Shown: positions 1 through 64,000 of the stretch, one piece after another | Numbering within the stretch: the stretch's first letter is position 1 | Layout of the letters: the number at the start of each line of letters is the position of its first letter | DNA from: an uncultured Planctomycetaceae bacterium | GTDB taxonomy: Bacteria; Planctomycetota; Planctomycetia; Planctomycetales; Planctomycetaceae | Length of the DNA: 64,000 nucleotides | Direction of reading: 5' to 3' | Assembly: GCA_913031625.1 (NCBI GenBank) | Contig: CAJWGB010000006.1 | Coordinates: 1-64,000 of the forward strand | Notes under the pieces: generated by a model | Told to the model about the DNA's origin: nothing | The model's input: the letters and a program-made list of their open reading frames with translations, nothing else | Databases searched by the model: none | Position numbers and translations under genes: made by a program

Positions 1-1823
1 CAGTCCGCAAGCTGCCCCTCGGCCCACTCCTTGAGGGCTGCCTGAGCCTGCTGCATGACTTCGTCGGCCGCTGCTCGCGATGCATCCAGCGGACGAGTTT
101 CCGAGATATCGGCCTGACAGAAGAAGTAGAATTTGATCTTGGGCTCTGTCCCGGACGGTCGTCCGGCAAACTGAATTCGTATGTCAGAATCACGATCTGA
201 CTGGTAGATCAGCAGGTCACCGGTCGGTTTTTCGATCGTTCCAGTCTGCTTACCATCAGGAATAGAAGTCCGCGTGCCCCTGCTGTAATCCGCCACTTCC
301 ACGAGTCGAACCGGACCAATTTCGGCCGGCGGACTCTCTCGCAGAGTCTTCATCAGGCCATCGATTTTTGCTTTCCCGGTCGGACCGGTGCAATAGATCG
401 ATGTCTGTCCTTCCGCGTGGTATCCATGCTGCGAATGAAGGTCTCCCAGGTGATCCAGCAACGACTTGCCCTGACTCTTTAGCTCGGCAGCCAACTCAAG
501 AATGAACAGTGCCCCAATGGCTCCGTCTTTGTCCCGGCAATAGTCACCCGCGAGAAAACCAATCGATTCTTCGCAACCAAAGACGAAGTTGTCGACGCCA
601 TTCTCTTCGATCGTCTCCGCAATCCACTTGAAGCCTACGAGCAGTTCAGAAAATGCTCGAGCTCCATGGCCTGCTGCGATGGCTTTCACGAGAGGCGACG
701 TAACGAGTGTCTCAACAACATAGTTCTCGGGAGCGAAAGAACCGTTCTCTTTTCGCTTTGCGAGGAGGTAATCTGTGATCAGCGCGCCCGTCTGATTGCC
801 AGTCAGGGCTGTCCAGCCTTCATCACTGTTGCGAACCATGACGCCAAGTCGGTCAGCGTCCGGGTCGGAAGCGAGAATCAACTCGGCGTCGCTGTTGTTA
901 TCGTTAACCCAGTTAATGACAGGGTCAAATACCTCAAGCAATTCCGGGTTGGGAAGGTGCTTTGGAACGTTGGGGAAGTTGCCGTCTGCAGCACGGTGAT
1001 CTTCAAAAATACTGACTCCATCAAATCCAACCTTCTGGATGATCTGGTAGATGGAGGTTTCTCCCACGCCGTGCAATGGAGTGAAGATCGCATTGATGTC
1101 GCGTTTGTCTGAACAACTCAGCGCGGCGACGGATTCAATGTACTCAACGTCCAGTTCTTCACCGACGATGACAATGCGACCCTGCGTAACAGCTTCGTCG
1201 TAGTCTGCGAGCGGAATCTCCTTCGCATTGTTGACCTGATTAATGATCCCCTTGTCATGGGGAGGAACGACCTGACCACCGTTGTTCCAGTAGGCCTTAA
1301 ATCCATTGTCGGCAGGGGGATTGTGAGACGCGCTAATCATTACTCCGATGTCACAATTGAGCCGTCTCACAGCAAACGAAAGTTCGGGCGTCGCACGGTG
1401 GCTGTCAAAGAGAAAGACTTTGATTCCCTGCGCGGCAAGGACACGAGCAGTCAGTCGGGAAAAGTGAATGGAGTTATTGCGCGTATCACACGTGACGGCA
1501 GCGGCGCCTCCCTCGGCGACTCCTGATGCACGCAGGTAACTGGCGAGGCCCCATGCGGATTCGGAAATCGTCCGGTCGTTGATGGTTGCCGGGCCGAGTT
1601 CCCCCATTGGTCCACGGCGTCCACCGGTGCCAAACGGGATTGCCGTCCAGAAAAGTTCATCCAAAAGCTTCCAGTCGGCCGCCTCAATGATCTCCAGAAT
1701 TCGGTCGCGGTACTGAGCCACACACTCATCCGTGAGCCAGTCCGCCACATGGTTGGGAGTGTCCCCTGTGAGGTGTCCGTCAGCGGCAGCCTGCTGAACC
1801 TTTTCAATCGCTTCAACCGTCAT
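1..1823 (-). CDS. Phospho-sugar mutase (phosphoglucomutase/phosphomannomutase family), 3' end outside window
   Basis: Minus-strand translation from ATG at 1823 (MTVEAIEKVQQAAADGHLTGD...) stays open to the window edge; contains TAIPFGTGGRRG, ISASHNPP (phosphoserine loop), DPDADR metal-binding loop and GRPSGTEPK motifs. Confidence 0.93.
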   Translation of the reverse strand, partial: MTVEAIEKVQQAAADGHLTGDTPNHVADWLTDECVAQYRDRILEIIEAADWKLLDELFWTAIPFGTGGRRGPMGELGPATINDRTISESAWGLASYLRASGVAEGGAAAVTCDTRNNSIHFSRLTARVLAAQGIKVFLFDSHRATPELSFAVRRLNCDIGVMISASHNPPADNGFKAYWNNGGQVVPPHDKGIINQVNNAKEIPLADYDEAVTQGRIVIVGEELDVEYIESVAALSCSDKRDINAIFTPLHGVGETSIYQIIQKVGFDGVSIFEDHRAADGNFPNVPKHLPNPELLEVFDPVINWVNDNNSDAELILASDPDADRLGVMVRNSDEGWTALTGNQTGALITDYLLAKRKENGSFAPENYVVETLVTSPLVKAIAAGHGARAFSELLVGFKWIAETIEENGVDNFVFGCEESIGFLAGDYCRDKDGAIGALFILELAAELKSQGKSLLDHLGDLHSQHGYHAEGQTSIYCTGPTGKAKIDGLMKTLRESPPAEIGPVRLVEVADYSRGTRTSIPDGKQTGTIEKPTGDLLIYQSDRDSDIRIQFAGRPSGTEPKIKFYFFCQADISETRPLDASRAAADEVMQQAQAALKEWAEGQLAD

Positions 1824-2193
1824 AAGTACATCCGTTCTCGTGATATCCAGTGCGGACGTATGGTTGCAGATCTCTCCGAGAGTGCCAATCTGAGGGTCTT
1901 GTTTCGAAGTTGCGGTTGAATTGTCTGTAGCGGCGGCATTTGAGGGAGAAACTGGGGGAGTCGGGAACTGTTCACCGGACCTGGCGTCGTAAACGTACGA
2001 AAACAGGTGGGTGACTGTGCAACCGTTTGACTTATCCCGGTCGCGAGCCGCATAATTGCAGGCGGTGTGTTCTGTCCTGAGTCCTCCTCAGGGGTGATTC
2101 GCCGCTCCCATCACAAAGTCATTTCTGTTCGCATCCGCGAGCTTCATTTCAAACTCTCGTCCTTCATCCTCGGTTTGTTTTTCAATCGGACAC

Positions 2194-2817
2194 TTGCCTC
2201 TACCGAAAGACACATCTCCGCCGGTAGTAGGAATAGTCGGTGGCATCGGATCCGGAAAATCTTCGATTGTACGGTCCATCACAGACCTTCCGCTGACGGT
2301 GATTGATGCAGACGGAGCAGGCCACGAACTGCTCAAAAATCCGGAAATCAAAAAACAGATCGTCGAAGAGTTCGGCGAGTCCATTCTGACCAACCAGGAA
2401 ATAGACCGATCACTTCTGGCAGATCGAGTGTTTGGGCCTGATGAGGCTCACGCCCGTTCGCTGTCGGCGCTCAACCAGATCCTCCACCCGGCAATTCGAA
2501 AGGAGATTCTTCGTCAGATTCAGAACGCAGGTGATTCGGCCGCCATCATTCTTGATGCCGCGCTGTTACTGGAGGGCAACTGGGCTGACGATTGTGACGC
2601 CATCATCTACATCGATACCCCGCTGGCGATCCGGCAGCAACGAGTTAAGGTCAACCGAGGCTGGTCGGAAGAAGAACTCTCCCGACGTGAGAAACGTCAG
2701 TGGGACCTCCAGAAAAAACGAAACGCTGCAGATTTTATGGTCGACAATTCTTCGACGCCTGCGAAGTCTGCAGAGGAGATGAAAGAGATTCTCACACGAA
2801 TCATTCGCTCCAATTAA
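2194..2817 (+). CDS. coaE: Dephospho-CoA kinase
   Basis: P-loop GIVGGIGSGKSS, VIDADGAGHELL, LLLEGNWADDCD and RQQRVKVNRGWSEEEL match CoaE. Confidence 0.93.
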   Translation: MPLPKDTSPPVVGIVGGIGSGKSSIVRSITDLPLTVIDADGAGHELLKNPEIKKQIVEEFGESILTNQEIDRSLLADRVFGPDEAHARSLSALNQILHPAIRKEILRQIQNAGDSAAIILDAALLLEGNWADDCDAIIYIDTPLAIRQQRVKVNRGWSEEELSRREKRQWDLQKKRNAADFMVDNSSTPAKSAEEMKEILTRIIRSN

Positions 2818-2901
2818 CCCTTCCTTCGGCCTGGCTTTCTGCCCGGCTGACTGATCTGTCCGGATTCTTACCGGACCAAGTCGAGGAGGCCCCCAGCGGC
2901 C

Positions 2902-4269
<1,368 letters not shown>

Positions 4270-4333
4270 GTGAATCTGAAGACCGCCACCCCGCCGATGG
4301 GAGTGTTGGTCGTACGGAACAAGGCACAAAACC

Positions 4334-4804
4334 ATGGCCAGTACGTTTCAGGGGCAGCTTGTCTGTTCTGCAGAATCCCGTTTTGCAATCGTTGCGTCTC
4401 GCTTCAACGATCTGATCACCTCCCGGTTGATTGACGGCGCGATTGAGACCATCGTGCGTCATGGGGGCGACTCCGAAAAAATCGACGTGGTGATGGTACC
4501 AGGGTCGTTTGAGATTCCCATGGCCGCTCAGCGTCTGGCGTCATCCGGCAACTATGCTGCTGTCATCTGTGTCGGCGCGGTGATCCAGGGTTCGACCACT
4601 CATCATGAGTACATCAACAGCCAGGTGGCATCCGGCATCATGTCGATTGCTCGGGAGACGGGTGTGCCTGTGACATTCGGCATCATCACCTGTGAGACGA
4701 TGGAGCAGGCTCTGGATCGATCCGGTGGCAAAGTCGGAAACAAAGGCACAGAAGCAGCCATGGCAGCCATTGAGATGGTCAGCCTCTTCGGCACGCTTTC
4801 GTAG
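4334..4804 (+). CDS. ribH: 6,7-dimethyl-8-ribityllumazine synthase
   Basis: VVMVPGSFEIPMAAQRLA, AVICVGAVIQGSTTHHEYI, PVTFGIITCETMEQALDRSGGKVGNKG. Confidence 0.97.
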   Translation: MASTFQGQLVCSAESRFAIVASRFNDLITSRLIDGAIETIVRHGGDSEKIDVVMVPGSFEIPMAAQRLASSGNYAAVICVGAVIQGSTTHHEYINSQVASGIMSIARETGVPVTFGIITCETMEQALDRSGGKVGNKGTEAAMAAIEMVSLFGTLS

Positions 4805-4859
4805 GTCGGGGCGAGCGTAGCGAGGTCCGGCAGAACGAGCCATCGGCCCCCAAACGTAG

Positions 4860-4879
4860 CTGCCGTCGCCAGACGGCAG
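4860..4879. other. Perfect inverted repeat (8-bp stem, 4-nt loop) in the ribH-lactonase intergenic region
   Basis: CTGCCGTC-GCCA-GACGGCAG; no T tract follows, so not called a terminator. Confidence 0.6.
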
Positions 4880-4933
4880 GCCCAATTGTCGGTTGGCCGA
4901 AACCTGCTACAGATGCTTCTCGTGACTCCGCGC

Positions 4934-5992
4934 ATGCAATCAATCCTCGTCTCATCCTTCTGCTCCGAGAACGAAACCAGCCACTCAGCCGCCTGCGAAG
5001 GTTGGTGCGGTGGCGGCATCTATCAGATCACGATGGACGAAGAGCGTCCCAATCTGGTCAGACTGGCGGGCTGCAGTTTTCCACACCTCTTCGTGATGGA
5101 CCACCAGCGGCAGATTCTCTGGACGAATGATTCTCCAGTCTTCGACGAGGGCGAAGAATTCGTCGTAGGGTTTCAGCGGCAGTCGGCTGGATCATGGTCG
5201 GAATGCGCCCGAGTCTCCGCCGAAGGACAGGCACCATGTCACCTGTCAGTCGCCGGGTCGCAGTTGTTGGCAGCGAACTATAGTTCCGGCAATGTTGTGA
5301 GTTGGACAATCGGACCAGACGGCAGCCTGAGCAATTCGACAGTTCGACAGCATTCAGGAAGCAGTATTCATCCGGATCGTCAACAGGCTCCGTTCGCACA
5401 CTGCATTCATGCCGTCCCGGATTCGCAGCGAGTCATGGCTGCCGATCTTGGTGCTGACCGAATCTTTGTTTACGAGTGTTCAGCAGAGAGTTCGCTCGAA
5501 CCTAAACCGGAAGAGAGCCTGATTCTGCCCCCTGGTTCCGGGCCACGGCATCTCACGTATTCCCCCTGTGGCAGGCATCTCTACGTCGTTAACGAGCTCG
5601 GAAACTCAGTCACCCACTTCTCCAGAGATCCTGCAGATCGCTGGTTTCCAGGAGCAAACGTGTCGACGATTCCCGCAGACTTCGATGGAGCGTCATTTTG
5701 TGCGGACGTCTGTGTGACGAAGTGTGGGCGGTTTCTGTTTGCGACGAATCGCGGCCACGACAGCATCGTCTGCTTTGAGATTCAGCCCGACGGCACTCCC
5801 AGACGTCAACAGATTGTGTCAAGTCGTGGGGCTGGCCCTCAGAATCTGCTGCTCACGAAGGATGATCGTCAGCTTCTGGTGGCCAACATGAAGGGGCACA
5901 CGATTGCAGCGTTCGATGTTCATGAGAAAGGCAGACTGAATGATTGCGCATCACTGGTCCTGCCTTTACCTTCCTGTCTTGATCACGCGTGA
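4934..5992 (+). CDS. Lactonase family beta-propeller protein (6-phosphogluconolactonase-like)
   Basis: GCGGGIYQITMDEE..., GSGPRHLTYSPCGRHLYVVNELGNSVTHF, GAGPQNLLLTKDDRQLLVANMKGHTIAAFDV repeats; start probably at internal ATG 4934. Confidence 0.85.
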   Translation: MQSILVSSFCSENETSHSAACEGWCGGGIYQITMDEERPNLVRLAGCSFPHLFVMDHQRQILWTNDSPVFDEGEEFVVGFQRQSAGSWSECARVSAEGQAPCHLSVAGSQLLAANYSSGNVVSWTIGPDGSLSNSTVRQHSGSSIHPDRQQAPFAHCIHAVPDSQRVMAADLGADRIFVYECSAESSLEPKPEESLILPPGSGPRHLTYSPCGRHLYVVNELGNSVTHFSRDPADRWFPGANVSTIPADFDGASFCADVCVTKCGRFLFATNRGHDSIVCFEIQPDGTPRRQQIVSSRGAGPQNLLLTKDDRQLLVANMKGHTIAAFDVHEKGRLNDCASLVLPLPSCLDHA

Positions 5993-6208
5993 GCTGATCG
6001 GCAGGGTGCAGAACGAAACAAACAGCAACTCTCAGACACGCGTGATGTTCGTCTGGCAGACAGCCGTAACCGCAGGCGAATACACTGACCTGATTGAGGC
6101 TGTTTCCTGTTCACAACTCGCCGGTTGCCGGAAGCAGACAACAACCGGGGTCTTGTCGGAGTCGCTTACGTTGAAGGCAGGTTGAACTGGCTGGTCAATG
6201 ATGGGGCC

Positions 6209-6230
6209 CCTGCGACTGCCGGTTAAACGA
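6209..6230. repeat. 22-nt intergenic repeat, copy 1
   Basis: CCTGCGACTGCCGGTTAAACGA, one mismatch to 12680..12701. Confidence 0.6.
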
Positions 6231-6246
6231 AGGAGTAGCAGAGACG

Positions 6247-6465
6247 TTATTCGCTGTCGGCTTCGATGACGTAGTCTTCGCCGTTCACAGTGACCGTGTC
6301 GCCATCGCGCAGTTTGCGACCGCGACGAGTTTCGATGTCACCGTTCACCAGCACTTCTTCGCCACGGATCAGCATTTTGGCCTGGCCGCCTGTGCTGACC
6401 ACGTTTGCAAGTTTCAGGAACTGATCGAGACGAATTGTCTCGTCCTTCGCACCTTCGGTGCTCAT
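6247..6465 (-). CDS. S4-domain RNA-binding protein (YbcJ-like)
   Basis: IRLDQFLKLANVVSTGGQAKMLIRGEEVLVNGDIETRRGRKLRDGDTV is a typical small S4 domain. Confidence 0.9.
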   Translation of the reverse strand: MSTEGAKDETIRLDQFLKLANVVSTGGQAKMLIRGEEVLVNGDIETRRGRKLRDGDTVTVNGEDYVIEADSE

Positions 6466-6486
6466 GACAATATCTTTCCAGTCCGC

Positions 6487-7863
6487 TTACGAAAACAGTT
6501 CGTGGATTTCGCGGTGACCGAAATCCACCAGCGGGAATGGACGACCAGCGGGACCTGGCAAATGGGATTCCAGTTTGAGTCCCAGACTGTGGAAGATCGT
6601 GGCCACGATATCTGCCGGCTGAACGGGGCGATCCGCAGGCACTCCACCAATCGGATCACTGGCACCGACAACCTGGCCGCCTTTGACGCCACCACCCGCA
6701 AAGTAGGTTGTGAAGCATTGCGGCCAGTGGTCGCGGCCGCCGGCTGGATTCACCCGAGGTGTGCGGCCGAACTCAGCAAGGTTGCAGACCATGGTGTTGT
6801 CCAGCATTCCGCGTTCCTTAAGATCTGAAATCAATGCGGAATAACCCCTGTCGTACATGGGGGCCACGATATTTTTCATGCCCTCAATGGAAGTGAAGGG
6901 TTTGGAGCCGTGGATATCCCAGGTGATTTCGTCAAACACCGTCAAAAAGGTATTAATGGTGACAAAGCGGACGCCGGACTCGACAAGTCTTCGTGCCAGC
7001 AGGCAGCACTGTCCAAATCGGTTCATCCCGTAACGGTCACGCGTCTTCTGAGACTCCTTCGTCAGGTCGAATGCATCACGGGCCTGAGTACTCGTCATCA
7101 TTCGCCATGCGGCCTGAAAGTTTTCATCCAGCAGGGCCGCGTTTTCGGTGGCTTCAAAATCAGCCACGGTCTCGTCCACCAGATCTCGAAGTCGCTGACG
7201 ACGTTTGAGTCGTGCGTCACCAATGGATTCCGGTGGCAGGAGGTCGGGTACCTGAAAGTCTTTTTTCGACGGGTCCGCCATCAGGGCAAACGGATCGTGG
7301 GACTTGCCCAGAAACCCACCCGCCTGGCCGTTGGGAAGATTTCCGCCGCCACGTCCCATGGTTTCCGGCAGGACGACGAACGGAGGCAGGTCGGTGCGTC
7401 GCCCCTTCAGAAACGACAGGACTGCTCCAGCATGAGGCGTGTTGACTCCGCCGGAAAACTGTCGGCCCGTCTGCATCATCTGCCAACCGGCATCATGGAC
7501 GGCAGCGCCTGTATGGTGTGTTGAACGCACCAGAGAAAACTGGTCACCGATTTCCGCGTGTCCCGGAAAGATCTCAGAGATCTGGAATTCGCCTTTGGTG
7601 TCGATGGGGCTGAATGGACCACGGACTTCCGAAGGAGCGTCTGGCTTCATGTCCCAGGTGTCCAGCTGACTGGGTGCACCGAGATTGAAGATCATGATGC
7701 AGGATCGCTCTTCGTGACCGGGTTTGACGTTGCCGTCTTCTTTGGCCTGCGCATACTGGGCCATCGTGAGGCCAGCGGCCCCCAACGACCCAATCTGCAG
7801 GAAGTCGCGTCGGCTCGCTCCGTTGCATGTGTGGGCAGAACCGTCTCCGGTGATGTTCAGCAT
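6487..7863 (-). CDS. DUF1501 domain-containing protein
   Basis: SRRDFLQIGSLGAAGLTM (Tat-like leader), SCIMIFNLGAPSQLDTWDMKP, EFGRTPRVNPAGGRDHWPQCFTTYFAGGGVKGG. Confidence 0.95.
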   Translation of the reverse strand: MLNITGDGSAHTCNGASRRDFLQIGSLGAAGLTMAQYAQAKEDGNVKPGHEERSCIMIFNLGAPSQLDTWDMKPDAPSEVRGPFSPIDTKGEFQISEIFPGHAEIGDQFSLVRSTHHTGAAVHDAGWQMMQTGRQFSGGVNTPHAGAVLSFLKGRRTDLPPFVVLPETMGRGGGNLPNGQAGGFLGKSHDPFALMADPSKKDFQVPDLLPPESIGDARLKRRQRLRDLVDETVADFEATENAALLDENFQAAWRMMTSTQARDAFDLTKESQKTRDRYGMNRFGQCCLLARRLVESGVRFVTINTFLTVFDEITWDIHGSKPFTSIEGMKNIVAPMYDRGYSALISDLKERGMLDNTMVCNLAEFGRTPRVNPAGGRDHWPQCFTTYFAGGGVKGGQVVGASDPIGGVPADRPVQPADIVATIFHSLGLKLESHLPGPAGRPFPLVDFGHREIHELFS

Positions 7864-8021
7864 TTTTGAGCCCTATCAATCGACTGGAATCTGACCAGTT
7901 TATCGCGGGGCCGCCGCACCGACAACACGCAGGAGATCAGTTCCGGCTGGCTGCTTGATTGTCGCTTCAAACGCGGCAGAATGCTGCCTCGATTGTATCC
8001 CTCAGACGAGTCGTAAACTCA

Positions 8022-9002
8022 ATGCCCTCAGCGAAAGTCTCCAACACGCTCAAACGGCTTGCTCGTCGGCTGTTTGATGAAGAGGACCAGCAGCAGGCCT
8101 TCATCCAGTCGCTGGTGCAGCCAGTCACGTTTCCGGTCGCGGTTGTCTGGCTTGATGAGTCTGAACGGCCCGCGTCAGGATTCGCGACTCTGCCGCGTCC
8201 TGAGTGGCTTCCCACCTACATTGACCTTGTCGATATCGCGGAACGTCCTGGTCGACATCCGCTCCATGACCAGGGAGCATTCTATTGTCTAGATCCTTCG
8301 TCGGTCTTCATGAGTCTGTCGCTGACAGCGATTGATGAACGTATGAGTGGAGTCGTCCTGGACGCCTGTGCCTCCCCTGGCGGGAAGTCGATTCTTTCAT
8401 GGCGAGCACTGCGACCGGACCTGCTCGTGAGCAATGAAGTGATTGGAAAACGAGTCGGCGCCCTCATCTCCAACCTGAAACGCTGTCAAATTCAGCCGGC
8501 CACCGTTCTCAGCGCAGACACCAAAGCTCTGGCCGAACAGGCCGCGCAGGCAGCGGACGTGGTGGTTGTGGATGCTCCCTGTTCCGGACAGTCCATGATC
8601 GCCCGTGGCAAAGACTCGCCTGGCTGCTTTCATCCGGCAACGATCAACATGAATGCGAATCGCCAGCGAAGAATCCTTGCCAACTCGTCCCGGGTCGTTC
8701 GTCCAGGAGGATTTCTGGCCTACATGACATGTACGTTCAGCCTGAAAGAGAACGAACGCAATCTGGAGTGGTTCCTCAAAAAGCACCCCAAATTTCAGTG
8801 CATTGAGGTACCTCTGCTGGAGCAGTTTCAGAGTCAATTTAGCGACTCTCCGTGCTATCGGATGTGGCCCGAAAGCGGTCAGGGGGCTGGGGGATTCACG
8901 GTTCTGTTGCAGCGTTCTGATGACGATTCGCAGGAGAATGGTTGTTTTTCGAGGTTTTCGCCTCGCTGGCAGCAGCCCGTCAATGGTGAGCCCGCTTCCT
9001 GA
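8022..9002 (+). CDS. RsmB/NOP family SAM-dependent RNA (cytosine-C5) methyltransferase
   Basis: VLDACASPGGKS, VVVDAPCSGQSMIARG, LAYMTCTFSLKENE; ORF track starts at 7959, ATG at 8022 preferred. Confidence 0.9.
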   Translation: MPSAKVSNTLKRLARRLFDEEDQQQAFIQSLVQPVTFPVAVVWLDESERPASGFATLPRPEWLPTYIDLVDIAERPGRHPLHDQGAFYCLDPSSVFMSLSLTAIDERMSGVVLDACASPGGKSILSWRALRPDLLVSNEVIGKRVGALISNLKRCQIQPATVLSADTKALAEQAAQAADVVVVDAPCSGQSMIARGKDSPGCFHPATINMNANRQRRILANSSRVVRPGGFLAYMTCTFSLKENERNLEWFLKKHPKFQCIEVPLLEQFQSQFSDSPCYRMWPESGQGAGGFTVLLQRSDDDSQENGCFSRFSPRWQQPVNGEPAS

Positions 9003-9102
9003 ATCAAGGAAGTTGGGGTCCACGGTTGGACGCGGAGTGGAATTCCAGCCGGGGGCCTGATAATTTTCGCCTGAATCCCGGACATTGTTCTCAGGCAGAT
9101 CC

Positions 9103-9606
9103 ATGACAACTCAGGCCATTGCAGGCGTAAGTTCCACCACCGAAGCCGTCATCATGACGGAGTATCCTTCGATTGCATCGTTGGGACCGGCACGAGGTCT
9201 CGGCAAGGTCTACGAATCAGTGCCTTCGCCAATGGGTCTCCCCAAGATTTCTTATCTGGTTGCTCTGGCGACAGCTCCTCTGGGAATCCTGATGTACTTC
9301 TTCCTGAAAGCTCTCGGTCGCAAGTATGTCCTGACGAACCGCGAAGTGCAGGTCTGGTCTGCTCGCGGCCGCAATAAGCTCAAGGGAGTTGGGCTGCTGG
9401 ATTATGATCACGCTGAACTAGTGCAGGATTCGGGTCAGGTCTACTACAACGCTGCAGACATCAAGTTCATCGGGAAGAACGGCCAGACTCTGCTGTCGTT
9501 TCCCGGTGTCAAAGACGCAGAAGCCTTCCTGAACGCCATCGAGAATGCTCGACAGGCTCGCCGCCAGGTCAGGGAATCGCTGAGCCGCATCGAATCCCGC
9601 TCATAA
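9103..9606 (+). CDS. Hypothetical PH-domain-like protein with one membrane segment
   Basis: KISYLVALATAPLGILMYFFLKALGRKYVLTNREVQVWSARGRNK...; membrane segment followed by bacterial-PH-like stretch. Confidence 0.6.
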   Translation: MTTQAIAGVSSTTEAVIMTEYPSIASLGPARGLGKVYESVPSPMGLPKISYLVALATAPLGILMYFFLKALGRKYVLTNREVQVWSARGRNKLKGVGLLDYDHAELVQDSGQVYYNAADIKFIGKNGQTLLSFPGVKDAEAFLNAIENARQARRQVRESLSRIESRS

Positions 9607-9754
9607 GCATCAGTCCAGGCAAATCCCAGGAACAGACTGCGCGCACTCAGCCACCTTCAGGTGAACTCAACTGTTCCCTGTCGCCTGCGGGTCCATGCAG
9701 GGATAGAATGCCGAACAGGTTTATCAGCAGGCACTCAACCGGTGGGCTCAGGCG

Positions 9755-10435
9755 TTGACGGGCGACCATTCCACATTTGAAAACGATGAGACTTACGTCC
9801 CGGGTCGCAGTGCCGAGGACGCTCCGTCTGCAGTTGGCCTGATGTGCGGCGACTACGAACTGCTTGAGGAAGTTGCTCGTGGTGGAATGGGAGTCGTCTA
9901 CCGTGCAAAGCACGCTGTGCTGCAGCGGGAAGCGGCGGTCAAAATGATCCTGAGCGGACGGTTTTCCTCCGCGTCCGAACTGCAGCGTTTTCAGGTGGAA
10001 GCGGAGGCGGCCGCTCAACTGGACCATACCGCCATCGTCCCGATCTTTGACACCGGGGAACACGACGGAAAAGCATGGTACGCCATGAAATATGTCAGCG
10101 GCGGTTCACTCGCACAGCGGATGGACGAGTACCGAGCTGACATTCGCGGCGGCATCGCGGTGCTGCATCGCGTGACCGAAGGGGTGCACCACGCGCACCA
10201 GCGAGGAATTCTTCACCGAGACTTAAAGCCCGGCAACATCCTGATCGACGAATCCGGGGATCCTCTGATCACAGATCTCGGGCTGGCCAAGAAGACAGCC
10301 GCAGACAGCCGGCTGACTGAAACAGGCGTGATCATTGGGACTCCTGCTTATATGCCACCGGAGCAGGCAGGCTCCGCCACGAATGTCACCACAGCAGCCG
10401 ACATCTATTCGCTCGGTGCCATTATGTATGACTAA
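9755..10435 (+). CDS. Truncated Hanks-type Ser/Thr protein kinase (lacks the C-terminal part of the catalytic domain)
   Basis: YELLEEVARGGMGVVYRAKH, AVKMIL, HRDLKPGNILID, ITDLGLAKK, GTPAYMPPEQA, DIYSLGAIMYD-stop; TTG start. Confidence 0.8.
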   Translation: MTGDHSTFENDETYVPGRSAEDAPSAVGLMCGDYELLEEVARGGMGVVYRAKHAVLQREAAVKMILSGRFSSASELQRFQVEAEAAAQLDHTAIVPIFDTGEHDGKAWYAMKYVSGGSLAQRMDEYRADIRGGIAVLHRVTEGVHHAHQRGILHRDLKPGNILIDESGDPLITDLGLAKKTAADSRLTETGVIIGTPAYMPPEQAGSATNVTTAADIYSLGAIMYD

Positions 10436-11207
10436 TATCTATCAATACTTTCCAGAAGCTGAGCGGCCGTGGTTTTTTGCCCTCAATGACGTCCCTGGCT
10501 GGGTTTCATTCCTGTCTTTCGCCAGTCTGATCTTCCTGATTTGGCCGTCCATTGGTCTCTGGAATGCACTAGTCACTCGACCGCAGTCAATCCGAAGCGC
10601 AATCGGAGTCGGTGCTGTTACCGCCGCTTCCTGCGTTGCGATTGTTGTTGCCGTTCTGGGCTGGTTTGTCGTGACGTGGAACGCCGGCACGTACTCCAGA
10701 GCTCGAATCATGACTCTGGCACGAGCAGTATGGGCACCGGAAGGAGGTGAGGAGCGATTAAAACAAAAGGCACTTGAGATGTATCCGGGACTGGAAGAAA
10801 TCCCACTTGAGATGCGCCCGAGGATTCTTGCTGACCGTATCCTCACAGAACAGGTCGCGCAGGGGCCAGTGACGCTCGCCCAGATTGCGGTTGCCTGCCT
10901 GCTGCTCGCGTTCCCAATCATTCACGGAACAGTGATCACGCAGATCCTGCTGAATCGACACACGAGGTTTCTGGTGCTGCTGGTTCGTTATGCAGTCGCG
11001 TGGTTTGCCGCAGCTCTGATGACTCTGATCCTCCTCGCCTACCCTGCTGCAGCCATCACTGGTTCACTTTCCACAGAGAGATCCGGAGCACACATCGTGC
11101 TTCTTGCCTGCTGCAGTCTCGCCCTGTATGTGTCTCCCAGACGTTGGGGCAGAGAACAGCACATCACAGCGAATTCGACGGTGGCCCCGGCAAATCCGGG
11201 ATCGTGA
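10428..11207 (+). CDS. Hypothetical multi-pass membrane protein overlapping the end of the truncated kinase
   Basis: ATG at 10428 overlaps the kinase stop by 8 nt; MTNIYQYFPEAERPWFFALNDVPGWVSFLSFASLIFLIWPSIGLW... several hydrophobic segments. Confidence 0.65.
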   Translation: MTNIYQYFPEAERPWFFALNDVPGWVSFLSFASLIFLIWPSIGLWNALVTRPQSIRSAIGVGAVTAASCVAIVVAVLGWFVVTWNAGTYSRARIMTLARAVWAPEGGEERLKQKALEMYPGLEEIPLEMRPRILADRILTEQVAQGPVTLAQIAVACLLLAFPIIHGTVITQILLNRHTRFLVLLVRYAVAWFAAALMTLILLAYPAAAITGSLSTERSGAHIVLLACCSLALYVSPRRWGREQHITANSTVAPANPGS

Positions 11208-11424
11208 GGGCGACTCTCCCGATGAGGCGTTTTTTCGTTCTATCGGCAGGATTCTCCAGGACAGCATCCCGCCACTGATCGGCAGGCACCGGTCTCTGAC
11301 GTCTGTGCCGATCAGGCAAACTGCGAGGACTGTTCAGCTCGTACCACGCCGCGCCGGACATTCCAGTCGACTGACTTCGCGTGCCGATAATCAGGCCAAC
11401 CACGGATGGAATTGGGGGTCTGGA

Positions 11425-11655
11425 ATGACGGAGTCAGTAAACGTACTGGCACTTGTGCGCGGCGAGCATCGGTTTGTCTTTATGTACGACGATCGCAGTC
11501 TTGAACGACTGCTGCTGACGTTCAGTCAGTACGCTGACGACCCGGAGCTCGAATTCACATGGGATGACGCTGCAGAGCTGACTCATCGAGTCAAACTGCT
11601 GATGCAGCAGCATTCTGACTCTGATGAAACCGGCGGCTACTCCCGCGCAGGCTGA
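11425..11655 (+). CDS. Hypothetical small protein
   Basis: [59 protein letters not shown]; sits 4 nt upstream of xerC on the same strand. Confidence 0.6.
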
Positions 11656-11659
11656 ACAT

Positions 11660-12568
11660 ATGAAATCCCCGATCAATTCGTTTCTGAACTTTCTGAAGGT
11701 GGAACGAAACTCGTCGGAACTGACCATCAAATCGTACAAGGATGACCTCGACCACGTCTGTGAGTTTTTCGAGGAACAGTCCGGGCGACTGCCGGCTCCC
11801 GCAGAAGTGGACGTCAGCCAGCTGCGAAACTACGTCGCCTATCTTCACGAGTGTGGATACGCACGCAGTACAGTCGCGAGAAGACTCGCCTGCCTCCGCA
11901 GCTTCTTCCGTTATTGCAAACGGGAAGGTATCTGCGAGACGAACCCCGCGAAGCCTTTGAGAACACCTCGGGCCGGACGCAAACTGCCCCATTTTCTGAC
12001 TACAGAGGAGGTCGGTCGCCTGCTGTCTGCTCCCCCCGCTCATCTTCCCGATGGTCTGCGGGACCGAGCAATTCTTGAAACAATGTACTCAGCCGGGCTG
12101 CGTGTGGCCGAACTCGTCAGCCTGAATGTCACTGACCTCGATCGCTCAGCCGGAATTCTGCGGGTGATCGGGAAGGGCCGAAAAGAGCGGATCGCCCCCG
12201 TAGGCAGCTATGCCCTGAAGGCAATTGACCGCTGGCTGAACGTCAGAAAACCGGATCCCAAGGCAGCCGCCGCTGACAGCAGCGCAATGTTTCTCAATCG
12301 GTTTGGACGACGCCTGACCACACGCAGCATCGGCCGCATGCTGGAGAAGCATATCCTGGTGGCAGAACTCTCGACGCGGACGTCACCTCACACCCTGCGT
12401 CACAGTTTTGCAACTCACCTGCTGGATGGCGGGGCCGACCTGCGCAGTGTGCAGGAACTGCTGGGACACAAGAGCCTGACGACGACTCAAATCTATACGC
12501 ATGTGAGCACACGACGCCTGCGAGAAACGTACGAAGCCGCTCATCCGCATGCACAGTACGCCGGCTAG
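11660..12568 (+). CDS. xerC: Tyrosine recombinase XerC/XerD
   Basis: SAM-like N-domain; [65 protein letters not shown] (R-K-HxxR-H-Y). Confidence 0.95.
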
Positions 12569-12679
12569 CACCTCACACAAAGTCGCGATGGAATAGAGGA
12601 TCCATCAGCTACGAAGGGCAGTAATGCGGCATCGACTATCAATGAGAGGAGCATACACGACGAAGCTCGGTCGCGTGCA

Positions 12680-12701
12680 CCTGCGGCTGCCGGTTAAACG
12701 A
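12680..12701. repeat. 22-nt intergenic repeat, copy 2
   Basis: CCTGCGGCTGCCGGTTAAACGA, one mismatch to 6209..6230. Confidence 0.6.
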
Positions 12702-12705
12702 GCGA

Positions 12706-13584
12706 CTAATCCTGCCCGCGTTCGCCGGCCGCCCGAGCAGCCGATGCCCGCAGCTCATCTGACACAACAAGGCCATCGATGATTTCCGGGAACTCGCGCC
12801 TCAATCGACTAAGAGGATGGTTGGGGAAATGTTCGTCGTACTTTGGGTCATCTGATACTGACAGATTAGCCTGAGCGTCAAATTCCGAAGCATACGGATC
12901 ACGTGCCCAGCCCTTGATTCGCTTTGCATCGGGACCAGGCTGCGGCCCCGGAGTCGGTGGAGCCTCACGGGGAATCGACTCATACTCCACTTCACCGTCA
13001 CTCTGAAGCTGAAGCTGTGCAGCCGCTTCCCGGCTGCCAGCTGGTCCCATATCGACGCAGTCCATCCTCAGTTCAAACCAGCAGTCTTCCGCGGGAATGA
13101 CGCAGCGGCCCACGTATCGATATCCCTGAAACCTCTCCCCAACATCCTTGGTCAGAAAGAGAAAAGCGTTCAGGCCGTGCACTTCGATCTTCTCGACCTG
13201 AACGATGCCTCCGTTTTCGCCGGCCGCCTGTTTACGAATGACGCTGCGAAGTTCCGTAACATCCTCCGGCAGTCCGTGTTTTCCTTTCTTCAGAGCCAGT
13301 GAATAGATGTCACCTGGCTGGCCGGCAAAGACAACACGCTCAGAAGTCTGCTCCAGCACCTGCATCCCCTCCTTGACCGGGTGCATCAGTGATTTCATCG
13401 TGATGGGGATCGGCGCGCCAGCGGTAGAACGTTCGTTGGCTGGAATCGTGCCCACCGTTCTTCCTTCGCGGCGAACTGCGGTTTCGGCGGGTGGTGACTC
13501 TGCTCCGCACCCAACCATCACCGACAGGAGTAACGCAAAGGTGACCAGTCGTCTCTGTTGATTCCTCACCTCAATCTCCTGCAA
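12706..13584 (-). CDS. Hypothetical lipoprotein
   Basis: Signal peptide with lipobox (TFALLLSVMVGCGAESPP); no family recognised. Confidence 0.7.
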   Translation of the reverse strand: MQEIEVRNQQRRLVTFALLLSVMVGCGAESPPAETAVRREGRTVGTIPANERSTAGAPIPITMKSLMHPVKEGMQVLEQTSERVVFAGQPGDIYSLALKKGKHGLPEDVTELRSVIRKQAAGENGGIVQVEKIEVHGLNAFLFLTKDVGERFQGYRYVGRCVIPAEDCWFELRMDCVDMGPAGSREAAAQLQLQSDGEVEYESIPREAPPTPGPQPGPDAKRIKGWARDPYASEFDAQANLSVSDDPKYDEHFPNHPLSRLRREFPEIIDGLVVSDELRASAARAAGERGQD

Positions 13585-13590
13585 ATCCGA

Positions 13591-16500
13591 TTAATCCTGA
13601 ATGGCTTTGTAAACGATCGGCTTAACCAGATTCTCCAGTTGAAAGTTGAACGGAATGTGCTGTGTGAGGACGACCACAGCGAGGTCCTGATCCGGGTGAA
13701 TCCAGAAGTGAGTACTTGCGAGACCACCCCAACCGTATTCCCCCACTCGATGTGGCTCACTCCTGCTTTCCGCCACAACCGAGAATCCGAGACCGAACCC
13801 AACACCTGGTCGTTCCGGGCCACCCACTGAAATAGGAAATGCTTCTTCAGACAACTGATTGCGAGTCATTTCCCTGATCGTGCCTGTCTTCAGTAACCGC
13901 ACGCCTTCCAGTTCTCCCCCGTTTACCAGCATCTGGCAGAACCGAAGATAGTCGTGCGCTGTGGAAACGAGCCCACCTCCCCCGGAAAGCATTCCGGGAG
14001 AAGCGATGAATTCACTCTTCCACGCCGGGTCTGAAACAGAAAGCCCACCGGTCAGCAACGGGGAGTGCGTACTTGCGAATCTCTTCTGATTTTCGACGGG
14101 CACCCAAAACGATGTGTCGACCATACGCAGCGGGGTGAGAATTCTCTGCCGAAAATATTCGTCCAGTGTTGTTCCTGACACTCGTTCAATGACTGCTCCG
14201 AGTACGTCTGTGGACACGCTGTAGTTGAACTGAGTGCCCGGATCACACAGCAGCGGAAGCTTTCCCAGTCGTTTCGTCATGTCATTCAGGTCGCGCGAGC
14301 CAAGAACATCGGCCTGAACATAAGCCTGATCCACAGGAGTTGAACCGAAGATTCCGTAGGTCAGTCCCGATGTATGCCGCAGCAAATCTCGAACGGTAAA
14401 TGGGCGGGATGCTGGCCTTACGCCATCACCTTCAGAGACCTGCATGCCCTTAAGTTCCGGCAGGTACGTATGAGCCGGTTCATCCAGTTTGACCTTCCCT
14501 TCTTCGACCAGCATCATTACCCCAACGGACGTGATGGCTTTCGTCATGGAATAAAAGCGGAGCACGGAGTTCTTTTGCATGGGGGCCCCAGTCTGAATGT
14601 CACGTTGCCCAACAGCGTCAAACAGAACCAGTTTTCCTTTGCGAGCAACAGCCACAATCGCGCCCGGGACTCGCCCTGCGTCGACATACTTCTGCAGCTC
14701 GGGACGAATGCGTGCAAGGACTTCTGAAGACATCCCCACCGACTCTGGTTTTGCCGTCGGCAGCGGATTGGCTGCCTGAGGCTCCTGACTCAGCAGAGAC
14801 TTTGCCTGGTCATCCAGATCGGTGCGAAACGGACCTGCCGGCAGACCTTTCGCGTTGAACAGATTTCCAATTGGATTGTTGGCCCAACCGTATCGCACGC
14901 GCATCGGTGAGGCGACTCCGTCGGCGGACAGGACAACTGTGTCTCCGTCTATCATGGCGTCTGCCCAGACGAATTCACCATCTGCTTCAGCAACAGCGAA
15001 GCCTCTCAACGTATCACCGTGAACGCGAAGCCCACCACCAACGGAATCAAACATCAAACGAACGGAGTTGCCCGTAACAGTCATTACCCGAAACGTGGGG
15101 CCGGCAGCAACAACATCCTCACCATAGGCAACGGATCTGGCCTGGAGAGCAAGCCGTCTGCCAACATCCTGCTTGTTTCGTGGATGAATGTCATTGGCCG
15201 CACCGATGTCGGTAATGACGGCCAGGCCCGTCTGCGGATGAGCGGCTGCTGTCAGCCACTGAGCTTCACGAAGAGTTGCCCAGCCACCTTCGGCAGGCTC
15301 TGTCTGCAGTTGACGGAAATTGGCCAGCTGAACGATCAGGAATGGAAACTCGCCCACATCAAAACGAGATCGCCAGTCTCGGATCATCGTTGGAAGCAGA
15401 GTTCGGTATTGCTCAGCGCGTCCGGCATTGGACTCACCCTGGTACCAGATTGCGCCCTTGATTCCATATGGGACCAGAGGGGCCAGCATGCCGTTGTAAA
15501 GAACCGTGGTCACATTTGGGTTGCCGCCGATTCGACGAGGCTGATTGCGGACCTGCTGAACTGTCATGGACGGCTTGAACTTCCAGTCACCTGCCAGTGA
15601 AACGGGAGTCGCCCCGTTTGGCGTCAGCTTCATTTGATCTGGATTGCCAATGAATCCCCCGCCGGACCCGGTATCCAGCACTCGTACCGCGACGGTGTTG
15701 GTGCCTTCTTTGAGCACGCCTGCTGGAATCCGATAACTGCGGGGAGCATTCCACTGCTGCATTCCGCCGACACGTTTGCCATTGATAAACACAGTGTCCT
15801 GGTCGTCAATCGCCCCCAGAGAAACAACACCCGGTTTTCCACTGGCAGCTGCCGTCAATTCCACACTTCGGCGAAACCAGACGGTGCCGTCATAGTTTGG
15901 AAGTCCGCGACTCTCCCAGTTACCTGGCAGTTGCATTGACTTCCATGCAGCATCGTCAACGTTGCCAAACCAACTGCCGGATGTGCCTTTGTCGTTCGCC
16001 TTCCACCATGCTTCAAGCCGTTGATCAAAGCTGTCAGTTCCGGCTGCCATCTCGGCCGCCTGTTTTCTGAACTGACGGACGGCCGGACGAAAGTCGTCCA
16101 TCGTCTCCAGTGCTTCTGCACTCGTCCACGCCTCTGCAATTGTGCCGCCCCAGGACGTATGAATCAGTCCGATGGGGACATCAAGGTCACGATTCAGCTG
16201 TCGCCCAAAGTAGTAACCGACTGCAGAGAACCGCGCGACGGTTTCCGGCGAGCAGACAGACCAGTTCCCCTCAACCGTCTCCTGTGGAGTCATGGAAACT
16301 CTTCGAGGAACAGTAAAGAGTCGGACGTTGGGATGACTTCCCGCAGCGATTTCTTCCTGAGCGTTGTTCGAAGCGGCAACAGACCATTCCATGTTGGACT
16401 GCCCGGAGCAGATCCAGACGTCTCCTGCCATGACGTTTTTCAGCGTGATCTCTTTTTTTGGCCCTTCGACTGTCAGCTGAAAAGGGCCTCCCGCCTCCAG

Positions 16501-16737
16501 AATCGGCAGGTTCGCCTGCCAGCGACCATCTTCCTGAGCAGTGGTCGACCGACTGCGATTGTTTATCGTGACTTTGATTTCCGTGCCCGGTTCTGCCCAG
16601 CCCCAGATGGGCGCGCGAATACCTCGCTGCAGGACCATGTTGTCCGTAAACAGTGAATGAACGAGTGGCCGCTCCTCCTGTGCGTGCAGCAGGGTCAGGG
16701 TGAATAGTGGAAGCAGGACGAACAGTCGGCGAAGCAT
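13591..16737 (-). CDS. Fusion of sialate O-acetylesterase (SASA) domain with C-terminal class C beta-lactamase-like serine hydrolase
   Basis: N-term: LFTDNMVLQRG, VWICSGQSNMEWSVA, GLIHTSWGGTIAEAWTS, GAIWYQGESNA; C-term: GAIVAVARKGKLVLFDAVG, YSMTKAITSVGVMMLVEEGK, LLRHTSGLTYG, NYSVSTDVLGAVIE; ATG 16737 precedes a signal peptide. Confidence 0.88.
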   Translation of the reverse strand: MLRRLFVLLPLFTLTLLHAQEERPLVHSLFTDNMVLQRGIRAPIWGWAEPGTEIKVTINNRSRSTTAQEDGRWQANLPILEAGGPFQLTVEGPKKEITLKNVMAGDVWICSGQSNMEWSVAASNNAQEEIAAGSHPNVRLFTVPRRVSMTPQETVEGNWSVCSPETVARFSAVGYYFGRQLNRDLDVPIGLIHTSWGGTIAEAWTSAEALETMDDFRPAVRQFRKQAAEMAAGTDSFDQRLEAWWKANDKGTSGSWFGNVDDAAWKSMQLPGNWESRGLPNYDGTVWFRRSVELTAAASGKPGVVSLGAIDDQDTVFINGKRVGGMQQWNAPRSYRIPAGVLKEGTNTVAVRVLDTGSGGGFIGNPDQMKLTPNGATPVSLAGDWKFKPSMTVQQVRNQPRRIGGNPNVTTVLYNGMLAPLVPYGIKGAIWYQGESNAGRAEQYRTLLPTMIRDWRSRFDVGEFPFLIVQLANFRQLQTEPAEGGWATLREAQWLTAAAHPQTGLAVITDIGAANDIHPRNKQDVGRRLALQARSVAYGEDVVAAGPTFRVMTVTGNSVRLMFDSVGGGLRVHGDTLRGFAVAEADGEFVWADAMIDGDTVVLSADGVASPMRVRYGWANNPIGNLFNAKGLPAGPFRTDLDDQAKSLLSQEPQAANPLPTAKPESVGMSSEVLARIRPELQKYVDAGRVPGAIVAVARKGKLVLFDAVGQRDIQTGAPMQKNSVLRFYSMTKAITSVGVMMLVEEGKVKLDEPAHTYLPELKGMQVSEGDGVRPASRPFTVRDLLRHTSGLTYGIFGSTPVDQAYVQADVLGSRDLNDMTKRLGKLPLLCDPGTQFNYSVSTDVLGAVIERVSGTTLDEYFRQRILTPLRMVDTSFWVPVENQKRFASTHSPLLTGGLSVSDPAWKSEFIASPGMLSGGGGLVSTAHDYLRFCQMLVNGGELEGVRLLKTGTIREMTRNQLSEEAFPISVGGPERPGVGFGLGFSVVAESRSEPHRVGEYGWGGLASTHFWIHPDQDLAVVVLTQHIPFNFQLENLVKPIVYKAIQD

Positions 16738-16842
16738 AAGATAAGGCCATCGGGGAGTTCGAGATTGATCCCGAAAGCGTACTTCATCCCCGCAGCGTTT
16801 CACACCGAGGCCAGCGAAGCAACGGCCTGGTCAAGCCGCGAG

Positions 16843-17706
16843 TCAGTGGTCTGTCCGCACAATTCGATGAAAGTGCAGTTCGACTTCCCGGTCCACGACT
16901 CGCCTCACGCCTTCGACAAGACAATTGGGTTCGTGGTCTGACTCTCCCTGGCGTTTGATCTCTTCCAGTGGAGTTCCCGGACGTACACTGAATGCGCCCT
17001 GGTGAATCGTCTGATTGCCGGCATCCAGTTCCGGGACGATGAAATGCACAGTCGCTCCGTAACACAGCATGTGATACTGATGAGCATCCTCGTAGGGACG
17101 AAATCCGGGGAAGGACGGCAGCAGTCCGTGATGAAGATTGATGATACGTCCACCGGCAAACTTCCAGCAGATATCAGCCGGCAGTACTCGCATGTACCGC
17201 GCAAGAATCACGTAGTCGATTTCATGTTCATCCACCAGTCGCTCCATCTGCCCATAGTCAGGCACGCCACTGTCGTCAGCGATGTTGTGCCATGGTATTT
17301 CGAACTGCTCGGCCACGCTTCGGCAGGCGTTTCGGTTACCGATCATGACGGGAACTTCCGCCTTCAGCCGACCGTCACGAATCGCTCGCAGCAGAGCGAG
17401 CGGGGGTTCAGAGCGATAGGTCGTACAAATGGCCAGTCGTGGAACTCTGGAGTACTCGTCGCGTGACCAGACACGCACCTCCAACCCTCGAGCCTGACCG
17501 ATCTGCTGCAAAAGATCTCGCAGCACACTGACCGGCTGTTCTTCTGTTGGCCAGTCAATTCGCATCAACATCGCGAACAGCTGAGCACTGTCTCGGTCGT
17601 ACATCTGAATCTCGTAGATGTTCGCCCCTGCGCCCGTGACATGGTGAATAATGGGATCCGCCAGCCCTTTGTTGTCGGGACCAACAGCGGTAATCGTGAC
17701 CTGCAT
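16843..17706 (-). CDS. purU: Formyltetrahydrofolate deformylase
   Basis: ACT-like N-terminus (ITAVGPDNKGLADPIIHHVTGAGANIYEIQMYDRD), VPVMIGNR, YVILARYMRVLP, IINLHHGLLPSFPGFRPYEDA, GATVHFIVPELDAG. Confidence 0.95.
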   Translation of the reverse strand: MQVTITAVGPDNKGLADPIIHHVTGAGANIYEIQMYDRDSAQLFAMLMRIDWPTEEQPVSVLRDLLQQIGQARGLEVRVWSRDEYSRVPRLAICTTYRSEPPLALLRAIRDGRLKAEVPVMIGNRNACRSVAEQFEIPWHNIADDSGVPDYGQMERLVDEHEIDYVILARYMRVLPADICWKFAGGRIINLHHGLLPSFPGFRPYEDAHQYHMLCYGATVHFIVPELDAGNQTIHQGAFSVRPGTPLEEIKRQGESDHEPNCLVEGVRRVVDREVELHFHRIVRTDH

Positions 17707-18197
17707 CGATCGTCTCCTGAGAATTGAGGAGACGGAGTGTACTGAGTACGCCAGGAATTGGGAGGCGTTGCTGGCGCCCGAAAAAGGAGACAATCGGGCC
17801 ATAGAATACGATCTGACGCCCGCTCCTGCCGTAGTCGCCTGAATTTCTGTTCAATAGTCCGGACATCACGTTTGAGCGAGTGTAGCTGGTTTCCCACGTC
17901 CGATGAGACCTGACTGTGCCCGATTGATTGTTCAAGCTTCTCCGCCGTGTCCTCAACCTTGTTGAAGTCCTTTCGCAGCATTGGAAGCTCCTGAACCTGA
18001 GTTGAAACTCAGCCGGATCAGAACACGTGAAGGCAGGACGCGGATTAAGCTGTTTGGATTGTATGGACCACAAACCGTCTGTCCGACGGATTGGGGCAGT
18101 TCATCCTCTGCAAACCGGATTCTCAGACAGTTTCTGGTACAATAATGATCAGCAGTTACGCCCCTGGTAGTTCTTTCGATTTGGCTGCGAGCAGAAC

Positions 18198-19592
18198 ATG
18201 AGCAGCGCAGAAAAACTTCGAAATCTCCCTGCTGTAGATGAGGTGCTGCGTTCGCCTCAGCTCAGTGAGGAATTCCTTTCGCAGCCCAGACCTCAGTTAG
18301 TGGAATGGATCCGCAATGCAATTGCTCGTTGTCGTGGCGAATTGCTCAACGGAAAAGATCTGACCTCAGATGAGGCACTGCGGTACGTCATTGAAGAAAC
18401 TGGTCGACAGCAGCGACAGGAAAACGGGCGCTGCCAGCAGGCAGTGATTAACGCCACCGGGATTCTGCTGCATACCAACCTTGGACGAGCACCGATGGCC
18501 GACTCAGCGATTTCGCGAATGCGTGAATCGAGCGGGTACGCCAACGTCGAGATGAATCTGACTTCCGGCAAACGCAGTGGCCGAGGGGAACGAGCGTGCC
18601 GTCTGCTGCAGCAACTGGCAGGCGCCGAAGATGCGGTTGTTGTAAACAACTGCGCCGCTGCAACAATGCTGGTATTGCAGGCTGTCGCGTCAGAGCGTGA
18701 AGTCATCGTGTCGCGTGGGCAACTGGTTGAAATCGGAGGTGGCTATCGGCTACCCGAGGTATTCGCAGCATCCGGCGCAACACTCAAAGAAGTGGGCACC
18801 ACCAATCGTACGTACCTGCGAGACTACGAGAACGCAATCAGTGAGCAGACCGGTGCCATCATCCGTGTGCATCGCAGCAATTTTTATCAGGGCGGGTTCG
18901 TCACCGAGCCGGATATCGCAGACCTCGTAGCACTGGGCAAAGAGCGAAACGTTCCTGTTATTGATGATCTCGGCAGCGGCTGTATGACGGACCTGTCGCA
19001 ATACGGTCTGCAGGAACCAACTGTCCCGGGCAGCGTCCAGGCGGGAGCTGATCTGACCCTGTTTAGTGGAGACAAGCTCTTTGGCGGGCCACAGGCCGGG
19101 ATCATTGTGGGCACGAGTGAATTTGTGGAACCGCTCCGCAGGAACCCGATGATGAGAGCACTGCGAGTCGACAAAGTTACTCTGGCGGCAATCGCAGCGA
19201 CTGCGGAGATCCACCTGTCAGGACGTGCAACTGAAGAACTGCCGTTGCTCCAGATGATGTCTCGATCTGCCGAATCAATTCATGAGACCGCTCAACGCGT
19301 CCATGGCGAGATTCGCGTGCCGCCCGGCGCGCAGCTTCAGGTGGTGGAATGCATTTCTGAAGTTGGAGGCGGGTCAGTACCAGGCAGCAGCATCCCGGGC
19401 TATGGATTGCAACTCACGGGAACTGACAGCGAATTAATGGCCAAGCTGCTCCGGTCCGAAGCACCTGCAGTGCTGGGTAGAATCAGTGACGACACAGTCA
19501 TCCTTGACCTTCGAACGGTGGCGGCAGATCAGATTCCAACGCTTATCGTTCGTCTGCAGGCAGCCCTGGATTCTGCGGGTGTCCCGTCCTGA
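18198..19592 (+). CDS. selA: L-seryl-tRNA(Sec) selenium transferase
   Basis: NATGILLHTNLGRAPM, VVNNCAAATMLVL, VSRGQLVEIGGGYRLPEV, EVGTTNRTY, RVHRSNFYQGGF, FSGDKLFGGPQAGIIVG. Confidence 0.97.
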   Translation: MSSAEKLRNLPAVDEVLRSPQLSEEFLSQPRPQLVEWIRNAIARCRGELLNGKDLTSDEALRYVIEETGRQQRQENGRCQQAVINATGILLHTNLGRAPMADSAISRMRESSGYANVEMNLTSGKRSGRGERACRLLQQLAGAEDAVVVNNCAAATMLVLQAVASEREVIVSRGQLVEIGGGYRLPEVFAASGATLKEVGTTNRTYLRDYENAISEQTGAIIRVHRSNFYQGGFVTEPDIADLVALGKERNVPVIDDLGSGCMTDLSQYGLQEPTVPGSVQAGADLTLFSGDKLFGGPQAGIIVGTSEFVEPLRRNPMMRALRVDKVTLAAIAATAEIHLSGRATEELPLLQMMSRSAESIHETAQRVHGEIRVPPGAQLQVVECISEVGGGSVPGSSIPGYGLQLTGTDSELMAKLLRSEAPAVLGRISDDTVILDLRTVAADQIPTLIVRLQAALDSAGVPS

Positions 19593-21763
19593 TGCAGAGC
19601 GCAGATCAACTGGCCAGCAAACAGCTGGTGCTGCTTGGAATCGGTCACACGAACGCACATATCGTCCGTCAGTGGCGAATGAATCCAATCAGTGATGTAC
19701 AGCTAACCTGCCTGTCCGACCACACGGTCGCAACTTACTCGGGCATGCTTCCTGCAGTCCTTGCCGGACAGCTTTCTGAACAGGACATGCAGATTGACCT
19801 GGTCCGGTTGTGTGCGTCCGCTGGCGCGCGACTGATCACAGAACAGGTCACTGGCATTGATCCTGAAGCAAAACGGATAGAGTTCGCAACCCGCCCTCCG
19901 ATTTCGTTCGATGTTCTGTCTGTTGGCGTCGGCTCCGTACCGTCCGTTCAGGGCGTCGAGATTGACAGCACTGCTCCACTCCTGAAGATCAAACCAATGC
20001 AGTCGTTCCTGCAGCGACTAAATGAGCACGTGTCTCGGCTTCAACAGATTGCCACTGACTCAACCGTCCGCATTGTGATCGCTGGCAGCGGTGTCGCAGG
20101 AACAGAAGTTGCATTTTGTCTTCCTGGCTGGCTCAAAAGAAACAGTATTGAGCAGTTCGACATCAGGATCGTGACCGGCAGTCAGCGGGTCCTGAATGGC
20201 GTCACGTCGTCGCTGCGACGTCGAGTGGAACGTGCGTTGACTGACCGTGCCGTGACGATTTCACTGAATGAGCGGATCACTCATGTCGAGCCGGAGCATG
20301 TCCAGTCACTGTCGGGAGCCGTCTATGAGGCGGACCTCGTCATCTGGGCAACCGGCGCCTCACCTCCTCCGTTGCTTTCGCAGCTGGGGTTACCCACTGA
20401 CGATCGAGGGTTCCTGTTGACGGACGAGACGCTGCAGTCCACTGCCGCGGGAGGCGTGTTTGCGGTAGGCGACTCTGGAACCGTCAACGGTACCTGTCTG
20501 CCGAAAGCGGGTGTCTACGCGGTACGACAGGGACCAGCACTCTGGGAGAACATTCAACGATCTATCGACTGCCGAGCCCTCAAACCCTGGGTACCTCAGT
20601 CTTCGTTCATGAAGCTGCTGAATACAGGAGCGGACTCTGCAATTGGTGAATGGAAAGGACTCAGCTTTGAAGGCTCATGGGTCCTGCGACTCAAGGACCA
20701 CATCGACCGCAGGTTCATGCGGATGTATCAGACGGAGGGTATGGCCCAGAGTGGTCATGTCATGCAGTGCCGTGGCTGCGGATGCAAAATCGCCGGCGAC
20801 ATCCTTGACGATGCCCTCAGTGAACTGACGTCCAAACCGGAAACACCACCGCTGGATGACGCTGCTCTGATTGAAACCGGAGCCGGCACAGTTGTGGCAT
20901 CAACAGACTTCTTTTCGGCTCCCCTGAACGATCTTTATCTGACAGGACGAATCGCTGCGCTGCACTCAGCCAGTGACATCGTAGCCAGTGGAGCAAATGT
21001 GTCCGCAGCCCTCGCCAATGTCGTTGCGCCGGAAGGTGATCCTCGCGCACAGGGCGAAGGAATTAGAGATCTGCTGGCTGGTGCACAATTGGAATTTGAA
21101 GCGATGGGTGGCCGCATTGCAGGTGGACACACCATCGTGGGTGCGCGCTGGGAGATCGGGTTCGCAGTCATTGGCACTCCTGTCGGGAGAGCAGTGGTGG
21201 AAAAGGGGAATCTGAAACCCGGCGACCACCTCGTGCTGACAAAACCGCTCGGCGTGGGTGTGCTGCTGGCGGCCCACATGAGGAGTCAGTGTGCCGCTGG
21301 TCATTTTGAAACAATGATTGAGTCAATGCTCCACCGTCAGCATCGATGTGCAGGCGTTGCCGCCGAACTGGGAATTACGGCCGGGACGGATGTCACAGGA
21401 TTCGGTCTGATTGGCCACCTGAATGAAATGCTCGAGGCCAGCGGAGTTTCTGCGGCCCTCAACCTGAGTCAGATTCCTCTACTCCCCGGCGCCGCCGAGA
21501 CATTTCAGGCGGGGATTGAGAGCACTCTTGCCCCGGCCAATCGCAGACTCGAATCATTGGCTGACGTTGGGGAAGGAATCCGTCGCCAGCCAGCATGGCA
21601 GGCCCTGTTTGACCCGCAGACATGTGGCGGCCTGTTACTGGGAATCGCCGATGATCGCCTCGAGGAGGCTCGCGCTGCATTGGAAACCGCGGACATCTAC
21701 TGTTTCGCCCAGGTTGGCCGCGTACACGAGCAAGGGGAACAGCGTCTGATCATCGAAAGCTAG
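19592..21763 (+). CDS. selD: Fused NADH-dehydrogenase-like FAD oxidoreductase + selenide, water dikinase
   Basis: N-term: LVLLGIGHTNAHIVRQW, VIAGSGVAGTEVAF, VFAVGDSG; C-term SelD: RGCGCKIAGDIL, STDFFSAPLNDLYLTGRIAALHSASDI, GTDVTGFGLIGHLNEML, FDPQTCGGLLLGI. Confidence 0.95.
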   Translation: MQSADQLASKQLVLLGIGHTNAHIVRQWRMNPISDVQLTCLSDHTVATYSGMLPAVLAGQLSEQDMQIDLVRLCASAGARLITEQVTGIDPEAKRIEFATRPPISFDVLSVGVGSVPSVQGVEIDSTAPLLKIKPMQSFLQRLNEHVSRLQQIATDSTVRIVIAGSGVAGTEVAFCLPGWLKRNSIEQFDIRIVTGSQRVLNGVTSSLRRRVERALTDRAVTISLNERITHVEPEHVQSLSGAVYEADLVIWATGASPPPLLSQLGLPTDDRGFLLTDETLQSTAAGGVFAVGDSGTVNGTCLPKAGVYAVRQGPALWENIQRSIDCRALKPWVPQSSFMKLLNTGADSAIGEWKGLSFEGSWVLRLKDHIDRRFMRMYQTEGMAQSGHVMQCRGCGCKIAGDILDDALSELTSKPETPPLDDAALIETGAGTVVASTDFFSAPLNDLYLTGRIAALHSASDIVASGANVSAALANVVAPEGDPRAQGEGIRDLLAGAQLEFEAMGGRIAGGHTIVGARWEIGFAVIGTPVGRAVVEKGNLKPGDHLVLTKPLGVGVLLAAHMRSQCAAGHFETMIESMLHRQHRCAGVAAELGITAGTDVTGFGLIGHLNEMLEASGVSAALNLSQIPLLPGAAETFQAGIESTLAPANRRLESLADVGEGIRRQPAWQALFDPQTCGGLLLGIADDRLEEARAALETADIYCFAQVGRVHEQGEQRLIIES

Positions 21764-21791
21764 AACGCATGTGATTTACGTCTGGCGCCTG

Positions 21792-23444
21792 CTACGCGGC
21801 CGCCTTTTGCTCATCGTCAGATGAGGTAGGTACCTGACGAAACTGCCGCGAAGTTTCCGTCGCCAGTTTGTCTGTCAGCTGCCGGATCCTCAACTCAGAA
21901 TCCTTTCGCTCCTGCGTGACCTCAGCCTTCATTCGATCAATTCGAGCCTGCAGCTCAGTGATCTGGGTCTGAGCGTCCTCAGCTGGGTCACGACTCTGTG
22001 TAGAAAGCTTCTGTTCCTGATCCGCAAACCACGACTCCAGCTCTGCGCGATCGCGACGAAACTGCTCCTGACGTTCCGACAGCGCGGCCGCCTGTTCGGA
22101 GAGCCGTTCTCGTTCTGACTGCAATGGTCCGCGAAGCTGCTGAAAGAATGCCTCGACTGCCAGTCGCGCCTGCCTGAGTGCGGGCGACTGTTCGCGACGA
22201 GCAATCTCTTCGGCGCCCGCAGCCATCATTTCCTGAAGCAGCAGTCTCTGTTCCAGAACCTCCTGCTGACGTGCGTCGAGTTCGGCACGCATGGCATTCA
22301 CGTGCTGCAATCGCTGTTCGACTCGAGCCGCTGTCTCAGCAGCTGACTCTTCAGCCTGCCGAATCTGTCGAGCGCGGGAATCGAGATCCTGTGACACGCT
22401 GGAATTCTGTTCATCCATTCGCCCCTGCTGTCGCTTCAGGTCCAGTTCCATACTGATGCGATAGCGGTCGACGACTTTGTATTCCCGGGCCAGCGACTCT
22501 TCCTTCTCAAACAGCGCAGAACGAATTTGCCGCAGCTGCGTAAATCGGAGCTGGTGTTGCTCTGAGAAGCTGGTTCGCTGGCTTCGAAACAGCTGTTGCT
22601 CGTGCCGCAGTTCTCTGACTTCCTCTTCGAAGTCTTCCCTCGCCCGAGCGAGGTGTTCGAACTGAAATCGGTACCTTCGCTGCAGGTTATTCTGCTCTGT
22701 CAGCAACTGCTGGCGACGCTTTTCGATTTCCTCACGCAGTCGTTTGTGTTCGGCATCGAGTTGTTCGCCGAACAGTTCACGCTGCTGCTGAAGATCTTCT
22801 TCCTGTTCTTTCAATTCAGCCTGCTGCCGAGCTCGATCATCATCCCATTCACGACGTTCTTCGGCGAGTTGAGCAAGCTCTTCGGACATTTCCGCACGGA
22901 TGGTTTCACGCATTCCGTTTCGTTCGGTTTCCAGCTGCTCTTCAATCTGCCGCATACGTGCCGCATGCTGTTTCTCGAGCTCGTCAGATCTGGCAGCCAG
23001 ACGGTCCCGCTCCGCATCAACCGTTTCCCGATGACGCTGCAGGATTCCACGTTCGCGGGCCATCTCCTGATCGACCACTTCATGAAGCTTCTGCTGACGC
23101 TCCTCCAGCGACACTTCTCGCTTTTGCAGTGATTCCTCCAGCTGTTCCTGCTCGGACTCCTTTGACTGAATCCGCTCCAGCCGGCTGTCCATGTCAGCCG
23201 TCAATTCACGCTGCGCCTGACGTTCTCGAGCAACGTGTTCGGCGAACTTCTGCGCCCGCGACTCAAAGGCGGAGCGTTCGGCTGCGAGCTGGTTTTGTTC
23301 ACCGATCAGCTCAGAACGACGACTCTTCAGCTCATTGAACTGCTGCTGAAGGGCTTCAGCAGCTGCACTGGTCTGCATCAGAATCTGCAGAGGATCTGCC
23401 GCACCATCTGAATCTGGTGTCGTATTGTCCGGCTCTGCAGTCAA
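21792..23444 (-). CDS. Hypothetical long coiled-coil protein
   Basis: 550 aa, almost entirely Glu/Gln/Arg-rich heptad-like sequence. Confidence 0.75.
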   Translation of the reverse strand: MTAEPDNTTPDSDGAADPLQILMQTSAAAEALQQQFNELKSRRSELIGEQNQLAAERSAFESRAQKFAEHVARERQAQRELTADMDSRLERIQSKESEQEQLEESLQKREVSLEERQQKLHEVVDQEMARERGILQRHRETVDAERDRLAARSDELEKQHAARMRQIEEQLETERNGMRETIRAEMSEELAQLAEERREWDDDRARQQAELKEQEEDLQQQRELFGEQLDAEHKRLREEIEKRRQQLLTEQNNLQRRYRFQFEHLARAREDFEEEVRELRHEQQLFRSQRTSFSEQHQLRFTQLRQIRSALFEKEESLAREYKVVDRYRISMELDLKRQQGRMDEQNSSVSQDLDSRARQIRQAEESAAETAARVEQRLQHVNAMRAELDARQQEVLEQRLLLQEMMAAGAEEIARREQSPALRQARLAVEAFFQQLRGPLQSERERLSEQAAALSERQEQFRRDRAELESWFADQEQKLSTQSRDPAEDAQTQITELQARIDRMKAEVTQERKDSELRIRQLTDKLATETSRQFRQVPTSSDDEQKAAA

Positions 23445-23682
23445 CAGCTACTCCATTGCTGTATGCTTAGGCACTTCGTGGGCCCGTGGTTTCAAGAGAA
23501 TTCCTCACACCTCAGGATTCTGAGCGACAGGCTCAAACAGGACAAGGTGACGCGCGCAGGACTGACCGGAAATCTCAGTGCCTGCTTGCGGTGCTGAGTA
23601 GAAACCGGTCAATTCGGCCGTCTGCTCGTATCTTGCTCAGACTCGGCGGCCTTTGATTCTCTCGAACCCCGCCACACAGTGT

Positions 23683-23707
23683 CAGACCGGCAAAAACCGC
23701 CGGTCTG
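23683..23707. other. Perfect inverted repeat (9-bp stem, 7-nt loop)
   Basis: CAGACCGGC-AAAAACC-GCCGGTCTG; downstream of trxA on the minus strand, no T tract. Confidence 0.6.
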
Positions 23708-23817
23708 GCTCTGCGAATCCAACACTGGCATTCAGCGGACGCGCTTGCTTTTTCTTCAGGCGCAGCGTCCTCAGCCGTTGCTTCGGCTGCCGATTCTTCA
23801 GCGGCAGGGGCGGTTTC

Positions 23818-24162
23818 CTAGGATGCTTCAGCGGAACCTGAAAGGTGTTTATCGAGCATCGCGGCCATGTGCTCTTTGCCCGGTGCGCCGACCAGCTTGT
23901 CAACGACCTCACCGTTGCTGAACAGCATAAGGGTCGGGAGCCCGGTGACTGCAAATGCGGCCGCAGTGGTGCCGGAGTCATCCGCATTCACTTTGCCAAT
24001 CTTTACCTTCCCTGCATACTCGTCCGCCAGTTCTTCGACGAGCGGCATGATCATTTTACAGGGCCCGCACCATGGAGCCCAGAAGTCAACAAGGACCGGA
24101 AGGTCTGACTTGAGAACTTCGGCCTCGAATGTGTCATCTGTAAATTCAAGCAGATTGCCTGC
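23818..24162 (-). CDS. trxA: Thioredoxin
   Basis: LPVLVDFWAPWCGPCKMIMPLVEELA, GLPTLMLFSNGEVVDKLVGA; ends at TAG (23818-23820). Confidence 0.95.
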   Translation of the reverse strand, partial: AGNLLEFTDDTFEAEVLKSDLPVLVDFWAPWCGPCKMIMPLVEELADEYAGKVKIGKVNADDSGTTAAAFAVTGLPTLMLFSNGEVVDKLVGAPGKEHMAAMLDKHLSGSAEAS

Positions 24163-24518
24163 CATAACTTGTTTTCCTGTCAATGGTCACACTGTGGTCT
24201 TCCTGTGTGACGATCTGACCCGCGATGTATTACGCAGAATCACGAAATGAAACTCGCCCCAGACCAATTCTCAGGCGAGCGGAGGATTCCGAAGCAGCAA
24301 GAGCAGAGTCATCCACTGCTCGGCGCCGCCGGATTATTGGGTAACCCGCCTAAGCTGTCAACGTGTGGCTGACACGTGACGGTATCATTGGAACACTTCA
24401 GAGGCAGCGGGTACATTAGGGGAGAGGTGCCCGGAATTACGTGATCCACGGCACTTCAGACCTCGTTGGTCTGTCATCAACTCCCGTCAAAGTCAGCCGT
24501 TCGGACAGGACTAAACGC

Positions 24519-25262
24519 ATGATCATTGGCAAAATCTGGCGTTCGATTGCCGCTCAGTTCAATAAGCTCGCCAACTACATCTGGAAAGTCGACCCAATCG
24601 CTCAGATGCAGTACGAATATGACCAGGCCGTCGAACAGCTCAAGGCGGGCAAAGAAGGACTGGCTCAGTATCGCGCGCTGGTCGAACGGGTCTCACGCCA
24701 GGTGGATGAAGATCAAAAGCACGTCAATCAGCTTTCGGCTCGCGTTAAGGCTTATCTGAATGCCGGGGACAGAGAAAACGCGTCGCGGTTTGCTTTGGAA
24801 CTTCAGAAGGCCAAAGCCTCGCTTGAGGAGAACACCAGGCAGTTGGAGATGCATGAGAAGGCCTACGACAACAACGTGCGCAAGATCAAGCACGCCACAA
24901 GCAAGGTGGGCGAAATCAAGGATCGCATCAAGAAGTACGATGCGGAAATCAAAATGAGCCGTGCGGAAGCTGAACTGTCCGAGCTGGCAAGCGCCTATGA
25001 CTTTGATCTGACCACTGACCTTGGTCAGATTGAGTCCGTTCTTCAGGAAGAGATCGACACGAACCGCGCCAAGGCTCGTGTGGCAGCCGACCTGTCAGAA
25101 GAAGGCATGGATGTGATCGAAAAAGAAGCCGCAGCCGAAGCAGCCATCGCAGAAGATGCGCTGCGTCAGTTTGAGATGGACATGGGACTGATTACACCTC
25201 AAACCGCCAACATTGAGGAAACCGGCAAGGATCTGGGACCGGCACAAACAGAAACAAACTGA
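24519..25262 (+). CDS. PspA/IM30 (Vipp1)-like protein
   Basis: IWRSIAAQFNKLANYIWKVDPIAQMQYEYDQAVEQLKAGKEGLAQYRALVERV... long helical protein, PspA-like organisation; ATG at 24519. Confidence 0.7.
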   Translation: MIIGKIWRSIAAQFNKLANYIWKVDPIAQMQYEYDQAVEQLKAGKEGLAQYRALVERVSRQVDEDQKHVNQLSARVKAYLNAGDRENASRFALELQKAKASLEENTRQLEMHEKAYDNNVRKIKHATSKVGEIKDRIKKYDAEIKMSRAEAELSELASAYDFDLTTDLGQIESVLQEEIDTNRAKARVAADLSEEGMDVIEKEAAAEAAIAEDALRQFEMDMGLITPQTANIEETGKDLGPAQTETN

Positions 25263-25290
25263 TTCGCCTGAACCTTCTTTGCCAGAGATC

Positions 25291-27060
25291 ATGTCAAAAG
25301 CAGGACTCTCAACCAGTCCGGAACTGCCCGACTGGTACCCTGACTGGGCGCGGCAGCTTGCCGAACAGTATTTCTCAGGAAATGCTTGCTTCTTTGTTCT
25401 TCACGGCAACGTGAATGATCTGATCCCGTGCCCCCGGGGAGATTCAACTGAGTTTGTCAGCCTGCCTCGATTCCTTGGTGAATCACTCTTTGGCCGTTGG
25501 GAACTGGTCCTGCAGCACAACCTGAGCAAAGGACTTCGTGCACTGGCCGGAGAAAATTCTGAACGGCATCAGGAAATGATGCGGAAGCTCACCGCCATGC
25601 TGGGCGAGTTTCGCACCTGGTCGCGAAATGCTGATGACCTGCTGCTCACTCTCGATCAAATGATCGAACGCTTCCTGCTGAAGGAAGATCCCGCAGAACG
25701 AAGCCGGCTTGCCGTCATCTTCGACTATGGTCAGTACCTTGTTCCGCCTGGTGCCGCCGTTCAGATTTCAGGAAGCATCGCATCAAGGCTCGTCCGATTC
25801 CTTGACTGGGCCCGCAATCCATATATCCGACGAGTCAACATGGCCTTCTGCCTTGTCTGCGAGAGTCTTTCAGATGTCAACGAGCGACTGACACAAAGTC
25901 CATTCGTATCAACAGTCGAAATTCCAATGCCCGACGAAGCTGCTCGTCGACAGTTCGTTTCGTCTCGGCACAGCGATACTGCCGAACCTTCCGGCAAGAA
26001 CAATCTGTCAACGCAGGAACTGGTCAGCAACTCAAATGGCCTGAGCCTCCTGAGTCTGGAACATTTGCTGGTTTCAGCCCGACAGAGTGGCGGTGTTTCC
26101 AGTGCCCAGTTCCGATCTCTGAAGAAGTCTGCGATTGAACAACAGTGTGCGGGCTTCCTCGAGTTCGTTGAGCCAAAACACACACTGGATCTGGTCGTCG
26201 GTCACGAAGCAGCCTGTCATCGACTGCAGGAAGACGCCCGTCTCATTCGCGACGGACATCTGGATGCAGCGCCCATGGGATACCTGGTCTGCGGCCCTGT
26301 TGGTACTGGAAAGACGTTTCTGGCCGAATGCTATGCCGGCTCGATTGGTATTCCGTGTGTCAAACTCAAGAACTTTCGCAGCAAGTATGTAGGAGAAACT
26401 GAGGGCAATCTGCAGCGAGTACTGACAGTGCTCCGCAGCCTTGGACCAGTGATTGTTGTGATCGATGAAGCAGACGCAGCACTCGGAGACCGCAACCAAA
26501 GCGGAGATTCCGGCACCAGTGGTCGAATCTTCTCGATGATCGCCCAGCAGATGGGGGACACTCGATACCGGGGCAAAATCATGTGGATGCTGCTCACGTG
26601 TCGTCCGGACCTGCTGCCCATCGACCTGAAGCGACAGGGACGGGCCGAGGTACATATCCCACTGTTTTATCCGGACAGCAGCGAAGAGATTCTCGCGATG
26701 TTTGAGGTCATGGGACGCAAGAACGGAATTCCGGTGCAGACAGAAAACCTGGAACTGGATGAACGTCATTCAGAACTCTCAGGCGCAGATATCGAGAGCG
26801 TTGTTCTGACGGCACGACGTAAGGCGCTCGTCGCTGGTCGGACAGAGATTGAGTCCACGGACATTGAAACGGCCCTGAATGAGTTCATTCCCTCCGCCCA
26901 GGGACTTGAAAAGGACATGCAGGAAGTCGCAGCGGTGCTTGAATGCACGCAGATGGACTTCCTGAATGACGAATGGAAAGAACAACTGGATCAAGACGGT
27001 GGACGAGCCAGCCTGCAGCAGCAGTTGACTCAGATGCGCAACCTCGTGGAACAGCTTTAA
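25291..27060 (+). CDS. AAA+ ATPase with degenerate N-terminal AAA-like half and active C-terminal AAA module (Ycf46-like architecture)
   Basis: C-term Walker A GPVGTGKT, Walker B VIVVIDEAD; N-term FVLHGNVNDL, LAVIFDYGQYL without a P-loop; ATG at 25291. Confidence 0.85.
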   Translation: MSKAGLSTSPELPDWYPDWARQLAEQYFSGNACFFVLHGNVNDLIPCPRGDSTEFVSLPRFLGESLFGRWELVLQHNLSKGLRALAGENSERHQEMMRKLTAMLGEFRTWSRNADDLLLTLDQMIERFLLKEDPAERSRLAVIFDYGQYLVPPGAAVQISGSIASRLVRFLDWARNPYIRRVNMAFCLVCESLSDVNERLTQSPFVSTVEIPMPDEAARRQFVSSRHSDTAEPSGKNNLSTQELVSNSNGLSLLSLEHLLVSARQSGGVSSAQFRSLKKSAIEQQCAGFLEFVEPKHTLDLVVGHEAACHRLQEDARLIRDGHLDAAPMGYLVCGPVGTGKTFLAECYAGSIGIPCVKLKNFRSKYVGETEGNLQRVLTVLRSLGPVIVVIDEADAALGDRNQSGDSGTSGRIFSMIAQQMGDTRYRGKIMWMLLTCRPDLLPIDLKRQGRAEVHIPLFYPDSSEEILAMFEVMGRKNGIPVQTENLELDERHSELSGADIESVVLTARRKALVAGRTEIESTDIETALNEFIPSAQGLEKDMQEVAAVLECTQMDFLNDEWKEQLDQDGGRASLQQQLTQMRNLVEQL

Positions 27061-27087
27061 AGACCAAAACCTTGAAAGGGATTCGAT

Positions 27088-27375
27088 ATGTCACGCACCA
27101 GCTGGGTTGACCCGGATAACAATGAACCACTGATCGGAGAACATGCACAAAAGCTCGAAAGCTTCGTTAAGGCATTTGAGGACGGTCAGATCACTACCGA
27201 AGAGCTGTCGAACCAGGAATCCGACCTCGTAAAACTGCTGAAGAAAGTGGAAGAGTCACTCAACGACGAACAGCACGCTCTGGTGACAGAATTGTTGTGC
27301 GAACTTACTGCATACGACATTATGCATTTCACCCATGAATTCCAGAAGGCGCGCATCGCCGAGTTCCGTGGGTAA
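27088..27375 (+). CDS. Hypothetical 95-aa acidic helical protein
   Basis: MSRTSWVDPDNNEPLIGEHAQKLESFVKAFEDGQITTEEL..., 27 nt after the AAA gene, same strand. Confidence 0.7.
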   Translation: MSRTSWVDPDNNEPLIGEHAQKLESFVKAFEDGQITTEELSNQESDLVKLLKKVEESLNDEQHALVTELLCELTAYDIMHFTHEFQKARIAEFRG

Positions 27376-27430
27376 CCTGCGAATCAATCCGGCATAGCCC
27401 CCTGACGTCTGCCTTCGTAAGGAGAGACCC

Positions 27431-28195
27431 ATCAAAGGCCCAAACCTTCAGCACGAACTTCGAATCCAGCGACAGTTTCGATGCCCACGATGTAACCGTA
27501 CTCTCAGAGTCCGAGGGTCAGTGACTTCACGTGTCTGTCGATGCAGCGACCCGCCGGAACAGATGCATGTCATCGATATGCCACCCGTTCCGGAGTTCGA
27601 TGCGACTCCATTTGTGAATTATCAGACCGACGAATTCACAACTCCCACTGAGACAGAACTCGTCGAAACACTTCCCAACATGCCTGTCTTCGAGGTACCG
27701 GCAGAGAAGCCTCTTCGACGCGGAAAAGGGTATTTGAGAGCTGAGATCAGCGAGAACGAGGCGCTCGCACCAACAGACGAGCAGGAAGACTTCGGAGCAG
27801 GAATTGACGAGGAAGAACCTCAGCGTCTCACCGAAGATGTTTCTTCAGAGATGACGTCCGACAAAGTCAGCGAACCAGCAGCAGCAACTGAGACTGATTC
27901 AGACAGGTCACAGGAGGATAAGCCCGGGAAACGTCGACGCCGACGGCGAAGACGAAAACCGCGCGGAGACCGGTCTGATGACACCCGGTCGGAAGGGGAC
28001 GGCACAGAAGACAATTCGAGCCCTGCAGGAAACGGTTCCGAAACAGAGGAAGAAGCCGCAGAGGGTGGCGATCAGCCAAAACGAAAAAAGCGACGGCGAA
28101 ACAGACGGCGACGAGGCAGAGGCAAGAGCGACGGATCCGAGGGGCCATCATCAGGCGACAGCCACAGCGGATCACCGTCCGACACAGCCGGCTAG
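27431..28195 (+). CDS. Zinc-ribbon protein with acidic middle and Arg-rich low-complexity C-terminus; start codon uncertain (possible AUC at 27431; ORF track uses GTG 27521)
   Basis: Frame open from 27398 after TAG at 27395; encodes FRCPRCNRTLRVRGSVTSRVCRC upstream of the tracked GTG; AAGGAG at 27419-27424; C-term KRRRRRRRRKPRGDRS, KRKKRRRNRRRRGRGK. Confidence 0.65.
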   Translation: MKGPNLQHELRIQRQFRCPRCNRTLRVRGSVTSRVCRCSDPPEQMHVIDMPPVPEFDATPFVNYQTDEFTTPTETELVETLPNMPVFEVPAEKPLRRGKGYLRAEISENEALAPTDEQEDFGAGIDEEEPQRLTEDVSSEMTSDKVSEPAAATETDSDRSQEDKPGKRRRRRRRRKPRGDRSDDTRSEGDGTEDNSSPAGNGSETEEEAAEGGDQPKRKKRRRNRRRRGRGKSDGSEGPSSGDSHSGSPSDTAG

Positions 28196-28330
28196 GACGC
28201 CTGCCAGATAATCACAGCATGAGTTGCCCCCGGCCGCGTCACAGGAAACTGCATCTGTCAACGTAAGTAAGACTGGCAGCATCGCCCTGGTGGCCGCGAC
28301 GCGCGCGCATCCTGGTGAAACGTGCTGGTT

Positions 28331-29410
28331 CTATGGAACGAGCAGAATGATCCCGGTCACCCACAGCAACTGATTGGCCGCAGCTTCTTCGTTCCAGGGA
28401 ATCTGGTACCGCTTCTTCGGGGCCCATTCTCCCGGCTGATAGTAACCCAGTGCATACTCTCGAGACTGTGGCGGGTTGAGCACCATCTGATAAGGCAAAC
28501 CGACCACCTGTCCGAAGAACTTGCCTGTCGACACAAGCGGCTGGACCCACGGTTTGTGTGTATGCCCATAACGTTCGAGCCCGATATCCTGAAAGTACAG
28601 CGGGTTGTACCAAAGGTTAGATGGGGCCCATTGCAGTACAGTCTTTGGAGCCGTCCGAGGATGATACTCACCACGATCCATCTGATCATGGAAGTTCTCG
28701 GGAAGGGCATCCGTATCAATCTGTTCGCCCCAGGCATACGAAAGTGTGGGCTGAATGTCTGTCAACGACAGACTCAGGATGCCGTCGTCTGATTTTGCAG
28801 GTGCCGCAGGCTGCTCGTCGGCGACCAGGACAACCTGCTGTGGGTACTCGTCGACATCGTATTGAGGCGTGGCTTCAAAATTGAGGTACTCCATCAGAGT
28901 GTAGCCTTCCGGCGCCGGGCGAACTTTGACGCGCCCGGTCTTCAGATTTCTGCGAACAATGCGTCCGTCAGCGGTCTGATACCTCTGGATCCTGCGGCCT
29001 GCTGGTGTAACCTTTCCGACGAGACCTGACTGTCCGTCACTGATACGCATTCGCCCTTCCACCTGATCGGGAATGGCCACGACACCTGTGCGTGGAGACG
29101 ATTCTTCGCTGAGCAGCGTGACAGGATTGAGGGGCATCGGTGCGACTTCGACGATGGGCATGGGAGGCACACTGCTCACTGGCTCCGGAATCAAAACCGT
29201 CGCGCGAGCGGCATCATCAAACCGAAGACCGGACTCATCCTGTCCGGTACGCAGTTGCTGCATCAACTCACGACTGCGTGATCGAGTGGCCTCGCCACTT
29301 TGGGCGTTCGCAGGAGCCGCACATAAGGCGAAGCAAAGGGAGCTAAGCGTGAGAGTCCGAAGAATGTTCGACCGAGTAATTCGGTGCTTCCTGAGTGATG
29401 GCAATATCAT
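28331..29410 (-). CDS. Hypothetical secreted/anchored protein
   Basis: Signal-like N-terminus ([22 protein letters not shown]), no family recognised; overlaps the guaB 3' end. Confidence 0.65.
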
Positions 29411-30824
29411 GAGGATGGTTTTCCTTAACCGTCGCCGCAGAGATCTCGATAAATCGAGCTTTCGTCCGCAGATCCTGTATTGTGGCCACTCCCACATAGC
29501 CCATTCCTGACCGAAGTCCCCCGGTCAGCTGATAGAGCAGTGGTTGCAATGCCCCTTTGTACGGAACCCGGCCTTCAACTCCCTCCGGCACGAGTTTCGA
29601 ACTGTCCTTCGGTTCAACTCTTCCCTGTCGGTACCGTTCTGAGCCACCTTTGACCATGGCTCCCAGTGATCCCATTCCGCGGTAGCGTTTGAAACTGCGT
29701 CCCTGAAACAGAATCATTTCGCCGGGACTTTCATCAACTCCGGCAAGCAGGCCGCCGACCATCACGGTCCACGCTCCGGCTGCCAGGGCTTTTGTCATAT
29801 CCCCGCTGTATCGAATACCACCGTCCGCAATGATGGGAATGTCTGTCCCCTTGAGAGCCTTCGCCGCATTCGCCACGGCGGTCAGCTGCGGCACACCAAT
29901 TCCGGAGATGATGCGAGTGGTACAGATTGAACCAGGTCCAATCCCCACCTTGATTGCATCACATCCGGCGTCTGCCAGCGCTTTCGCTCCTTCAGCGGTC
30001 GCCACATTCCCGGCGATCACGTCGATAGAATATTCTTTCTTGATCTCCCTGACTGACTCGATGACGTTTCTGCTGTGGCCGTGAGCACTGTCCACAACCA
30101 GAACATCTACACCTTTTTCAACAAGCAGGGCCACTCTTTCCATGTCATTGACGCCGACTGCTGCCCCAACCCGCAAACGCCCGCGTGAATCCTTGGACGC
30201 CTGCGGAAACTGCAGGTTCTTGTCGATGTCCTTGATGGTGATGAGACCCCTCAGTTGATATTGATCGTCCACCAGCAAAAGTTTCTCGACCCTGTTTTCC
30301 AGCAGAATCCTTTCAGCCGCTTCAAGACTCGTCACTTCACTGGCCGTAACCAGATTTTCCTTCGTCATTACCTCCTTGACGGGAGTCTCGGTCGATTCAA
30401 GAAATCGCAGATCGCGTCGCGTCAGGATGCCTACCAGACGGCCATCGACAGTAATCGGAACGCCTCCGATATTGCGTTCGTCCATAATTCGCGAAGCTTC
30501 ACCGACCGTGGTTTCCGGTGGCAGAGTGACAGGATCCACAATTACTCCATGCTCACTGCGTTTCACGCGGTCGACTTCCATCGCCTGCTGTTCAGCGGTC
30601 ATGTTCTTGTGAATGATCCCAATACCCCCGAGTTGCGCCATCGCAATGGCCATTTCGCTCTCGGTCACAGTATCCATCGGACTGCTGACAATGGGCACAT
30701 TGAGTGGAATGGAACGCGTCAGCCGCGACTCAAGTGTGACCTCAGACGGAAGGAGATCACTGTACCCCGGCTCCAAAAGCACATCGTCAAAAGTCAATCC
30801 TTTGTAGGCAATTCTGTCCTGCAT
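29343..30824 (-). CDS. guaB: Inosine-5'-monophosphate dehydrogenase
   Basis: [21 protein letters not shown], two CBS domains, [38 protein letters not shown]. Confidence 0.98.
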
Positions 30825-30829
30825 GATTC

Positions 30830-31807
30830 TTACTCCTGATGTTCCGCACTGTTCTCAGCGGGAGACTCTTCACCTTTGATGGCTGCACAAAATCGGTTGC
30901 CCAGTTTCACCAGCACCGGAACTTCAAGCTGCTCAGCACGATGATCTCCTGACAGGCCTTCAGCTTCCAGCAGCGCGTCTACCTCCGGCTTACTCAGTTG
31001 CTTGCTGTACATCCTCACAAGCACACTTCTGAGCAGTTTGCGGCGGTGATGGAAGAGCCGCCGAATAAAGTCCAGAAAGAAGGCCTTGTCGGTTATCCGA
31101 CCACCTCGACCGTCGTGCCGCCACAGGCTGACAATCGCTGAATCCACTTTGGGACGCGGCCAGAACACTTTGGGGCCCAGCCGACGAATAATTCGCACAC
31201 TGCACTGCGACTGCAGCCATACTGAGAGCGATCCATATTTTGACGTGCCAGGCTTCGCGATCATCCGCTCACCCAGTTCCAGCTGAATCGTGCACACCAT
31301 CTTCTGCCACGGCAGATCAGACGCGACCAGGTTAGAGATCACCGGTGTTGCAACGTTGTACGGAAGATTGGCGACCAGCTTGAGTCGTCGCTTCGGGTCT
31401 TCCTGAAGCAATTCGTGCAGCAGCCCCGTAATTTCAGGTGCGAGCGTGTTTTTGTTCTTCAGGATGTCACGGTGAATCAGCGTCACATTGTCAAACCCTG
31501 AGACAGCATGGCTGGCCAGAGCAAACATATTCTTATCCACATCGACGCTGACGACGTGCCCCGCTTCACTGGCGAGGAATGTGGTCATCCCCCCGGTACC
31601 GGTTCCCACTTCAAGCACCAGGTCACGTTTTGAAAGGTCTGCCGCTCGGACGGCAAACTCAATCAGATTGATGTCGATCAGGAAATTCTGACCCAGATCC
31701 GAGCGCGGGTTAAAGCCAAACTGTCCAAACAGCTGCATCAGATGAGAACGAGTTTGGCGACTTTCGTCTTTCACGGAGGGTGTTTCAGCTTTCCTTAAGT
31801 GCGTCAT
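30830..31807 (-). CDS. rsmA: 16S rRNA (adenine1518-N6/adenine1519-N6)-dimethyltransferase
   Basis: [64 protein letters not shown]. Confidence 0.95.
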
Positions 31808-32417
31808 AAATACTGGTCGAGCCTTCGCCAGACATCAGGCGGGCTACGTACTTACCAAGTACGTCCAATTCCAGATTGACAGTGTCGCCGACCTGGCGGC
31901 AACCGAGTGTTGTGACTTCCAGAGTGTGCGGAATCAGGGCGACTGAGAACCGATCTGCCTCAACGTTCACCAGAGTCAAACTGATTCCGTCTACGGCAAT
32001 CGATCCTTTAGGCACCATCAGCCGAGTCATTTCCGGCGGCACCCTGAACCACATGTCGACCCAGTCCCCGCTGCGGTCGATCAAGTCGACTGTGCCCACA
32101 CCATCCACATGCCCCTGAACAAAATGGCCACCCAGTCTGGCCCCGACGGCGAGAGCCCGTTCCAGGTTGACCCGGTCACCCTCAGCGAAGCCACCAAGAC
32201 TGGTTTTGGACAGAGTTTCGGATCCCGCCTGAAAATCAAGCAGGTTTCCGTCCTGCTGCACGACGGTCAGGCAGCAGCCACAAATGGAAATGCTGTCGCC
32301 CAGGGCAGTTTCATCAGCTGAGAACGCGTCGCCCGGATCGATGGTCAGGCGCAGTCCGTCGGGCTCCTGAGTGAGGAGGTGAAGAAATCCCTGTCCTTCG
32401 ACAAGCCCGGTGAACAT
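31785..32417 (-). CDS. ribE: Riboflavin synthase alpha chain
   Basis: MFTGLVEGQGFL, GDSISICGCCLTVV, GGHFVQGHVDGVGTV, SIAVDGISLTLV, VNLELDVLGKYVARL. Confidence 0.96.
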   Translation of the reverse strand: MFTGLVEGQGFLHLLTQEPDGLRLTIDPGDAFSADETALGDSISICGCCLTVVQQDGNLLDFQAGSETLSKTSLGGFAEGDRVNLERALAVGARLGGHFVQGHVDGVGTVDLIDRSGDWVDMWFRVPPEMTRLMVPKGSIAVDGISLTLVNVEADRFSVALIPHTLEVTTLGCRQVGDTVNLELDVLGKYVARLMSGEGSTSIYDALKES

Positions 32418-32539
32418 ATGGCAGTGCAACAAGAAGCGGTGGTTTGTTGCAGGGCAAGTTTAGCAGAAATCCGCCCGATGTCGCGGGCGAATTCTGCATT
32501 GCCAAACTCCGGAACGGAATTCCGAGACCGGTCCGTCAA

Positions 32540-33991
32540 CTATTTCATCGGGCGCCAGGGCTCGGGCCCGTTTTCCTTCGCCCGCAGAAACTTCGCGTCC
32601 ACTTCTTTGTACCACGCATGCAGGCGAGAACGCATCCCCGCCACGCGTTTCGGGTCTCTCGAGGCAAGATCCTGTCGCTCCGAGATGTCTTTTGACAGGT
32701 CGTAGAGGTGCACCCGGCCGTCTTCGAATCGCTCGATCAGTTTGTAGTCGCCCATCCGGATCGCTCCTCCCGGAAAACCACCCTGATTGCTGTAGTGTGG
32801 GTAGTGCCAGAAAATCGCGTCTCGAGCCGGAGCTGACTTTCCTCTCAGCAGGGGGGCCAGACTGACTCCATCAAGATGCTGATCCGGCTTCGCAGGCAGT
32901 CCAGCCATCTCAAGCATGGTGGGGTAAAAGTCTGTCGACACAACAGGCGTATCACTCACACTGCCAGGTTTGACAACACCGGGCCAGCGGATCAGAAACG
33001 GTTCGCGAATCCCTCCCTCATACAACCACCCTTTGCCGCCGCGAAGAGGCAGATTAGATGTCGGAGACCCTTCGGACGTAGACAGTCCACCATTGTCCGC
33101 GGTGAAGCAAACAACAGTGCTGTCATCCAGCCCAAGCTCTTTGAGTGTATTCAGAATCCGACCAACACTGTTGTCCAGTGTTTCGACCATTGCCGCATAG
33201 GTTGCGTGTTTTTGAACCTGTCGAACTCTGCGTTCTCTGGCATTTGGAAGCACCTGTTCCTCGGGCCCGAATTCCTCAAGGTCTGATTGAACACTCTCTG
33301 CCTTCTTAGTGTACTTTTCCACGAGGTGTTTTGGTGCCTGCAGCGGTGTGTGAACCGTGTAGTACGACATATACAGCAGAAACGGCTCATCTTTCATCTT
33401 GTGGATCAGCTGCACTGCCTCGTCAGTCAGCCGCGCGGTGAGATGCTCCCCTTTCGGACCATCCTTCAACCGAGGATTTGAGTACGGAGAAAAGTAGCTG
33501 CGAGGCATTCCTCGAACGTGTCCTCCCACATTGAAATCGAATCCCTGATTCTCCGGCCAGTATTCTTCTGTCGGCCCGAGATGCCACTTTCCAAGAAATG
33601 CAGTCTTGTAACCGTGTTCCTGAAGTGTCTCAGCCAAAGTGACCTCTGACAGTGGCATTCGATTGTTGAGCACAGCCGGACGAAATCTCCCCGGGCGGGC
33701 ACCGGAAAAGAAGTTTGTTGCATCTGCACGCGTTGGGTAGCGCCCGGTCATGATGCTGAATCGCGTGGGGCTGCAGACTGGATTCGCTGCATATCCGGAA
33801 GTGAAACGCATCCCACTTACTGCAAGCGCATCGATATTGGGCGTCTCATAAAACGTATCAGGGTTGTTCGCCCCGATATCCATGTAACCCATGTCGTCGA
33901 CAAGGAAGAACACAAACGAGGGCCGGTCAGCTGCCATGGAGAATGAGACAGCAAGCCCCATAACGAGGGTGAAGAAGAACTGTCGAAGCAT
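32540..33991 (-). CDS. Sulfatase
   Basis: PSFVFFLVDDMGYMDIGANN, CSPTR formylglycine motif (NPVCSPTRFSIMTGRYPTR), TAFLGKWHLG, FTADNGG. Confidence 0.95.
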   Translation of the reverse strand: MLRQFFFTLVMGLAVSFSMAADRPSFVFFLVDDMGYMDIGANNPDTFYETPNIDALAVSGMRFTSGYAANPVCSPTRFSIMTGRYPTRADATNFFSGARPGRFRPAVLNNRMPLSEVTLAETLQEHGYKTAFLGKWHLGPTEEYWPENQGFDFNVGGHVRGMPRSYFSPYSNPRLKDGPKGEHLTARLTDEAVQLIHKMKDEPFLLYMSYYTVHTPLQAPKHLVEKYTKKAESVQSDLEEFGPEEQVLPNARERRVRQVQKHATYAAMVETLDNSVGRILNTLKELGLDDSTVVCFTADNGGLSTSEGSPTSNLPLRGGKGWLYEGGIREPFLIRWPGVVKPGSVSDTPVVSTDFYPTMLEMAGLPAKPDQHLDGVSLAPLLRGKSAPARDAIFWHYPHYSNQGGFPGGAIRMGDYKLIERFEDGRVHLYDLSKDISERQDLASRDPKRVAGMRSRLHAWYKEVDAKFLRAKENGPEPWRPMK

Positions 33992-36897
33992 TACGGAGTG
34001 TTCTCTTTCTGAGTCAATGTTCCCAGCCACGCCAGCAGATCCGCAACCTGTTCCGCCGACATATCCTTCACGAGGAGCTCGGGCATAATGGACTGTCGCT
34101 GTGAAACGAGTTGTTCAAGCTGTTCGCCGGGAATGGTATGCAGTTTGTTTTGAGCATCACGAAGTACCACTTCGTCGTCAGTCTTTTTCACAAGCAGCCC
34201 CGAAATCACCTTGCCGCGAGATGTCTCTGCAAGCCATGAAACATATTTGGGATCAATCCGCCGCGATGGGTCCAGGATACTCTCAAGAATCTGCTCGCGT
34301 TTCAGGCGCGTTCCAACACCAGCGAGGTCGGGACCGATTTCACGACCTTCTTTTCCGGCCCGATGACAGTTTCGACACGTGAAACCTTCCGCCTCAAAGA
34401 ACAGTTTCCTTCCTCGATCAACATCGCCTTTCAATGCCAGGATCTGCTGAGGATTCACAGCAGCACCCAGTCGGCGGACTCGCTGGTCAGGTGTCACAAA
34501 ACGTTCAAACAGGTCCCGGATGGCAACGTTGGAATGTCCGGCGGCGGTGGCGATCACCTGGCCAGCGACGTCAGACGACAGTTCCTGAGAATCAATGGCC
34601 TGGAGCACACGCAGAGCACCATGCGTCGACGACAACATCTGTCGTATCTGCTCACTGAGATCGCCCCTGCCTTTCGACAGGCGTCCCAGTTCGGCCTCGA
34701 ATTCACTTCCACGATCAGATTCACCGGCAAGGCTCCGGACCCAATCGTGGATCAGCCGGGTTCCGATGGGGTCAACCTCAGACGATCCCAGCCGAGGCAT
34801 TCGTCCGCTGCCGAGTTTGGAAACTCTTAGAAAGAGAACAGATCGATAAGGGTCTCCCGGAGCAATGACACGTGCTCGATGAATGCCAAACGTTCCCTGA
34901 GACGGACGTTGATCGAGCATGTTTGTCCTGTCGAGTTGAAGATCCGCATGCATGTGAGAAAGGACGGCACCTCCCGCGTGCAGGCGATGACAGTGCGAGC
35001 AGTTCGCATGCAAATACGAACGAGCGCGGAGATCGAGTGAGAACTCATGGTTCGTCGGGTCGACCAGTTTCACCGTGGGTTCTTTGGGAGGCTTGATCAA
35101 CTCGATGTGAGCAAGCGTCGCAATCTGACTGGCTGCGTTCGTCCCATACTGATGCGTCTTTGAAAGCTGCTGAGCATTGAACCCCAGCGGAGGCCCGGAC
35201 CATTTGTTGTGACATCGCTGACACTCAGCGCGACCTGAAAAGCGCCAGACCTGGCGGCGGACGCCGTCTGGAGCGGAAGAATCGGACACTTCAATAACTC
35301 GCTCTGCTCCACTCGCCTCGACCAGTTCTGCGTCCGAACCATCAGCATTCCACTGATAGGTATATGGCTGCCAGTCGAGCCCATCAAAGTGCAGAATCTG
35401 TGTTTCGATCTTTTGCGATGACGCCTCGTTGCCGGCCTCCATTTCCAGCGACAAAGTCTTTACGAGGACAGAGTTCTCAGGAAAGCTCCATGCCTTATCG
35501 GTTGGTACGATCTGACCGCTTCCCGGAACTCCAACAAACCGTTGTGAGGTTGCGAAGTCAGCCCACGGTTCTGTATTCACAGAATACTCAACGACTCCGG
35601 GCGTTGGTTGCTGAGCGGCAGTCGAAGTAAACAGTCCGGTCTGACTTAACATGTGTGGAAACTCACTCGACCGATCCGGTGCCGGATTGGGTATCAGTGA
35701 GTACAAAGCGCCGCCAATGTGGTCGACAATCAGAACCTGCCCGTCCGGCTGCTCACCGAATCCCACAATACGATGCGTCGTATCAGCAATCTCACGATGA
35801 TTGACAACCTGACCATTCGTAAATTGAAACGCCCAGATCTTTCCTGTGTCGTAGTCACCATAGATGTGGTGACCATCAAGTTTCGGAAGACGAGTATCGT
35901 AACAGGTGAGACCATCTGTGATGGACGAGGACTCTGAATGGGGGTGCTCAATTGTGGGCGGCAGAATTGGAGTCGGGCCCTGAGGCCACTCCGGATTCGT
36001 CGGCATCGTGCCTTCCATCACGGCCCAGCCGTAGTTGCCACCACGTTCCACTCGCTGAAGCATCTCGCGAAGCTCCCAGCCAACGTCACCGACCCAAAGG
36101 TCGCCTGACTTGCGGTCGAAGCTCATCCGCCATGGATTGCGAAACCCGTAGGCCCAGATTTCGGGCCGTGCGACTGAGGGATCCTGAAAGGGATTATCAT
36201 CGGGAATCCGGTACGGCTGGTCATCTGGACAGTCGACGTCAATTCGCAGGATGGAAGACAATAAATCAGTCACATCCTGACCAGTTCTCAAATTGTCCGG
36301 CGGATTTGGCGGAGCCGCGTCTCCAGTGGAGATATACAGAAAGCCGTCGGGGCCAAACTTCAGGCAGCACCCATTGTGGCCGCCGGAACGCCAGCGAATG
36401 ATGGTCTTTGCGGTCGACGGATCGATGACAGGAGGGTTCGTGTCAGACACCGTGTAACGCACAATGTGCGTCGCGTCGTCTTCGTTGGGCGGTCCGATGC
36501 AGCACAAATAGCAAAAACGATTCTCTTCGAACCTGGGGTGAAACGTGACTGCGTATGTATTGCGGAAGTCAGAGTCAGAAGTTTTCACATCCAGAACAAG
36601 ATCCGTTTCTGCAACATCGGCTAAGGGCAGGAACGAAACAAGCTGGCCGTTCTGCTGCAGAACGAAGATCCTCCTGGATCCGGGCGCCACAGCAACATCG
36701 ATGCATCGCTGGAATTTCAGCTTTGGAAACGCAGGAACTGTGACGTACGGCAACGGTGAATTGGGAGATCCCTTGATTCCTGATTGTGTCCATGGGACAC
36801 GATCTTCGAGGCCTGGCGCATTTTGGGCAAAACAGACATTAAGTGGCAAAGCAATCGCAAAGAGCAGCGAACCACAAACTGATTTTTTCAAAGACAT
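33991..36897 (-). CDS. PQQ-type sugar dehydrogenase/beta-propeller protein with three c-type heme motifs
   Basis: Signal peptide at ATG 36897; GGNYGWAVMEG, WAYGFRNPWRMSFD, VGDVGWELREM; CQRCH, CSHCH, CRNCH motifs. Confidence 0.88.
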   Translation of the reverse strand: MSLKKSVCGSLLFAIALPLNVCFAQNAPGLEDRVPWTQSGIKGSPNSPLPYVTVPAFPKLKFQRCIDVAVAPGSRRIFVLQQNGQLVSFLPLADVAETDLVLDVKTSDSDFRNTYAVTFHPRFEENRFCYLCCIGPPNEDDATHIVRYTVSDTNPPVIDPSTAKTIIRWRSGGHNGCCLKFGPDGFLYISTGDAAPPNPPDNLRTGQDVTDLLSSILRIDVDCPDDQPYRIPDDNPFQDPSVARPEIWAYGFRNPWRMSFDRKSGDLWVGDVGWELREMLQRVERGGNYGWAVMEGTMPTNPEWPQGPTPILPPTIEHPHSESSSITDGLTCYDTRLPKLDGHHIYGDYDTGKIWAFQFTNGQVVNHREIADTTHRIVGFGEQPDGQVLIVDHIGGALYSLIPNPAPDRSSEFPHMLSQTGLFTSTAAQQPTPGVVEYSVNTEPWADFATSQRFVGVPGSGQIVPTDKAWSFPENSVLVKTLSLEMEAGNEASSQKIETQILHFDGLDWQPYTYQWNADGSDAELVEASGAERVIEVSDSSAPDGVRRQVWRFSGRAECQRCHNKWSGPPLGFNAQQLSKTHQYGTNAASQIATLAHIELIKPPKEPTVKLVDPTNHEFSLDLRARSYLHANCSHCHRLHAGGAVLSHMHADLQLDRTNMLDQRPSQGTFGIHRARVIAPGDPYRSVLFLRVSKLGSGRMPRLGSSEVDPIGTRLIHDWVRSLAGESDRGSEFEAELGRLSKGRGDLSEQIRQMLSSTHGALRVLQAIDSQELSSDVAGQVIATAAGHSNVAIRDLFERFVTPDQRVRRLGAAVNPQQILALKGDVDRGRKLFFEAEGFTCRNCHRAGKEGREIGPDLAGVGTRLKREQILESILDPSRRIDPKYVSWLAETSRGKVISGLLVKKTDDEVVLRDAQNKLHTIPGEQLEQLVSQRQSIMPELLVKDMSAEQVADLLAWLGTLTQKENTP

Positions 36898-37225
36898 CTC
36901 AGAGTCCGGTTCTTCAACTGTGATTTTGGAATGTGAAATTCGTGTAAATTCCTGCACCCCGGCCATTATGGCGCCAGCAACAGACAATCGAAACCGTACC
37001 GAAACACTGAGTAAGTCCTGAACAGGATTCGCGTGCAGACAGGGCGTCAGGTTTTCGGCTGATTCCTGGTAATTACTCTGAACCAATTCACTGAATTCCT
37101 CACTTATAAGCGCAGGACGCGAGAATAAATCCAGATTGAACTGATCCGTTCAAAGAGCAATGCGTTGACTATGCAGGTCGTCATCCGGGCGACCCAATCG
37201 GGCCAACTCAAACCGGAGATTCACG

Positions 37226-37432
37226 ATGAACGCAAACCAACCTCACAGAGAAAGAAAGCCGCAGACGCGACAGACTCATTCGGCACATATCATTGGAAGT
37301 GCTTCCCTGAGGCCGGTTTCAGACGGGCGTGCTGTGTTTCTGACCCCGTTTTCATTTTTTGGCGCTCCGATGGGACCGCCGTCACGAAACCCAAATGATC
37401 TGCGGTTTGCGACGCAACCAGGCGATTCGTAG
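37226..37432 (+). CDS. Possible small Pro-rich protein
   Basis: 68-aa ORF with CCGGAG upstream of ATG; no homology recognised. Confidence 0.25.
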   Translation: MNANQPHRERKPQTRQTHSAHIIGSASLRPVSDGRAVFLTPFSFFGAPMGPPSRNPNDLRFATQPGDS

Positions 37433-37454
37433 GGCAGACGCTGCGTTCGGCGAT

Positions 37455-37982
37455 TCAGACCCGCAGTCGTCTGAGTCCAGATTCTTCTCTCAGTCTGTTC
37501 ACCCGTTCCAGGGCTTCAGGAACGCGTCCCAGAAATCGCGTAAGCTGGGTCGTCGAACAACCCAGGGCAGCCGCCGCTCGACGCACATCGCCGTCTTTCG
37601 CAAACACGGCGTCCATCGCTTCCGCCAGCATGCTGGCAAATTCTTCGTGCTTCTCGGCGCACGAAATCTTTTGATTCCGACAGCGTTGTCGCCAGACTTC
37701 TGACGGATTGACCTCCGCCGATCGAATACAGCGATGCTCCACAGCCAGAGCCAGTCGCAGTCGCCGAACTGCCATGCGACGATTCTGCTCCTGACTGCGA
37801 CGTTCTGAGGCAGAAGCAGTTACTAAGGTGGGGCGATGAAGAATTGACACCGCCGTCTCCACTTTATTGCGATGCTGTCCGCCTGGACCACCCGCCCTTC
37901 CTCTTGTTATGTCACAATCAAGCAACAAGACTTCTTCTCGCACACAGGCCGGGTGGACATGACTTGCGGGATTTTCTGACAT
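37455..37982 (-). CDS. Peptide chain release factor-like (GGQ) protein
   Basis: [19 protein letters not shown] motif, basic helix [20 protein letters not shown]-like; C-terminal [21 protein letters not shown]. Confidence 0.85.
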
Positions 37983-38009
37983 TGAACGCGGGGATTTCTA
38001 AATTTTGAA

Positions 38010-39395
38010 TCAGGATTTTCTGCGTCTGGAACGCCTGCCAGTGCCGTCAAACGTCGCCTTCTGTCGGAGCATGTGATGATAGTGCTGCGCGAATCGGTGC
38101 GACTCGTCGCGAATGTACTGCAGTAGACGCAGGGCGTATGAGTGTCGACTCAATCGATGCGGTTCCGATTTGCCGGGAACGTAAATCTCTTCTTCCCGTT
38201 TGGCCAGCGAGATAGTGACGGGAGGCTCCAGCCCAAGAGTTTCAAACGTCTGCATGACCGCATTCAACTGGCCTTTTCCCCCGTCAATCAGCAGCAGGTC
38301 CGGAAGTGACTCGCCTTCCTGGTCGAGGCGACGAAACCGACGCGTAATCACTTCTCTCATGCTGGCAAAATCGTCCACCCCCTCAACAGACCGGATTCTG
38401 TAGCGGCGATACCCGTGTTTAAATGGCAGCCCATCAATAAACTGGACCAGACTCGCAACCGTTTCGCCTCCCTGCAGATGAGCAATATCAACGCCTTCAA
38501 TTCGTCGTGGCAGGTCTGAGAGTTTCAACACCTTACGAAGGCCAGCCAGCCCCTTTTGGGGATCGATATAGAAGACCTCCGGCTGAGCGTGATCTTCAAG
38601 GTTGCCGCGAAGATTCAAGGTCTTCAGCGCTTTGATGTCGTCGCGTATTCGCGCCGCCTTTTCGAACAGGAGTTCTTTCGATGCGGCTTCCATGTCCTTT
38701 TGCATGTCTCTGATCAGCCGCTCTTTCTTCCCGTCAAGAAACAGACGCAGGCGACGGATATCTTCGCGGTAGTCTTCTTTGGAAATGCGCAGGTTACACG
38801 GGGCCGTGCACTGGTTGATACTTGCGAGCAGGCAGGGGCGAAACCACCGCCAGCGTTCGTCGGCTTCTTCAATGTCGAGCGTGCAGGTTCGAAATCGAAA
38901 AATCTTCTGCAGGACTGCGATCGTTCCGCGAAGCTGCCCGGCGCTGGTAAATGGGCCGTACAGCTTTGCGCCTTTGGTCATCGGAGTTCGAGTGAATTCA
39001 ACCCGCGGAAAGTCTTCATGCGTGGTAATCTGCAGGTATGGAAACGTCTTGTCGTCTTTCAGGAGGTTGTTGAACTTCGGCTGAATGTCCTTGATCAGCC
39101 GTGCCTCCATCAGCAGCGCGTCCACTTCGCTGTCTGTCTCGATGTAGTCGAGGTCTGCGATCTCTGTGACCAGATCCGCCGTCCGACGATCAAACTCGGC
39201 CGTCCGCGTAAAGTAGCTGCTCGCGCGACTACGCAGATTCACAGCTTTACCCACGTAGATCACCACAGCAGCTGCATCCTTCATCAGATACACGCCTGGC
39301 GTTGTGGGAAACTGTCTGACTTTCACCTCTGGCGCAAGGATTGGCTGAACCGATTCCTCAGCTGGTGTGTCAGGATTGTCATCCGGAAGTGACAT
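38010..39395 (-). CDS. uvrC: Excinuclease ABC subunit C (short form)
   Basis: GIY-YIG region TTPGVYLMKDAAAVVIYVGKAVNLRSRASSYF, UVR-like domain, GVDIAHLQGGETVASLVQFIDG, DLLLIDGGKGQLNAV. Confidence 0.93.
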   Translation of the reverse strand: MSLPDDNPDTPAEESVQPILAPEVKVRQFPTTPGVYLMKDAAAVVIYVGKAVNLRSRASSYFTRTAEFDRRTADLVTEIADLDYIETDSEVDALLMEARLIKDIQPKFNNLLKDDKTFPYLQITTHEDFPRVEFTRTPMTKGAKLYGPFTSAGQLRGTIAVLQKIFRFRTCTLDIEEADERWRWFRPCLLASINQCTAPCNLRISKEDYREDIRRLRLFLDGKKERLIRDMQKDMEAASKELLFEKAARIRDDIKALKTLNLRGNLEDHAQPEVFYIDPQKGLAGLRKVLKLSDLPRRIEGVDIAHLQGGETVASLVQFIDGLPFKHGYRRYRIRSVEGVDDFASMREVITRRFRRLDQEGESLPDLLLIDGGKGQLNAVMQTFETLGLEPPVTISLAKREEEIYVPGKSEPHRLSRHSYALRLLQYIRDESHRFAQHYHHMLRQKATFDGTGRRSRRRKS

Positions 39396-39598
39396 ACCTC
39401 GAATATTAGAGAGTTCGGGCCTCGACGGAATTCCTTGAATACTCTGACCAACTTTAATGGAATCCGTTTGCCCACCCTTGAATTTTATTGCAGATGTGAA
39501 GAATTGGTGAACCAGAAGGGTGGGTCCAGGACTTACTCGGGCAAGTGGTTTGCTGGAGCAAGCCCTGTTCAATCAAAAACGACAGTGAAAGGCTAATC

Positions 39599-39784
39599 AT
39601 GTCTAAGTGGAAAACTCTTGCGATGCTGCTGTTCAGCTTCTGCGTAATCGTCGGTTGCGGCGGTGGTGACGACGCAGATGCTGGTGGTGGCAGTGACGCT
39701 GCAGACACCAGTGGTGGCGGCGATGACGCTGAAGGTGGCGATGGCGGTGAAGGTGGCAGCGGAGACGGTGGCGACGGCGCGTAA
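39599..39784 (+). CDS. Small Gly/Asp-rich lipoprotein
   Basis: MSKWKTLAMLLFSFCVIVGCGGGDDADAGGGSDAADTSGGGDDAEGGDGGEGGSGDGGDGA; lipobox IVGC; followed by a terminator. Confidence 0.65.
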   Translation: MSKWKTLAMLLFSFCVIVGCGGGDDADAGGGSDAADTSGGGDDAEGGDGGEGGSGDGGDGA

Positions 39785-39823
39785 GCTCCCACACCCGAAA
39801 CAACTGCGATTCACCCAAAACAA

Positions 39824-39855
39824 CGACAGGCGGGTTTGCGAACCCGCCTGTTTTG
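39824..39855. terminator. Probable Rho-independent terminator
   Basis: CAGGCGGGTT-TGCG-AACCCGCCTG followed by TTTT; A-rich 5' flank. Confidence 0.8.
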
Positions 39856-39997
39856 CTGCGCACTGAGCAATGACTCCTGGAATTGCGAATTGCCCTTTTT
39901 GCCAGGTGGACGTTTTTTTCCTGAAGGGCTGACGCGATATCGTGCGTCAGGTCTACCGAAACATTTGTCCCTGAAACTCCTGTCGGATTCCACTGCA

Positions 39998-41230
39998 ATG
40001 GTTCGAATCAACGAGAACTTCCTGAAACTCAAAGCCGGCTATCTGTTCCCCGAAATTGCAAGACGCGTCTCGGCATTTGCAGACGCCAACCCGGATGCGG
40101 ACGTTATCAAACTGGGCATCGGCGATGTTACAGAGCCGCTGCCTGCTGCTGTCACAGCCGCCATGCACACCGCCGTCGATGAGCTTTCGGACCGAGACAG
40201 CTTCCATGGCTATGGGCCGGAACAGGGGTACGCATTCCTTCGCGAACCCATCGCGGAACATGATTACAAAGCTCGGGGAGTCAACGTCAGCGCGGATGAG
40301 ATCTTTATTTCTGACGGCTCAAAATGTGACACTGGAAACATCCTCGACATCCTTGGAGAAGGAAACCGCGTTGCCATCACGGACCCGGTCTACCCTGTCT
40401 ACGTCGATACGAATGTCATGGTCGGTAACACGGGCACGGCCAACGAAGCCGGACAGTTTGCAAATCTCACGTACCTCCCGGTGACCGAGGCAAACAACTT
40501 TGTGGCTGATCTGCCATCCGATCCGGTGGACGTTATCTACCTCTGTTATCCCAACAATCCCACAGGGACGGTTGCGACAAGGGAGACTCTTCAGAACTGG
40601 GTCAATTACGCCAGAGAGAACGGAAGCCTCATTCTGTTCGATGCTGCCTACGAAGCATTTATCTCCGATGACTCGATTCCACACTCAATCTTCGAGATCG
40701 ACGGAGCCCGTGAATGTGCGATTGAGTTTCGCAGCTTCAGCAAGAATGTCGGCTTCACCGGCGTGCGTTGTGCATTCACAGTTGTTCCTAAAGAACTCAG
40801 TGTCACAGCATCGTGCGGTACGGAAGTCTCACTGCACCAACTGTGGAATCGACGACAGAGCACAAAGTTCAACGGTGCAAGTTATGTCGTTCAGAAAGGA
40901 GCAGCCGCTGCCTACACCGAAGAAGGTCGTGAACAGGTGCGAGGACTGATCGACTTCTACATGACCAACGCAAGACTCCTGCGAGAAGGACTTGAATCTC
41001 TGGGGGTTCGCGTCTTTGGCGGCGTGAACGCTCCTTACGTCTGGCTTGGAACACCGGACGGACTCAGCAGTTGGGACTTCTTTGATCGACTGCTCGAAAA
41101 GGGACACCTCGTCGGAACACCGGGAAGCGGTTTCGGCGCAGCGGGTGAGGGATACTTCAGGCTGAGTGCATTCAACAGCAGAAAGAACGTCGAAGCTGCA
41201 CTGGAGCGATTTAAATCAGCAGTGGGATAG
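39998..41230 (+). CDS. dapL: LL-diaminopimelate aminotransferase
   Basis: [89 protein letters not shown]. Confidence 0.97.
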
Positions 41231-41251
41231 AGGCCAGGTAATCACCGAGTA

Positions 41252-41524
41252 ATGTCATCAGAGTCGTTTAATTGTCCTCATTGCGGGGAACCGGTTCCGC
41301 TGAATGCGTCCATGTGTCGCAACTGTGGTTCCTCCGATGAGTACGGGTGGAACGAATCTGATGCAATTGCTGATCTCGGCGACGACGATTTCGACTATGA
41401 TGAGTTCGTAGCCAGAGAGTTTCCGGATCAGGTGGACCAGTCGCCTGCCGAAGGAAAGGAGATCCTGTTCCGGGCTGTTATTCTGGCAATCATCCTCTCA
41501 TTCCTGATTTCATGGCTCTTCTAA
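41252..41524 (+). CDS. Zinc-ribbon protein with C-terminal membrane anchor
   Basis: FNCPHCGEPVPLNASMCRNCGSSDEYGW ... ILFRAVILAIILSFLISWLF. Confidence 0.8.
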   Translation: MSSESFNCPHCGEPVPLNASMCRNCGSSDEYGWNESDAIADLGDDDFDYDEFVAREFPDQVDQSPAEGKEILFRAVILAIILSFLISWLF

Positions 41525-41536
41525 GCCGCTCTACTA

Positions 41537-42529
41537 ATGTCTCAATTCGATCAGGAACTGGCAGTCGGTCTGGCTGCAGTTCGACAGGCCGCGGCAGTCT
41601 GCCGCCGTGTTCAGTCCTCCATCACTGCTGAGTCACTGGAGAAGAAGGACAAGAGTCCTGTCACTGTTGCGGACTTTGCCAGCCAGGCCCTGATCTGCCG
41701 GGCACTGCAGGAGAGGTTTCCGTCTGACCCTGTGATTGGCGAGGAGGGTGCAGCCGAGCTCCGCGTGTCTGAGGGTCAGGAGTTTCTCTCTTCAATCACA
41801 CAGTTTTGCAACGACGCCGGAGTGTCGTGCAGCTCAGAACAGGTCTGCGACTGGATCGATCGAGGAGGTCTACAGGAATATCGGCCGCGATTCTGGACGC
41901 TGGACCCAATTGACGGCACCAAGGGATTCCTGCGGAAAGATCAGTACGCCATCTCACTCTCACTGATTATTGACGGTGAGATTGAAGTCGGAATCCTTGG
42001 CTGTCCCAACATGCCGGTTAACGGATCCAGGTCCGAACGTGGACTGCTCGCATGGGCCGTTCGCGGTGCGGGAAGTTTTGTCCAGGCACTGGATGCTCCG
42101 AACTCTGAGCCGCATCTGCTGTCTGTTTCAAAGACCTCCACCAGTTCCGATGCGTGTCTGTGCGAGTCCGTCGAATCCGGTCACAGCTCACACAGCTGGT
42201 CCGGACAGATTGCTCAACAGTTGAACATCACACGAGAACCGTTTCGCATCGACAGCCAATGTAAGTATCTGGCAGTAGCAATGGGGAATGCTGACATCTA
42301 CCTCAGGCTTCCAACGCGCAAAGGCTACCAGGAGAAGATCTGGGACCACGCGGGCGGAGTAATCGTTGTTGAGGAAGCTGGCGGGACGGTTACGGATATC
42401 AAAGGCGCATCTCCTGACTTCAGTCAGGGAGCAACACTTGCACAAAATCAGGGGATGGTGGTCTCAAACGGCCAGTTTCATAGTGCAGTGATTCAGGCTG
42501 TCATGGATAATGCGCCCTCGGAAGAGTAA
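41537..42529 (+). CDS. cysQ: 3'(2'),5'-bisphosphate nucleotidase (CysQ/HAL2-like)
   Basis: KDKSPVTVADFASQALI, VIGEEGA, FWTLDPIDGTKGFLRKDQYAISLSLI, IWDHAGGVIVVEEAGGTVTD. Confidence 0.9.
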   Translation: MSQFDQELAVGLAAVRQAAAVCRRVQSSITAESLEKKDKSPVTVADFASQALICRALQERFPSDPVIGEEGAAELRVSEGQEFLSSITQFCNDAGVSCSSEQVCDWIDRGGLQEYRPRFWTLDPIDGTKGFLRKDQYAISLSLIIDGEIEVGILGCPNMPVNGSRSERGLLAWAVRGAGSFVQALDAPNSEPHLLSVSKTSTSSDACLCESVESGHSSHSWSGQIAQQLNITREPFRIDSQCKYLAVAMGNADIYLRLPTRKGYQEKIWDHAGGVIVVEEAGGTVTDIKGASPDFSQGATLAQNQGMVVSNGQFHSAVIQAVMDNAPSEE

Positions 42530-42622
42530 TTCGTTTGACTGATCGACCGCGATTGTGAACCCAGCCGCCCCACATCTGGAAGTCATCGCAAAGCCCCGGA
42601 TTCTGATCCCGGAGATGCTGAC

Positions 42623-44425
42623 GTGACGTTTCCGATCATCTTCACGCTCGCGGTTGTTGCAGCGGTGATTGTGGGCATCATGTGGTTTCGAACGCCCGCA
42701 GACCTTGCGCTGCTTGGTGGTCTGACAACCCTGCTGATCTACGGAACAATCGATTCCGAATTTGGACTCAGTGTCGAAGATGGTCTAAAGGGATTCGCGA
42801 AACCCGGCGTTCTGACGGTCGCTGTTCTGTTCGTCGTCGCTGACGGTCTGCAACGTACCGGAGCATTCGCGTGGCTCGGAATGCGTCTGCTGGGGACGCC
42901 GACCGGCACTCGATCCGCACAGATCCGCACAATGCTGCCGGCCGCATTCTTAAGCGCCTTCCTCAACAACACGACTGTCGTGATCCTGATGATGCCCATC
43001 ATTTCGGACTGGTCCCGAAAACATCGGATTTCCGTGAGCCACCTGTTCATGCCACTCAGTTTTGCCGCGATTCTGGGTGGCATGTGCACGCTGATTGGAA
43101 CCAGCACAACGCTGCTTGTGAATGGGGAGCTCAAAAACGGGCTGACGATGTTCGAACTTGCGTGGATCGGTCTTCCCGTCACGCTCGTTGGGGTCACCTT
43201 TCTGGCACTGGGAACGCGTCGTATTCTTCCGGAGCGTCAACCCGCATTCACGTCCACTCAGGATCCACGTGAGTACACGGTTGAAATGCTCGTTGACCCG
43301 GCCAGCCCACTTGTTGGCAAGTCAATTGAGGAGGCAGGGCTCCGAAGTCTGCCAGGTGTTTACCTGATGGAAATCGACCGCAGCGGCAAAGTCCTTCCGG
43401 CCGTCGGCTCACAAACAATCCTTCAGGCAGGGGACCAACTGGTCTTTGTCGGTGTTGTGGGGTCCGTCGTGGAACTCCAAAAGATCCCTGGGCTCAAACC
43501 GGCGACCGACCAGTTGTTTAAGCTGGACGAACCACGCTCCCATCGATGCCTTGTGGAAGCCGTTGTATCGACAAGCTACCCGTTTCTCCGGCAAACAGTT
43601 CGCGAATCCCGGTTTCGTTCGACTTACAACGCCGCAATCATCGCAGTGAATCGTGATGGGGCGAGGCTGCCCGGTAAAATCGGTGACATTCGCCTGGAAC
43701 CAGGTGACACACTCCTGCTGGAATCAACGCCCTCTTTTATTGAGCAGCAGAAGAACAGCCGCCACTTCTTCCTTGTCAGCGAGGTCGCTGACTCAGCCCC
43801 GGTTCGCCACGAGAAAGCCTGGGTCGCTCGTGCAATCATGGCTGCCTTTATTATCGGCGCGTCGCTGTTTTCATGGTTTGGCCAGAAGAACGCCGCGTTG
43901 CTGGCCGCACTGCCTGCCGCCCTGATGATGATTTTCTTTCGGTGCACTCGTGCAGGCGATGCCCGCAGATCCATCGACTGGAATGTCATTCTTGTGATGG
44001 GCGCCGGGCTCGGCATCGGCCAGGCCATGACCAAAAGTGGCGCAACAGAACTGATCCTGAAAGGGCTCAACAGCATCATCGATCTGACGGGAGGCGGTCA
44101 CTCCGCAATGCTCGCCTGCATTTTTCTCGCAGCCGTCTGTCTGACCAACATGATCACCGCAAAAGCCGCAGCGGCACTCCTGCTTGATGTCGCCATCCAG
44201 GCTGCGAAAGCGCCCGGCATCAGCGAAAAACCATTTATTATCGCGTTGATCATTGGCTGTGCGGCCAGTTTTGCAACCCCCTTCGGCTACCAGACCAACA
44301 TGATGGTCTATGGTCCGGGTGGCTATCGGTCATCGGATTATCTGCGGCTCGGTGTCCCGCTGAGCATTCTCGTCGGGATTGTGACTGTATTGCTTGTGCC
44401 GTGGGTCTGGCCCGTCAGAATCTGA
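42623..44425 (+). CDS. SLC13-family permease with RCK_C (TrkA-C) domains
   Basis: Many TM segments, LNNTTVVILMMPII, MCTLIGTSTTLLVNG, two RCK_C-like regions, ATPFGYQTNMMVYGPGGYRSSDYLRLG. Confidence 0.92.
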   Translation: MTFPIIFTLAVVAAVIVGIMWFRTPADLALLGGLTTLLIYGTIDSEFGLSVEDGLKGFAKPGVLTVAVLFVVADGLQRTGAFAWLGMRLLGTPTGTRSAQIRTMLPAAFLSAFLNNTTVVILMMPIISDWSRKHRISVSHLFMPLSFAAILGGMCTLIGTSTTLLVNGELKNGLTMFELAWIGLPVTLVGVTFLALGTRRILPERQPAFTSTQDPREYTVEMLVDPASPLVGKSIEEAGLRSLPGVYLMEIDRSGKVLPAVGSQTILQAGDQLVFVGVVGSVVELQKIPGLKPATDQLFKLDEPRSHRCLVEAVVSTSYPFLRQTVRESRFRSTYNAAIIAVNRDGARLPGKIGDIRLEPGDTLLLESTPSFIEQQKNSRHFFLVSEVADSAPVRHEKAWVARAIMAAFIIGASLFSWFGQKNAALLAALPAALMMIFFRCTRAGDARRSIDWNVILVMGAGLGIGQAMTKSGATELILKGLNSIIDLTGGGHSAMLACIFLAAVCLTNMITAKAAAALLLDVAIQAAKAPGISEKPFIIALIIGCAASFATPFGYQTNMMVYGPGGYRSSDYLRLGVPLSILVGIVTVLLVPWVWPVRI

Positions 44426-44434
44426 GTTCAGCAT

Positions 44435-44453
44435 GATTCGGCAGATTCTGCCG
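44435..44453. repeat. 19-nt intergenic palindromic repeat, copy 1
   Basis: GATTCGGCAGATTCTGCCG, identical to 58763..58781. Confidence 0.65.
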
Positions 44454-44467
44454 GTCTCCATTGCAGC

Positions 44468-45478
44468 ATGAACGAGCTTCAGGCGATGAACCAGAAACCA
44501 GTCAATATAGGCGTTATTGGGATGGGGCGATTCGGTCGTCTCCATTCACAGACGATTCAGGGATTAAGTGATTGCCGTCTCACAGCGATCGTCGCCCGAC
44601 GGCAGCAGAGCCTCGATGAAGCAGCAAGCCAGCTGACCGACGTTCCAGGTTTTCTGTCTATTGAAGAAGCATGTCAGCAGACTGACACGGAAGCATGGGT
44701 CATCGCTGCCTCCACATCCGAGCACGTCACTCTTGCGACCCTGCTGCTCAGGGAGGGATACAGTGTACTGCTTGAAAAACCAATCTCTGAATCACTGAGC
44801 GAAGCAGATTCCCTGGGCAACCTGGTTCGTGACGACTCGGCCAACCTGATGATCGGGCACATCGTGTTGTTCAACTCGGAGTTTCTTCAGTTGCAGGAAG
44901 AGGCTGCTCGACGAAGTCCGTTGATTCATATCTCCGCCGTGCGCCATCGCCCATCATCCATCATCGTTGACTTCCCCGGCGAGAATCCGCTGCATGCGGC
45001 CATGGTTCATGATCTGTATTGCGTGCAGGCGCTGACAGGAGGAACTGATCCCGATCAGATGAGTGCTCAGTATCTGATGACTGAAGACAGATCTGCCGTT
45101 CGTCTTGCCTGTGCACAGCTTCAATGGAACACAGGGGTGCTCGCAACTCTGTCTGCCGGCTATCTGACACCCGACGGTATGCCTCCCCGAGGCTACGACT
45201 GTCTCGAAGTATTCGGTTCCGACTGGGCAGCTCGGACTCTTCCCAACCCGCGTCCAATTCAGGTCTGGAGCGAGGCTGCCGAATGGCCTATGCCACTGGA
45301 GATTCGCGCTGGTGCGAGCCCAGCCGGGATGCTGGCTGAAGAGCTGCGATGTTTCAGTCGGGTAGTCCGAGGCACACAGCGTGTTCCGCGCGGCGCAACG
45401 TATCACGACGCGCTCCAGGTACAGCGATGGCTCGAAGAACTCCACCAGAGTGCAACGACCAGTCGCACGAGACCATAA
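44468..45478 (+). CDS. Gfo/Idh/MocA family oxidoreductase
   Basis: VNIGVIGMGRFGRLHSQTIQGL Rossmann motif, VLLEKPISESLSEAD. Confidence 0.93.
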   Translation: MNELQAMNQKPVNIGVIGMGRFGRLHSQTIQGLSDCRLTAIVARRQQSLDEAASQLTDVPGFLSIEEACQQTDTEAWVIAASTSEHVTLATLLLREGYSVLLEKPISESLSEADSLGNLVRDDSANLMIGHIVLFNSEFLQLQEEAARRSPLIHISAVRHRPSSIIVDFPGENPLHAAMVHDLYCVQALTGGTDPDQMSAQYLMTEDRSAVRLACAQLQWNTGVLATLSAGYLTPDGMPPRGYDCLEVFGSDWAARTLPNPRPIQVWSEAAEWPMPLEIRAGASPAGMLAEELRCFSRVVRGTQRVPRGATYHDALQVQRWLEELHQSATTSRTRP

Positions 45479-45549
45479 GGCGATTCAACCTGTCCTTCGC
45501 CGTCTTGTAGCTGAAGTCGTGAGACTTCAGACAGTCTTTGGGGCAGGCA

Positions 45550-47553
45550 TTACGGCTGCCCATCAATCGATCCCATCAATCGATAGAGCTGCAACTGCTG
45601 GATCTGAGACTCCGGGTGCTGATTCACCCAGACTGGCGGAAACAGATTCAGGAGAGTGACTTCCCCTGGAATGAAATAGAATTCACTCACAGATTGAAAC
45701 CGGTATTGCGCTTCGACCCACGCATTCATCATGCCGGGTGTCCTGAGTGCATTTGGACCGAGGACCAGATACGTCGGCAGTGACTTTCCTTCATAGACGA
45801 CAGCCGGAAACTCAAGATCGGCAACAGGCACCGCGGTGAATCCGGCATCGACAAGGTGCTTCAAAACTCCGGGCTCTGCGAACGTGTAGACAACGCATTC
45901 AACTTTGTCAGGGTCAGTCAGTGGAGATGTGACATCGGCAGCCGGTGCGACTCTGTCGAGAAGATCCTGAATCGCATTGTGTTCCTGCTGACCGGGCGGA
46001 TCCGGATGGATGATGCCTCCATCATCGATATGAATGGCCTGTTTAGGTCGAACGAAACTCCCTTCGACGTCCTGGAGAATCGTTTGACCGAGCTGTCGAG
46101 AAGCATCCCGAAGAGAAGTTCGGTTCTCCCAAAACGATGGCATCTGCGCTCCGCCAGCCTGAAGGACCAGAACAATTACGATCACAGTGAGAGCTGATCC
46201 TGCGCCTCGGGCAAACCCCGCGAGCCGATCGTTTCGTTTCTCCACGAGTCGGCGCGACACGTTGAATGTTGCTTCGACCCACCATGCGGCTCCGCCACCG
46301 GCTGCCAGCCAGACGGCCGTTGTCAAAGGGAGCGTGAGACGCGGAAACGGCTGGTAGAGCGGAGTGGTCAACACCATTCCCAGAAAGAAGGCCGTCACAA
46401 TACAGGAGCCCAGTCGTGGGTCGATCCATGCTGCCGCCCGGAATTCGGGCTCAGGCGCATGATTCTGTGTTCCGCGCAACTGCTGAACGGCAAGTGTAGG
46501 CCACAGAAATGAACCTGCGAGTCCGCCGACAGCAAGGCATGTCAGCACAGCAAAAGAGCTGATGACGCTGGCGACCAGCGCCGCCATTAAGGCGGCTCCC
46601 CAGACGCGCATCAGTGCCGCCCGCGTGGGAAGCGGCTCAAGACCTTCCGCATGCAGATTCGTTATCTGATTTTCGTTCCACGTGAAACGCACGAGCCCCA
46701 GCCATCGATGAGCACCTCCAATAGCAATTCCGAGTCCCAGGGCCGCTGCGGCCACCCAGCTGTCAAAACGGAAGTGGTAACTGAGGTGAGTCACCATATT
46801 GTCCTGCCAGTGATCGAATCCCTGCACATACCCGGAGTGATTCGCGGAAACGGACGCGTATCCTCCATGGCTCTGCAACATCCACAACCATGGACTCCAG
46901 ACTGCAAAGCCAACGGCACAGGCTGCAAGATTCAAAACTACCAGTCGAGAAAACTTCAGCACTCGTCGGCCGGCGAGCAACCACCAGAACCCACTCCCGC
47001 TCACAATAATGGCAAGGGCAAGCCAACCAGTGTACTTGGTCCACCATGCAAGCCCGGCTAAGACACCAGCGGCAACCATCTGCCGGATTGAATCTCGCTG
47101 GATGGCAAAGGTCGCAGACAGGACGGAAGCAATAATCCAGAACATTGCTGAAACGTCTGTCAGAGCCATTCTGCTGAGCAGCACGTGAAGGTCGTTCATC
47201 GCCACCACAGAGGCCACGGTCAGGCCGCCAACGATTCCAAACCATGATCGCGCAGCCAGCCACATCAGGAAGACAAACCCGGATCCAAGGACAATACCAG
47301 GAACAAACGGAGCGACTCTCTCAAGACCCGGAATCCAGGATGCGGCACCAATCATCCATGACGTCATCGGAGGAGCGTAAAGATGCTTCGCCGGGTAGCC
47401 TCCGTCACCCGTATACCACTGGCTCGACGTATATACGCCTTCATCAAAATGCTCGACGGCCAGCAGATCAGTGCGCCCGGCCCTGAGGATGATTCCCGTC
47501 ACGAAGATCAGACCGACAACAGTCAGTTCCTGTTTAGAGCATCGTGCGAGCAA
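45550..47553 (-). CDS. ArnT/PMT-like (GT39) glycosyltransferase family membrane protein
   Basis: VEHFDEGVYTSSQWYTGDGGYPAKHLYAPPMTSWMIG N-terminal signature, many TM segments. Confidence 0.8.
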   Translation of the reverse strand: MLARCSKQELTVVGLIFVTGIILRAGRTDLLAVEHFDEGVYTSSQWYTGDGGYPAKHLYAPPMTSWMIGAASWIPGLERVAPFVPGIVLGSGFVFLMWLAARSWFGIVGGLTVASVVAMNDLHVLLSRMALTDVSAMFWIIASVLSATFAIQRDSIRQMVAAGVLAGLAWWTKYTGWLALAIIVSGSGFWWLLAGRRVLKFSRLVVLNLAACAVGFAVWSPWLWMLQSHGGYASVSANHSGYVQGFDHWQDNMVTHLSYHFRFDSWVAAAALGLGIAIGGAHRWLGLVRFTWNENQITNLHAEGLEPLPTRAALMRVWGAALMAALVASVISSFAVLTCLAVGGLAGSFLWPTLAVQQLRGTQNHAPEPEFRAAAWIDPRLGSCIVTAFFLGMVLTTPLYQPFPRLTLPLTTAVWLAAGGGAAWWVEATFNVSRRLVEKRNDRLAGFARGAGSALTVIVIVLVLQAGGAQMPSFWENRTSLRDASRQLGQTILQDVEGSFVRPKQAIHIDDGGIIHPDPPGQQEHNAIQDLLDRVAPAADVTSPLTDPDKVECVVYTFAEPGVLKHLVDAGFTAVPVADLEFPAVVYEGKSLPTYLVLGPNALRTPGMMNAWVEAQYRFQSVSEFYFIPGEVTLLNLFPPVWVNQHPESQIQQLQLYRLMGSIDGQP

Positions 47554-47665
47554 CGATCAGATTCCGAAAGGATGAAGGGAAGTGCCGGAACCAGTCGGGA
47601 ACAGCACGCTGGAATCATACCGCCTGGTGATCCAGTGTGTGCTGAAACATTCGGAACGTTTGGGT

Positions 47666-47995
47666 TTATTGCGGGTTCGCGGCCGCCTGCTCGTCAGAAT
47701 TGCCGTCACCTCGCGCACCCGCGGCCGGCGCAACAGATTCTGTGAAAGCAGATTCCTGCTCCTTCTGTTCCATCCGGACGACGACGCCGTACAGCCAACG
47801 CCCCCAAACGATGTATTGCAACCAGAAGAACAGTCCACCAAGCAGGACCGCCAGCCCGATGAACCCAATGCCGGGAAAGATCACTGTCATCAGCCCGAAG
47901 AATGCGAAAGCAAACACGAGCATCAACATCAAACCGAGCGGCACCGTGGGAACGGGGACGTCAGGTCGTTTCTGTTTGCTCGGAAGACGCGGCAT
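47666..47995 (-). CDS. Hypothetical two-TM protein
   Basis: LGLMLMLVFAFAFFGLMTVIFPGIGFIGLAVLLGGLFFWLQYIVW. Confidence 0.65.
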   Translation of the reverse strand: MPRLPSKQKRPDVPVPTVPLGLMLMLVFAFAFFGLMTVIFPGIGFIGLAVLLGGLFFWLQYIVWGRWLYGVVVRMEQKEQESAFTESVAPAAGARGDGNSDEQAAANPQ

Positions 47996-48000
47996 TTGAC

Positions 48001-48573
48001 CTATCCCTGAGATGCTTCCGGCAGAAGTCCAAGCTCGCCTGCGATTCCGGCCATGGCAGCAATGCAGAAGTTAATGTGCTCGTTCAGATCAACTCCCAGA
48101 TCTTCGGCGCCGTTAATGATGTCATCTCGATTCACGGCGGCTGCGAATGAGGCCTGCTTCATCTTCTTACGGACACTCTTCGCCTTCATGCCTTCCAGTC
48201 GGCTCGGACGCATCAACGCACAGGCAGTGATAAATCCACACAACTCGTCACACGCATACAGGGTCTTATCAAGCAGACTTACTCGCGGACAATCCTCGAG
48301 ATAGTCCGCGTGCGATTTAATCGCGTAGATGACGTCATCCGGATATCCGCGTTCAGCCAGAATAACTGATCCCTGCAGGGGATGATCCGGAGGGTTAGGC
48401 CAGCGCTCATAGTCAAAATCGTGAAGCAGACCAACTGTGGCCCACTTCTCCTCGTCCTCTCCGTGCCTGACAGCATACGCGCGGACAGCCGCTTCAACCG
48501 CCAGCATGTGGCGAATCAGGCTCTCACTGGATACGTATTCGTGAAGCAGCTTCAGATTTTGTTCTCTGGTCAT
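48001..48573 (-). CDS. HD-domain hydrolase
   Basis: LIRHMLAVEAAVRAYA, VGLLHDFDYERWP, HPLQGSVILAERGYPDDVIYAIKSHAD. Confidence 0.88.
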   Translation of the reverse strand: MTREQNLKLLHEYVSSESLIRHMLAVEAAVRAYAVRHGEDEEKWATVGLLHDFDYERWPNPPDHPLQGSVILAERGYPDDVIYAIKSHADYLEDCPRVSLLDKTLYACDELCGFITACALMRPSRLEGMKAKSVRKKMKQASFAAAVNRDDIINGAEDLGVDLNEHINFCIAAMAGIAGELGLLPEASQG

Positions 48574-48780
48574 GACTCTCGTATTCTGGTGCTCCAGCGG
48601 ACCGACAACCAGCGAATGGATCCGGGTTTCACAGGAATCACGTTCGCTCAACGTGAACATGCCGGGGGGAATCGTGTCGATGCCGTCAGAATCAACTCAA
48701 TCACGGGGAGGCTTGTTGACATGCTCACAATCGCTTTCTAGCATTCCCGTCCTGCCGCCCCAAGCGGAGGCAGAAATCAC

Positions 48781-48867
<87 letters not shown>

Positions 48868-48895
48868 CTTTCCTTTTGCCATCAACGGCAGTCAG

Positions 48896-48934
48896 TGTCT
48901 TTCGTTTCCACCGTGAAGCGAAAGACATTTTCAT
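48896..48934 (+). terminator. Probable Rho-independent terminator downstream of tRNA-Ser
   Basis: TGTCTTTCG ... CGAAAGACA stem (9 bp) followed by TTTTCATTT. Confidence 0.6.
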
Positions 48935-48954
48935 TTGGGGGTCGTGGGGTTTTT

Positions 48955-49587
48955 ATGGCCAAATGTCACTTCGCCATCATCCCGGCAGCGGGCAGAAGTG
49001 AACGGATGCAGGGTCCGCATAAGCTGCTTCTTCCGTGGCACAACGAATCAATCATTCAACGCGTCCTGCAGACATGGATGGACTCGAATGTCGCTCAGGT
49101 GCTGGTGGTGATTCGGGCTGATGACGCACCGCTTTCAGCACACGTTGACGAACTTAAAGGCCGTTTCACGTGGAACAGGTTAAAAATCCTGCGCCCCCAG
49201 ACAGCACCTCCCGCGATGAAGGAATCAGTGTGCTGTGGACTCAGCGACCTGCAGTCTTCAGTCGCTCCCAACGACGACGACCGCTGGCTGCTCGCACCAG
49301 CTGACGTCCCATCATTATCCACCGACGTCATCGACCACGTCATCAACGTCTCAAACACAACCGACCAGATCGTAGCCGCCATGTATGGTGACCATCAGAG
49401 TCATCCGGTTTCGTTTCCGTGGCGCCTCGCTGACGACGTCAAAGAGCTGCCAGCAGAATCTGGTATCAACTCTTTGCTCGGAACTCATGTCGTTGAACAC
49501 GTCCGGCTTCCACACGAACTCTATCCGGGCGACATCGATACGCCGGGCGAATACGAATCTGCATTGAGGGCGTTCCGGCGAGAGTAG
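48955..49587 (+). CDS. MobA-like NTP transferase (molybdenum cofactor cytidylyltransferase-like)
   Basis: FAIIPAAGRSERMQGPHKLLLPW, APADVPSLSTDVI, HPVSFPWRLADDVKEL. Confidence 0.85.
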   Translation: MAKCHFAIIPAAGRSERMQGPHKLLLPWHNESIIQRVLQTWMDSNVAQVLVVIRADDAPLSAHVDELKGRFTWNRLKILRPQTAPPAMKESVCCGLSDLQSSVAPNDDDRWLLAPADVPSLSTDVIDHVINVSNTTDQIVAAMYGDHQSHPVSFPWRLADDVKELPAESGINSLLGTHVVEHVRLPHELYPGDIDTPGEYESALRAFRRE

Positions 49588-49743
49588 GCTGCGATCGTAC
49601 GACGCACTTCCAGTCCGTCACTCCTGTCCGGTTCGTGCGGCATCGGCGACAGGACCATTCGCACTGCGGATCTGCGTAATCGTATTGTCGCAGACGGGAA
49701 GTCCGTCGTACTGCGCCAACATAATATCGCGCCGCTGCTGGAA

Positions 49744-50559
49744 TCAGAATTGCTTGGTCTTCTGGTCCACGATCCTGAGACGATCGCGTTCCTGAATCAA
49801 CTGAGCCAACACACTCACGGCAATCTCAGGCGGTGTGTTATTGCCCATTGGCAGCCCCATTGGACAAAAGAACGCCTGTTGCTGCTGTTCATTGAAGCCA
49901 GCCTGTGCAAGATCTCGCCGCAGGACTCTTGCCTTCTGCTGACTGCCCAGCACGCCGACGTACGGCGGCTCAATCGTGCGCAATATCTCCTGCAGAACGG
50001 GTAAATCAGTCGCATGCCCCTGCGTCATCAGCACAAAAAAACTGGCAGAGTCCAGTTGTTCCAGGACATCCGGAAGACTGGTCGCATGAATCTTTGTAAG
50101 TCGATCGTGACCAGACAGGCGGTCAAGCCAGTCCTCGCGCTGATCCACACACGTGACTCGACATTCCAGTTTCAGCAGCATGGGGACCAGTGCCTGGGCA
50201 ATATGCCCAGCACCGTAGACCACAACCTTCCAGTCACTGCATTGGTGCACTTCGAACAGGAAACTAACTTCGCCACCGCACGTCATCCCAATGTCAGTCT
50301 GCAGATTCCACGTCACATGGACACAGGACTTGCGAGTCCCTTCTCGCAACAGTTCCGATGCGTACCGAATAACAGCCGCTTCAACCCGACCTCCTCCAAC
50401 AGTGCCATGATACGGCCCACCCGCGCAAACAACCACCTTAGCACCCGGAACCTGAGGTGCACTGCCGCACATAGAGGTCAGAGTCACAACCACAAACGGT
50501 GTCCCGGCAGCAAGCAACTGCCTGATCGCCTGCCAGTGAGAATGGATGTCAAACGCCAT
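49744..50559 (-). CDS. XdhC/CoxI family protein
   Basis: VVTLTSMCGSAPQVPGAKVVV, GTVGGGRVEAAVI, VVVYGAGHIAQALVPML, VGVLGSQQKARVLRRDL, PMGLPMGNNTPPEIAVSVLAQLI. Confidence 0.93.
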   Translation of the reverse strand: MAFDIHSHWQAIRQLLAAGTPFVVVTLTSMCGSAPQVPGAKVVVCAGGPYHGTVGGGRVEAAVIRYASELLREGTRKSCVHVTWNLQTDIGMTCGGEVSFLFEVHQCSDWKVVVYGAGHIAQALVPMLLKLECRVTCVDQREDWLDRLSGHDRLTKIHATSLPDVLEQLDSASFFVLMTQGHATDLPVLQEILRTIEPPYVGVLGSQQKARVLRRDLAQAGFNEQQQQAFFCPMGLPMGNNTPPEIAVSVLAQLIQERDRLRIVDQKTKQF

Positions 50560-50583
50560 GGTTCACACCTGACTTAAGTGGGC

Positions 50584-51795
50584 TCAGGCAGTTTCCTCAG
50601 CCATATCCTGCAGCACCGAAATCACCACGTCCAGGCCTTCTTCGAGGTCGCCTCGAGTAATATTCAGAGCGGGCAGCAGTCGCACAACGGTATCCTGCGT
50701 CGCATTCAACAGGACTCCTTTTTCCATCGCTTTGCCAACCGCGGGACCGCTGGGAATATTAAGATCGATGCCGATCATCATTCCGCAGATCCGCAGCTCG
50801 CGAATAATGGGCAGCGTTTCCCGAACTCCTTCGAGTCGCTCGCGCACATAGTCCGCATTATCCTTTACGTTCTGAAGCAGTCCTTCCCGCTCAATTGCCT
50901 CTCCGGTGGCAAGCCCTGCCGCCATCGCGAGTGAATTCCCTCCGAATGTGCTCGCATGCATCCCGGGGCGCAGATCGCCGGCATACTCATCGCGAGTAAT
51001 AAGAGCACCGCAGGCCACTCCGCCGGCCAGTCCCTTCGCCATCGTCAGCACGTCCGGCTGGACGCCGAACTGCTGATAGCCAAACCACTCTCCGGTCCGC
51101 CCCATGCCGGTCTGGACTTCGTCAAAGACAAGCAGCAAACCGTGTGCGTCACACAGGTTTCTCAGCCCCTGCAGGAATTCAACATCCGGAATCCTTACTC
51201 CGCCCTCCCCCTGGACGGGTTCGATCATGATTGCACAGGTTTCATCATCAATCAGCGTCTCAACGCCCTCGAGATCCCCCATCGCCGCATAGCGAAACCC
51301 GGCCATCAGCGGCCCAAGTCCTTCGTGATACTTGGGTTGCGCGGTCGCGGTCAACGCACCAAAAGTACGTCCATGGAAACCTCTCTCAAAGGTAATCATG
51401 CGGTATCGACCCGCGGCAGCACCGTGGAGACGAGCAAGTTTGATGGCCGCTTCGTTGGCTTCCGCCCCACTATTACAGAAAAACGCCTTCCCAAAGCTCC
51501 TCGAACACAGAAACTCCGCAAACCTCCCCTGCTGCTCAATATACCAAGTGTTAGGCACATGAATCAGGCGGGAAACCTGTTCCTGAATGGCCTCCACCAA
51601 ACCAACATGGGAGTAGCCAAGAATGTTGCAGCCCCAGCCAGGAAACAGATCCAGAAAGCTGCGACCTTCAGCGTCCCATACGCGTGACCCTTCCCCGCGA
51701 ACCAGAGACACGGGATACCGTCCGTAATTGGGGATCACATACTGATCAAACAGAGAAATGGTGGACTGACTGTCCATGGCTGCTGGCACGCTCAT
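50584..51795 (-). CDS. argD: Acetylornithine/succinyldiaminopimelate-type class III aminotransferase
   Basis: [77 protein letters not shown]. Confidence 0.92.
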
Positions 51796-52110
51796 TTCAG
51801 AGACTGTCTCGCTGGAATAGGATTTAGACAGGAACCGGTCTTAAAACCAGCCCTGCCTGCGGAGCAAATCGGATTGGGGACTGTTTCTGACCACATCGTA
51901 CTGTCGTCTCACCGCTTCAGCGACCTGCGGACACGAATTCTGACGAGCGGTTCAACATGGCCGCACCAATTCCGGCTTTTGGGTGGACATGACGAAGATC
52001 TGGAAACCGTTCTGAGGCATCCGGCAGCACTTTTCTATGTCGTGTAGCCCGTGTATCCTGGAAGCAGCATTCAACCACATCCAGACTGCCCGCTGTTCAA
52101 GTTCGCGCCC

Positions 52111-53202
52111 GTGACACTCCCATTTCGCCCAGCTGTCAATCAAATGAGAGGCTACGTTCCCGGTGAACAGCCTCAGGACGACGGTTGGACCAAGCTGAAC
52201 ACCAACGAAAATCCATACCCGCCGTCTCCAAAAGTTGTCGAGGCAATTCAGGCAGCCGCGACCGGGCGGCTCAATATTTACCCGGACGCCACTGCGACTG
52301 AATTTCGCGAGGCCGCAGCGGAATTGTTTGGAGTCACCCCGGACTGGATCCTCGCTGGAAATGGCAGTGATGAGAACCTCACTATCCTGATCCGCAGCTT
52401 CTGTGACCCGGGCAGTCAAATCGTTTACCCGTACCCCAGCTACGTTCTCTACGAATCGCTCGCCGCGATTCAGGGGTGCAGCGTCAGCCGGTTACTCCTG
52501 CGAGCAGACTTGTCATGGGACAGCAGTGAAGCGGCTGAGCTTTCTGAAGCTGCTCGACTTGTCTTCGTTCCGAATCCCAATTCACCAACCGGAAACCTCT
52601 GGTCGGCTGACGAGCTGCAGCAACTGCTGCCACGAGATGGGATTCTCGTTCTGGACGAAGCGTACGCCGACTTTGCCGATAGTCCGCACTCCGGAGAACT
52701 ACTGCGTGAAGAACGATTTGCCCAGCGCATGGTTGTAACCAGGACATTCAGCAAGTCGTACAGCCTCGCCGGTATTCGATTCGGATTTAGTGTTGCCGAC
52801 CCGGAACTGACAGGCGGCATGCACAAAGTCCGAGACAGCTACAACTGTGATGCGGTGGCCACGGCAGCCGCAACAGCCGCCATTAGAGACCAGGACTGGA
52901 TGCTTGCAAATCGAAGAAAGGTCCTCGCGACTCGAGTTCGACTTGCCACAGCACTGGCTGAACTGGGATTCAATGTTACGCCCAGCCAGGCAAATTTCAT
53001 CTGGTGCCAGCACCCATCCGGTCGTCATCAGCAGATCTATGAAGCACTGAAGGAACGGAAGATTCTGGTTCGTTTTATGCAGTTTGCAGGTGTGCGGGCG
53101 GAAAGCGGACTGGATGATGGATTGAGAATTACTGTGGGTACCGACGAGCAAACTGATCTGTTGCTCGCCGCTCTGACAACAATCATGCCGGAACAGACGT
53201 AA
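52111..53202 (+). CDS. hisC: Histidinol-phosphate aminotransferase
   Basis: MRGYVPGEQP, KLNTNENPYPPSPKV, LAGNGSDENLTILIRSF, FVPNPNSPTGNLW, TRTFSKSYSLAGIRFGF; likely GTG start 52111. Confidence 0.95.
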   Translation: MTLPFRPAVNQMRGYVPGEQPQDDGWTKLNTNENPYPPSPKVVEAIQAAATGRLNIYPDATATEFREAAAELFGVTPDWILAGNGSDENLTILIRSFCDPGSQIVYPYPSYVLYESLAAIQGCSVSRLLLRADLSWDSSEAAELSEAARLVFVPNPNSPTGNLWSADELQQLLPRDGILVLDEAYADFADSPHSGELLREERFAQRMVVTRTFSKSYSLAGIRFGFSVADPELTGGMHKVRDSYNCDAVATAAATAAIRDQDWMLANRRKVLATRVRLATALAELGFNVTPSQANFIWCQHPSGRHQQIYEALKERKILVRFMQFAGVRAESGLDDGLRITVGTDEQTDLLLAALTTIMPEQT

Positions 53203-53211
53203 GGAAAGATC

Positions 53212-55197
53212 ATGCCGCAAGTGCTGCTGACGCTCATCCTGGTACTCACCGTTTCCGAGGCATCTGCGGAAGACGAACTCCAGTGTCTCACTCCCGAGGA
53301 GCAGCAAAAGTACCAGTTGTACAGGCAGCTCCAGGAACAGGCATACGCCGCCCTGAACCGACGTGAGGCAGTCTTCGAGGAGTTGAAGTCTCCAGATCAG
53401 ATCGTTGCACGGCAGAAGAAGCTACGGGAGTTCTTTCTCCAGCAACTGGGTGGCCTGCCAGAGCGAACTGCTATTAACGCCCGAACCGTTCGGACGATTC
53501 CCTGCGACGGATATCGCATTGAGTGTGTCATTTTTGACAGCCAGCCTGGCCATCGAATCACGGCAAACCTTTACCTTCCGGATGCGGACGGGCCGGTCCC
53601 TGGAGTTGTCGTTTCCAGTGGCCACAGCCGGACCGCGAAGACTGCAGACTACAACCAGCGATTCGGCATCATGATGGCCACACACGGGATGGCCGCATTG
53701 TGTTTTGATCCAATCGGCCAGGGAGAACGCAGTCAGATTCTCAATGAAGACGGCCAAAACCGGTTTGCAGGCACAACGACCGAACATTTCCTCGTAGGTG
53801 TGGGCTCAATCCTGACTGGACGTAACACGGCACGTTACCGAGTCTGGGACGCAATGCGTGCCATCGACTACATCACGAGTCGCCCGGAGGTAGACGGTTC
53901 AAAGATCGGATTCACTGGCTGTTCCGGAGGAGGAACAGTTACCAGCTATGTCATGGCGCTGGACGACCGCATCATGTGTGCTGCTCCCGCCTGCTATCTC
54001 ACGACGTTTCGGCATCTTATCAGTTCCATCGGGCCACAGGACGCAGAACAAAACATCTGCGGTCAGCTGAAGTTTGGAATGGATCATCCGGACTACATCC
54101 TGATGCGCGCTCCATCACCGACTCTGATCAGTGCGACGACGGGCGACTATTTCAGCATCGCCGGGGCATGGGAGAATTTCCGTCAGAACAAGCGGATCTT
54201 CGGGCAACTGGGTCATCCCGAACGAATGGACCTTGTGGAAGCCGAGGGCAAACACGGTGTGCAGCCTCAGAACCTGGCATCAATCTGCCACTGGATGAAA
54301 CGCTGGCTCAGGGATGACGATTCGCCCGTCCAGGCACACTTCCCAAAGACGAGGCCTCCGGAAGAACTTCTTTGTACCGCCTCCGGGCAGGTTGCGGAAC
54401 TCCCGGGTGAAAAGACGGTATTCGATCTCAATGCAGAATTTGCGGCAGCACTGCAGAGCCGGCGCAAGACACTGCACGAAGAAAAGTCGGACGATGAAAT
54501 TCGATCACTAATCCGAGACGTTCTCCGTCTTCCGGCTGAGGACGCACCACCCCGCTTTACAGATCTCGGACGAGTCAGCCGCGAAGACTATCACATCGAT
54601 CGACTCACTCTTCAGACGAAGGACGGACTGATTGGCGGGCTGACATTTCATCCACCATCACCGCAGGATGATGCCTGTCTCTATCTGTCCGAGAACGGAA
54701 GATTGGGGGACACTGGTAACGGCGGTCCGGTTTTGACCAGAGTCTTCGATGAAGCGCTTGCCGTCGTAACCGTCGACCTGCGTGGGCAGGGTGAAACAGC
54801 GGCGGGTGAGCAGGATGCACTGCTGACAGACTGGAAGACTTTCTTTCTTGCTTATCTGCTGGATCGTCCGTTAACGGGTCTTCGAGTTCAGGATGCGATC
54901 GCGTCAGCGGACTTCGTGGCGTTCTACGAGAAGAAACGCACCAAACCTCGAAATGTCCATCTTGTCGCCACCGGACGAGCTGCGATCATTGCCCTTCACG
55001 CCGCGGCACTGCGACCAGAGCTCTTCGAAACCGTCACACTTCGAAACTGCCCAAAATCATGGACAGAGATGGTGAGTGACCCGATTCCGGGAGGCCAGCT
55101 GGATGCCGTTGTGCACGGTGCTCTGAAAGTCTACGACCTTCCGGATCTTGTCAGACTCGCCGGCAAAACAAAGGTGAGATTTACCGACGATGAATAA
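53212..55197 (+). CDS. Secreted alpha/beta hydrolase (acetyl xylan esterase-like)
   Basis: Signal peptide; VPGVVVSSGHSRTAK, IGFTGCSGGGTVTSYVMALDDRI nucleophile elbow. Confidence 0.8.
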   Translation: MPQVLLTLILVLTVSEASAEDELQCLTPEEQQKYQLYRQLQEQAYAALNRREAVFEELKSPDQIVARQKKLREFFLQQLGGLPERTAINARTVRTIPCDGYRIECVIFDSQPGHRITANLYLPDADGPVPGVVVSSGHSRTAKTADYNQRFGIMMATHGMAALCFDPIGQGERSQILNEDGQNRFAGTTTEHFLVGVGSILTGRNTARYRVWDAMRAIDYITSRPEVDGSKIGFTGCSGGGTVTSYVMALDDRIMCAAPACYLTTFRHLISSIGPQDAEQNICGQLKFGMDHPDYILMRAPSPTLISATTGDYFSIAGAWENFRQNKRIFGQLGHPERMDLVEAEGKHGVQPQNLASICHWMKRWLRDDDSPVQAHFPKTRPPEELLCTASGQVAELPGEKTVFDLNAEFAAALQSRRKTLHEEKSDDEIRSLIRDVLRLPAEDAPPRFTDLGRVSREDYHIDRLTLQTKDGLIGGLTFHPPSPQDDACLYLSENGRLGDTGNGGPVLTRVFDEALAVVTVDLRGQGETAAGEQDALLTDWKTFFLAYLLDRPLTGLRVQDAIASADFVAFYEKKRTKPRNVHLVATGRAAIIALHAAALRPELFETVTLRNCPKSWTEMVSDPIPGGQLDAVVHGALKVYDLPDLVRLAGKTKVRFTDDE

Positions 55198-56356
55198 CCG
55201 GCTGAACATTAAGAGTAGCCTGCCGATTCTGCTGAGTACATGGTGTCTGTCCTGCGAAGCTCCGGCAGATGAATCATCACAGGCAGACACGAACGCCAGT
55301 CCTGTCACAGTCATTCGTCTGCAGGGCGACTCCATGCCACCACTTGCGGGAGCAGTCCGTGCCGAAGCAGCTGACGGTTCGGTGCTGATCGAAACAGCTG
55401 ACAGCGTTCTGCATCTCATCAAGCCGGTTGATATCGCGGCCCGATCATCGACGACTGACACGTTCAGGCACCTTGATCGAAAGCAAATGGCAGCGCAGCT
55501 GCTCCGAAAGACCGGAAACGGATTTCGAATTGAATTTGGTGATAATCACATCGTCTGTTCAGATGCATCTGAGCTGTTTACTCAATACTGCGTCCGGCTG
55601 CTGAACAAGACCACGGCTGAGTATTCAAGATTCTTCGCCGACTCAGAAACTCCACCCCGGATAATGCCGGACAACATGTCTGTTATTCTATTTCGCACTC
55701 AATCCGAATTTCAGGCCTACGCTCAGAAACAGCATCCTGATACAGACTTCTCCGACGTTCCAGGATATTACTCCGTCCGTGACAATCAGATGCTGATCGC
55801 TGCCGCAGCCGGCGATCGAGATTATCGCGGTGCGGGCGACGTTTTGAGAAAGCTGAAGAGCCGTCTGCGACTGGTGGAAACGGTGGTCCACGAAGCCGTT
55901 CATCAACTGGCGTTCAATTCGGGCCTGCAGACTCGATATGCAGACACTCCGGTCTGGCTATCTGAAGGGTTGGCCGTCTATTTTGAACGTGCAAGCGGAA
56001 CAGGGCAGACACTCTGGATTCGCCCAGGGGGAGTCAGCCGAATTCATCTGCGAGGTTTTAAGGCGGCGGCAGCATCAGACCATCTGGCGGTTCCCCTCGC
56101 TGATCTTTTCTCATCTGACAACGCATTTGGAACAAATCCGGCAGCTGCCTATGCCGAGAGCTGGGCGGTCATCTACTTCCTTGCCCGACGAGATCGTGCC
56201 GCTCTTGACAGACTGCTGAAGTCAATGCCCACTACTCCGATGGGGAAACTGGCCCCTCAACAGCGACTTAAACTGATCCAGGACGCAACGGGCCGGAGTA
56301 TTGAGGACCTTGAAAAGGAAGTACTTCGGTATATGAAGACTGTGCGTCAGCGTTAG
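55190..56356 (+). CDS. DUF1570-like putative metallopeptidase
   Basis: VVHEAVHQLAFNSGLQTRYADTPVWLSEGLAVYFE (HExxH + downstream Glu), signal-like N-terminus. Confidence 0.8.
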   Translation: MNNRLNIKSSLPILLSTWCLSCEAPADESSQADTNASPVTVIRLQGDSMPPLAGAVRAEAADGSVLIETADSVLHLIKPVDIAARSSTTDTFRHLDRKQMAAQLLRKTGNGFRIEFGDNHIVCSDASELFTQYCVRLLNKTTAEYSRFFADSETPPRIMPDNMSVILFRTQSEFQAYAQKQHPDTDFSDVPGYYSVRDNQMLIAAAAGDRDYRGAGDVLRKLKSRLRLVETVVHEAVHQLAFNSGLQTRYADTPVWLSEGLAVYFERASGTGQTLWIRPGGVSRIHLRGFKAAAASDHLAVPLADLFSSDNAFGTNPAAAYAESWAVIYFLARRDRAALDRLLKSMPTTPMGKLAPQQRLKLIQDATGRSIEDLEKEVLRYMKTVRQR

Positions 56357-56559
56357 CTTTCAGGCGTCAAAGTCAGCCAGTTCGGTACAGGCTGACCGCC
56401 AGAATCGTCAGAAATACCCTGACAGCTGGCTGATCGAAAGACCCTGAAACGACAGAAACTCACTCATTGACCGTCTGACTTTCACGTTCTATTTTTGCAC
56501 GTCTTCTCGGCGATTCGGCCACCGCTACATTCCTTCGACAGTCAGACACAAGTCAATCG

Positions 56560-58596
56560 ATGACACAACAGCCTCCCGCCAAGCCCCCGGAGAAACCGGG
56601 CACCGCTCCTGAAAAGGGATCCAACAACGGACTTTGGTACATCCTGGTAATCGGCGTCATCTCAGTCGTCGTACTATCGACCTTCGGTGGTAACGGCAGT
56701 GACGAGGAAATCAGCCTCTCCGAGTTCCGTGAGCAGTTGGGATCCGGGGAACTGAATCAAAGCAATGTGCATGACCTGATCTTTGGCCCCACCCGGCTTT
56801 CGTGGCAGTCGAAGTCAAAGGCAGACATTGAGAAAGGCGCGGAGTCAGAACGTCACTACGTGAGTATCCTTGGTATCGGCAGTGAGGCGCGTCTCGAACT
56901 GCAGCACCTGCTGGACAACCCGACGGGAGAAAGAGACGAGGACGATGACGAAGCCGCTACGGATGCCATTGCATGGACTGGCGGCCAGGAGCCATCTCAA
57001 TGGTCCGGGCTGGTAGCCATGCTCATCTTCCCGGTCCTTATTATCACGCTGATCTTCTTCATGCTTCGCCGACTTGGTGGAGCAGGATCCGCAATGTCGT
57101 TCGGTCGCAGTCGCGGTCGACTGTACGCTCAGGATGATGTGGGAGTGACATTTGATGACGTCGCCGGGATCGAAGAAGCCGTCGAGGAACTTCGGGAAGT
57201 CGTTGAATTTCTGCGGACACCTCAAAAATATCAGTCACTCGGCGGACGGATTCCACGCGGCGTGTTGCTGGTGGGACCGCCCGGAACCGGTAAAACAATG
57301 CTTGCCAAGGCTGTGGCCGGCGAAGCAGACGTACCGTTCTTCGGGCTGTCCGGTTCGGACTTTGTTGAAATGTATGTCGGTGTGGGTGCTGCCCGTGTCA
57401 GAGACATGTTTCAACAGGCACTCCAGCGATCACCTGCAATCATCTTCATCGATGAGCTGGATGCACTCGGGAAGATCAGGGGCAGCGGTGCGCCTGGCGG
57501 TCACGACGAACGAGAGCAGACCCTCAATGCGTTGCTCGTGGAAATGGACGGGTTCGGCACTGATCACAGTGTCATTGTCATGGCCGCAACGAATCGGCCT
57601 GAGACACTGGACCCCGCCCTGCTCCGCCCCGGTCGATTTGACCGACACGTCCTGGTAGATCGACCGGACATCAAGGGCCGCGAACAGATCCTCAAGGTGC
57701 ACACTCAGAAAGTGAAAGTCGGCAACGGGGTCGATCTTCAGCGACTGGCACGGCTGACCCCCGGGTTTGTTGGCGCTGATCTCGCCAATCTGGTCAACGA
57801 GGCAGCTCTGCTGTCGGCTCGTCGCGGAGACAAATCCGTCACCATGGAAGCATTCGAAGACGGTATCGAACGCGTAATGGCAGGGCTGGAGAAGACATCG
57901 CGAATCATCGTCGAAGACGTTAAGCGACGTGTCGCCACACATGAGTGTGGTCATGCACTCGTCGCAGCCAGTCTTCCAAACACGGACCCGGTGCACAAGA
58001 TTTCAATCATCCCCCGCGGAATGGGAGCACTGGGATATATGCTGCAGGTTCCCGAGAATGAACGGGAGCTGATGACTCAGGCTGAACTGGAGAGTCGCAT
58101 TGCCGTGTTGCTGGGTGGAATCGCATCCGAACAGATCGTCTACAGCGAGACTTCCACCGGTGCACAAAATGATCTGCAACGAGCCACTGACATGGCGCGA
58201 AGAATGGTCACTGAGTTTGGCATGAGCCCTCGACTCGGGCGAATGTTCTACAGTGAGTCTGCTTCCTCACCATTTCTCGATGGTGGCGCACAAATCCGTG
58301 AGTCCATTCACTCAGAGGAAACCATTCGCGAAATCGACCTCGAAGTGAAACGCATTGTTGATGAAGCATACCGATGTGCTTATGAAGTCCTCACTGCGCG
58401 AAGGACGATTCTGGATCTTCTGAGTGCTGAGTTGTTTGAGAAGGAAACAATGTCGGCTGACCAAATGCACGAGATCATCAATCAACATTGTGAGTCACCG
58501 AGGATCGTCCCGGGGACTGCAGCTGCAATGGCGTCTCCTGAGGAACCGACGAACGACTCAGACAGCCAGAACGAATCCGCAGCGGAAGGCTCGTAG
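56560..58596 (+). CDS. ftsH: ATP-dependent zinc metalloprotease FtsH
   Basis: [42 protein letters not shown] zinc motif, two N-terminal TM segments. Confidence 0.97.
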
Positions 58597-58762
58597 CAAC
58601 AGTGCGGCGACGCAGCTGCCTCAACAATCAGTGCATCTGAGAGAGAATCAGTCCTGAGTTACTGTCCGTCTGCCTGACGTAACTTCATTTTCTTTGGCGG
58701 GCAAGGTCGTGCTGCACTCTTTGCGGCCGCCGTTCACGGAGCCGAGCTGCAGACCAGCCGTC

Positions 58763-58781
58763 GATTCGGCAGATTCTGCCG
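58763..58781. repeat. 19-nt intergenic palindromic repeat, copy 2
   Basis: GATTCGGCAGATTCTGCCG, identical to 44435..44453. Confidence 0.65.
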
Positions 58782-58956
58782 ATTTCTGCGGAAAGCGACC
58801 AGCCGAGTATGGGTTGGCGCTGTCTGACGCGGCGGCTCACGTTGACCATTTTTCCCGGAATCCCGGAAGATACGAGGCTCTCTCTCGTTCCTCTCTCCTG
58901 CGCCTCGTGCTGTGTTCTGCCGCACGTCAGCGCTGATCCAATCGGATGGCGTCATC

Positions 58957-61497
58957 ATGACGAAGACTGCCCTTCTTTCAGCATGCCTGCTCACTCTGGT
59001 ATGCGGATGCAGCACCTCACTCTTCAATTCCACCGCCATGGAAGCACGCGTCGTGCAGCAGTTTGCAGACGCTGTCACTGAAGAGAACGAATCAGCCCTT
59101 CGCCTCATCACGTCGACGCGATTCGAAGAGAAGGCAATGTCCTCAGAGGATGCGCTCACCGACCTCCGCGTCGTCAATCTCCCGACCGGAGATCTGTCTG
59201 TCGTCGAAGTTGACGACAGCGAAGATGACGTGAGAAAGGTAGTCGTGAAGGAAGAGGGCGGAACGAAGTATCAGATCCAGCTCGTGAGAGATAACACCAA
59301 AGGATATTGGGTCGTCGATGACGTCATCACACGCCAGAACAACCGTGGGACTCGAGTTGCCCGGTCGACCCTTGAAGTGATGGACCTGATGATGACGCTG
59401 AGGCAGTTCCTGGAAGTCTGGAAGGATGGATCTCGCGACGAAATCCTCTCGATGACGTCGCCCGAACTGACGGCCGTCCTTTCCCCACTTCCGGATGAAT
59501 GGCTGACTGCACTGACAGGCAGAGTCGCATCCGTCTATGAAGACGGAATGGCTCGCAAGCCGGAAGCAAACCTCACGGACGATAGCGCAGTCGTCAAACT
59601 CCCAGCGCGCAGCGGCCACCTGCTAATGAAGATCATACGTTCGAATGAAGGGTGGCAGGTCGATGATGTCGAAGTCCACAGGCGGAGAGACGATGGTCAT
59701 CCGGGGTCAGTCCAGCGTCAGGCAGACGCGATTAATTCCGTGAATGCGTTTCTCACGGCCTACAGGAATCGAGACCGTGACATCCTGAAGAAGGTCACTG
59801 ACAAAGAACTCTACGAAACCAGCCTGAGTTCAGCTGACCTCTCTCTGGTCAGCCTGGCTAATCCAGAAGACGTGCCGGCTGAGTTTGACATTAGAGCATA
59901 CGAAGATCGCCTGACCTTCATGTTGCCACATGACGGAGAAATTCTGCGAATGGATCTGCGGGAACGGAGTGCCGACGAGCGAATAGACGAGTCGGGAACA
60001 CGATTCGTTGTTAACGAGGTCATCCTTTACAACAAGTCGACGCAGGGGCAGAGGAGCCTGTCTTCCGTCTTTACTGCTCCAACCCGCGCAGCAGTCTTCC
60101 TCAAGGCACTTGAGGAAGGAAATCACCAGATGCTCCGCTTTATGTCATCGCAGGAATTCTCAAAGGGCACCTGGAATCGCATCGCACCCGAAGTGGTACA
60201 GGGCCTGCATCGACCAGCCTTCAGGACTGCGGGGATGAAGATGACTCAAAGTCAGACTTTGGGTGACCGGACGGATCTGGACTTCCGGGATTCCAGGGGC
60301 AACGTAATTACCTGCCGGATGTCTCGCGACACATCTGGTTTGAAAGTGGAGGACGTTCAGTACCCTGGTAAAGACGGGCAAATCACATCGCTCAGGACTC
60401 AGCTCACATTGCAGATTCCTGTTCTGGAATTTGTAAATGCGTGGCAACGAGGAGACTTTGCTCTGTTGCAGAAAGCCAGTTCCTCCGAATTCAACCGGCT
60501 CGTCTGGACACACCTGGAACGAGTGCCAGCCAGCTACCCAACGCTGGCGAGACAACTCTCTGCCCCGATCGAAGATGCTCATGTCACCCAGGAAAGAGCG
60601 ACTGTAAAACTGAAACAGACACCTCAGGGCCGTACCACTGTACGACTGGTCATGGAACATGACTTCTGGGTCGTGGACGAATTGACCACTGAGACAACCG
60701 ACGGCCGCATGACCGTTGTTCGAGATGACCTGCGTCGACAGATCGCACAACACCTGCAGGGTCGCTCATTCTCAGTCCGTCATCAGGACGATGGCGTGGC
60801 ACGCATTTCGACCGTGGAATCAACTCCTCGCAACACAACTCAGTCAGGCCTCACACGCCACGAAGGCAGCGTCACTCAGGCAGTTCACTCATCTGATCCA
60901 ACGGAAGATCCACGGGTGCAATCAGCACTGCACACATTCGACAGTCTCGTCGATGACAAGCGATCGTTGCCCGGCAGCTCTTCAGCAGGAGGTTCCGGGG
61001 TTGAGGTCTTCGGCCCTGAAGCAGAAAGACTCAGGAAGCAGTATGCAGGTGCTCCGAGAGCAATCGCCCCACGAATGAGCCTGGGAACACCGATTGACAT
61101 GACGGAGGACAAACCCGGAACCCAAAGTCCGGGTCGCCAGATACCCGCATCAGAGCGGAGTCCTACAGCCCCGACTCGACCTTCACAACGATCGCCGGAA
61201 GAGGAGAATTTGAGCAAACTGCCCAGTGCCAAACCTCCGGAGTTCGGTGCGGTCCGGGATGCAACCCCCGAGGAAGAAGCGGAGTTACTTGGTGGCTCCT
61301 TTGACGTATTTGGTCCGGGGATGAACCCGAATCCCAAACGCCGCCCCCGTCATATGAGCGCCCCGAAAGACGAAGACCTGCAGTACTTCGGCCCGGACCA
61401 GGGAGCTCTCAACAGTAAAAGCAGGCCGAAACGTTCCCTGCCAGCCCAAACGACGCGTCGACGCGAGCCTGCTGATAATCCGATTGAATTCGAATAG
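58957..61497 (+). CDS. Large lipoprotein with ~5 degenerate internal repeats
   Basis: Lipobox LVCGCS; repeated ends GYWVVDDVI, GWQVDDVEV, TRFVVNEVI, GLKVEDVQY, FWVVDELTT. Confidence 0.75.
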   Translation: MTKTALLSACLLTLVCGCSTSLFNSTAMEARVVQQFADAVTEENESALRLITSTRFEEKAMSSEDALTDLRVVNLPTGDLSVVEVDDSEDDVRKVVVKEEGGTKYQIQLVRDNTKGYWVVDDVITRQNNRGTRVARSTLEVMDLMMTLRQFLEVWKDGSRDEILSMTSPELTAVLSPLPDEWLTALTGRVASVYEDGMARKPEANLTDDSAVVKLPARSGHLLMKIIRSNEGWQVDDVEVHRRRDDGHPGSVQRQADAINSVNAFLTAYRNRDRDILKKVTDKELYETSLSSADLSLVSLANPEDVPAEFDIRAYEDRLTFMLPHDGEILRMDLRERSADERIDESGTRFVVNEVILYNKSTQGQRSLSSVFTAPTRAAVFLKALEEGNHQMLRFMSSQEFSKGTWNRIAPEVVQGLHRPAFRTAGMKMTQSQTLGDRTDLDFRDSRGNVITCRMSRDTSGLKVEDVQYPGKDGQITSLRTQLTLQIPVLEFVNAWQRGDFALLQKASSSEFNRLVWTHLERVPASYPTLARQLSAPIEDAHVTQERATVKLKQTPQGRTTVRLVMEHDFWVVDELTTETTDGRMTVVRDDLRRQIAQHLQGRSFSVRHQDDGVARISTVESTPRNTTQSGLTRHEGSVTQAVHSSDPTEDPRVQSALHTFDSLVDDKRSLPGSSSAGGSGVEVFGPEAERLRKQYAGAPRAIAPRMSLGTPIDMTEDKPGTQSPGRQIPASERSPTAPTRPSQRSPEEENLSKLPSAKPPEFGAVRDATPEEEAELLGGSFDVFGPGMNPNPKRRPRHMSAPKDEDLQYFGPDQGALNSKSRPKRSLPAQTTRRREPADNPIEFE

Positions 61498-61675
61498 CTC
61501 GAGCATCGAGCCATCTGCGGGAACGATGATTTTCCAGGGTGGAAGATCTGCGTGGTCCCCTGTTCAGAATTCGGCCGCACTTCTATACTCGCAGCAGATC
61601 TGAGCGAATAGCACAGATCTGGCGTGCACCGCGTCGCTCTGACTTGTATCACAATTGGAACAGGCCGAACCGAGA

Positions 61676-63382
61676 ATGTCAGCCGCAGAACCAAAACTCA
61701 GCAAACTCGAGCACCTCAAGGAAGGCAGCTGTCAGCTGCGAGGAACCATCGCCGACGAGTTGCTGAACGACGACCCGCAGTTTAGTGGTGACGCAGCGCA
61801 GCTGCTGAAACACCACGGAAGTTATCTGCAGGACGATCGGGACATCCGCAAACAGAAGAATGACGATGGCACGAAAAAGGAAAAAGCCTATTCGTGTATG
61901 GTTCGCACAAGGATCCCGGGGGGACGGGTGACGGCAGCTCAGTTTCTTGCGGAACTGGATCTCTGCGACAGGCTGGGGAACGGAACTGTTCGCATCACAT
62001 CCCGTCAGGGATTCCAGCTGCATGGTGTACTGAAATCCGACATCAAAGAGACAATTCAGGCGATCAATGAATCCAAGCTGACAACCTTTGCTGCCTGCGG
62101 AGATGTAAATCGCAATGTCATGTGCTGTCCGGCCCCATACCGGAACAACAAAGTGCATGACCAGATGCAGGAACTGTCACAGGAAATCGCGGACCACTTC
62201 AAACCGAAAACAACAGCGTATTTTGACATCTGGCTGACCGACGAGGACGGCGAGAAGACGAACGCCACAGAATTCACTGCGGTTGAAGAACCGATTTACG
62301 GCGAACGCTATCTGCCCCGTAAATTCAAGATGGCGATTGCCGAACCATCCGACAACTGCGTCGATGTCTACACACAGGATCTCGGCCTGCTGGCAATTGT
62401 CGAGAACGATGAGATCACCGGCTACAACGTTATCGTCGGCGGTGGAATGGGCCGCACTCCGTCAGTTAAGACGACCTTTGCACGCACTGGTGACCGGATG
62501 ACATTCGTAACTCCGGAACAGGTTATTCCTGTCGCCGAAGCGATCGTGAAAGTCCAGCGGGACTATGGCAATCGTGAAGATCGCAAGCACGCCAGAATGA
62601 AGTACCTGCTTCGGGACTGGGGAGTTGAAAAGTTCAAAGAGAAAGTCGAAGAGTACTACGGCAGCAGTCTCCCTGACCCACATCCATCCGACGTAACGGG
62701 AGTGGAGGACCATATTGGCTGGCATGAGCAGGGAGACGGAAAGCTGTTCCTTGGGATCAACGTGGAGAATGGCCGTCTGAAAGATGAAGGCGACCTCCAG
62801 CTTAAGGCGGGACTCCGTGCAATCCTCACCAGATATGGAATGGACACACGACTGACAGCGCTTCAGAGTGTGATACTCTGTGACATTGAACCAGGTGACA
62901 AAGATGACATCGATGCTCTGCTCAAAGAATACGGCATCAAGTCAGCCGAAGAATTGTCATTGATTCGACGCTATTCAATCGCCTGCCCAGCCTATCCTAC
63001 GTGTGGCCTTTCCATCACTGAGTCAGAGCGGGCTCTGCCTGGCATTATCGACCGGTTGGAAGTCGAGTTGGCAAAACATGCATTGTCGTCAGAAAAGGTG
63101 GCAGTCCACATGACGGGCTGTCCAAATGGCTGTGCCCGACCGTATACGCCCGACATCGGACTGGTCGGCAAAGCAGTTGGCAAATACACCGTGTTCCTCG
63201 GGGGCAACCCGGAAGGAACACGTGTGGGCTTTGTCTTCAGGGACATGGTCCCGGGTGATGAAATCGCAACCACACTTTCACCTCTCTTCGCCGCATGGAA
63301 GGCGGACCGAGCAGACGGTGAATCCTTCGGTGATTACTGTGCACGAGTCGGTCAGGAAGCCCTCGAAACGCTGGCTGGCTGA
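61676..63382 (+). CDS. Assimilatory sulfite/nitrite reductase hemoprotein (siroheme/4Fe-4S)
   Basis: NGTVRITSRQGFQLHGVLK, GDVNRNVMCCPAP, GGGMGRT, CPAYPTCGLSITESERALP, HMTGCPNGCARPYTPDIGLVG. Confidence 0.93.
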   Translation: MSAAEPKLSKLEHLKEGSCQLRGTIADELLNDDPQFSGDAAQLLKHHGSYLQDDRDIRKQKNDDGTKKEKAYSCMVRTRIPGGRVTAAQFLAELDLCDRLGNGTVRITSRQGFQLHGVLKSDIKETIQAINESKLTTFAACGDVNRNVMCCPAPYRNNKVHDQMQELSQEIADHFKPKTTAYFDIWLTDEDGEKTNATEFTAVEEPIYGERYLPRKFKMAIAEPSDNCVDVYTQDLGLLAIVENDEITGYNVIVGGGMGRTPSVKTTFARTGDRMTFVTPEQVIPVAEAIVKVQRDYGNREDRKHARMKYLLRDWGVEKFKEKVEEYYGSSLPDPHPSDVTGVEDHIGWHEQGDGKLFLGINVENGRLKDEGDLQLKAGLRAILTRYGMDTRLTALQSVILCDIEPGDKDDIDALLKEYGIKSAEELSLIRRYSIACPAYPTCGLSITESERALPGIIDRLEVELAKHALSSEKVAVHMTGCPNGCARPYTPDIGLVGKAVGKYTVFLGGNPEGTRVGFVFRDMVPGDEIATTLSPLFAAWKADRADGESFGDYCARVGQEALETLAG

Positions 63383-63396
63383 TCAGGTGGCACTTT

Positions 63397-64000
63397 ATGT
63401 TAGAGGAAACCGGCCGAGAGAGTTCGGCTGAATCCGGGCTACAGACGCCCGTGCAGTTTGTCCCATGCGTCGGCCCCGGTCGCGCGGCGCTTCTGGAGAA
63501 GCTCGGCATCCGCACGGCATTCGACCTGCTCATGCATGTGCCCGGCAGCGTCAATGACTTCAGCGACATGCGGAGTCCTGAAAAGCTTGAAGCGGAGATC
63601 GATCAGTCAGTTCATGGCACAGTCGTGGACCGTGACTACCGCCAGTTAAAGGGTGGTCGCACGATGGTCGGCATCCTGCTGGATTGCGAGGGCAACTACG
63701 TTCGCGGAACCTGGTTTAACCAGCCATGGATGCTCAAGAAGTTTCGCGATGGTGACCATGTCATCTTCAGCGGCAAACCCAGGCGACGGTCCGGTCGCTG
63801 GGAATTTGGTCACCCGCGGATTCATTGGCTCGACGATGAGCAGGTCGAAGATATCGATGGAGCAGTTAGCGTATTGCCACGGTACCGACTCACCGAAGGC
63901 ATCAAGATGGATGCAATGCGTCGCATGACTCGGGCAGCTGTCGAGCGATTTGCCGACCTGATGGTCGAGCCACTGCCTGAGTACTATCGGAAGCACCACG
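63397..64000 (+). CDS. recG: ATP-dependent DNA helicase RecG, N-terminal part (truncated by window)
   Basis: VQFVPCVGPGRAALLEKLGIRTAFDLLMHVPGSVNDFSD wedge/OB region, LPRYRLTEGIKMDAMRRMTRAA. Confidence 0.88.
   Translation, partial: MLEETGRESSAESGLQTPVQFVPCVGPGRAALLEKLGIRTAFDLLMHVPGSVNDFSDMRSPEKLEAEIDQSVHGTVVDRDYRQLKGGRTMVGILLDCEGNYVRGTWFNQPWMLKKFRDGDHVIFSGKPRRRSGRWEFGHPRIHWLDDEQVEDIDGAVSVLPRYRLTEGIKMDAMRRMTRAAVERFADLMVEPLPEYYRKHH

Follow-up and report, generated by a model that had tools for sequence, protein, structure and literature searches.

The window, by which we mean the whole stretch of 64,000 nucleotides analysed here, encodes a PspA/IM30-like protein immediately upstream of a tandem AAA ATPase, and the partnership between these two proteins is well supported by comparison with related genomes. 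As to mechanism, we infer that they represent a bacterial ESCRT-III-like/ATPase pair, in which the ATPase would grip the C-terminal tail of PspA and extract subunits from, or remodel, its polymer; this reading appears to us evenly balanced between right and wrong. The features of the locus are as follows.

24519..25262, + strand: PspA/IM30-like protein, 247 aa, ATPase-associated (PF04012, 2.3e-7; profile against Vipp1/PspA PDB chains, 1e-13)
25227..25241, + strand: codons of the tail motif K-D-L-G-P, residues 237-241 of the PspA-like protein (sequence and alignment)
25291..27060, + strand: tandem AAA protein, 589 aa (Pfam, structure model and residue survey)
27088..27375, + strand: 95-aa all-helical protein without a family match, directly 3′ of the ATPase in relatives
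27431..28195, + strand: zinc-ribbon, Arg-rich protein, outside the system, unlinked in sister genomes

The sequence confirms the coordinates of the four plus-strand ORFs given in a preliminary description, together with the gaps of 28 nt between the PspA-like and AAA genes, 27 nt between the latter and the 95-aa ORF, and 55 nt between this and the zinc-ribbon ORF. That description counted the zinc-ribbon, Arg-rich gene as the fourth member of the cluster. It is a real conserved gene, with ATC as its apparent start codon, and was removed from the system since it is unlinked in sister genomes. Operon structure is deduced here from ORF order; a scan of the + strand of the locus for promoters and terminators returned none above shuffled sequences. 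Judging from their translations, the neighbours of the locus include thioredoxin-, IMP dehydrogenase- and rRNA dimethyladenosine transferase-like genes, and have a housekeeping look. The draft genome from which the window derives is 6.7 Mb in 444 contigs and 96% complete, and the genomes with which it was compared are mostly draft MAGs. Because none of 16 genomes from the same family gave a match at E≤1e-20, horizontal acquisition and contig contamination were considered; both were discarded, as the system is carried by all eight sampled genomes of the same genus and by some 20 further genomes of the same family. Apparent fusions or long ORFs at two other loci (L055 and L070) proved to be upstream frame extensions.

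Taken singly, the PspA-like protein of the window matches PF04012 at E=2.3e-7 with 31.1 bits, below the curated cut-off of 33.9. The same model is matched by 31 of the 33 members of its family at E≤0.001 (best 3e-20), and the family profile, over positions 2-192, matches solved Vipp1/PspA chains at 1e-13. The family-level matches indicate that the first ORF is, on sequence grounds, a divergent PspA/IM30-like protein despite the narrow miss of the single sequence; the earlier assignment thus stands for the family, while the window sequence alone falls just under the PspA_IM30 cut-off. Two other PspAs are encoded in the same genome, both above that cut-off. In the phylogenetic tree, 11 of the 12 PspAs of this other kind are set apart from all the ATPase-associated ones by a long, fully supported branch; the twelfth (L142) has a very long branch and its placement is unsure.

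The two genes occur together with few exceptions. Of 294 sampled genomes of the phylum, 43 have the ATPase clade (>250 bits), 45 the PspA clade (>190 bits) and 42 both, these thresholds having been chosen after the scores were seen and a limited number of candidates having been scored per genome. Put otherwise, 42/43 genomes with the ATPase possess the PspA clade, and 42/45 with the latter possess the ATPase (Fisher p ~4e-46, uncorrected for shared ancestry). Only four genomes have a single gene: the three with PspA alone are 79-82% complete, and one (G061) has the ATPase and the 95-aa protein with no match to PspA. The two genes lie on separate contigs in at least 10 genomes, from which it follows that their co-occurrence is more than a by-product of adjacency. 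Within the window's family, all 26 loci of the window's ATPase clade have PspA immediately 5′ of the ATPase, so the linkage proposed from this single stretch is conserved in its relatives. Across phyla, PspA is present in 62 of 80 loci drawn from named GTDB genomes, and records with both genes include Planctomycetota, Acidobacteria, Myxococcales, Gemmatimonadetes, Hydrogenedentota and Elusimicrobia. For distant relatives of the ATPase encoded on Paenibacillus plasmids, no PspA is annotated in the vicinity.

Pfam finds a single AAA domain in the 589-residue ATPase (residues 332-457). The protein nevertheless consists of two AAA-like halves, D1 (approximately residues 1-290), which has no P-loop, and D2 (approximately 300-590), as had been read from the sequence alone in the preliminary description. 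D2 contains Walker A (GPVGTGKT, 335-342), Walker B (DEAD, 392-395), a pore-loop aromatic (Y366) and two arginine fingers (R448 and R451), and so has every feature expected of a classic substrate-threading AAA module. In all 78 aligned members, residues G335, G338, G340, K341, D392, E393, R448 and R451 are conserved, position 366 is aromatic ([WYF]), and the first 260 residues are devoid of a P-loop. D1 has instead a G-N-x-x-D motif (G39 in 78/78, D43 in 75/78), which might sit where a P-loop could once have been. The AlphaFold2 model (pLDDT 91.5, pTM 0.87) aligns along its entire length to the tandem-ring proteins p97, Rix7, NVL and AFG2. This pattern of conservation indicates that D1 is a degenerate yet conserved AAA fold, and D2 has the look of a working motor for threading. 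Rings of classic AAA modules that bear aromatic pore loops are known to act by threading and unfolding their substrates.

A candidate for what such a motor might hold is found at the C-terminus of the ATPase-associated PspAs. Here a variable linker is followed by K-x-[LMI]-G, usually with P after it (K-D-L-G-P in the window), and the alignment shows K237 and G240 to be nearly invariant. Of the non-redundant PspAs adjacent to the ATPase, 64 of 70 carry the motif, as do 15 of 16 ATPase-associated but non-adjacent ones and one of the 12 other PspAs; among the PspAs of the cross-phylum loci it is found in 61/62. Shuffled tails would give 2.6, 0.7 and 0.5, respectively, for the first three groups, figures that overstate significance because the pattern is permissive, was defined on the data used for counting and was counted in related proteins. 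Two other conserved tails, ...LPE-COOH and RQ[KR]I[AS]E, are each tied to a distinct ATPase clade; the tails of L078 and L086 end in LPE with LIG upstream, and the LPE tails correspond to one ATPase clade. A short motif retained on an unconserved linker is usually the sign of a binding tag, which suggests that this one may be such a tag. The tail could bind some other partner; the most economical candidate would be the ATPase, as it is nearly always present alongside the motif.

The third protein was described from its sequence as a helical protein of unrecognised family, and this description holds. The model (pLDDT 90.6) is almost entirely helix, with four predicted helices, no PDB entry matches its fold, and searches of Pfam, NCBIfam and profiles gave no family at a meaningful score. 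Matches to GvpG, VPS28, hemerythrin and PDC were weak or far under cut-offs, with no structural match, and these assignments were dropped. The 25 aligned members of the family are 41-63% identical to the window copy. In 22 of the 26 loci from the same family the gene comes immediately after the ATPase (two of the others are cut off by a contig end), and it does so in 49/80 cross-phylum loci, including Acidobacteriota and Myxococcota. Some of the lineages lacking it carry a 200-250-aa protein (F8) in that slot. Since it is missing from many loci with PspA and the ATPase, the 95-aa protein is not needed everywhere.

PspA and Vipp1 form ESCRT-III-type polymers on membranes. By family resemblance, the PspA-like protein would polymerise on the cytoplasmic membrane. 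The tandem AAA protein would assemble as a hexamer in which the D1 ring is without catalytic activity and probably serves for docking, and in which the D2 ring, with its aromatic pore loops, is active. The ATPase would dock on PspA and recognise the K-x-[LMI]-G(P) tail, held out on its flexible linker; the tail would then enter the D2 pore and subunits would be pulled out, such that the polymer is disassembled or remodelled. The 95-aa protein may be a core co-factor that modulates docking in many Planctomycetota, Acidobacteriota and Myxococcota. A more specific version, which we put forward tentatively and would rate somewhat short of probable, is that the tail motif is a bacterial counterpart of the MIM motif of ESCRT-III and that the dead-D1 ATPase, with the small protein as adaptor, grips this tag and disassembles the PspA polymer. 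If correct, this would amount to a complete bacterial ESCRT-III/ATPase cycle with a non-Vps4 ATPase in six or more phyla. A role of the system in stress is also something that we infer.

In many phyla, the pair belongs to a larger operon, the additional genes of which lie between or after PspA and the ATPase. These encode a solute-binding protein-OmpA fusion (NMT1/phosphonate-binding and OmpA domains; PBP/OmpA), an ABC permease, an ABC ATPase and a coiled-coil membrane protein, the last of 280-300 residues with a hydrophobic N-terminus, a coiled-coil look and no Pfam family. The complete set, together with PspA and the AAA gene, is found in 36 of the 80 cross-phylum loci, 25 of which also possess the small protein. 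Where present, the full operon would tie the core to an ABC transporter and to a solute-binding protein whose OmpA part binds peptidoglycan, and probably couples the wall with either upkeep of the membrane or assembly of the transporter. This arrangement admits a different explanation, which we regard as unlikely, though it deserves the most attention of the alternatives: that the ATPase acts as a chaperone in the assembly or quality control of the complex of ABC transporter and OmpA-binding protein, with PspA as a platform rather than a substrate. Where the operon is complete, the ATPase has the transporter as near to it as PspA, and in many phyla the transporter genes separate PspA from the ATPase. 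In several lineages, however, PspA and the ATPase adjoin one another and no gene of the locus is recognisable as a transporter gene. These include the window's genus, where PspA, the AAA gene and the small protein stand alone, and members of f12 and f48. Neither a PBP/OmpA match nor a close ABC ATPase was found in the draft genome of the window. The absence of PBP/OmpA may reflect loss or a gap in the 96% complete draft; seven sampled sister genomes retain the gene elsewhere, one with the permease, which is compatible with a link to the transporter.

The gene pair also calls to mind a regulatory relationship, since in proteobacteria PspA inhibits PspF, another AAA+ protein. PspA might, by analogy, restrain the ATPase until the membrane is stressed, the freed enzyme then acting on some other target; the co-occurrence and the conserved tail would suit any stable complex. 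Against this, its aromatic pore loops mark the ATPase as a classic substrate-threading enzyme, and it gave no match to sigma54-activator or DNA-binding families (0 sigma54-activation or Fis-type HTH matches in Pfam and NCBIfam), which bears out the earlier remark that sigma54-activator features are lacking. We consider a regulatory pair improbable. Quite improbable, in our opinion, is that the proteins merely share an old operon without acting on one another, the PspA tail binding something else. All the evidence assembled here is derived from sequence, and tail type also follows common descent, as this explanation would have it; on the other hand, co-occurrence is near-perfect even when the genes are unlinked, and the tail has persisted even where the PspAs diverge strongly and their linkers are not conserved. 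An anti-phage defence module can be set aside as highly improbable, as the weak AAA-level matches to IetA models are confined to the AAA core (NCBIfam IetA/IteA, 62 bits against a curated cut-off of 510), the neighbours look like housekeeping genes and the system is carried by 8/8 sampled genomes of the genus.

Operons with PspA and a double AAA+ protein, the N-terminal copy of which is inactive, were already described by Ravi et al. 2024 (PMC11237479), along with longer, optional versions containing ABC ATPase, permease and PBPB-OmpA genes, and a role in ATP-dependent membrane remodelling was proposed there. The Vps4/ESCRT-III-like idea in the preliminary description fits our data and was, accordingly, previously in print. 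The gene pair and extended operon are the same, the published examples AEY64321.1 and OGG56892.1 being likened to ours by description; the window has PspA and an AAA protein with an inactive N-terminal copy, but is missing the transporter genes. The main text of that paper names no Planctomycetota, and its passages on this system report neither a tail motif nor a 95-aa partner. What is new here are the co-occurrence statistics, the tail motif, the small protein family, the D1/D2 residue survey and the genus-level split. The literature searched yielded no experiments on the PspA/double-AAA pair.

Among other tandem AAA proteins, p97/Cdc48, Rix7/NVL and AFG2 share the D1-D2 fold over its full length, whereas the D1 of the window protein has no P-loop and nothing resembling the p97 N domain was seen. 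There is also a resemblance in layout to comparison family A4, which we take to be the Ycf46-like AAA proteins, and which also has a dead AAA-like N-terminal half followed by an active AAA. Profile alignment covers 465 columns and both halves at 21% identity. The Ycf46 likeness noted earlier holds only for layout, and the window ATPase and family A4 are separate families: the P-loop and N-half signature differ, and a search with the window ATPase did not match the cyanobacterial plasmid proteins that the Ycf46-like family finds. PspA also adjoins an AAA+ protein in the proteobacterial PspA-PspF system; PspF, however, is a sigma54 enhancer-binding protein, whereas the window ATPase is a tandem classic AAA protein without such a domain.

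A further comparison is with ESCRT-III/Vps4 of eukaryotes and archaea (CdvB/CdvC), where a polymer protein of the ESCRT-III superfamily is likewise served by a dedicated classic AAA ATPase and carries a conserved C-terminal motif, the equivalent here being a predicted recognition tag. The tail motif is presumably none of the known MIM motifs. By Pfam search the ATPase has no MIT domain or other feature specific to Vps4, its N-terminal half being the degenerate AAA; with a dead D1 in place of MIT, it is not Vps4, and would most likely act in a Vps4-like manner. Liu et al. 2021 (PMC8281802) left it open whether an ATPase exists that does for Vipp1/PspA what Vps4 does for ESCRT-III. With a dedicated ATPase, a putative recognition tag on the PspA protein and a small protein that might serve as adaptor, the locus makes that question testable with peptides and point mutants. 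It thus provides a concrete route to ask if bacteria own an ESCRT-III/Vps4-type machine.

In the full operons of relatives, the gene adjoining that of the AAA ATPase on its upstream side is consistently that of F5, a neighbor family of 280-300 amino acid residues with a hydrophobic stretch at the N-terminus, for which no Pfam family was matched. This protein may serve as the membrane anchor of the ATPase. Its genes include:

Locus L056, 5059-5901, F5
Locus L039, 5026-5910, F5
Locus L202, 13894-14778, F5

In two ATPase members (G331:C74 and G390:C753; loci L117 and L122) the match is split into two pieces by a gap of approximately 75-100 bases; since both pieces share one open frame, these members carry an insertion in the D1 part. 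The Planctomycetota loci L078-L086 constitute a divergent PspA/AAA clade, the PspAs of which terminate exactly in ...LPE, another possible recognition tag. Some of these loci encode one more protein with an OmpA domain, together with a membrane protein, on the upstream side (families F17 and F18).

Two features flank the PspA/AAA cluster in the window:

24361-24333, minus strand, near-consensus sigma-70 promoter (TTGACA-17-AATAAT, 11/12)
27431-28195, plus strand, zinc-ribbon/Arg-rich gene with apparent ATC start

The promoter points at a divergent thioredoxin-like gene, away from the cluster. The downstream gene appears to begin at an ATC codon; the ORF listing places its start at GTG 27521. 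ATC or ATT (I-K-G-P...) occupies this position in all eight sampled genomes of the genus and also in two further genera; the same aligned position is ATG in several others. In three of the eight, the stretch separating this codon from the stop that precedes it contains no in-frame ATG, GTG or TTG. A GGAG-type purine-rich Shine-Dalgarno sequence precedes the ATC/ATT codon in most of the eight. Such a start would escape standard gene callers. A conserved AUU/AUC start, of the kind exemplified by infC, hints at initiation-factor-dependent control of the zinc-ribbon gene.
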